Origin: Pirellulales bacterium
GTDB taxonomy: Bacteria; Planctomycetota; Planctomycetia; Pirellulales; Pirellulaceae
DNA: 41,103 nucleotides
Assembly (NCBI GenBank): GCA_022451045.1
Contig: JAKUOW010000015.1
Coordinates: 1 to 41,103 of the forward strand
Reading direction: 5' to 3'
The position numbers were made by a program, and so were the translations under genes. Shown here one piece after another: positions 1 through 41,103 of the stretch; positions within the stretch are counted from its first letter, which is position 1; each line of letters starts with the position of its first letter. Below the pieces are notes generated by a model. The model searched no databases, was not told the DNA's origin, and worked only from the letters and a program-made list of their open reading frames with translations.

Positions 1-955
1 TTGTCATTCGATTCTTTTGAAATGGTTTTTCGTGTTCAGCAAGTAGAGCATGAACTCCAAGGCCGTAAAAAGTGTATTCTACGTCACAAACTTCATCCCA
101 TGCGGCTGCCATGAACCCGCCATCACGATTTTGTAAGCTGTTTGTAAATCGCCGTATCGAACGTTTATCGATGTTGTCACCCGCATCGAGGTCTTGAAGG
201 GTTAACAGACCGGTAAACGTGCTAAGCAAGTCGGCGATTGGGATCCGCGTGTTTGCCCTGAGGCCGCCTTCATCGGTTTGCATTTGCAGTAGGAAGTCAG
301 TTGTCTCATCACGAACGGCATCGGTTATTGCACCAAGCGATTTCAGAACACCTATTGCAGCGGCTGTCGGATTTGTTCCGGCTCGTTTGCCCGCCTTGAT
401 TTCCAGAAAGCCGCCCGATTCGGCCCGTTGGGATTCAATGAAATCAATAAGCCCAGCTTGTGAAGGGATAGGTCTCTCAATTAACTCGCGGCAAATCAAC
501 ACGAGAAATGAATGATACGTGCTACTTATGTTTCCTTCGGGTGCTTTAGCATAGCCACCGTCGTCACGACGCAGAGACTCAAGTGTGTTGGCGACATTAT
601 CCCGCCACGATTCACTTAAGTCTTCAAAGATGTCTATACCAGCCGACGTTTCCAGTAGTGCTGCGCCGTATATAAGAGATACAAAGTCGATGATGGTTTC
701 ATGGCCAGTAAGGCGGTTCCGGAGGAAATCAGCTGAGCGTTCTGCCGGTTCACCATAGAGTTCGCCAAGAATTCCCAGGCTTCGCAAAGCAAATCCGGTG
801 TAGTAGAGATCGCTTTCTCCCTCACGTCCTGCAAATCCCCCGTCCTCGCGTTGTTTGCTTAGGAGGAATTCAGCGTGTCGTTTTCGTGTTGGTTCATCAA
901 GGGCAGCGATCCCGATGGCCAGTCGAATTGTCAGGTCCTGGAGATAGGGATTCAT
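1..955 (-). CDS. Prenyltransferase beta-subunit / terpenoid-cyclase-fold repeat protein, 3' end truncated by window edge
   Basis: Manual minus-strand translation from ATG at 955 gives MNPYLQDLTIRLAIGIAALDEPTRKRHAEFLLSKQREDGGFAGREGESDLYYTGFALRSLG..., an open frame to position 1 (absent from ORF track because it is open at the edge); repeated DGGF/DGGY/SGGF/EGGL repeats typical of (alpha/alpha)6 prenyltransferase/cyclase folds. Confidence 0.8.
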   Translation of the reverse strand, partial: MNPYLQDLTIRLAIGIAALDEPTRKRHAEFLLSKQREDGGFAGREGESDLYYTGFALRSLGILGELYGEPAERSADFLRNRLTGHETIIDFVSLIYGAALLETSAGIDIFEDLSESWRDNVANTLESLRRDDGGYAKAPEGNISSTYHSFLVLICRELIERPIPSQAGLIDFIESQRAESGGFLEIKAGKRAGTNPTAAAIGVLKSLGAITDAVRDETTDFLLQMQTDEGGLRANTRIPIADLLSTFTGLLTLQDLDAGDNIDKRSIRRFTNSLQNRDGGFMAAAWDEVCDVEYTFYGLGVHALLAEHEKPFQKNRMT

Positions 956-1019
956 TGGCTGGCGGGTTGAATTGTTGCTGGAGGCTTTGCCGCGAAAACG
1001 TAGATGGTGAAAACAGGTG

Positions 1020-1445
1020 TTATTCTGCTTGTTGTACGAATGATGCTAAATGTTGCTTGAGTTCATTACTGATATCGATCGATTTGGGTCCGTCAGCAGT
1101 GATTTCACAACAGACACTTGTCATGGTGCCTTGCGCGATTTGACTTCCGGCGTTGAAAAATGTGAATTGGTAAGTGATGCTTCGTGTACCGATTCTGGAA
1201 ATACTTACTTGAATTTGAACTTCATCTTCAAATTTTGCTGTACCGGAAAAATCGCACTGCGAAGATACGCGTGGCCAACTGATTGTGGTTTCCTCAGAGG
1301 TAACAACCACGCTTGTACCCACATGCCGCAAAAGCGCATGTTCAGCTTCTTCCATCATCGTGAAGTAGACGGAGAAGTGCATGATTCCGGCAGCGTCGGT
1401 GTCACGGAATTGTACTAGTCGGGTGTACTGGAAGGATTCACTCAT
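1020..1445 (-). CDS. Acyl-CoA thioesterase, 4HBT hotdog family
   Basis: MSESFQYTRLVQFRDTDAAGIMHFSVYFTMMEEAEHALLRHVG: RDTDAAGIMHFxxYF 4HBT motif; start placed at internal ATG 1445 rather than 1694. Confidence 0.8.
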   Translation of the reverse strand: MSESFQYTRLVQFRDTDAAGIMHFSVYFTMMEEAEHALLRHVGTSVVVTSEETTISWPRVSSQCDFSGTAKFEDEVQIQVSISRIGTRSITYQFTFFNAGSQIAQGTMTSVCCEITADGPKSIDISNELKQHLASFVQQAE

Positions 1446-1566
1446 GGTTTCACTATAGTGAGCGATGGGGTGGATGAGTGCATAAAAAAACCGGGGAACG
1501 ATTAGGTTGGATGAATCGGCCCCGGCTTGAAAAGAGTAGGTTTTCTCAGTGGCTTGAGCGTTTGGC

Positions 1567-1839
1567 TCAGTCGCCTGTGTATGGCAGTAGTGCCATAAAA
1601 CGAGCTCGCTTGATTGCCTGTGTGACAGCGTGTTGGCTAACCGCACCACAACCCGTCTTTCGTCGACCAACAATTCTGCCGTGACGATTGACAAGCTTCT
1701 TTAGTGAGTCGACATCTTTGTAATCCACAAACATCGGTCGTGGACGCTTGCCATCGACGAATAGTGGATCCTTCTTCTTTGTGCGTGTTCTTGCTTTGGA
1801 GCGGGATCGACCCCGTCCACGTCCTCTGGGAGCTGGCAT
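1567..1839 (-). CDS. rpsR: 30S ribosomal protein S18
   Basis: FVDYKDVDSLKKLVNRHGRIVGRRKTGCGAVSQHAVTQAIKRARFMALLPYTGD matches the S18 core (DYKD, GRI..RR.TG, Q..AIKRAR.MALLPY). Confidence 0.93.
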   Translation of the reverse strand: MPAPRGRGRGRSRSKARTRTKKKDPLFVDGKRPRPMFVDYKDVDSLKKLVNRHGRIVGRRKTGCGAVSQHAVTQAIKRARFMALLPYTGD

Positions 1840-1842
1840 AAT

Positions 1843-1893
1843 TTATTTCTCTTTGCATTTGCAGGTTTCGTTACCTCGCATGTCATTCTTCAT
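1843..1893 (-). CDS. Candidate 16-codon upstream ORF (leader peptide MKNDMRGNETCKCKEK) preceding rpsR
   Basis: ATG at 1893 with GGGGAGG Shine-Dalgarno (1903-1909, 9-nt spacing); TAA stop (1843-1845) lies 3 nt before the rpsR ATG. Confidence 0.4.
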   Translation of the reverse strand: MKNDMRGNETCKCKEK

Positions 1894-1917
1894 GACACGC
1901 GACCTCCCCAAGGTGAC
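1870..1917 (-). promoter_or_regulatory. Structured 5' leader of rpsR
   Basis: Arms AGGTGAC(1911-1917)/GTTACCT(1870-1876) stack on CGC-A-TGTCAT / ATGACA-C-GCG (1877-1901) with a 5-nt loop and a 9-nt one-sided bulge UGGGGAGGU that contains the SD of the upstream ORF. Confidence 0.45.
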
Positions 1918-2017
1918 TTCGACACCCCACGGACGTGCTCAAACAACCTGAACAACGGAGGAGGGAAAGATTCCAGTCTATGACAAAGAATCCACCCACG
2001 TAAGAGGGCATTTAATA

Positions 2018-2065
2018 ATGGACACCCACTTTTTCAATCTCACGTCAAATTTATAGACAGTCTAT
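2018..2065. repeat. Related repeat fragment ATGGACACCCACTTTTT ... ATAGACAGTCTAT palindrome
   Basis: Shares AT[AG]GACACCCAC and the GACAGTCTAT / ATAGACTGTC half-sites with the element at 4512-4739. Confidence 0.35.
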
Positions 2066-2168
2066 GATCTTGTGTTGTAAGACTGAGAATTCCGAGAATT
2101 CTATGCCTGTCTTGGATTGCGCAGCACAATCTGCTCCTCTGGTTACAAAATGCAGATGCTGGTTGAGG

Positions 2169-4163
2169 TTATTTGAAGAATTTCTTAAGAGTCTCATCGC
2201 TCGGTGGTTTTGTCACCAGAGAGACAACAATCATGGCAACGGTTGTCGCTGCAACCATTAAAGCTACAGGCATTACCCCGAAAATCGTATAGTGCGGATT
2301 AGCCGCCCAATTCGATTCTGCGAACATGTATAGCCATGATCCACCTGCTGCCAGAATCGCGGCGTAGGCACCAGCCTTGGTCAGCTTCTTCCAGTACAAA
2401 CTGGCGAAGATCAACGGGAACAAGGACGAGAATCCACTGAAGCACCACACGCCTAGTGTAAATACTCGCCGTGGTTCAAACAGACTGAAAAAGTATGTAA
2501 GGGCGACAATTGCCACAATAAATGTTCGGGCAATGACGATCAGTTGTTTATCAGTGAATTCACTTTTCTTGCGATAGTGTGTAACGATGTCCGTCGTAAA
2601 CATGGTGCCCACACACAGGAACTGGCTGTCGAGCGATGACATAATCGCTGCCAGGATTCCTGCTGATAATAGTCCAGCCACAAACGGTGTGGTTAGTGCT
2701 TTCACTGCTGCGGGTAAAACCGCATTAGGCGGGAAGTGTGCTGGAATGATGTCAGCACTTGTCATCCAAACTCCCAACAATACGCATGGAACCCATACGA
2801 TCATGATGAAAATTGGATGTGCTACGACAGCAAGCTTGAAGCTATCCGCACTTTTTGCAGTAAGCCAGTGTTGAAACAAGTGTGGAAACATTCCAACAGA
2901 AAGCGGTACAAAGAAATATGTTAGAAATTTCCATGGATCCATCGGACGAGGTGAATCAGGAGCCCATGAGGTAGCACGATATACACCTCTGGCTTTCTTA
3001 CGAGTCCATTTCTTTAGCTCGGGCTTGCCAGGCATGGTGTCGTTGGGGTGTCCAACTTGTGCCTGAAAAATCTCAAGACCGACGGCATCAGCTCCACCGC
3101 GTCGATGCCATTCTTCGAAGTCTTCATTCTTTAGCTCTTCTTCTGTGGGCAGATCTTCAATCTCTCCCTCGGCTTCATTTGCAGTGATCCTGTCATCTTG
3201 AAGGAGAAGAGCTTTGTTCTTTTCTTCAAGCGTAAGGTCGATTAGTCCATTCTTGGCCGCAAAGACAGCCGGACCGCGTGTCTTTTTCAGGTAGCCAGCA
3301 GGGCCGGCGACAGGGAATGCATCCATACCAGCCTTGATCTGCTCATCAGTTAACTTTAGTCCCTTAATACGTGTAGCGTAGTTGTAGTAGGCTAGGGTTT
3401 TCCATTTTGCAAACGAGTCTTCGTATTTGTCTTGATCTTGAGGATCCACCACACGCATCATCTTACTTGGGTTCTTATCAACCACATTTTGCGTTGCCTT
3501 CTCAAGACCACCAAGTTTGTTTGAGATAATTATAAATGTGATCAGCCCCAATACCATGAAGACCATAGTCTGCGCTGTATTTGCCATTGCAGTTCCACGC
3601 ATTCCACCGAAAAACACGTAAACCAGGACAACGATGCAGATTACCAGCGAGGCAAGCCACGGCGGTACGCCGTAGTCATAATCTGCAAATGCTGTTTCAA
3701 ATGCACCTTCTGTGATGCTGTTGATTACAGTACCGGACGCCATCACGCCAATAAGAAGATATGGAATTACGAGTCCAACAAGGATAGGAAATAGAAGGAT
3801 TCCAATCTTGTCGCTCTCTAGTCGGTCTCTAAAGTACTGAATCTGAGTTGTATAACCATTTTTCCGTCCTAGGTCCCATAACTTTACGCCAAGGACAAAG
3901 AAACAGAGAGAGTGAATGATGCCACTGGAAGACGCAAGCAGACCATAAACACCAGCCCCTTCTTTAAACGACTCTCCGGTGGATCCTACTAGCGCGAATG
4001 CCGTCATAGTTGTGCCAAACAGTGACATCAACAGCATAAATGGGCCAATTGAATGGCTTGCCAGCATATAGTCTTTGCTGGTACCGCGAAAAAGCTTGCT
4101 GGAAAACAGGCCAAGGAACAAAAGTAGCATCAGGTAGATGCTGATGATGACTAACTGTGTCAT
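2169..4163 (-). CDS. Sodium:solute symporter (SSS) family transporter with a ~180-aa internal soluble insertion
   Basis: Multiple TM helices, YMLASHSIGPFMLLMSLFGTTMTAFALVGSTGESFKEGAGVYG and SAGILAAIMSSLDSQFLCVGTMFTTDI (SSS signature-like). Confidence 0.9.
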   Translation of the reverse strand: MTQLVIISIYLMLLLFLGLFSSKLFRGTSKDYMLASHSIGPFMLLMSLFGTTMTAFALVGSTGESFKEGAGVYGLLASSSGIIHSLCFFVLGVKLWDLGRKNGYTTQIQYFRDRLESDKIGILLFPILVGLVIPYLLIGVMASGTVINSITEGAFETAFADYDYGVPPWLASLVICIVVLVYVFFGGMRGTAMANTAQTMVFMVLGLITFIIISNKLGGLEKATQNVVDKNPSKMMRVVDPQDQDKYEDSFAKWKTLAYYNYATRIKGLKLTDEQIKAGMDAFPVAGPAGYLKKTRGPAVFAAKNGLIDLTLEEKNKALLLQDDRITANEAEGEIEDLPTEEELKNEDFEEWHRRGGADAVGLEIFQAQVGHPNDTMPGKPELKKWTRKKARGVYRATSWAPDSPRPMDPWKFLTYFFVPLSVGMFPHLFQHWLTAKSADSFKLAVVAHPIFIMIVWVPCVLLGVWMTSADIIPAHFPPNAVLPAAVKALTTPFVAGLLSAGILAAIMSSLDSQFLCVGTMFTTDIVTHYRKKSEFTDKQLIVIARTFIVAIVALTYFFSLFEPRRVFTLGVWCFSGFSSLFPLIFASLYWKKLTKAGAYAAILAAGGSWLYMFAESNWAANPHYTIFGVMPVALMVAATTVAMIVVSLVTKPPSDETLKKFFK

Positions 4164-4432
4164 TATTCACCTCCCTCACTTACTTCTGAAGTGGCATCAG
4201 TGACAGATTCTGTTGCCACAGCTACCTCATCATCATCAAACACTGGCCACGCGATTTTTGTAGCGATATACCAAGTTATGCCAGCACCAATGGATATAAG
4301 CGCCTGCCAAAGCAGTGCAACGGGCATGAAGCCCATCACAGGCTCCTTTTTGTCCCAATTCCAGACATCGTGATGAAGAATGATCAGGAGGATAACTAAC
4401 CCGATCACGATGAACTTGCCATTCTTGTTCAT
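4163..4432 (-). CDS. Small membrane protein, symporter partner (DUF3311-like)
   Basis: Two TM segments; MNKNGKFIVIGLVILLIILHHDVWNWDKKEPVMGFMPVALLWQALISIGAGITWYIATKIAWP; stop/start overlap with symporter; ATG at 4432. Confidence 0.65.
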   Translation of the reverse strand: MNKNGKFIVIGLVILLIILHHDVWNWDKKEPVMGFMPVALLWQALISIGAGITWYIATKIAWPVFDDDEVAVATESVTDATSEVSEGGE

Positions 4433-4511
4433 AATTGCGTGTCGATTGCGGAAGGATTTAGTAGAAGTAGGATTCAAAAGTGCAATTCTAGAACAAATCA
4501 TGTGATAAATC

Positions 4512-4739
4512 ATAGACACCCACCGTTTTTGGCTATGAATTTCTTGAAACAGCCAATTTCTCTAGTTGAAAACGAAGACAGGTATGTATTTCGATGTACT
4601 TTGACTTGGAAAAACATAGACTGTCCATGAATCTCAGCCCATGAATTTCAAACACCTGAAGTACAGACTGTCTATGAATTTTGAGACTGTTTTTTCCAAA
4701 ACGCTGAACAACCGGACTGAAACAAAAGATGGGTGGCCA
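4512..4739. repeat. Repeat-like intergenic element with imperfect inverted ends and multiple [CT]ATGAAT[TC]T[CT] copies
   Basis: ATAGACACCCACCGTTTTT (4512-4530) versus AAAAGATGGGTGGCCA (4724-4739); GACTGTC[CT]ATGAAT at ~4619 and ~4666; related motifs at 2018-2065. Confidence 0.35.
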
Positions 4740-4751
4740 CGATTGAGATTA

Positions 4752-5993
4752 TTAAGCGTCGTCGATGGCCATTTGCATTGCAGGGTCGAGGTGCTGGAAG
4801 ACTGCACCAGCCCCGTCGTAGAAAATCCGGCCAATTAAAAGATCGGTGATGTTTCCGATGTACTGAGGATACATCTTTAGGAATCTGCCCATGCTAAATG
4901 GGTTGCAGTAATAAACATCAACCAATTTGCGTATCCACTGTGTGCCTTCCTTAAACTCATCAACCCAACTTGCAAGTTGGGTGGCACTGGTGTCATCGTT
5001 TCTCAATCCAGTGACAACGACATCCGCTGCCATAATTCCGGATTGCAGGGCAAAATACACTCCTGAGCTATAAATGGGATCTATGAAACCCATCGCGTCC
5101 CCAACCAAGACCCAACCGTCGCCGGATTGTTGAGTTGTTGTATAAGAGAACTCTCTTGCAACGCGATACTTTTCAATATTCGTGGATAGTGCTAAACGCC
5201 TTTGCATGGCGGGACACAAAGCTAGCTCATCAGCAAATGTCTGTTCTGGTGAGCCCCGATCCTCAAGCATGTAACTGCGATCGCCAACTACACCAACACT
5301 CGTTATTCCATTACGCAACGGGATGAACCAGAACCAAGAATCCTTCTTTTCGGTATGGAGAATGATTGTTGCCCCACCATGCTCTCCAGGTTCACGTTCG
5401 GCATTTTCAAAATATGACCAAATGGCGATCTTCTTGAGATCTTCCTCATCGCGTCGCAATCCCATTCGATTAGCGATTACTGCCTGTAGTCCAGTTGCAT
5501 CCACAACCACTTTGGCCCGCACTTCCTTACTCGTCCCCTCCGAAGTCTGAACGGTAACACCAACAGCGCGGTCGCCATCCATGAGTACGTCCATGACTCT
5601 AGCTTGGTCAACGCAAGATGCGCCGTTAGCTGCTGCATTCTTAAAGAGCATGTGGTCAAACTCAGCCCGCTCAACCTGCCACGTACTTGAGCATTCGCGT
5701 GGATCATGCTGCTTAAAGAAAAAAGGCTGCGATTCCTTTCCGGTGGAGCTAACAAACTGCACACTGACTTTACGCACGTAGTCACTGTTGCGCATCTGAT
5801 CGAGTACGCCAAGTCTCTCAAAACACCAGAATGCCTCTGGCATCAAGGACTCGCCGATGTGATAGCGAGGCATGGCTTCCCGTTCGAGCAATAGGGTATC
5901 AAACCCGCCTTGCGAGACGATTGTAGCTGCCGAACTGCCTGCAGGCCCCCCGCCCACAATGATGCAGTCGTATTGTTCCTTTAGGTTATTCAC
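4752..5993 (-). CDS. FAD-dependent oxidoreductase, flavin-dependent halogenase (tryptophan-halogenase-like)/hydroxylase family
   Basis: IIVGGGPAGSSAA dinucleotide-binding motif, EREAMPRYHIGESLMP, SWFWFIPL (WxWxIP) and GDAMGFIDPIYSSGV. Confidence 0.85.
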   Translation of the reverse strand: MNNLKEQYDCIIVGGGPAGSSAATIVSQGGFDTLLLEREAMPRYHIGESLMPEAFWCFERLGVLDQMRNSDYVRKVSVQFVSSTGKESQPFFFKQHDPRECSSTWQVERAEFDHMLFKNAAANGASCVDQARVMDVLMDGDRAVGVTVQTSEGTSKEVRAKVVVDATGLQAVIANRMGLRRDEEDLKKIAIWSYFENAEREPGEHGGATIILHTEKKDSWFWFIPLRNGITSVGVVGDRSYMLEDRGSPEQTFADELALCPAMQRRLALSTNIEKYRVAREFSYTTTQQSGDGWVLVGDAMGFIDPIYSSGVYFALQSGIMAADVVVTGLRNDDTSATQLASWVDEFKEGTQWIRKLVDVYYCNPFSMGRFLKMYPQYIGNITDLLIGRIFYDGAGAVFQHLDPAMQMAIDDA

Positions 5994-6023
5994 AAGAACT
6001 GGGTCTTCTAGAGGAATGTGATG

Positions 6024-6572
6024 TTATGAATCGGTGACCACTTCGAGCAATTCAACAGCAGGTTTTCCATTGCAGTAGATCCAGGCTGTTCTTCCGAACA
6101 AGTCATGCCCTACAGGGACTTCACAACAAGTGGAGAGATCTTTGCCAGCGGTGATCTTCCACAAGCTGCTGAGTTCCACACGCCGCAACACATCATGCTG
6201 AATAAGGATACGTCCCAACGGTGTGTGCTGGCTTAGAATCTCATCACGAACTAGAGCATCGATGGACTCCAAATCTAACCTTACGATGCCAAACTGCACC
6301 ACGCGATCATCAGATTGCCTAGTCAGGAGGATTTTCCGACTATAAAAGCGATCATTGGTTCTCGTCTCCAGTACTTTTACATCGACGAGTGATCCGTGAT
6401 ATTCTTCGACAGTTACGGTCATATGATGATTATGTGCCAACAGTTGACGAGCGGTTTTGGTGAGATCAAATTCCGCTTGTTCAACATAAGTCCCAAACAG
6501 ACTTTTGTCGGAATAGAATAACTCAACCAGAGCTTCCGGATCAGGAGGAGGTGCTTGATTCTCCATCGTCAC
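6024..6572 (-). CDS. UbiC-like / chorismate-lyase-fold protein
   Basis: DEILSQHTPLGRILIQHDVLRRVELSSLWKI and LFGRTAWIYCNGKPAVELLEVV resemble the chorismate pyruvate-lyase family (UbiC, Rv2949c-type). Confidence 0.6.
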   Translation of the reverse strand: MTMENQAPPPDPEALVELFYSDKSLFGTYVEQAEFDLTKTARQLLAHNHHMTVTVEEYHGSLVDVKVLETRTNDRFYSRKILLTRQSDDRVVQFGIVRLDLESIDALVRDEILSQHTPLGRILIQHDVLRRVELSSLWKITAGKDLSTCCEVPVGHDLFGRTAWIYCNGKPAVELLEVVTDS

Positions 6573-6636
6573 ATCACGTAGAAAGGCTGAAGTTGGCTAG
6601 GAATTGGACTATTACGGAAGCGGCCTGGTCACTTCC

Positions 6637-8490
6637 TCAGGCATCTTGCTCAATTTGAACAGGTTCGGCGACGGCTTCATCAAAAGATGGTCGCTCCAGA
6701 ACCGTATCCACCAGGAAGTACATCAATCGCCGCAAGTCTTCAGGTTGAATTTCATCTGCGACTAATTCCGCTCGCTGTTGGTGTTTATCAACAAGCCGAT
6801 AAGCGATTTCAAATACATTTGCCTTGGTATACAACTCTTTTACTCTGGATAAGCGCTGTCCAGCGGATAGCTGATCATTCTCAATGAGTGACAGAAGTTC
6901 TTCCTGTTCATCAGAGTCTAAATTTTCCAAGGCAAGAGCCAGAAGGACTGTTGGGCGTCCGCCGAGTGTATCGCCACCGGCACTCATCTTATTGAAATCA
7001 TCACCTTGCCAGTCGATCAAATCATTGAGAATCTGGAAAGCAACTCCAAGATTCCTGGCAAACATTTTTACCGGTTCACGATACTCACTAATTGCGTGGG
7101 CTAGTCGCACACCGGACATCATGGCTGCTTCAAATGCAGGTGAAGTCTTAAGTGCATAGATCTTCAAAGCATCGAGAGGCGACAGCCGTTTATTTAGTGA
7201 ATCTCTCCACAAGAGCTCAGCGCCTTGACCTTCTGAGAGCTTGGTATGTGCTTCGGCAAGAATGTCGATAATGTCGGAGGCAACATCCGGGCCAAGTGCT
7301 GCGGCTTCGCGTGAAACCAGGCGATAACCGAGACCGATCAGATAGTCGCCGACATTTATGGCTGTGGGGATACCGTATTTACGGTGTAATGTTTCCTCAC
7401 CGTAGCGGTAAGCATCGTTGTCCTGAATATCATCGTGAACCAATGATGCTTTGTGAAATGTCTCAATAGACATTGCAGTTAATTTGATTTGATCTGAAAG
7501 GGATTCCAGATGTGCGGCCCCCATACCGGTCGTGCCACGTCCACCAGTTAGTGCATCATACGTGGCGAGCGTTATAAACGGCCGTGAGTGTTTGCCCCCT
7601 CGACCAAGGAAGTCATAGGCAATGGCCTCCGTCGCGCACACAGGATCCAAGCCACCAACCCCTTGCCCGTTCATTTCGCTTAACCTTGGCCCACCACGGA
7701 ACCGCGGAGCAAGTCGTTCAAGTTCATCGGGGTTGAACATGTTTGCAGCCGACCGCATCAAATGCATATAACTGCGTGTTTGCTGTGTGCCTTCGGAAGC
7801 CTGAACGTGAATCATGTCGCTTACCCACTGTTCATCCACTGCAGTATTTCGGCAGTCATTTGAAAGAAGTGGGACAGCCATGCACGGGATACCGGCCAGC
7901 AGAATTTTGTCGATTGCCTTCTCAAGCACATTCAGGCAGGCTACACCAACGATCGCATCCACGTATCCACTTACGATGATCTTCATTACGATCGGTGAAC
8001 CCTCAGCTACCAGCACACGGTAGCCCATTTCTTCAGCGGCTCCACGAAAGTCAGCAATGCTGCATGCACCGCATGTTTTGCAATCGAGCCCAAATTGATC
8101 GTAATCGGCAGGGCAGCCTTCGGCATGTTTCAAACAGTGTGGAAGAAGAAACAGCCGACGTGATGGTGGTACCATGGCCACTTGATCTCGCCAAAACTCA
8201 CTGGCCAGATTTACCATTGTCCAACCGAGGTAGCCTTCATCGAGCCCGTGCTCGGCGAGCATCTCTCGTGCTACAACCTCCATCTCGTCCTTTGTCATTG
8301 GACGGGATTTATCGAGTTTGTCAGCAACTTCCTTGCACTTCATGCGCAGTTGTTCACGATGGTCCAACGTTTGTGGCACCATTTTTAGATGAGCAGTAGA
8401 CCGTCGTGCAGATCTGCGACTAGATTGGTCTTCGGCCGAACCGGATTGTTGATTCGCCGATGATGCAGTTGCCAAGATTGATTCCTTCAT
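6637..8490 (-). CDS. DUF116 domain fused to trans-polyprenyl diphosphate synthase
   Basis: N-terminal LPHCLKHAEGCPADYDQFGLDCKTCGACSIADFRGAAEEMGYRV (DUF116 Cys pattern); C-terminal GGKHSRP, first aspartate-rich motif HDDIQD, second motif FQILNDLID. Confidence 0.9.
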   Translation of the reverse strand: MKESILATASSANQQSGSAEDQSSRRSARRSTAHLKMVPQTLDHREQLRMKCKEVADKLDKSRPMTKDEMEVVAREMLAEHGLDEGYLGWTMVNLASEFWRDQVAMVPPSRRLFLLPHCLKHAEGCPADYDQFGLDCKTCGACSIADFRGAAEEMGYRVLVAEGSPIVMKIIVSGYVDAIVGVACLNVLEKAIDKILLAGIPCMAVPLLSNDCRNTAVDEQWVSDMIHVQASEGTQQTRSYMHLMRSAANMFNPDELERLAPRFRGGPRLSEMNGQGVGGLDPVCATEAIAYDFLGRGGKHSRPFITLATYDALTGGRGTTGMGAAHLESLSDQIKLTAMSIETFHKASLVHDDIQDNDAYRYGEETLHRKYGIPTAINVGDYLIGLGYRLVSREAAALGPDVASDIIDILAEAHTKLSEGQGAELLWRDSLNKRLSPLDALKIYALKTSPAFEAAMMSGVRLAHAISEYREPVKMFARNLGVAFQILNDLIDWQGDDFNKMSAGGDTLGGRPTVLLALALENLDSDEQEELLSLIENDQLSAGQRLSRVKELYTKANVFEIAYRLVDKHQQRAELVADEIQPEDLRRLMYFLVDTVLERPSFDEAVAEPVQIEQDA

Positions 8491-8506
8491 TTGTCGAATC
8501 GGTACT

Positions 8507-10393
8507 CTACAGCTGTGCGTGTTCTGAAGACTCTGAAAACAGGCTTTGACAGCTTCCCAACGCAGAGGCCGTAAAAATCATAGGGTACAGCCTTTCATAA
8601 TACCACAGCTTTGCGAAGTAGAAACCAATAGGAGACGGGTTCGTCCACGTATCTTTCTCTACCTTATCCAGTAACCACATAAGTCCTTTTTCGATAATCT
8701 CTCTATATTTCTGACCTTTATCGATAGCGATAATCGTTTCAACTGCTAACGAAGTTTCTTCTACGCTGCTTTCCAAATAGCTAAGTGCAATCACCGTTGC
8801 AGTCGATTCATCATCGAACTGCTCATCCTGAGATGCTACAGAACTTCCCCATCCGCCATTTGGGTTTTGCTGTTCAACTAGCCATTGCAATCCCCTCTTT
8901 GCAACTTCGTCTTCTTCTCTTCCCCAATCCGAATACGCGAGCAGCACTTTTGATGTGCCGTAAATCGGATTTTCTTCGTTTGGGTCATCCTGATTGCCAA
9001 ACCACAAAGGTAACCAAGAGCCATTTGCATGCTGTGTATTCGCTAAGTATTCAAAACCGCTGTTTAGAGCACGTGTTAACTGAGATTCCGGGACTTTTGA
9101 TTGCCAGGCAGCTAATGCTCGAAGAACATGTGCGGTCAGGTCACTTCCGCTCCGGTCGAACGGTAACTTACCCCATCCCCGGCAAAATGTTGGCCATCCC
9201 TTATCTCGGTTTTGCAGTCCTAACATCCATTCGATTCCAGGAGTGATGGCATCTTCTAGCTGCCGTCGATCGTCCGTGCTTAGCTCGCATCGCCTAGAAA
9301 TTTCGCTAAGAGCGATGAGTGCTCCGGGCGTATCATCACAATCCGGTACGGCGCCACTCAAGTTACTCCACCCCCAACCTCCGGGAGCAGCGCCAGTAAA
9401 AGGATGACGTGTCGCGTGCTGACAATTCAGTAGCCACTTGAGGCAGTCAACCGATTGCAATCCCGAGGGGCATTTAGAAAGTGCATTAATGCTGAGTGAA
9501 GTGTTCCATGTCGCAAGATTTGTGTCGATCGGCCAGCTGCCATCACTTCTCACACTCTCAGCAATGAACCGGATTCCATTACACGTAACCGCATGATCCG
9601 TACGCCCAATGGAGGCGAGACTCATGACCACGAAGCTTGTTAAAGGGATTGCCTCGAGATAACCACCACTATCGGGCTGCATCTTTTCAAGCACTCGCAG
9701 GCTTCTCTTTACAGCGAGTGCGCGAATAATCCTCGAAATCGGGTTCCACGGTTTCTTATGAAAGAACCGCGTCTGACCAATGGCAACGAGAGCGGGAATG
9801 GCATAGCTCACCACGGGCATCTTAAGAAACCTATAGAGTGATTGTGGAAAGCATGCTAATTCAAACGGTAGCGGTGAAACATCTCTCCAATCCACCAGGC
9901 CGGCAATTGCAGCATTGGTGAGGATAGGCACAGCAAATGTCTTATCCTTGCCGTATCGAGCGCGGAGTCCATCAACACGGCCATGTGAATCAATGTATTT
10001 GTTAGCCCGATCAATGAGAGATTGATATTCACCGGATTTACCCGCCAGTTCTAAGGCTGCGACCACTAACATGCTGGTTGCAATATTGGAGTAACTCAAC
10101 GTGGTGTCTCCAAAGCCACCATCAGAGTTTTGATGTGCGGTAATCCAGGTCACTCCACGATCAATCAATTCAGAGATTTCCCCAATATCGCTCAGGCCAC
10201 AATTGAGTTCACGGACCTTAGCATTACTTGCTTGAAGGCTATTGCGAAAAGTCGCAAGTGCGGAAACAGCAGTAGCAGTGGAGAGCGCGCTTGTAGATAA
10301 TTCACCTTCCCATATCCCGTCCTCAGTACGTTCTGCCAACAATCGACTTGTCGTTCGGTTGATTGCAGAATTCAGTCGTTGGGCAATGGACAT
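8507..10393 (-). CDS. Squalene-hopene-cyclase-like class II terpenoid cyclase
   Basis: DCDDTPGAL (DxDDT motif) and QW-type repeats: NSDGGFGDT, GGWGWSN, DKGWPTFCRGWGKLPFDRSGSDLTAHVLRAL, NPNGGWGSS. Confidence 0.88.
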   Translation of the reverse strand: MSIAQRLNSAINRTTSRLLAERTEDGIWEGELSTSALSTATAVSALATFRNSLQASNAKVRELNCGLSDIGEISELIDRGVTWITAHQNSDGGFGDTTLSYSNIATSMLVVAALELAGKSGEYQSLIDRANKYIDSHGRVDGLRARYGKDKTFAVPILTNAAIAGLVDWRDVSPLPFELACFPQSLYRFLKMPVVSYAIPALVAIGQTRFFHKKPWNPISRIIRALAVKRSLRVLEKMQPDSGGYLEAIPLTSFVVMSLASIGRTDHAVTCNGIRFIAESVRSDGSWPIDTNLATWNTSLSINALSKCPSGLQSVDCLKWLLNCQHATRHPFTGAAPGGWGWSNLSGAVPDCDDTPGALIALSEISRRCELSTDDRRQLEDAITPGIEWMLGLQNRDKGWPTFCRGWGKLPFDRSGSDLTAHVLRALAAWQSKVPESQLTRALNSGFEYLANTQHANGSWLPLWFGNQDDPNEENPIYGTSKVLLAYSDWGREEDEVAKRGLQWLVEQQNPNGGWGSSVASQDEQFDDESTATVIALSYLESSVEETSLAVETIIAIDKGQKYREIIEKGLMWLLDKVEKDTWTNPSPIGFYFAKLWYYERLYPMIFTASALGSCQSLFSESSEHAQL

Positions 10394-10429
10394 ATGGAGC
10401 CAATCGTATCGAGCGGTTTGTAGCCCGAA

Positions 10430-11935
10430 CTAGAGTTGCAACTGGTTGTGGAATTGCAGCCACTGCTGGTATTCGGGTGAACGCACAAATGCTTCATAAG
10501 CTTCAATTGTACTCAGGTCTTCGAATTCAACCGCGTGATCTGAGGCCAGAGTTTTAAGGGCGTGTAGCAGTAAAGGATGGTCTTCAAAGTAGATCGCATA
10601 ATCAGCGAGATTCCATGCAGCTTCAATATCAGAAGGAGTGCTTTGGATATACCGTTCAGCTGCTTCTTTGGCTTTCACCTGATTATCACCAATCATGTAG
10701 ATACCTGTTCGCATCGAGTCGAGATACGGGTCTCCACCTAGGGACTTGTCGAGGCGACCCACACAGGCAATGGCATTTGAAATGTCTTCTTGAATGGTAA
10801 AGAAATCAATAGATAGCAGGTCAATGGAATTGTCCGCAGGAAAATCGCGTTTGAAAGCTTCAAATGCCTGTATGTATTGAGTTTCATCCAATTCCAACAG
10901 TGCTGTCATATAGATAATCCGCATACGTTTCATGTTACGCACAAGCACGGGCAACTGGTGATAGATGCGAATTACCCCGTGATGGTCACCGAGTTGATAG
11001 GTGCTTTGTAATTGCTGCATGTTCAATTGATCTGTCTGGGTGATACCGTCGCGTTTCATCAATTTAACTATTAGCGTGAATGCCCTTTGGATCGTCTCGG
11101 TTTTCGTTTCTCCTTCGGTGTAGATGAAACTATCAATGACACGCACTTGACCATTGACTTTATCCAGAATCATCTCGTGATAGTCGATTCCACTTGATTC
11201 AGAGTGGATGAGTCGGAACAGGGCGGTTCTGTAACCACGATATGTCCGCGATCGCAGGAAAACGAAACTTCCATCGAATCCAATGGCATCAGCAATTTGT
11301 TGAGCCCAACCTAGTGACGCAGGTACAAACGCTGACTTGAAGCCTTGTTTGGCCTCAGAGAATTCCCGAGGTCCTGGAAAAATCTTTTCCATGGGATCGG
11401 TTGCTCTATCTACTAGTGTCTCGACATCCCAAAGCTGTGAGACGGACATACTATTGCCGCCTTTGATTCCCTCTTCGATTTGCCGCGCCAGTCCGATCGC
11501 ATCTGCTTCGGAAACCGCCGTCGAGTTTTGTTGAGCCATGCCGTCTGGCATGGACTGATCTGAATAACCTGAACCATCGGCGCTTTTTAGACCAGGCGTG
11601 CCAACGCTTTCCGGATTCTGATTGTATTGAGTTATCAGAAAGACTGTTGTCGCGAGTCCAACCATTACCACGGTGGCAGCAATAAGAACCCAACGCTTGT
11701 TTGAATTCGTGTATTTAGCGGGCGAGTTGATGCGGTATTGTGCGGGGTTGACGGTTGGCTGCGGTACGGCGGGTGGAATCGGTGGTGCAGGAGTTGACAG
11801 TGGTGGTAGAACCGGCGCGTTTACCGCGGTGTGCAAGAGTTGGTTGCCACACTTCGGGCAAGGTGCTGATTTTCCAGCGAGGTGATCTGGAATCTGAAAT
11901 CTGGCACCGCACTGGCACGCTACTTCTATGGCCAT
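10430..11935 (-). CDS. Zinc-ribbon / single TM / TPR-like repeat protein
   Basis: CQCGARFQIPDHLAGKSAPCPKCGN N-terminal zinc ribbon, Pro-rich linker, TM WVLIAATVVMVGLATTVFLI, helical repeat C-terminus. Confidence 0.65.
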   Translation of the reverse strand: MAIEVACQCGARFQIPDHLAGKSAPCPKCGNQLLHTAVNAPVLPPLSTPAPPIPPAVPQPTVNPAQYRINSPAKYTNSNKRWVLIAATVVMVGLATTVFLITQYNQNPESVGTPGLKSADGSGYSDQSMPDGMAQQNSTAVSEADAIGLARQIEEGIKGGNSMSVSQLWDVETLVDRATDPMEKIFPGPREFSEAKQGFKSAFVPASLGWAQQIADAIGFDGSFVFLRSRTYRGYRTALFRLIHSESSGIDYHEMILDKVNGQVRVIDSFIYTEGETKTETIQRAFTLIVKLMKRDGITQTDQLNMQQLQSTYQLGDHHGVIRIYHQLPVLVRNMKRMRIIYMTALLELDETQYIQAFEAFKRDFPADNSIDLLSIDFFTIQEDISNAIACVGRLDKSLGGDPYLDSMRTGIYMIGDNQVKAKEAAERYIQSTPSDIEAAWNLADYAIYFEDHPLLLHALKTLASDHAVEFEDLSTIEAYEAFVRSPEYQQWLQFHNQLQL

Positions 11936-11959
11936 CTAAGAATTCTTTGTACAGGACGA

Positions 11960-13240
11960 TCAGTTTTCAATTTGATGCAAATCAGGCACTCTCGACTGTT
12001 CTATAGGCGCTTCTCGTGAGTCGATCCAATTGTCTGCATCAAAATGTTTTGTGTATGCACCATAGTCATTGAACCAGAATTTTTTGGCCATTCGATACAC
12101 AAAATTCTTTTCTCGGATTTCATGGCCCGGATTATATTGTGAGGGGCGCAGGTCGAGATTCTCTAACTCCGCAAATGCTGCTTTTCGGGCAGTCGTATCC
12201 TGAGCTCCATGGCGACTGGCAATTTCATGGAGAAGATCCGGTCGTTCCAGAACAATGCATCCGCGTGTATGTTTTGCTGTTGTTTCTCTAAAATCGCGTA
12301 GAAACTCAGATTCGTTGAACACCTGTCTTAGTGGACGTTCATCATGTATGGATTCGTTTGCAAACTGAATAATAGGGCATGGTTCGATATCGCCCCACGG
12401 ACTGATGTGGTGCGTAAATCCTGTGGCAGCCGGGCATAAGGCATTGCCGTCGCCATCATGGTAAGCATCAACAATGACGATTGGCTTCTTTGCCCGCATT
12501 TCAACAACAAACTTTCGCACTGCTACTTGTTGTTCAGGTGTAAGAGCCAATTCCGGACACGGGTCAGGCCCAATGGGTCTATATATATGGAACCATGCGT
12601 ACATAACATTCATGTCAATCAGGCGATCAATCCACTCTTCACTGACAAGCTCGTCATAATTTGTTTGGCAAACGCTCGTACAGACACCGGTAAGCAACTT
12701 CGCATCCAAACAATTCTGAATACCGGTCATTGTCTTGTTAAAGACCTCTTCGCGACCACGTCGTTCATCGCTGACGATTTCATTTCCCTCGACGCTAATC
12801 AGGGGCGTCGCATTACCAAGTCGTCGTAACTCGGCTGCAACTTCCGGCGTGATGAATTGTCCGTTTGTAAAGATCTGGAAGTAGCAGTCACGGTGATTTC
12901 CTAGCACTTCTAATAGCTCGGGATGCATAAACGGCTCGCCCCCGAGGATCCCGAAGAAGGAATTGCCCATGTCTTTGGCTTCATTAATCAGCCGGTCCAT
13001 CGCTTCCACTTCAATTTTGCTTTGCTTTGCAGCTACATCTACCCAGCATCCCTGACATCGCAAATTACAACTGTTGATAATGGAGATGTAGAGAAACGGT
13101 GGAAAGAAGTCTCCACGTTTGAGTCGTTTCTTGTGTTTCTGCACACTGCGGATTCCCTTAAATCCTGCTTTCCAGGCCAGATTCCAAAGCAAACGCTTGT
13201 TCGTACGGAACAACAATCTTTTGGCCATTTTGAAATACAT
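11960..13240 (-). CDS. Radical SAM protein
   Basis: CNLRCQGCW (CxxxCxxC), GGEPFMHPELLEVL, and a C-terminal SPASM-like CPAATGFTHHISPWGDIEPCPIIQFA. Confidence 0.92.
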   Translation of the reverse strand: MYFKMAKRLLFRTNKRLLWNLAWKAGFKGIRSVQKHKKRLKRGDFFPPFLYISIINSCNLRCQGCWVDVAAKQSKIEVEAMDRLINEAKDMGNSFFGILGGEPFMHPELLEVLGNHRDCYFQIFTNGQFITPEVAAELRRLGNATPLISVEGNEIVSDERRGREEVFNKTMTGIQNCLDAKLLTGVCTSVCQTNYDELVSEEWIDRLIDMNVMYAWFHIYRPIGPDPCPELALTPEQQVAVRKFVVEMRAKKPIVIVDAYHDGDGNALCPAATGFTHHISPWGDIEPCPIIQFANESIHDERPLRQVFNESEFLRDFRETTAKHTRGCIVLERPDLLHEIASRHGAQDTTARKAAFAELENLDLRPSQYNPGHEIREKNFVYRMAKKFWFNDYGAYTKHFDADNWIDSREAPIEQSRVPDLHQIEN

Positions 13241-13392
13241 GAATACCCATCCATGTTAGGAGGACTAAGTTGATTCACGGCGGCTGCCGCAGTTATTCTC
13301 AGTATAGACGTACTTGATGATGCCGTAATAGTGGTTAGCGATATTTACACTCCGGCAGTGCAAAGTAAATTCGCCTTTAACAACAACTACAA

Positions 13393-14358
13393 TCAGCCAT
13401 TGGATGATTGTGAAAACAGCGTACCGGGTTTGATTTGATAACCCCGCAAGAACTCCTCCGCTGTCATGGTACGTTTTCCCGCAGGTTGTACCTGTTCAAT
13501 CGCAATCACGCCATCATCCGTAGCGATCCACAACTCTTTGAATTGGTTGTCGATGAAACTACCGGGTTCTCCACATTCGCCATCAACAGGGCGGATTGCA
13601 CCGCCGAGTAATCGCAGCGGTTTTCCGTTTTCACGATTGCAGAACGTGAAGCTGCCCGGCCATGGCTGAACTCCACGGTGACGATTTAGTATTTCTGCTG
13701 TTGTGGCATTCCAATCAATATTGCCGTCAGATTTTGCCAGTCGTGGTGCGCGAGTTGAAAGAGTATCATCCTGTGATTCACCAATTGGTGTCGACCGATC
13801 CCAATTCTCGAGCATGGCAATGGAATCAAGAACCGCAGGTGCTCCCATTTCAGCCAGACGATTCTCAAGATCAACAGCGGATTCATCCGGCTGAATCTCG
13901 GTTTCGATTTTTAATAGCGCAGGACCGCCATCAAGTCGTGGCGTCATATGGATCACGGTGATCCCCGATACCGGATCGCCATTGATAATTGCCCACTGTA
14001 CAGGAGCAGCCCCTCGGTAAGCGGGTAAAAGTGAACCGTGGAGATTAATCCCACCGAGGGTTGCCGTGCTAAGGGTTTCCACCGATAGGATTTGGCCAAA
14101 GTCACAAACGACAAGCAAGTCCGGCTGCATTTCAGAAAGCTGTTTGACGAATGCTTCGTCATTCACGTTGGCTGGATCTAAGATGGGGACGGCCATTCCA
14201 TCAACAGCCTGTCGCATTGGGTTTGGCGGTGGGCGTCGGCCTCCCCGTGCCAGTTTTTCAGGCCGTGTGACTACAGCAAGGATGTCGTGATCAGACTCCA
14301 GCAACAGCTTGAAGGCCGGTACGACAAATCCACCGGTTCCCATGACGACAATGCGCAT
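13393..14358 (-). CDS. fmt: Methionyl-tRNA formyltransferase
   Basis: MRIVVMGTGGFVVPAFKLLLES..., NLHGSLLPAYRGAAPVQWAIINGDPVSGITVIHM. Confidence 0.95.
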   Translation of the reverse strand: MRIVVMGTGGFVVPAFKLLLESDHDILAVVTRPEKLARGGRRPPPNPMRQAVDGMAVPILDPANVNDEAFVKQLSEMQPDLLVVCDFGQILSVETLSTATLGGINLHGSLLPAYRGAAPVQWAIINGDPVSGITVIHMTPRLDGGPALLKIETEIQPDESAVDLENRLAEMGAPAVLDSIAMLENWDRSTPIGESQDDTLSTRAPRLAKSDGNIDWNATTAEILNRHRGVQPWPGSFTFCNRENGKPLRLLGGAIRPVDGECGEPGSFIDNQFKELWIATDDGVIAIEQVQPAGKRTMTAEEFLRGYQIKPGTLFSQSSNG

Positions 14359-14373
14359 TCGGCTTCTCCAGGC

Positions 14374-14952
14374 CTAACAAAACTGTGACTCAATCTCTGC
14401 CAAACGTGCGAAAACCGTTGTGTCATCCGGTATCGATCCGTCGGTACGTTTGGATCGAAACTCAATTTCGAATTCTTCAAGTTCAGCTTCGATTTCGGCT
14501 AACTCATACTGGTTCATTCTGTCAGTGAACATCACACCATCTAAATGATCTGTCTCATGTTGAACAACACGGGCCATCATTCCAGACAGGTCTGCTGAGA
14601 ATGGTTTGCCGTCGATTCCATAAGCATCCACATGAATATTCTTGAATCTGGCAACCGGTCCGTAGATGCCGGCCAGACTCAGGCAACCTTCTTCTGCTGT
14701 TTCCCGTCCTTTGCCTCGAGTTAGGACCGGATTGACGAATACTAACTCCTCACCTTCTCCTTTTTTTGCCGTCGTGTTTACGACGAATAGTCGAAGTGGT
14801 AAGTCAACTTGGTTTGCAGCCAGACCGATACCATTCGCTTCGTACATGAGTTCAAACATTTCCTGAACGATAGCTCGAAGCTCGGCATTTATGCGTTTCA
14901 CCGGTTTGGATTTATATCGCAACGTCGGATGAGGTAAAGAAATGATTTCCAT
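14374..14952 (-). CDS. def: Peptide deformylase
   Basis: GIGLAANQVD, EGCLSLAGIYG, VQHETDHLDGVMF motifs; start chosen at MEIISLPHPTL. Confidence 0.95.
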   Translation of the reverse strand: MEIISLPHPTLRYKSKPVKRINAELRAIVQEMFELMYEANGIGLAANQVDLPLRLFVVNTTAKKGEGEELVFVNPVLTRGKGRETAEEGCLSLAGIYGPVARFKNIHVDAYGIDGKPFSADLSGMMARVVQHETDHLDGVMFTDRMNQYELAEIEAELEEFEIEFRSKRTDGSIPDDTTVFARLAEIESQFC

Positions 14953-14974
14953 CGGAGCGGCTCGGACTCTTTCA

Positions 14975-15616
14975 TTACGAAAAGATGAATTGACTGCGGT
15001 AGACCGGGATGTCGTTCTTTCGCATCCGTCTTTCAAAGTGTGTTCGGTAATCCAAATCGTGTTCAGCAGTTTTTTCTTCTACTGCGTTTGGACCACGGAG
15101 TTCAGGAAAGCCCTCAAGCAACTCTAATGTTACATCAAAGTATTCCTTTACATCTGTCCAGAAGTGCAAGATTCCATTCGGTATCAGACAACGAGTGATG
15201 TCCTTAACAAATGGCTCATTCATGACCCGCCGTTTTCGATGACGAGCTTTCCACCAGGGGTCGGGGAAGTATACGTGTATGGCGGCGACACTGTTATCCG
15301 CAATATGCTTTGAGATAAAGCCAAGCGCATCGCCTTGCAGCATAAAAGCGTTTGCCTGTTCTTGTCGTGCTAGGCGTGACGCACAGTGTTTTGCATATTT
15401 TCGAGCGATTTCGATGCCAAGAAAGTTTCGTTCCGGATGATCAACGGACGCCGTTTGCATAAAGAGACCTTTCCCGCTGCCAACCTCGATTTCGAGAGGT
15501 TGTTGCTGGGTAAAGAAATCAGCGACAGTACACTCGTCGGTCAGATCTTCGATTTCAGCATAGTATGAGCTCAGATCCAGATTTGGATTGAGTTTTCTTA
15601 ATGCACGTCGTCCCAA
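14975..15616 (-). CDS. trmB: tRNA (guanine-N7-)-methyltransferase
   Basis: LEIEVGSGKGLFMQ, NFLGIEIARKYAKH, VYFPDPWWKARHRKRR motifs. Confidence 0.95.
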   Translation of the reverse strand: MGRRALRKLNPNLDLSSYYAEIEDLTDECTVADFFTQQQPLEIEVGSGKGLFMQTASVDHPERNFLGIEIARKYAKHCASRLARQEQANAFMLQGDALGFISKHIADNSVAAIHVYFPDPWWKARHRKRRVMNEPFVKDITRCLIPNGILHFWTDVKEYFDVTLELLEGFPELRGPNAVEEKTAEHDLDYRTHFERRMRKNDIPVYRSQFIFS

Positions 15617-15647
15617 TGCTCACCTCGTTATTGCATACGGTGAACCG

Positions 15648-16169
15648 TCATTTGGGTCTTGCAATTGCTGCTTTTAGGGCAGCAAGGGGTAATGGAATAC
15701 CTCGGAGTGTTCCTTCGCAGGCAATTTCACCGTTAACGATGCATTGGAAGTCACAGACAACCATGCGATGTCGCCGCACTCTTGTAAGCTTGCATATGAC
15801 CATTAGGCGATCACCGGGCAGAACTGATTCGCGAAAACGGACGTTATCCAGCCCGCCAAAACCAACCATATCGGCTCCGGAGACATCCAGATACTGACAG
15901 ATAAAACTGCAAAGTTGAGCAGCAGCTTCCAGCTGAATAACGCCGGGCATTAGGGGTATATTTGGCATATGTCCCCGCACCCAAAACTCATCTTCAGTGA
16001 TGTCTTTATATCCGACGATAGTCAGTGATTCTTCGTCAAGATATACCACAGCACTCAGCTGTTCCATTTCAAACCGTTGTGGATTGTACTTAGCAATCTC
16101 ATCGCGATCTGCAATTATATTTTCCATGTCGATCTGATCGAGATCAACCAGAAATTCTTTGGCGGCCAC
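15648..16169 (-). CDS. 3-hydroxyacyl-ACP dehydratase, FabZ-like hotdog
   Basis: VRGHMPNIPLMPGVIQLEAAAQLCSF matches the FabZ active-site region (GHxPxxPxMPGVxxxEAxAQ). Confidence 0.85.
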   Translation of the reverse strand: MAAKEFLVDLDQIDMENIIADRDEIAKYNPQRFEMEQLSAVVYLDEESLTIVGYKDITEDEFWVRGHMPNIPLMPGVIQLEAAAQLCSFICQYLDVSGADMVGFGGLDNVRFRESVLPGDRLMVICKLTRVRRHRMVVCDFQCIVNGEIACEGTLRGIPLPLAALKAAIARPK

Positions 16170-16228
16170 TTTGGATACCCTTGTATTTGTGAAATTCTTA
16201 CCTAGATAGAATTGCTAGGCGGAGAGCA

Positions 16229-16327
16229 CTAAGTCCGGATCTTCTTTCGTTTTGCTTTGCGAGCTTTTGCATTGGCCGGACGGCTGCCGTGATTTGCTTT
16301 TTTGAGTTTGCGACGAGGTTTGGTCAT
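16229..16327 (-). CDS. Hyperbasic 32-aa microprotein MTKPRRKLKKANHGSRPANAKARKAKRKKIRT
   Basis: ATG at 16327, TAG at 16229-16231, upstream ACAGGTGAGTAGCAATG with SD-like AGGTGAG; 17 of 32 residues K/R; below ORF-track length cutoff. Confidence 0.7.
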   Translation of the reverse strand: MTKPRRKLKKANHGSRPANAKARKAKRKKIRT

Positions 16328-16436
16328 TGCTACTCACCTGTTGATTAAGGAGTTATTAAGTTGATCAATCTATATAGGAACCAAGTGTTTTAGACTAACA
16401 CGGCCATGAGAATCTGCCAATGAGTTTAGGCAGGAT

Positions 16437-17585
16437 CTACATCGCGATATTATCTCTATGCACAACTTCTTCATAAGGTCGGTAACCGAGTGTCTCAAGG
16501 ATTCGATCAGAACTCAGTCCCATTATCTGCTGTACTTCCGTTGCGTCATAATTGGTTAATCCGCGAGCAATTTCATTACCGTCGGTATCAACAATCAGGA
16601 CGGCGTCGCCCTTAGTGAAATCACCATCCACAGCTGTAATTCCAATCGACAGGATACTGCCACCTTGTTTACACACGGCCTCGCATGCACCTTGATCCAG
16701 AGCAATTGAGCCGCGAGGCTGGGCAGAAAACCGAAGCCATCGTTTCCATGACGACATCGTTTCGCCCTTCGCCATGAATAATGTTCCCACGTTATTACCA
16801 GCAAGGATGTCGATTAGCACATTATCAACCTTACCGTTGGCGATGATCATGTTTTCGCCGGCATTGGTTACAACGTTTGCAGCAGCAAGCTTGCTGGTCA
16901 TTCCACCTCGAGAGAGCTGATCGTGTTGATCATGAACAAATTGTCCCCTTGCCGTTGCGATGTCTTTGACAACGGGGATGCGCATGGTGGATTTCTCTTC
17001 CGGCGGTCCATCGAATAGCCCATCAACATTGGAAAGGATGATGAGGAGGTCGGCACCTACCAGATTGGAAACAAGTGCAGCGAGGCGATCATTGTCTCCG
17101 AAAGTTGTTTTTAGCTCATCGACGGAAACGGTGTCGTTTTCATTTACGATCGGGATGATCCCGATATCCAGCAACGAGAGTAATGTGTTTCTGACGTTCA
17201 GGTAACCAGCTCTATCATCAAGATCTTTCGCAGTTAAGAGGACTTGAGCAGCAGTACGATCATGATCACTGAATACCTGTTCATACTCTTTCATCAGAGC
17301 AGTTTGACCAACGGCAGCAATGGCTTGCAATCGGCTGAGGTCTGACGGTCGACTGGTCAGGCCAAGCTTACCCATCCCGGCACCAACCGCACCGCTGCTG
17401 ACGAGAATCACGTCTTTGCCTGCGACGCCGATTTGATGTAACTGGAGTGCTAAGTGATGAATTCGCTCGAGGTTTAGTTGTCCATCATCTCCCGTGAGAA
17501 CGCGCGTACCAACTTTGACCACAATTCTCTTTGCGGCAGCAGCAATCTCTTGTCTAACGAGGTCTGTCATCGGTGTTTGATTCAA
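16437..17585 (-). CDS. proB: Glutamate 5-kinase (with C-terminal PUA-like domain)
   Basis: RIVVKVGTRVLTGDDGQL, VILVSSGAVGAGMGKLGL, PIVNENDTVSVDELKTTFGDNDRLAALVSNLVGADLLIILSNVDGLF. Confidence 0.95.
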   Translation of the reverse strand: MNQTPMTDLVRQEIAAAAKRIVVKVGTRVLTGDDGQLNLERIHHLALQLHQIGVAGKDVILVSSGAVGAGMGKLGLTSRPSDLSRLQAIAAVGQTALMKEYEQVFSDHDRTAAQVLLTAKDLDDRAGYLNVRNTLLSLLDIGIIPIVNENDTVSVDELKTTFGDNDRLAALVSNLVGADLLIILSNVDGLFDGPPEEKSTMRIPVVKDIATARGQFVHDQHDQLSRGGMTSKLAAANVVTNAGENMIIANGKVDNVLIDILAGNNVGTLFMAKGETMSSWKRWLRFSAQPRGSIALDQGACEAVCKQGGSILSIGITAVDGDFTKGDAVLIVDTDGNEIARGLTNYDATEVQQIMGLSSDRILETLGYRPYEEVVHRDNIAM

Positions 17586-17741
17586 TGATGGATGTGGCGG
17601 GAAACAACATCACCACTTGCACTATGACTGACATATTCAGGATGTGCAAAAGCCTAAATACGCATTCGTCGCGATTTATAGAATTGCCGTCGTACACACA
17701 GGATTCATTCGTGGTATTTGGAATCAGCAACGAAGGAGAAA

Positions 17742-19328
17742 TCACACACTGCTGATTTCATATGTACGAGAGTCGGTGCCGCCGTTTTCGCAGTTGTTCA
17801 GTGCGATTTCGTACAACTGCTGTCCCACGGCAGTGGGATAACTACCCGTGATACAGGCCTGACACAACTCCTCGCCCGAATAACCAATCGAGCGAGCGAT
17901 AGATTCAACAGGTAAATATCGCAGTGAATCTGCCTGAAGTTGCTTAGCCATTTCCTGTTGAACTTCGATGGTTAACGGCCCACCATTGAGGAATTTTGGT
18001 GCAAACAGTTCGTTGACGGTCGACATATCAATGCCGTAGAAGCAAGGTGCGACAATTGGTGGACATGCAACGCGCACATGAATTTCGCGAGCACCACCAA
18101 GCTCCCGAATTCTACCTAGCAGCACTTTCATCGTCGTGGAACGAACGATTGAGTCTTCTACTAAAATGACACGTTTACCTTCGAGCACTTCGCGCAACGG
18201 TGTGTACTTGGTTTCCGCTTTTTTCCGACGCCGTTGTCCACCTTCGATAAATGTACGTCCCGAGTAACGATTTCGGATGAGACCTTCGCGACATGGTACG
18301 CCAAGCTCATAAGCCATACTGTCTGCGGCTGCCTTACTGGTGTCCGGTACAGGCACGACAATGGTGTCATCGTCGATCTTAATAATCCCCTCATCTTGTT
18401 CGATGCGAGCAAGTTCTGCGCCGAGTGCTGTACGGGACATGTATACAGACCGGTCGTCTAGTGTGCTTGCGACATTGGCAAAATAGATCCACTCGAAGAA
18501 GCAATGTCGTCGCCCGGGTGTTTCAGCAAATTTTTCGATGTTGAATTCGCCATTAACGATGGTTATGGCATGACCAGGTTCGAGTGACTTGATCTCGTCA
18601 CTATCAAACCCAATATTTAGCAGTGCAACACTTTCACTGGCAGCAGCAAACAACGGACCTCGCTTGGCATAGCACAGCGGCTTGATTCCTAATGGATCTC
18701 GCGCCACAAGCATATCACCCTGGGCGTTTAGCAGTACGATGCAATAAGCGCCATCAAATCGTTGGCTTACATTTCGCATCACTTCGATTAAGGTTGGATT
18801 GCGGTCACCGGACATTTCGCGGCTTAGCTCGTGCATTACGATCTCGGTGTCGGTTTCCCGAGCCAGATGATGGTTGTCATCGCTAAGAAGCTTGTCTCTC
18901 AGTTGCGGGTAGTTTGCTAACTGTCCGTTAAAGGCAAAGCTAAACCATTTGTGTTTTTGAATGTGATGTCTTTCGAACGGTTGTGCATAGGAACGGTCTT
19001 CCTGTCCACACGTTGCATAACGCACATGCCCGATTGCGGCACATCCAGCGTATTCCTGCATCAAGGCTTCGCTCTTACCGCGATGGGAGAGTCGGAAAAC
19101 TTCGTGTACGGTTCCGATATCCTTGTGCGTATCAATCAGCTGATCGCGCAAATTACTGAAGCTCGTAATTCCAGCGGCGAGTTGTCCACGGTTTTGAATA
19201 TCCTGCAACATGCGCGGCATGAGCCGAGAGATTTCGTCTGCCCCTTGTTCTACACAAAGGTCGCTTAATTCACTGCCTGGCAGGTGATAAACGGCAGCAA
19301 CGCCACACTCGTGATGAAGTTCACTCAT
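17742..19328 (-). CDS. purF: Amidophosphoribosyltransferase
   Basis: [11 protein letters not shown]-terminal nucleophile Cys, [63 protein letters not shown]-like PRPP motif. Confidence 0.95.
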
Positions 19329-19571
19329 CGACTAATCGGTGCTATTCCACAAACAGGTATGGGAGGGGGAGATAGAAAACCATCACGATTGAGTATCAAG
19401 CTCAAAGGTCGATCAGAGAAAATTGCCGTGCTAACCCGTGAGTATCCATTACTCAAGCGTCGGACAAAAATCTGACTTACCCCTCCTTGGGACTCATCCA
19501 TGAACAACAGCATTCTACGGCCACGGTCCGATTTACTCAAGCGAGTGCATTGTCACAGGTGCCATCTCAAT

Positions 19572-20306
19572 TCAAATGTTTAGTCCGGCTGCAGCGGCCT
19601 TATCGAGAATAAATGTGGTTTTCGCGTGATTCTGAAGTGCACTAGCAGTGCATTGTGTAGATACGTCACCTTGTACTGCATCGCTTACCGCAGCAGATTT
19701 GCCTTCGCCATTGGCTACAAGAATGATTTCCCTTGCTTCAAGGATGGTGCCAACACCCATAGTAATTGCCTGTCGTGGCACATCGTCAATCGATTCAAAG
19801 AAACGGGCATTATCGCTAATGGTTTGCTCTTCCAGATCGACGACACGTGTTCGGGAATCTAGATCGCTACCCGGTTCGTTAAATGCAATATGACCATCTG
19901 AGCCAATACCAAGTATTTGCAAATCGATTCCACCGGCATCCCGAATTGCTTGTTCATAAGACAAGGCCATCGCAGCGATGTCATCAGCAATGCCACTGGG
20001 AACATGCGTTTTCGCGATTTCAATATTGATATGGTTAAACAGGTTTTGATTCATAAAGGTCCGGTAGCTTTGCGCATGCTTGGGATCTAATCCGAGATAC
20101 TCGTCCAGATTAAAGGATGTGACATTTGCGAAATCCAAACCATCTTCCTGATGCATCCGAATTAATTCCCTGTATAATCCGACCGGCGAACTGCCAGTAG
20201 CTAACCCCAAGACTGAATCAGGCTTAATGCGAATCTGATCAGATACGATCTTAGCGGCGTGCTTACTCAGCTCTTCATAGCTCTCATATGTATGAACTTG
20301 GATCAT
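19572..20306 (-). CDS. nagB: Glucosamine-6-phosphate deaminase
   Basis: VLGLATGSSPVGLYRELI, SFNLDEYLGL, GIGSDGHIAFNEPGSDLDSRTRVV: canonical active-site residues retained. Confidence 0.95.
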   Translation of the reverse strand: MIQVHTYESYEELSKHAAKIVSDQIRIKPDSVLGLATGSSPVGLYRELIRMHQEDGLDFANVTSFNLDEYLGLDPKHAQSYRTFMNQNLFNHINIEIAKTHVPSGIADDIAAMALSYEQAIRDAGGIDLQILGIGSDGHIAFNEPGSDLDSRTRVVDLEEQTISDNARFFESIDDVPRQAITMGVGTILEAREIILVANGEGKSAAVSDAVQGDVSTQCTASALQNHAKTTFILDKAAAAGLNI

Positions 20307-20345
20307 ATTATCTTTGGGTGCTTTAGCTGAAACCTGTGCAGGTTA

Positions 20346-20455
20346 GCATAAGTTTACTATGCCTTTTTGAACGGAATAATCGTTCTTTTCTCACAATCTA
20401 CATGTTCTTTTCGTGAATAATTTCTGAACATCCTAGAGCATTCTTATAGGTGTTC
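20346..20455. promoter_or_regulatory. Palindrome-rich divergent promoter/operator region between nagB and the nagB-PIG-L fusion
   Basis: GCATA-N7-TATGC (20346-20362), GAACG-N7-CGTTC (20369-20385), ATGTTC...GAACAT (20402-20431), GAACATCCTA...TAGGTGTTC (20426-20455). Confidence 0.4.
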
Positions 20456-20540
20456 TACAATAAAACAATCGGTGTACCAGCACACTTTATGCGAATAATT
20501 CACCCTGTCTTAGTCCGAAATTAAATCGAGTCAGTAATCT

Positions 20541-22448
20541 GTGGAAAAGACCGAACAACAACGCGACAATCGGGAACCAGCCGTATCACATCCATCTGGT
20601 GTAATGATACCGGTGCTTCGTTTTAGTACGCCTATTGAAACTGCTCAGTTTATTGCACGCCGAATCGCAGAAGTCGTTCGTCACTGCAATGATGAAGGCC
20701 AAAATGCTGTGATCGGATTAGCTGGTGGCAGTACTATGGTTGGCGTTTACAGAGAGTTGATTGAGCTTCACAAGCAAGACGATCTGGATTTTTCCAAGAC
20801 CATCATATTTGGTTTAACCGAATACAGTGGCATCGATCTATCACAGGATCAAAGTATGACGTCGCGAATGGCTGCTCAGCTATTCGACCACATCAATATT
20901 CCGGCATCTCAGATATTGGTGCCAAACACAACCGGGGATGTGACTCAGCAACAGCAGGAATGCGAGCGTATCGAAGAAGAGATTGAAACAGCCGGCGGCG
21001 TGGATCTGGTTGTTCTTGGAGTTGGATCGAACGGACATATTGGATTTAACGAGCCGTTCAGCGTTCGAAATAGTCGGACTAGAGTTTGTGTGCTTGATCC
21101 TGTCACGCGACGATCGGCCGCAAGTGATTTCTTTGGGGAAGAAAATGTTCCCACTCAAGGCATCACGTTAGGACTTGGTACTATCCTCTCGGCAAAGCAG
21201 GTCGTGCTGGCAGCGCTTGGAGAACATAAGGCCAATGTGATCAAAGAACTATCAGAAGGTCCTATAACGAATCGTGTACCGGCCACTGTGCTGCAAGACC
21301 ATGACGATGTGACGGTTTGTATCGATCCGGCTGCAGCAAGTAAGTTGACCGACGAGTGTACACCTTGGCTGCTCGGCAATGTTCAGTGGGATGAGGCACT
21401 TATTACCCGAGCACTGGTTTGGTTGTGTGATGAAACCGGTAAAGCCTTGCTAAAGCTTGATGATGACGATTTCCGCAATTACAACCTGCATCAGTTGTTA
21501 CGGCATCACGGCCCGGCACATGAACTGGCCAAGCGGGTATTTGGTTGGTTAATGAACACGATTCATGAGAACCCAATTCCTTGGCCTGGTTCAAAGAAAG
21601 TAATCTGTTTCTCACCTCACCCTGACGATGACGTCATTAGCATGGGTGGTACTTTAATTCGGCTCGTGGAAGAAGGTCACGAAACACATATTGCTTATAT
21701 GACCAGTGGCAATATCGCTGTATTTGATCACGATGCAAAACGCGTTGCGGACTTAGTTACCGAGTACAACCATTTATTTGGAATCGACATGCAGCAGTCG
21801 CTGGATGTTGAAGAGCGAGTAGCCAAGGCACTCAAGGAAAAGCAACCGGGTGTGCCGGACAGCGATGCTGTCCTTAAAATCAAGGGATTGATCCGCTGGA
21901 GTGAAGCCAAAGCTGGAGCCATTGAAGTAGGTTGCCGCGAGGAGAATCTACATTTCCTTGACTTGCCTTTTTACAGAACCGGTACGGTGGAAAAGCGTCC
22001 AGTTGGAGATGCTGATATCTCGATCATCTTAAATTTGCTTGAAACCGTACAACCGGATGTAATTTACGTGGCTGGTGACTTATCCGATCCCCATGGAACA
22101 CATAGGGTTTGTGCTGAAGCAATCTTTCGGGCAGTCGAGCTGTTGGAAGAAGCCAATGGTAAGCGGCCTGAAGTACTACTGTATCGCGGTGCTTGGCAGG
22201 AATATGCCATGCATGAAATTGATATCGCTGTGCCACTGAGTCCAAAACATATGGACACAAAACGTAGGGCGATTTTCATGCATGAAAGCCAGAAAGACGA
22301 AGCACTCTTCCCGGGCAGTGATCCACGAGAGTTTTGGGAAAGAGCAGAGGATCGAAATCGCGGGACAGCAGATGAATATAATCACCTTGGCTTACCCGAG
22401 TTTCTAGCGTTAGAAGCCTTTGTTGTTTGGGACGGTGAACCAATCTAA
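20541..22448 (+). CDS. NagB-like domain fused to PIG-L/LmbE-type deacetylase domain
   Basis: N-half VIGLAGGSTMVGVYRELIELHKQDDLDF ... VLGVGSNGHIGFNEPFSVRNSRTRV; C-half VICFSPHPDDDVISMGGTLIRL ... SDPHGTHRVCAEAI; GTG start. Confidence 0.93.
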   Translation: MEKTEQQRDNREPAVSHPSGVMIPVLRFSTPIETAQFIARRIAEVVRHCNDEGQNAVIGLAGGSTMVGVYRELIELHKQDDLDFSKTIIFGLTEYSGIDLSQDQSMTSRMAAQLFDHINIPASQILVPNTTGDVTQQQQECERIEEEIETAGGVDLVVLGVGSNGHIGFNEPFSVRNSRTRVCVLDPVTRRSAASDFFGEENVPTQGITLGLGTILSAKQVVLAALGEHKANVIKELSEGPITNRVPATVLQDHDDVTVCIDPAAASKLTDECTPWLLGNVQWDEALITRALVWLCDETGKALLKLDDDDFRNYNLHQLLRHHGPAHELAKRVFGWLMNTIHENPIPWPGSKKVICFSPHPDDDVISMGGTLIRLVEEGHETHIAYMTSGNIAVFDHDAKRVADLVTEYNHLFGIDMQQSLDVEERVAKALKEKQPGVPDSDAVLKIKGLIRWSEAKAGAIEVGCREENLHFLDLPFYRTGTVEKRPVGDADISIILNLLETVQPDVIYVAGDLSDPHGTHRVCAEAIFRAVELLEEANGKRPEVLLYRGAWQEYAMHEIDIAVPLSPKHMDTKRRAIFMHESQKDEALFPGSDPREFWERAEDRNRGTADEYNHLGLPEFLALEAFVVWDGEPI

Positions 22449-22566
22449 GCCCGTGTGTAACCGGCGCAATATATTGAGATGGTCGCCCACAGTTGCCGAG
22501 CTAAATCTTCAACGTCCGTTGCCTCAGATTCCTTTGCTTCATAGAATGCACCCGCGCTAGGACTCT

Positions 22567-23625
22567 TTGGTTTTGTGCTTTATGACATCGCTTTTTCAAC
22601 GGTCGTTACTGGTAATACTCACTTTGGCACTCGTATGTCTTAGTGCCCTGAAGTTGTGCGCTGACGAAGTAGAAGTTTGGGACGACAAGCATCAGAAGAA
22701 GACTCGATATGTTGGCACTATTTTGGAATTCAAGCAGACCTTTCTTTCTATCGAACTAGCTAACGGTACACTTCGCGAAATTCCGGTAGAACGGCTAAGT
22801 AACTTTGTCGCTGATTGGGGTATGGCATTTAGCCAGGCTGAGATCCTTAGAGCCGATTTTCAGTTTGAAGATGCGCTTCCGTTGTACCGCCAAGCGTTCC
22901 GGAATCATAATTCTGTTTGGCTTAGACGGCACAACACCGCTCGGCAGATTGCCTGCCTTTCAGCACTAGGACAATGGGTTGAAGCTGCAGACCTATATAT
23001 AGAAGGCTTGTCATCGGTGAATGATGACGCACTGTACCTTGAGATGCTGCCTTTGATTTGGTCACGCCAAACCATCACTCCGCAAATGATCCAGCGGGCC
23101 AGTAATTGGATTAGTTCCGAAAACAGTGAAATTACTCAATTGCTTGGTGCCAGTTGGTTAATGGACTCCCCAAAACGAACGGACGCCATTACAACCTTAA
23201 CTCGGATCGAAAATAGCAATAACTCGAGTTTGGCACTGCTCGCTGCAACACAGAAGTGGCGACCATTGGTTCCTGCGGTCAAAGAATCGCAGTTACCACG
23301 TTGGCGACAAATCGTGTTGAGAATGCCGCATACGCTGCGTGCTGGTCCTTACTACTTATTGGCGCATGGTTTTGCCCGAAATAACGAGAGTCAAAATGCA
23401 ATCCTAAACTGGATGCGTGTTCCCATTCACTATCCCGGACAATACCAATTGTCTGCTGAAGCGTTGCTTGAATCAGCTCGTGTCCTGGACCAGTTGGAAC
23501 GCGATTCAGAGGCGGTGCGGTTGCTCCGCGAGGTAACCGGTAAGTACCAGGACACCTTTGCTGCACGACGAGCTGAGGCGATTGCAGGACAGATACAAAA
23601 CCGGTTAAACCCAAACGGAAAATGA
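22567..23625 (+). CDS. Secreted/exported TPR-like helical-repeat protein
   Basis: Signal-peptide-like N-terminus (SLLVILTLALVCLSALKLCA), helical-repeat composition (FEDALPLYRQAFRN, DSEAVRLLREVTGKY); directly upstream of exbB-like gene. Confidence 0.55.
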   Translation: MVLCFMTSLFQRSLLVILTLALVCLSALKLCADEVEVWDDKHQKKTRYVGTILEFKQTFLSIELANGTLREIPVERLSNFVADWGMAFSQAEILRADFQFEDALPLYRQAFRNHNSVWLRRHNTARQIACLSALGQWVEAADLYIEGLSSVNDDALYLEMLPLIWSRQTITPQMIQRASNWISSENSEITQLLGASWLMDSPKRTDAITTLTRIENSNNSSLALLAATQKWRPLVPAVKESQLPRWRQIVLRMPHTLRAGPYYLLAHGFARNNESQNAILNWMRVPIHYPGQYQLSAEALLESARVLDQLERDSEAVRLLREVTGKYQDTFAARRAEAIAGQIQNRLNPNGK

Positions 23626-23672
23626 GGGCTGCAGATAGCCCACGACACTCCAAGGTATGGAAGGAACAAAAC

Positions 23673-24494
23673 GTGAAACCAATGACCAGGATCCACTTGG
23701 CTGGTGTGCTGATAGTTGTCGTTGCAGCCTTTATGGTGCAACAACATGCGCTAGGTCAGGAGGCACCGGATCAAAACGTAGCGGCTCAGCAGGCCGCACA
23801 ACAGTCTGCTCAACCAGCAAGCCAGGATGCCGGTTTTATGGATATCCTCTTTTCCGGCGGTATCACGGGGTTAATCATCCTCATCGCCTTGCTTGGGCTG
23901 TCTATAACCGCTGTCTATCTGGTTGTCGAACATTTGATGACACTGCGGTCTTCCGTTTTGATTCCAGACGGTTTAGCAGAAGCGGTGCGTCAACTACTTG
24001 AGGCTGGCAAAGTACGAGATGCTCATGAAACATGCCGAGCCAACCCGAGTGTGCTGTCTCAAATCCTGATGCACGGCATGAGCGAACTGGAAGGCGGTTG
24101 GGACGCCATTGAAAAGTCGATGGAGGATGCAACAGCTGAACAATCTGCCCGCTTATTCCGAAAGATTGAATATCTGTCAGTCATTGGCAATATTGCACCC
24201 ATGGTCGGGTTGCTCGGAACAGTTACCGGAATGATCTTTGCTTTTCAAACAGTTGCCTCTACACAGGGTGCAGCCGGTGCAGGTGAATTAGCAGAGGGTA
24301 TATATCAAGCACTTGTGACGACTGTGGGCGGTCTGGTGGTTGCCATTCCGGCACTTGGTGCATTCGCTGTATTTAGAAATCGAGTGGATCAACTGATCGC
24401 AGAAGTCGTCACGATGACTCAATCGATTATGGCACCAGTGAAATCAACACTTCGGAAACAAAGACGCGCTCAATCCGGGGGTAAAACTGCCTGA
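23673..24494 (+). CDS. MotA/TolQ/ExbB proton channel family protein
   Basis: EYLSVIGNIAPMVGLLGTVTGMIFAFQTVASTQGAAGAGELAEGIYQALVTTVGGLVVAIPALGAFAVFRN. Confidence 0.93.
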   Translation: MKPMTRIHLAGVLIVVVAAFMVQQHALGQEAPDQNVAAQQAAQQSAQPASQDAGFMDILFSGGITGLIILIALLGLSITAVYLVVEHLMTLRSSVLIPDGLAEAVRQLLEAGKVRDAHETCRANPSVLSQILMHGMSELEGGWDAIEKSMEDATAEQSARLFRKIEYLSVIGNIAPMVGLLGTVTGMIFAFQTVASTQGAAGAGELAEGIYQALVTTVGGLVVAIPALGAFAVFRNRVDQLIAEVVTMTQSIMAPVKSTLRKQRRAQSGGKTA

Positions 24495-24922
24495 TGAAGC
24501 TGCCGCGACAAGATCAAACGTCTAGCGTGGGATTCAATATGACCCCCTTGATAGACGTGGTGTTTCTACTCATCATTTTCATCCTCGTTTCCAGTCATCT
24601 GGCGAAACAGGAAGCACAAATGGAACTGGATCTGCCAAAGGCCAACTCAGGCGCCAGTGCTGTCGATGATCCTGCGGCCAGAGTGGTCATCAACGTTACT
24701 GCGGATGGCGGCCTACTCGTTGGTGGCCACCGAGTTTCGCAGGAGCAACTTGTCCAGCGATTAAGCCAACGGGTTCAGATCGACGGGATTGGACTAGAAG
24801 TTCGAATTCGGACAGCAAGGCAGGCCAATTACGCAACCGTACGGCCGATTCTGCTGTCCTGTACTCAAGTAGGAATTTGGAATGTATCCTTTGCCGTTTA
24901 CCGACCGCAGGAGGGCAGCTAA
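24494..24922 (+). CDS. ExbD/TolR family biopolymer transport protein
   Basis: SVGFNMTPLIDVVFLLIIFILVSSHLAKQEAQMELDLP. Confidence 0.93.
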   Translation: MKLPRQDQTSSVGFNMTPLIDVVFLLIIFILVSSHLAKQEAQMELDLPKANSGASAVDDPAARVVINVTADGGLLVGGHRVSQEQLVQRLSQRVQIDGIGLEVRIRTARQANYATVRPILLSCTQVGIWNVSFAVYRPQEGS

Positions 24923-25380
24923 TGCGACGACCATCAGTTTTTGATCGGTATCGTGGAGATGCTGAACTGAAAATGACACCGATGATTGACGTTGTCTTTC
25001 TGCTACTGGTGTTTTTCGTATGGACGGCTAGCTTTCAGGCGGTCGAATATCTGTTGCCGACCAGCGTATCTGCGGAAGTTGGATCAGATGATACACAAAG
25101 TGAAGAGCCACCTCCGGACTTTGATTTTGAAAATGTTGTTGTCCGGATCCTTTGGGATGGTGCTAATCCAAGTTGGTCCGTCAATGACCAAGATACGCCT
25201 TCATTGGCAGCCGTGCGTCAACGTCTCCAGGTGATTGCAGATATTAAGGTAGATGTCCCAGTGATTCTTCATCCGGATGACGGTGTGCCGATTGGTGATG
25301 TCATTGATGTTTATGACTTATCGCTGCTTTCCGGATTTGACACGGTACAGTTTGCGATTAGTGATCTCGTTGAAAAGTAA
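24922..25380 (+). CDS. ExbD/TolR family protein, second copy
   Basis: DAELKMTPMIDVVFLLLVFFVWTASFQAVEYLLPTSV; ATG overlaps preceding TAA (TAATG). Confidence 0.9.
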   Translation: MRRPSVFDRYRGDAELKMTPMIDVVFLLLVFFVWTASFQAVEYLLPTSVSAEVGSDDTQSEEPPPDFDFENVVVRILWDGANPSWSVNDQDTPSLAAVRQRLQVIADIKVDVPVILHPDDGVPIGDVIDVYDLSLLSGFDTVQFAISDLVEK

Positions 25381-25399
25381 CTCGTCGACAGCCGTTGAC

Positions 25400-27895
25400 A
25401 TGATGCAACCTAATAACCAGCCACGACTCCTTCGATTAACGATGCTCACTTTTTCTGTGTGCACCTTTTGGGCTGGCGTTGTATCAGCGATTGATCATGT
25501 AGACCAACAGCTACTGGATGGACTACGTTCGCGTGGGTTGTATGGCATCGCTATTCATTACTGCAATGAACAATTAGCTGTCGAAGAAATCCCTCCGCGG
25601 GATGAGGCGATTTGGACAGTCGAGCTGATTAGAACGCACGCCGATCATGGATTGAATCTGCCGTCAACTGATAGACAGTCGGCATGGAGCATGGCGCATG
25701 AAGCGACTGCAGCGTATATAGCCGCAAATCCAGAATCACCATTTTCCGTTCATGTGAGACTGCAAGGTGCTTTGGCGGAGAAATCCAAGGGTGAATTACT
25801 GAGACACGAATCTGCAATTGCAATCGATCAGCAAAAGGCAATTGATGCATCGAGAACAGCACTACGCGCGGCCATACGTTCGCTAACAGAGTTGGAACGA
25901 GATTTACCGGACATTATTGCAAAGTTCAATGCTGCACCGCGCGATGATCTCAGTGAGGCAGAGTTGCTTTCTGTTCAAATCAATACCCAATACCATTTGG
26001 CACATGCATTACTTCAACAAGCTCTAACGTACGGTGCCAACCAAAGTGATCGATTGTTAGGAGTCGACCGTTGCTTGAAACGGCTGGATGTGCCGTTAGC
26101 TCAGCTCGATGAGAGAGATTCACTATTTGGTGATATCGTGCTACTGGCTGCTCACTCGCATCGATTGCTTAGCCAAGTAGGTGATGCTGTTCAGGTATTA
26201 AAACGCGTCGACGTGGATAAATCACCTCCTCGCTTACAACTTCGTTTACGAGCAGAGCAGATTCGAATTCTTTTGGCCGCGAAAAAAGTAGCCGAAATCC
26301 AATCGCTTTCCGATAAACGTATGACAATTGGCGGCGTATCGTCACCGGACTTATTTATGGCGTGGCTTGAAGTATTCCTGCATGAATGGAAGGTAGCTGA
26401 GGATGCAATGAATGAAGAGAAGGTGCGTCAGATGCAAAAGGCATCGCTGCAGCTGGTCGGTCAAATTAAGCAGCGGCACGGCTCATATTGGGGACGAAGA
26501 GCGGAGCTTTTGTTAATTGATGTTGCTGGTCAAAGCTCCACCATGAACAACCTGGCAATCATTGAGAAAACAGCTGACGACTTGTTCAAACGTGAGCAAT
26601 TAGAGGAAGCAATTGCCGCTTACCGCGCTGGTGCAGTACAGGCCGAACAACAGGAAGATACGCAGTCGGCATTCCGACTGTATTACAAGGCAGCGCAGGT
26701 TGATCTCAGTCGAGACGAAACGGAAAGGTATCTGGCCCAGTTAAGACAATTGGCTTTGCATATTCCAAAACATGAGTATTCACCAACGCTGCACTTAATT
26801 GTGGTCCAACATGTACTCAAACAAGTTAATGAACAACCAGAAGCACGCCCGTTACTTGTGGAGTTACTGTCAGAGCATGTACAGCATTGGACACAAGGCA
26901 CAACGGTCGATCAGGCAAGGACTTGGCAAGGGCTGCAGTATCAACAGGATCAGGCATGGGATCGTGCGGTCTTTGCCTACTCCAAAGTCTCACGCGACTT
27001 TGGACAACTGGATAAAGTGCTCAAGCAGTTAGAGATTTGTTGGGTGGCTTTGATCGAGCAACTGGACGACCAAACTGCGGATGAGCAGATCGACCGCGCT
27101 GTAGAACACTTTGCAATGCGTGTGATGGATATTGAACAATGGCAACCCGGGGATCGGCAGGCAGTTCTTTCGCTGGCGAGCTTGTTAATACGTTACAAGG
27201 GATCCTATCAACAGGCCCTTTCCATCATTAATCAGTGTGCCGAAGGGTCGCCCGAGCCGACCGCCAGCTGGGTTGCATCAAGCAGCAGCTTGAGAATCGT
27301 TGCGCTCGCAGCGACGGGACAACAATCCGAGGCAAACGAGTTAATTGAGCAACTTGGAAATGGCGAGCCAAACAGGTGGCTTGATATGCTGGAACAGTTA
27401 ACTATGCTCGCCAGCCAATCTTCCATGGAAATCACCAAACGCATTGGTGCACTGCAGGTAGAGACCATAGAGTTGTTAAGCGAGCGTATCGATTCCGAGG
27501 ACGATGACTTTAAACGCAGGTGGGAGTTTCAGAGGGCGCTCAGCTTGTCATATGCAGGCCAAACGGATGAGTCGATCGCGAGTTTTAAAAAACTCGCGAC
27601 TCAGAATCCTAAAAGTGGAGTTATCCAACGAGGGTACGGTAATGTGCTTTTGGATTCTGAGAACGGGGAATATCTGAAACAAGCCATACTTCAGTGGCGT
27701 CGCATCGCTGGAAACACCCCCCCGGAATCTGCCGCATGGTTTAATGCCAAATACAATGTTGCACTTGGCTATTTCAAGCTCGGACAAAAAGATGAGTGCG
27801 CGACACGTATCAAGTACCTTCAAGTAACAACAGGACTCGATAAGGCGCCTAATAAGAACGACTTTCTGGAATTACTAGGTAAATCCAGTCGCTAG
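25400..27895 (+). CDS. Large TPR/helical-repeat protein with signal peptide
   Basis: MMQPNNQPRLLRLTMLTFSVCTFWAGVVSA signal-like; FKREQLEEAIAAYRAGAVQAEQQEDTQSAFRLYYKAAQ; TDESIASFKKLATQNP; adjacent to exbD. Confidence 0.65.
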   Translation: MMQPNNQPRLLRLTMLTFSVCTFWAGVVSAIDHVDQQLLDGLRSRGLYGIAIHYCNEQLAVEEIPPRDEAIWTVELIRTHADHGLNLPSTDRQSAWSMAHEATAAYIAANPESPFSVHVRLQGALAEKSKGELLRHESAIAIDQQKAIDASRTALRAAIRSLTELERDLPDIIAKFNAAPRDDLSEAELLSVQINTQYHLAHALLQQALTYGANQSDRLLGVDRCLKRLDVPLAQLDERDSLFGDIVLLAAHSHRLLSQVGDAVQVLKRVDVDKSPPRLQLRLRAEQIRILLAAKKVAEIQSLSDKRMTIGGVSSPDLFMAWLEVFLHEWKVAEDAMNEEKVRQMQKASLQLVGQIKQRHGSYWGRRAELLLIDVAGQSSTMNNLAIIEKTADDLFKREQLEEAIAAYRAGAVQAEQQEDTQSAFRLYYKAAQVDLSRDETERYLAQLRQLALHIPKHEYSPTLHLIVVQHVLKQVNEQPEARPLLVELLSEHVQHWTQGTTVDQARTWQGLQYQQDQAWDRAVFAYSKVSRDFGQLDKVLKQLEICWVALIEQLDDQTADEQIDRAVEHFAMRVMDIEQWQPGDRQAVLSLASLLIRYKGSYQQALSIINQCAEGSPEPTASWVASSSSLRIVALAATGQQSEANELIEQLGNGEPNRWLDMLEQLTMLASQSSMEITKRIGALQVETIELLSERIDSEDDDFKRRWEFQRALSLSYAGQTDESIASFKKLATQNPKSGVIQRGYGNVLLDSENGEYLKQAILQWRRIAGNTPPESAAWFNAKYNVALGYFKLGQKDECATRIKYLQVTTGLDKAPNKNDFLELLGKSSR

Positions 27896-27930
27896 TTAAC
27901 TTTCAAAGAGTGTGCCGCACGGCAGGCTGA

Positions 27931-28326
27931 CTACCAGGGTGCACGTAGGTAGTAGACGCCAAACTGGCTGGAGTTTTGGGGCCAACGCGGAGTTGCATGG
28001 TACGGTCCGTAACCGGAGACGTTTGCGCCCGGATAGACGAGATTGTATTGGTGACCCAACGGCATGATGATGCTTTTGGATACACCCCAGCCATATTGCC
28101 GCGAAGTGTTGGCGTTTGGTGGGACAACCAGTGCAACGGGTGCACCGTATGCCTGATGCATGAAATTACCATTCCAAGGAGTCACAGCTGCCATTTGAGC
28201 CTGCATCTGTACTTCTTGATTTCGAAACGGCAGCAGACGTTTTCTGGCTTCAGCATTCTCGCTGCTACCAGTGACCAGGATCATTGCCAAGGCTAGTAGG
28301 GCAATCTTCTTGAGCTTGATGAGCAT
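27931..28326 (-). CDS. Small secreted hypothetical protein
   Basis: Signal peptide MLIKLKKIALLALAMILVTGSSENAEA; paralogous N-terminus to the neighbouring ORF. Confidence 0.6.
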   Translation of the reverse strand: MLIKLKKIALLALAMILVTGSSENAEARKRLLPFRNQEVQMQAQMAAVTPWNGNFMHQAYGAPVALVVPPNANTSRQYGWGVSKSIIMPLGHQYNLVYPGANVSGYGPYHATPRWPQNSSQFGVYYLRAPW

Positions 28327-28381
28327 GGGGGGAACCTCAAATTAAGCGAAGGGATATTAATTGGATTGGGTTACTACTGTA

Positions 28382-28792
28382 CTACCAGTAGATAACACGG
28401 GTACGTGTCATGCCACGACCACCATCGAAATAGTGATGGTACGTGCGGTAGTGCCGATACAGGAATTCATGCGGTAGGAATGGTTGGTACGTCGAATAAA
28501 CGTGACCAACCGTTGGCGGCACAGCGCGTGGTGCGGTGTAAATCTGTGCGGGCATTCCGCCACCTTGAACCGGTGCATAGTAGTTATAGAACAGTACGGG
28601 AGGCGTCGGGGCTTGATATGGTCTCTGGTGACTTGGTGCTTGAGCAGCAACAGGAGCATCCTGTTGTTGCACTTGTTTGACCGCGGTTGTGCGAAAGCGA
28701 AGAAGTTTTGGGTTCTTTGCATCTACTTCTTCTGAGCTCGTGATGATCATGGCCAGAGCGAGTACTGCGCTAACTGTGATTCTAGCTGTCAT
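28382..28792 (-). CDS. Small secreted hypothetical protein, Pro/Tyr/His-rich
   Basis: MTARITVSAVLALAMIITSSEEVDA signal peptide then ...YSTYQPFLPHEFLYRHYRTYHHYFDGGRGMTRTRVIYW. Confidence 0.6.
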   Translation of the reverse strand: MTARITVSAVLALAMIITSSEEVDAKNPKLLRFRTTAVKQVQQQDAPVAAQAPSHQRPYQAPTPPVLFYNYYAPVQGGGMPAQIYTAPRAVPPTVGHVYSTYQPFLPHEFLYRHYRTYHHYFDGGRGMTRTRVIYW

Positions 28793-29255
28793 CGATTCAT
28801 TCCCTCGTTTGAAATGCCCTATATAACGAATAGTCCCTGCCACACTTAACGCTACCACTTAACAATCATGCACTCAGAATAGAATCTATATACACGACTG
28901 CCTTGATATGGTGCATCAGTTAGTAATTCGGTTTATTCCGACTATTCGGGTGAGTAATTGTGACCCCATTTCTCTAAGAATGGGCAGTTCTGTCATACGT
29001 GTGCCAAAGTCGGGTGTGCATCGCTCTGCATAACCGATATAATCGTCACGCTTTACCATAAACGACGTTGGATATGAGTATTATTAATTCTCAACAGGCA
29101 CGAAGCGAGCCTTAAATGCAGGGCTTGCAAAGCCCGCGGTAGCATCATCAGATTAGATGCGGTTTACGGCAAAGAAGTTGTCAGCCAACGCCTTAAAGCA
29201 TCAATGGATTTAGTGCACGATTTTCGTGCGATGTAGGTAACGGAGTACATAGCCA

Positions 29256-31289
29256 TTGGCAACGGTATCTAAAAACGGCACCTCGAAACGACGATCAACA
29301 GCGCAGTCGATGGCCGCAAACCAGCGGTCGATTTCGGTCTCTGAGTTTTTCGCAAAAAACCGACATTTGCTCGGTTTTGACAACCCGCGCAAAGCTTTGT
29401 TGACGACCGTCAAGGAAGCAGTGGATAACTCGCTTGACGCATGCGAAGAAGCGGGCATCATCCCGGAAATCTGGGTGGAGATCATCCAGGTAAAAGAGAA
29501 TCGATTCGAAGTATCGATTCAGGACAACGGCCCCGGGATCCTAAAGAAACAGATTCCTTTAATCTTTGGAAAACTTTTGTACGGTTCAAAATTTCATAGA
29601 TTGAGAATGAGCCGTGGTCAGCAGGGTATTGGAATCAGTGCTGCTGGTATGTACGGGATGCTCACCACAGGTAAGCCCGTCAAGATTGTCTCCAAGATCT
29701 CGATCAGAAAGCCGGCTCACTATTACGAAGTTCAAATAGATACCAAGACAAATAATCCGGAGATTCTAAATGGCCGTGGTAACGGCTTGGATATTCCAGC
29801 GGGTGAAAAGGGTCGCAACATCATGGAATCCAAGAAGATCCAATGGAATAGCTTTTATCCAGCAACAGAAGATGAAGAGCCCCAAGAAGTTCGCAGTGGC
29901 ACTCGGGTCACCATTGAACTGGAAGCTAAACACCAGCGTGGTCGCGGCAGTGTCGATGAATATCTGGAACAAACAGCAATTGCCAACCCCCACGTAACAC
30001 TGCACTACAGAGATCCCGATCAGGAATGGCGAACTTACGGTCGCGCGACAGAGGAATTGCCACCGGAGCCGAAAGAAATCAAACCTCATCCTTACGGCGT
30101 TGAAATGGGACGACTTGTCACCATGCTCAAGGAAATGAAGGAAGGTACGATTTCACAATTCCTGACCCAGTCGTTCACGCGGGTAAGCCCTGCGGTTGCC
30201 CGGAGGATTTGTGAAGGTGCAGGTATCAGCACGCGTGCCGGTGTAAAGAAAATCGGCAGGGATGAAGCAGATAAGATCTACCATGCCATCCAGGAAACCA
30301 AGATAAAGGCGCCGTCGACAGATTGCATCTCACCGATCGGTGAAGATCTGTTGATTAAAGGTTTACATCAGGTTGTACCGGCAGAATTTTATGTTGCAGC
30401 TACCCGACCACCATCGGTATATCGAGGTAATCCGTTTCAGGTTGAAGTAGCCCTGGCTTATGGTGGCCAAAGCGTAGTACAAAAAGTGTCGGCGGAAGTT
30501 CTGGACCAGCTACTCGATCAAACTGATTCGAGGACGATTCGACAATTCCTTGTGAACACATTTGATGGCATTGGTAATGACGCTGCAGACAAGATTATCA
30601 AGGAAGCTGACTTTGGATCGCGCCAATCACCAACGAAACTGAATGCAGAACAACGCGAGACTCTACATCATGCCATGAGGAACGTAAAGCTCTCCGACGG
30701 GCAGGGAATTCAGGTCTATCGATATGCGAATCGTGTGCCTCTGCAGTTCAAGATGCGGGATTGTGCGATCACCCAAACGGTCATGGGTACGAATTGGCGC
30801 AGCTATGGTCTTTCACAGTCTCGTGGCAATCTGCCATCTGGCCCTGTAACGCTTATGGTGCATCTGGCTAGTGTTTGGGTACCGTTTACAAGTGAATCCA
30901 AAGAAGCAATCGCGGCTTATCCTGAAATTGAAAAAGAGATACGGCTGGCTCTTCAAGCGGTTGGTCGTAAACTCGGACTGTTCCTTAAACGCCGGCAAAA
31001 GGTAAAGCAAGAAGGTGAACGAAGAAGCGTCTTTATGCGATATCTTGCAGAAGTTGCTGGCGCCGTTTCAGATCTGAACGGATCAGATCGCGAGGAAATA
31101 CACAGCAATCTGTTGCGCGTAGCAAATCGCGTGACCAAAGTAGCAGATACAAAGTTCGATGAGAGTGGCAATAAGATTCAGGAAGAAGAGAGCTTTGGCG
31201 ACAACGTGTTAATTGTTGAACAGGGTGATCCGGAAGAAGCGCTCAAGCAGCGTTTATTGGAAGGTAACCCACAACAAAAACTATTTTGA
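29256..31289 (+). CDS. top6B: DNA topoisomerase VI subunit B
   Basis: TTG start; [101 protein letters not shown]-type topo VI-B. Confidence 0.95.
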
Positions 31290-31340
31290 TAAAAGTCACC
31301 GGTGCAATTGAGAATGAACAACCGGTTTTGGTAAAGACGA

Positions 31341-32486
31341 ATGGCAAAAAAGAAGACGACAACAGCGAAAACAGCTCGCATGGCAAAACTTAATGCGCGC
31401 GATAAGAAGACGCTTAATTCACTCGTGGGGATGGCCGACGATGTGGAACGTTTCGCCTCTCGCGGTCGTGCTCCACACATCGAGATACCGTCTCGATCAC
31501 TGTCGAATGTAAAGTACAACAAGAGCCGCAAGATCATTGAGATGGGCTCTTCCAAGAACAAACGGGAATTGTTCAACCTGTCTCAAGCCCGTACCTATAT
31601 GCAGACCTTACTGGTTGGCTCTGGATGTAAACAATTAATCGAGCAGGGTAAGACAACCAGCATTCGTGGTCTCTACTATTTGCTAAAGCACACCATCGAA
31701 GGTACCCGTGAAGAGACATTTGTAGACCAGGGTGACTGTGACCCGGTTATCGAAGATGTTGAAGTCGCATTAAATGCTCTTCGAGAGGAGTTGCACGTAT
31801 ACGCATCAAATCGTGGTGCGATGGTTGGCAACATTGTTGTAAATGACAACGGTGATGAAATCGACTGTAGCCGAATGGGTTCTGGTGGTTATGCGATTCC
31901 CTCTATCGTGGAAGAGGAAGTTATGCAATTTGTTAGCTGTAAAGCTGACTTCGTACTGCATGTGGAAAAAGACACTGTTTGGCGGCGATTTAACGAAGAT
32001 AAATTCTGGCAAACGCATAACTGCATTCTGACCCACGGTAATGGACAGCCGCCGCGCGGTGTTAGGCGATTACTGAATCGATTGAATAACGAATTGAACC
32101 TGCCGGTGCTCTGTTTGCTCGATAATGATCCTTGGGGGTATTACATTTACAGCGTGATCAAACAGGGATCGATTAACCTCGCATACGAGTCCAAGCGAAT
32201 GGCAATCCCGGGGGCCCGCTTTATAGGATTGCGAAGTATTGACTATGAGCGGTGTGATCTAAATCCAAGTGTGACGATTAAGCTCACCGATAACGACATT
32301 AAGCGCGCGAATCAAATTGCCAATTACCCGTGGTTTGAACCAAAAAAGCGCTGGCAAAAAGAAATCAAGAAACTTCTCAGCAATGGTTTCAAACTTGAAG
32401 TCGAAGCGCTCATTAGCAAAGACATCAGTTACGTTACCGAAGAGTATGTGCCCGCTCGCCTCGCTGATCAGGACTTCCTTGATTAA
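31341..32486 (+). CDS. top6A: DNA topoisomerase VI subunit A (Spo11-like)
   Basis: IRGLYYLLKH (catalytic Tyr region), GQPPRGVRRLLNRLNNELNLPVLCLLDNDPWGYYIYSVIKQGS (Toprim DxDxxG); 51 nt downstream of top6B. Confidence 0.93.
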   Translation: MAKKKTTTAKTARMAKLNARDKKTLNSLVGMADDVERFASRGRAPHIEIPSRSLSNVKYNKSRKIIEMGSSKNKRELFNLSQARTYMQTLLVGSGCKQLIEQGKTTSIRGLYYLLKHTIEGTREETFVDQGDCDPVIEDVEVALNALREELHVYASNRGAMVGNIVVNDNGDEIDCSRMGSGGYAIPSIVEEEVMQFVSCKADFVLHVEKDTVWRRFNEDKFWQTHNCILTHGNGQPPRGVRRLLNRLNNELNLPVLCLLDNDPWGYYIYSVIKQGSINLAYESKRMAIPGARFIGLRSIDYERCDLNPSVTIKLTDNDIKRANQIANYPWFEPKKRWQKEIKKLLSNGFKLEVEALISKDISYVTEEYVPARLADQDFLD

Positions 32487-32505
32487 GGATTAATCTGATC
32501 GTCGT

Positions 32506-32928
32506 ATGACTGACAAACTCTGTGAAATCTCGGCCGAAGACTATACTGCAGTGTACGAGCTATGGCAGCACTGTGACGGACTCGGAGGGCTCGAGAATCG
32601 CGAGCAATTCGTGCGATTTGTCGATAGGAATCCCGGTTTAAGCGTGACGGTTCGTGATGATAAAATCATCGTTGGGGCACTAATGTGCGGCCACGATGGT
32701 AGACGCGGATATTTATACCACCTTGCTGTACACCCTGATGCCCGCGGTAGAGGGTTGGCACGATTGATGATCGAAAGCTGTCTAGACAAACTGCGTGATC
32801 TACAGATTCAACGATGCACAGTCTTTGTCAAGAAAGACAATACCCTCGGGCTGGAGTTCTGGCTCCACAACGGTTGGTGGAAACGATCAGATTTAGATGC
32901 CTGTGCGTTCGATCTTGTCATCAACTGA
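32506..32928 (+). CDS. GNAT family N-acetyltransferase
   Basis: GYLYHLAVHPDARGRGLARLMIESCLDKLRDLQIQRCTVFVKKDNTLGLEFWLHNGW. Confidence 0.9.
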   Translation: MTDKLCEISAEDYTAVYELWQHCDGLGGLENREQFVRFVDRNPGLSVTVRDDKIIVGALMCGHDGRRGYLYHLAVHPDARGRGLARLMIESCLDKLRDLQIQRCTVFVKKDNTLGLEFWLHNGWWKRSDLDACAFDLVIN

Positions 32929-33028
32929 ATCTCGTTGCACCATCAGTATCTTCAAAGGCTGGCTTATAATAGTTCGCTGAAAGCGTTGTGTATCAATTGC
33001 TCTATTTCCCAGTACGCACATACGAAAC

Positions 33029-33514
33029 ATGAAAACAGTAATAAACGACCAACGCCCCGAATTACTCATGGATTATCCGTCGGTGGTCGAGGTGCCTGTT
33101 CAATGGTCAGATCAGGATGCCTTTGGCCATGTCAATAACGCTAAATACCTGACATGGTTTGAGACTTCCCGCATCGTCTACGTCAAACAGTGTGGGATGG
33201 GGCACTTTATGGATAATTCCAAGATCGGGCCGATCCTTGCATCGGCCACTTGCAACTATCGCCAACAGGTTGCTTTTCCAAATGACGTCCTGGTGGGCAC
33301 ACGAGTGTCGCGTGTAGGTCGACGTAGTTTCACGATGGAACATCGGATTCTTTCCCGAGCCGCCGATGGCGTTGTAGCAGACGGACAGTCCATCATTGTC
33401 ATGTTTGATTATGAGAAACAAGAGTCTGTGTACGTTCCGGAAGAACTAAGAAACGCATTTGATACCTTTGAAGGCAGCAGTGCGGAATCCACATCCAAGG
33501 ATGATGAAGCGTAG
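33029..33514 (+). CDS. Acyl-CoA thioesterase, 4HBT hotdog family
   Basis: VPVQWSDQDAFGHVNNAKYLTWFETSRIVY. Confidence 0.9.
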   Translation: MKTVINDQRPELLMDYPSVVEVPVQWSDQDAFGHVNNAKYLTWFETSRIVYVKQCGMGHFMDNSKIGPILASATCNYRQQVAFPNDVLVGTRVSRVGRRSFTMEHRILSRAADGVVADGQSIIVMFDYEKQESVYVPEELRNAFDTFEGSSAESTSKDDEA

Positions 33515-33516
33515 CC

Positions 33517-34299
33517 ATGGTTGATAAGCTCCCCGGTAATCTCTACGACTATCCTGGTTACTACGATCTGGTCTACGGGAGTGACTGGAAGGCTGAGCAT
33601 GACTTTCTCATTGGTGCCTTCGATCGATTCATAAACGGCGGAGCGCAGCGTATCTTGGAACCTGCTTGTGGTACCGGTCGTCTGATCTATCGGCTAATGA
33701 AGCACGGAATGGAAGTGCACGGATTGGACCTGAGTGAAAACGCTGTTGAATACTGTAACAACCGTCTTGAGCGTCACGGTTTTCCACAAACAGCAGTTGT
33801 CGCGGATATGTGTGACTTTCATTATGACGACGCATTCGACGCGGGCTTCAATACGATAAACAGCTTTCGTCATTTGGAATATCATGATCAGGCAATCGCG
33901 CATTTGCGTTGTATGAGCCAAGCCATCAAGCCGGGCGGAATCTATGTCTTAGGGATTCACTTATACCCTGCAGTTGGTCCTCCAATCGAAGAGGAATCTT
34001 GGTTTGCTCAACGCGGGCATTTGGGTGTGCAAACCAATATGACATTAATGCATCGAAATCTCGATGAACGGTATGAGCAATACAAGATGCGATATGACAT
34101 CTGGACGCCAACGAATCATCAGGTTTTAGAAGATGTGTTTCGGTTTAGAACGTATACGTCCATTGAGTTTCAGCAGTTGCTTGATGAGGCAGGGCAATGG
34201 GAAATCATTGATACATTTGATTTCCAGTACAATCTTAAGCAGTCGATGCCAATTGATGACCAGACCGAAGATGTGGTTTATATATTGCGTCGCGTGTAA
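33517..34299 (+). CDS. Class I SAM-dependent methyltransferase
   Basis: RILEPACGTGRLIYRLMKHGMEVHGLDLSENAVEYCNNRL. Confidence 0.9.
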   Translation: MVDKLPGNLYDYPGYYDLVYGSDWKAEHDFLIGAFDRFINGGAQRILEPACGTGRLIYRLMKHGMEVHGLDLSENAVEYCNNRLERHGFPQTAVVADMCDFHYDDAFDAGFNTINSFRHLEYHDQAIAHLRCMSQAIKPGGIYVLGIHLYPAVGPPIEEESWFAQRGHLGVQTNMTLMHRNLDERYEQYKMRYDIWTPTNHQVLEDVFRFRTYTSIEFQQLLDEAGQWEIIDTFDFQYNLKQSMPIDDQTEDVVYILRRV

Positions 34300-34325
34300 C
34301 GATGATGAATTTCAGGATCCGAACT

Positions 34326-36425
34326 ATGAAAACGGTAAGTCGCGCGACACTCGTCTGGGTCTTACTGACTAGTGGTCTTTGTATGTCTCTCACAGCTCAA
34401 GAAAACACTTCAGCTTCACCGGACTTTTCCGGAGTGATCAAGCGTATTCAGCAACGTGTACAGTCCGGTGACGTACCGTCATGTGCTGTGGCGGTTGTCA
34501 AGGACGGCAAGATCATATGGGAACAAGGATTTGGTCTGGCCGACCGGGAGAATAATCGAAAGGCTGACGAGCATACGATGTATTCACTCGCATCCATCTC
34601 CAAGCCTATTACGGCAACGGGGATTATGAAACTGGTTAAGGATCGCAAGCTGACGCTTGATGAAGATATCAACAAGTACCTTGGCCGAGCCAAGCTCGAG
34701 AATCTGGTTGACGGTGAAACACCAGCAACACTTCGACAGGTTCTTAATCACTCGTCAGGTTTGCCTATACATGCACAGTTCTTTTATGACCATGAAGAAT
34801 TCAAAGCACCGAGTTTTGAAGAGTCGATTCGTAGATATGGGAAGCTCATGTCTAACCCCGGTGAGCGATATACATATGCGAATTTCGGCTATGGAATCCT
34901 GGACTTCATAATTGGTCGTGCATCACGTAAGTCATATGCAGACTGGATGAAACGAGAGGTGTTCATACCACTTGGTATGAATCGAACATCCGTTCATTTA
35001 AGCGATGAATATGAGCAGTATGCAGCCGTACGCTACGGTGAGGATGGGAAGCCGATTCCGTACTACACGTTTGATCACGATGGTGCGTCTGCGGTATATG
35101 CCAGTGCACATGACTTGGCGCGATTTGCCTTATTCCATCTTGGTGAGTTGCTCGAAGATCAAGTAGAGATTTTCGAAATTCAGGGTGTACTGGAAATGCA
35201 AACTCCTACTCAGGAGATCGTTTCGGGTAGCGGATATGGAATGGGCTGGCGGATTACCGAAGATGATTTTGGTATTAAAACTGTTCGTCACACAGGAGGC
35301 ATGCCAGGTGTTCGAACATATCTGACGATTTTGCCGGATCATAATGCGGCTGTGATTGCCCTGTGTAACTCATCGAGTGACTTACCAGGGCTGGTAACTC
35401 AGGATGCCATCGCAGCACTCTCACCGCTGTACCAAAAGAATCTCATCGCGTGGAGATTGTCTTCACCAAACGCATCACCTGCGCAGGAACCTATGCCCGA
35501 TGAGTTGCTTGGTTATTGGCGCGGCAAGCTAAAAACATATGAAGGAGACCGCCTAATCGAAATCTGGGTGCATGAGGATCAAGATGTGCACGTGCGTATC
35601 GATGAAGACCTAAAAATGCTTGTAAACTACTCGGACTATGACGGTGATGTTTTTACCGGCGAGTTTCGAGCCGAAATGGATACAACTGATATCAGCCGAT
35701 CACCATATACGATTTCAATGAAGCTGAATCTAAACGACGGCATGCTACAGGGATTCCTTACAGCGGTATCGCGATCTTCCACGGATTCAGCGAAGAATCT
35801 TCCAAAATATACTCGCTTTCTTATTAGCCATTTTTGCTCACTCGAACGTGTTTCAAAGTTAGCTGGTAGCCGTAAGCTAAATCTCAATAATTCGCTGCAA
35901 GGCTGGTCTGTCATTACGGATAACGACTTTGAGAAACATGGCGAGATTTCTGTAGAGGAAGGAGTCATTAGTTTGTCATCCGGTAAGCCGGCAACAGGTA
36001 TTCGTTATGCCGGCAAAGACTTCCCAACGATGAACTACGAAATATCACTTGAAGCGCGACGTACTGATGGCCGCGATTTCTTTTGTGGAATCACATTTCC
36101 AGTTGAAAACGAATTTTGTTCTATGATCATCGGTGGTTGGGGCGGCGGTGTCGTGGGATTGTCAAATATCGACAATATGGCAGCAGTTGAAAACGAAACG
36201 ACAGGTTTCCTGGATGTTGAGGACGATCGTTGGTACCAGATCCGACTAAGAGTTACCACGGAATCCATTCAAGCTTGGATTGATGGAAAAGAGTACTTTA
36301 GTGTTCCTACTGGCAATCACAAATTTGGTATTTGGTGGGAACAGGAGCCGGTGCGACCGTTTGGGATCGCCAGTTGGTACACTTCCACTCAACTAAAAAA
36401 CATCCGCATTAGCGCGCCTGACTAG
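34326..36425 (+). CDS. Beta-lactamase-family serine hydrolase with C-terminal concanavalin/DUF1080-like domain
   Basis: SLASISKPITATGIMKLV (SxxK), YTYANFGYGILDFIIG (YxN), RHTGGMPG; C-terminal DDRWYQIRLRVTTESIQAWIDGKEYF. Confidence 0.9.
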   Translation: MKTVSRATLVWVLLTSGLCMSLTAQENTSASPDFSGVIKRIQQRVQSGDVPSCAVAVVKDGKIIWEQGFGLADRENNRKADEHTMYSLASISKPITATGIMKLVKDRKLTLDEDINKYLGRAKLENLVDGETPATLRQVLNHSSGLPIHAQFFYDHEEFKAPSFEESIRRYGKLMSNPGERYTYANFGYGILDFIIGRASRKSYADWMKREVFIPLGMNRTSVHLSDEYEQYAAVRYGEDGKPIPYYTFDHDGASAVYASAHDLARFALFHLGELLEDQVEIFEIQGVLEMQTPTQEIVSGSGYGMGWRITEDDFGIKTVRHTGGMPGVRTYLTILPDHNAAVIALCNSSSDLPGLVTQDAIAALSPLYQKNLIAWRLSSPNASPAQEPMPDELLGYWRGKLKTYEGDRLIEIWVHEDQDVHVRIDEDLKMLVNYSDYDGDVFTGEFRAEMDTTDISRSPYTISMKLNLNDGMLQGFLTAVSRSSTDSAKNLPKYTRFLISHFCSLERVSKLAGSRKLNLNNSLQGWSVITDNDFEKHGEISVEEGVISLSSGKPATGIRYAGKDFPTMNYEISLEARRTDGRDFFCGITFPVENEFCSMIIGGWGGGVVGLSNIDNMAAVENETTGFLDVEDDRWYQIRLRVTTESIQAWIDGKEYFSVPTGNHKFGIWWEQEPVRPFGIASWYTSTQLKNIRISAPD

Positions 36426-36571
36426 CCTAAGTTCACTGTCGTTGCACTGCAGATAAATCCTGAATGCTTTTGAGTGTTAGTGGAATGCCGTTTTCTCGTG
36501 CCTTAGAATCAGCATTGCGGTGAACATCATTTAGATCCTCTCATTTTATTGCGCCGACTTTGGAGTACCTC

Positions 36572-38869
36572 ATGACAAAACTTTATACAGCGAAGTTGCA
36601 CACAAGCATTTTAATGGTTGCACTCACGTCTCTCGTCTTCGCATTTGCAGAGGTCAATGCGGACCCCCTTCCAAACACAAAACCGCTCACGCTGGACGGT
36701 GATATAACAGACAAGCTTGTAGCTGACGCAGATAAATTCGTGTTGCGTCAGGTGGAAAACTCTATTGAGAAGCGATCGCAGTATTGGAATCGCGATGCTT
36801 CAAGTCGCGATGCTTATGAAGCCTCTGTAAAGAAGAATCGTGAGCGGTTGTCATATATTCTCGGTGTGCGAGATGATCGTGTAGCATTTGAGGATTTGGA
36901 TGTGATCTCAGGCACATCGGGAGAATTTGCGTTCGCGGAGACACGCTACGCTAAGATCTACCGCGTAAAGTGGCCGAGTATTCGAGCACAGTCGGGTGAA
37001 GGCTTTCTAATTATCCCAAATGAGCCTAATGGTACGACGGTTGTAGCAATTGCAGATGCAGACCAAACACCGGAAATGCTGTGCGGGCTAACAGAGGGGA
37101 TCTCTCCGAAATCTCAGATCGCCATGAGGCTTGCTGAACAGGGAGCGACAGTGGTTGTTCCGGTTATTCTGGGGCGTACTCAAAAGAAACACGAAGGCCG
37201 TGGATTGTTATCAAGTCGTGAGTTCATCTATCGCAGCGCATATGAGCTCGGTCGTCACGTAATCGGATACGAATTACAGAAAGTGCTGGCTGCAGTTGAT
37301 TGGGCAAGTAGTCGATCTGACGACGGGACGATTGGTGTTGTAGGTTATGGCGAAGGAGGATTGCTTGCGTTCTATGCGGGGGCCATCGACACTCGCATAG
37401 ATTCGACTTGGGTCAGCGGGTACTTTGATTCCCGCCAAAACATTTGGCAGGAGCCTGCAGCCCGCAACGTGTGGGCACTTCTGGAGCAATTCGGAGATGC
37501 GGAAATTGCGTCGCTGTATGCTGGGCGGTCACTCGCGATTGATGCGTCTAAGGGACCAGAGTTTGAAGTTACAGGTTCCGGTGGGGCGGCGCCAGCTCGG
37601 ATTGTGTCCCCGCAGTGGGATGTTGTACAGAGTGAATATGCCCGGGCACTTGAGCTTGTCGGTAGTGAAGACTTAACTGCTACCTGGTCTTTATCACAAG
37701 GAAAAGAGGATCAAAACTTCTCTCATAGCTTGAGTGCTTATTTACATAGCTTGGGTGATGATGAGTTATCACTCATCAAAGGAACACCACCGGTCAAATT
37801 GCACGGTGATTTAGATGACCCAGTTGCAAGGGAAAACCGAATTGAACTCGAAATGGATCAGCATACGCAATGGTTGCTAACGGAGACGCCATTTATTCGG
37901 AAAGAGTTTACGAAGAACCTAGATACAAGTTCCGTAGAGAAATACAAAGAATCCACCGAGTGGTACCGGGAGTATTTCCGAAATGAAGTGGTTGGAAAGT
38001 GGGATCTTGATGCTAAGCCATTGAATCCTCGGACGCGACTGGTCGAGGAGAACGCAAAATGGACTCGGTATGAAGTCGTGCTGGATGTATATGATGACGT
38101 CATAGCATATGGCCTCATTACCATTCCGACGGGAATTAAGGACGGTGAACAGCGGCCGGTCGTGGTGTGTCAGCATGGGCTGGAAGGTCGACCACAGGAC
38201 ACGATTGGTGAGCAGAATGAGCAATACTATTCACGCTTTGCGACACGGCTTGCTGAACGTGGATTTATTACATTCTCACCACAGAACCTGTACATCTTTC
38301 GGGACAGATTTAGAACTATTCAACGTAAGTCCTATGTCTTGAAGAAGACGATTTTTTCGACGATCGTGCCACAGCATCAACAGATCGTTAATTGGCTCAA
38401 GACATTGCCGCAAGTCGATGACAAACGGATAGCTTTTTACGGACTGTCTTACGGCGGTAAAAGTGCAATGCGGATTCCGCCGTTGGTAACGGACTATTGT
38501 CTTTCGATTTGTTCAGCGGACTTCAATGAATGGGTGCGCAAGAATGCTTCTACCCAACATGGCTTCTCTTATGTATGGCATGGTGAATACGAGATTTTCG
38601 AATGGGACTTGGGTGGGACATTTAATTACGCCGAAATGGGATACCTGATTTGCCCGAGGCCCTTTATGGTTGAACGCGGTCATTTTGACGGTGTTGGCGT
38701 GGATGAATGGGTTGCATACGAGTACGCAAAAGTACGACATATGTATGCCGCGTTGCTAAAGATACCCGGGCAAACAGAAATCGAGTGGTTTGACGGTCCA
38801 CACAAGATCAACGCTGTGAAGACTTTTGATTTTCTTCACAAACATCTGGATTGGCCAGTATCGCAGTAA
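36572..38869 (+). CDS. Two-domain alpha/beta hydrolase (acetyl-xylan-esterase/dienelactone-hydrolase-like), secreted
   Basis: C-half PVVVCQHGLEGRPQD and GLSYGGKSA nucleophile elbow; N-half VVGYGEGGLLAFYAG corresponding elbow; signal peptide SILMVALTSLVFAFAEVNA. Confidence 0.8.
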   Translation: MTKLYTAKLHTSILMVALTSLVFAFAEVNADPLPNTKPLTLDGDITDKLVADADKFVLRQVENSIEKRSQYWNRDASSRDAYEASVKKNRERLSYILGVRDDRVAFEDLDVISGTSGEFAFAETRYAKIYRVKWPSIRAQSGEGFLIIPNEPNGTTVVAIADADQTPEMLCGLTEGISPKSQIAMRLAEQGATVVVPVILGRTQKKHEGRGLLSSREFIYRSAYELGRHVIGYELQKVLAAVDWASSRSDDGTIGVVGYGEGGLLAFYAGAIDTRIDSTWVSGYFDSRQNIWQEPAARNVWALLEQFGDAEIASLYAGRSLAIDASKGPEFEVTGSGGAAPARIVSPQWDVVQSEYARALELVGSEDLTATWSLSQGKEDQNFSHSLSAYLHSLGDDELSLIKGTPPVKLHGDLDDPVARENRIELEMDQHTQWLLTETPFIRKEFTKNLDTSSVEKYKESTEWYREYFRNEVVGKWDLDAKPLNPRTRLVEENAKWTRYEVVLDVYDDVIAYGLITIPTGIKDGEQRPVVVCQHGLEGRPQDTIGEQNEQYYSRFATRLAERGFITFSPQNLYIFRDRFRTIQRKSYVLKKTIFSTIVPQHQQIVNWLKTLPQVDDKRIAFYGLSYGGKSAMRIPPLVTDYCLSICSADFNEWVRKNASTQHGFSYVWHGEYEIFEWDLGGTFNYAEMGYLICPRPFMVERGHFDGVGVDEWVAYEYAKVRHMYAALLKIPGQTEIEWFDGPHKINAVKTFDFLHKHLDWPVSQ

Positions 38870-38878
38870 GGTTATGGG

Positions 38879-39871
38879 CTAGCCAACTTCAAGACTTGCC
38901 TGGCACATCGGACAGCTCTCAAAAGTATCGATATAAAAGACGTATTCGAATTCAATTAGCCGCGGATGAATACGTGTTTCCGGTAAATACTGCGAACAGA
39001 ACATATCGTAGAGATCGCGTGGACCGAAGTGGTCACATACGCTTATCGCCACTCCATGTTTGGCTATACGCGCTAGTACTTCAGCAATCTTGATACTGAT
39101 CTCCTCGTCTGACATCACGCTTGAAGGCGGCAATCTTAACGGAGGGTCCAATAAATCAGCTAGAAACACGTCATGTTGGCCAGATGATATTTCATCAAGG
39201 AATTTGAAAAATCTGTCCGTTGTTCTGTCAGCACCGGTAATGTCATGAATCAGAGGGTAACGGATTAACCCGGCATTGGTCGAGAATTTCCCCTTTTCAT
39301 TGGGCATTGGAAAGGAAAGAAGGAATTCTCTCGACTCGTTGCTTGATTGAAGAAGATCGCTGGGCACTTCCGGAGTGATGAATTCATCATTGGTGACTGA
39401 CTCGTACACACGATCAATGAATTCTGTCCTTGCGTATACTCCCATTTCATCGACTTCCGAAGTGTCGTGATCTTGGGATTCCGCACGTTCAAAAATCACC
39501 CCGCATATGTGTATTGCCACGGGCCCGTTTTGTCCGTGCCATCGCAAATGGAACTCAAGGTCGTCGCTGTTGGAAAGATCTAAATCATGACATGGAGTTC
39601 CACTTGGATGATTGATCGAAACTTCAAGAAGCGCTCCAACCTGAGTTGTCAGAAGCTCGTCACGAATTTCATCGGGTGCTTCAACAAACTCCGCTGAAAG
39701 CGGTGGGCGGACCCTGAAGCTTTGACCCTTGAGATGATCAGGTATCTCACCTGTTAGAAACAAGCTCACATCCCGCTCTAATCCGCATAACCAAAGGCGG
39801 CCATCGAGCGTCATGGAGTGGTTTAGGTGTATGATTCCTTCTATCAGATATGAAGTGATTTGATGGACCAT
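38879..39871 (-). CDS. Hypothetical protein, no recognised family
   Basis: 330-aa ORF convergent with 36572-38869; C-terminal YIDTFESCPMCQASLEVG. Confidence 0.6.
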   Translation of the reverse strand: MVHQITSYLIEGIIHLNHSMTLDGRLWLCGLERDVSLFLTGEIPDHLKGQSFRVRPPLSAEFVEAPDEIRDELLTTQVGALLEVSINHPSGTPCHDLDLSNSDDLEFHLRWHGQNGPVAIHICGVIFERAESQDHDTSEVDEMGVYARTEFIDRVYESVTNDEFITPEVPSDLLQSSNESREFLLSFPMPNEKGKFSTNAGLIRYPLIHDITGADRTTDRFFKFLDEISSGQHDVFLADLLDPPLRLPPSSVMSDEEISIKIAEVLARIAKHGVAISVCDHFGPRDLYDMFCSQYLPETRIHPRLIEFEYVFYIDTFESCPMCQASLEVG

Positions 39872-40105
39872 TTGTGACTCCCTTTATTTCGATTTGAGAG
39901 CCATCTGAAGTGGAATTGGTGGTCGGATGGTATTGTTACATGCAGAGAGAAAGAAGCAAAGGATTATTTGTCGTTGGTGTCATACCGTGACAAATGACGT
40001 CATGTATCCCCTTGTTTCAGGCTCTTCAAGATTCGAGAATGAGATGGTACTCATGCATTTTTCACTTCTCAATTCATTTCTCAATTCAAGGTGGAGATCC
40101 CACAA

Positions 40106-41103
40106 ATGAACCGTTTGAACATACTTTCCATATTGATGGCTGTGGTTATTACCGTGCCTGTCACGGCACAGGACAAAAAGGAATGGATTAAACCTGAAGA
40201 AGCTGCCAAGACAGCACATTACAAAATCCAGGGTGAATACCTAATCGAAGTTGAACAGGATGGTCAGCAAGTTAAGGTCGGCTTTCAGGTGATCGCATTG
40301 AGTGATACTACATTCAAAAGCACCGCTTTTCTCGGCGGTTTGCCAGGTGCCGGTTGGGAACGTGGTGGCGAGACTCGCACCAGTGAAGGCAAACTGGAAG
40401 GGGATATAATCTCCTGGACTTCAGAGGATGGAAATGTTGCTCGAAGTAAACTCGTCGAAGCAGGCATTGGTTTGATCAATGATGCTGGCGAAGTTACTAC
40501 TACGATTCCTAAGGTTCACAGAAAAAGTAAGACGCTCGGTGCTAAGCCTCCTGAAGGCGCTGTTGTACTGTTTGATGGTTCTGCTGAATCAGTGAAAAAC
40601 TTTGAACGAGGTGAGATGGTTCTTGATAAACTCCTTCGACATGACTGTGAGTCGAAACAAAAGTTTGGTGACCACAAACTTCACTTGGAGTTTCGTACAC
40701 CGTACATGCCATTTGCTCGCGGGCAGGGCCGTGGAAACAGTGGTATGTACATTCAGGGACGGTACGAAGTGCAAGTGCTTGATTCATTTGGGCTTGATGG
40801 GAAAAACAATGAGTGCGGTGGTATCTACTCGATCTCTGAACCCAAAGTAAACATGTGCCTACCGCCGTTGTCATGGCAGACATATGACTATGACTTTACA
40901 GCCGCGAAATATGATGCAGATGGCAAGAAGGTTAAAAATGCCCGAGTAACAATCAAGCATAACGGTGTGGTCATTCATGACGATCTGGAATTACCAAACC
41001 ATACGCCAGGCAAACACCCGGAAGCTGATTCACCAGGCTTGTTGTACTTGCAAGGACATGGAAATCCTGTCGTATACAGAAACGTCTGGGTTGTCGAAAA
41101 ATA
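40106..41103 (+). CDS. DUF1080 (3-keto-disaccharide hydrolase-like) domain protein, stop codon cut by window edge
   Basis: Manual translation MNRLNILSIMAVVITVPVTAQDKKEWIKPEEAAKTAHYKIQGEY...EGAVVLFDGSAESVKNF...GNSGMYIQGRYEVQVLDSFG...GLLYLQGHGNPVVYRNVWVVEK-TA; open at the edge so absent from ORF track. Confidence 0.88.
   Translation, partial: MNRLNILSILMAVVITVPVTAQDKKEWIKPEEAAKTAHYKIQGEYLIEVEQDGQQVKVGFQVIALSDTTFKSTAFLGGLPGAGWERGGETRTSEGKLEGDIISWTSEDGNVARSKLVEAGIGLINDAGEVTTTIPKVHRKSKTLGAKPPEGAVVLFDGSAESVKNFERGEMVLDKLLRHDCESKQKFGDHKLHLEFRTPYMPFARGQGRGNSGMYIQGRYEVQVLDSFGLDGKNNECGGIYSISEPKVNMCLPPLSWQTYDYDFTAAKYDADGKKVKNARVTIKHNGVVIHDDLELPNHTPGKHPEADSPGLLYLQGHGNPVVYRNVWVVEK

Follow-up and report, generated by a model that had tools for sequence, protein, structure and literature searches.

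DNA topoisomerase VI of the Pirellulales: a second H2TH domain in subunit B and reciprocal occurrence with topoisomerase IV

Within the order Pirellulales, DNA topoisomerase VI (topo VI) and topoisomerase IV (topo IV) occur reciprocally. In a sample of 60 genomes, each was found to carry exactly one of the two enzymes, and none had neither. The window analyzed here, a contig of 41,103 bp from a marine planctomycete, a Pirellulales bacterium (JAKUOW010000015.1, assembly GCA_022451045.1), encodes both subunits of topo VI, and its B subunit contains a second H2TH domain. We regard it as highly probable that the pair forms a working A2B2 enzyme that acts as the decatenase in place of topo IV, with a B subunit bearing a clade-specific H2TH derived from its own H2TH. 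The existence of topo VI in Pirellulales was already known; its presence together with gyrase, but without topo IV, was reported previously in Pirellulaceae, Lacipirellulaceae, and Thermoguttaceae (Allen & Maxwell 2024, PMC11302465). The enzymes of Pirellula staleyi, Thermogutta terrifontis, and Lacipirellula parvula described in that study belong to the same clade as that of the window and share a helical bundle by the transducer. However, one species per family was considered there, and the bundle was left unidentified. What is added here is the repeated reciprocal replacement of topo VI and topo IV, together with the finding that the clade-specific bundle is a second H2TH.

As the earlier note had claimed, positions 29256-32486 of the window contain an intact topo VI gene pair in B-A order. 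The gene top6B (29256..31289, + strand; TTG start, 677 aa) is followed by top6A (31341..32486, + strand; ATG start, 381 aa); the two co-oriented genes are separated by a 51-bp spacer (31290..31340, +) and probably form a single transcription unit. Neither reading frame contains a frameshift or an internal stop, and both proteins scored above the family cut-offs (top6B, 686 bits against a cut-off of 274 for NF003218 and 499 against 380.7 for TIGR01052; top6A, 559 against 465 for NF003333). Pfam domains HATPase_c and Topo-VIb_trans were detected in B, and TP6A_N, the beta domain (Topo_VI_alpha), and Toprim in A. When compared with characterized enzymes, top6B matched Top6B of M. mazei (E 5e-136, 458 bits) better than that of Saccharolobus shibatae (271 bits), and its AlphaFold2 (AF2) model matched 9o0g_B with an E-value of 6.9e-50 and 38% identity over the model. 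For top6A, the closest solved relative was the S. shibatae protein (2zbk_A; E 4.7e-74, 253 bits), whereas the M. mazei A subunit scored 165 bits. This divergence in the affinities of the two subunits possibly reflects uneven rates or different origins.

Every order genome with topo VI-A also has B. The two genes are unlinked in several Pirellulales, including the single-contig genomes G019 (where they lie 0.7 Mb apart) and G052 and many of the loci L042-L109; the B-A operon is therefore not obligatory. Upstream of top6B in the window are two short ORFs without Pfam matches (27931-28326 and 28382-28858, both on the - strand). Homologues of these ORFs were present in 42 of the top6 loci fetched; leaving aside the near-identical copies in L033, the best matches listed showed 44-62% identity, and biased composition is a possible factor. 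A function shared with the downstream acetyltransferase and thioesterase genes was considered and rejected, given that those neighbors are not conserved.

The active sites of both subunits are well preserved. In top6B, the GHKL ATP-binding motifs (29415..29639, +) comprise the N-box E54-N58, the G1 box DNGPGI (residues 90-95), and the G2 box ([10 protein letters not shown], residues 119-128), all of which are invariant or nearly so in 41 relatives. The same applies to K549 (30900..30902, +), which aligns with the M. mazei ATPase lysine K435. Residues RGR 228-230 (29937..29945, +) align with the KGRR loop of M. mazei, a sensor of crossing DNA (PMC5922973, PMC13040014), with R228 conserved in 52 and R230 in 50 of 53 sequences. 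WRSY 514-517 (30795..30806, +) corresponds to the transducer "WKxY" motif, to which DNA contact has been ascribed (PMC5922973); W514 and Y517 are invariant, and R515 is present in 52/53. In top6A, the winged-helix active site RGLYY 109-113 (31665..31679, +) provides the Arg/Tyr pair R109/Y113, both invariant in 91 sequences (Y112 is replaced by F in 13), and Y113 is the predicted catalytic tyrosine. The Toprim metal site formed by E209, D261, and D263 (the latter two within DNDPWG; 31965..32129, +) is likewise invariant in the 91 sequences. These results bear out the motifs named in the earlier note, and its alternative, that active-site residues might be missing, did not hold, as all catalytic residues checked are present. 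Subunit A thus has the Tyr and the Toprim E..DxD of a type IIB DNA topoisomerase VI, and subunit B has the GHKL ATPase, H2TH, and transducer. In meiotic Spo11/topo VIB-like proteins, H2TH is absent and GHKL is degenerate; in the window, GHKL is intact and H2TH occurs twice.

The canonical H2TH domain of top6B spans residues 282-351 (30099..30308, +; within it and just upstream, residues 267-348 matched Pfam NFACT_N), with helices at 284-293, 299-306, 312-322, and 335-347 in the AF2 model. In M. mazei, the gate-DNA arms are held by this domain, which also links the closure driven by ATP to DNA bending and cleavage (PMC5922973, PMC13040014). Two of the M. mazei contact positions are kept in the window (R309 and K349), and the third, R263, corresponds to T304 (T in 43/53 sequences). 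The M. mazei enzyme (2q2e, 9o8p, 9o0g; PMC13040014, PMC5922973) also shares the GHKL, transducer, and WKxY elements in B and the winged-helix and Toprim domains in A. However, its B subunit runs from AYGG to RFANRVP without an insertion and has one H2TH, as does that of S. shibatae (2zbk), whereas the B subunit of the window has two.

The second H2TH was located by hhalign, AF2, and Foldseek at residues 411-480 (30486..30695, +), within the first beta-hairpin of the transducer. On every complete B protein of the topo VI genomes of the order, the Pfam transducer model matched in two pieces, because about 73 extra residues lie in this hairpin. The spacing between GG and RYANRVP was 84 residues in every measurable Pirellulales-type B, compared with 11 (L115, L116, L243) or 4 (L241) in the other B proteins measured. 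When a profile of residues 404-492 was aligned by hhalign with the profile of the protein's own H2TH, a probability of 98.4% (E 5.9e-15) was obtained over 70 ungapped columns with 24% identity, whereas ten column-shuffled controls gave at most 2.3%. A PF00416 match at 433-477 fell under its cut-off. In the AF2 model of top6B (mean pLDDT 76.5), the insertion forms helices at 413-422, 428-435, 441-451, and 464-476, which are the four canonical H2TH helices shifted by exactly 129 residues. When the insertion was modeled separately, its best Foldseek matches in the PDB were topo VI-B H2TH domains, which superposed over about 71 residues with an rmsd of 1.3-1.8 A; S13 ribosomal proteins came next, then Fpg/Nei/MutM glycosylases, the classic H2TH proteins. 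On the basis of the profile match, the 129-residue helix repeat, and the fold match, we conclude that the insertion represents a duplicated H2TH, the second in the protein, which is specific to the clade of the Pirellulales type and derived from the protein's own H2TH. In P. staleyi, the corresponding element was described as a "unique alpha-helical bundle" jutting into the central cavity (PMC11302465), and the open-access PMC literature yielded no paper calling the Pirellulales bundle a second H2TH and no biochemical study of a bacterial topo VI that carries it.

Judged from its residues, the second H2TH could contact the transported duplex or could be structural. We put only slightly below an even chance the explanation that it is a spacer or a protein-docking module that has the H2TH fold by chance and makes no DNA contact. 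In keeping with that explanation, the median net charge of the second H2TH is 0 (compared with +5 for the first), and V433 and G438 occupy the places of R263 and K268, which contact DNA in M. mazei, so that the standard contacts are absent; this absence bears on DNA contact by the domain and not on its fold. Against a mere spacer or docking module, the basic residues R426 and R456 and the GxG hairpin are invariant, and all 53 sequences have R or K at position 429; moreover, nucleic acid is the usual ligand of H2TH folds (PMC5922973).

Topo VI proved to be the normal state of the Pirellulales. The topo VI-A Toprim was detected in 51 of 60 order-level relatives and topo VI-B in 52; the additional genome, G039, has a top6B cut by a contig end and was counted as topo VI-positive. 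For the same reason, G039 was rejected as an instance of a genome with neither enzyme. Phylum-wide, 133 of 294 genomes of Planctomycetota carry topo VI. The view in the earlier note that topo VI is a sporadic oddity among bacteria is thus not supported here, and its proviso that both subunits might belong to a widespread, already characterized bacterial clade describes the situation to a large extent (PMC11302465 and the present counts). In the Top6A tree, the A subunit of the window falls inside Pirellulales/Pirellulaceae, and the insertion-bearing clade has support of 100/100. A second topo VI-A lineage was seen in other planctomycete families (L114, L115, L121), where it groups with Methanocaldococcus jannaschii and not with the Pirellulales type. 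In addition to the Pirellulales type, genome G035 encodes another topo VI on contig 96 (L241); this one lacks the insertion and may be foreign, because this metagenome-assembled genome (MAG) has 9% contamination.

The earlier note had also supposed that topo VI is kept alongside gyrase. Gyrase is indeed present, as the host genome (a MAG of 4.59 Mb in 398 contigs) has one PF00521 gene, gyrA on contig C51, and one GyrB gene on contig C377; the set is not the normal bacterial one, however, in that profile searches of this 91% complete MAG found neither parC nor parE. Support for the absence of these two genes comes mainly from relatives, among them several closed single-contig genomes. Each of the 52 topo VI genomes of the order has a single GyrA-type gene (split across two contigs in G009) and no ParC or ParE. 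By contrast, a ParC-like gene was present in all eight order genomes lacking topo VI: it is a second PF00521 gene in G011, G013, G023, G026, G028, and G036, the only PF00521 gene in G008, and a fragment in G034. These ParC-like proteins are 33-36% identical to their own GyrA, lack the first-blade GyrA box, and, where complete, keep the last-blade TSRGG motif. An apparent GyrA box in the ParC copies, matched by a loose pattern, turned out upon inspection to be only the TSRGG motif. A ParE-like second gyrB homologue of 640-669 aa accompanies ParC in seven of the eight genomes and was not found in G034, which is 72% complete. The resulting table for the order (52:0 versus 0:8) gave a Fisher p of 4e-10, a value that ignores phylogeny. 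Mutual exclusion was thus tested on 60 genomes, as compared with one species per family in PMC11302465, and goes beyond what was found in print. The earlier note mentions neither the lack of topo IV in this genome, nor its exchange with topo VI across the order, nor the duplicated H2TH.

Across the phylum, the exclusion is a tendency and not a rule. At least two PF00521 genes were found in 16 of 133 genomes with topo VI, compared with 85 of 161 without it (Fisher 5e-14), and the remaining 76 of the 161 have one or no PF00521 gene. Some of the 16 could owe their count to split genes; nonetheless, coexistence of the two enzymes appears possible outside the order.

The manner in which the two enzymes were exchanged was assessed with trees. 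On gyrA alone, a single clade of topo IV genomes could be neither favored nor dismissed (AU p = 0.41), and rpoB and rpoC were therefore added. In the rpoB+rpoC+gyrA tree, which also contained G331 as a topo IV genome, genomes with topo IV and genomes with topo VI are intermixed, and parsimony required at least 4 changes. Constraining the topo IV genomes to one clade was rejected, with AU p = 5e-43 for all eight on that tree and 0.0015 for the core six in one larger group. The topo IV genomes are thus not one clade, and the exchange therefore happened repeatedly, although the independent exchanges are few (about 4). The ParC proteins of Pirellulaceae form one clade whose branching follows that of the hosts, and the Top6A proteins of G006, G010, and G025, topo VI genomes that lie among the topo IV genomes, group as the hosts do (94/87). 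Because the ParC and Top6A trees match the host tree where this could be tested, the two enzymes appear to have been inherited and later lost reciprocally. The simplest reading is an ancestor with both enzymes, of which each descendant kept one; repeated transfer of the enzymes between relatives is a possible alternative.

Taken together, these data lead us to propose that Pirellulales topo VI most likely replaces topo IV as decatenase of the chromosome; we infer its enzymatic activity, this role, and any function that the second H2TH has. By the mechanism known for the family, the B dimer, driven by ATP, would close, bending the gate duplex and letting A cut it, and a second duplex would then move through the cut gate. 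Gyrase would provide negative supercoils, and topo VI would be dedicated to decatenation, separating sister chromosomes in the slot that belongs to topo IV in most bacteria; the second H2TH in the transducer hairpin would probably change the enzyme's hold on DNA crossings or arms. The ParC/ParE topo IV of topo VI-less Pirellulaceae has the same proposed role, but it has a type IIA fold and an unrelated catalytic-subunit architecture. Topo VI has been characterized as a preferential decatenase (PMC8837201), and the M. mazei enzyme complements an E. coli parE(ts) mutant (given as unpublished in PMC11302465). More speculatively, and in our estimation rather unlikely as a whole, the Pirellulales enzymes may constitute a double-H2TH subclass in which the pair of second H2TH domains in the T-segment cavity grips the T-segment or the crossing, making a better decatenase that could serve as sole substitute for topo IV throughout the order and that was repeatedly exchanged with it after a period of coexistence.

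Gyrase alone has some decatenation capacity, and topo VI may for that reason be auxiliary in Pirellulales. In its strongest form, this would mean that topo VI is an accessory enzyme for repair, recombination, or conjugation-type breaks, that gyrase decatenates, and that the anticorrelation with topo IV is a historical accident. The 16 phylum genomes that combine topo VI with at least two PF00521 genes would fit such a role, as would the many bacteria that manage with gyrase alone (the 76 topo VI-minus genomes above). We nevertheless hold it to be improbable, since every order genome (allowing for G039) has one enzyme or the other, the exchange occurred several times, and the GHKL and Toprim sites are fully conserved, unlike those of meiotic Spo11 partners.

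Although topo VI is of archaeal origin (PMC11302465), a recent transfer from an archaeon or an assembly contamination can be dismissed as extremely improbable, given the 98% identical copy with the same flanks in an independent MAG (L033), the order-wide carriage, and the position of the window in the Top6A tree. The nearest named record to the A subunit is "Rhodopirellula sp. SAT12" (98%). A phage origin was rejected after 0 matches in 50,697 phage records, and so was plasmid carriage, for which only three haloarchaeal megaplasmids matched. The single IMG/VR match (L243, IMGVR_UViG_3300037657_000197; 60% identity) is a complete topo VI that lacks the second H2TH; although filed as viral, this contig looks bacterial, because its topo VI adjoins a transketolase gene. 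Topo VI with two H2TH domains was also found in six Acidobacteriota MAGs (L055, L057, L061, L076, L087, L097), which form one clade inside Pirellulales (100/100), and the topo VI of a Myxococcota-labelled MAG (L064) likewise falls inside Pirellulales in the Top6A tree. This pattern suggests a single inter-phylum transfer to Acidobacteriota, a phylum that the figure legend of Allen & Maxwell 2024 (PMC11302465) does not list among its topo VI representatives. Each of the seven MAGs has one PF00521 gene with a first-blade GyrA-box-like motif, which is consistent with replacement of topo IV.

The role of topo VI in bacteria was left open previously, with the remark that "further work will be needed" (PMC11302465). 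Close genera of Pirellulales that have either topo VI or topo IV, and in this sample never both or neither, amount to a natural swap experiment, and this either/or pattern makes the proposition that topo VI is the decatenase testable in cultured Pirellulales. With the duplicated H2TH, the way in which type IIB enzymes hold DNA can be tied to a concrete structural difference. Reliance on topo VI instead of topo IV would also be expected to alter how a lineage responds to drugs directed at topo IV or at topo VI.
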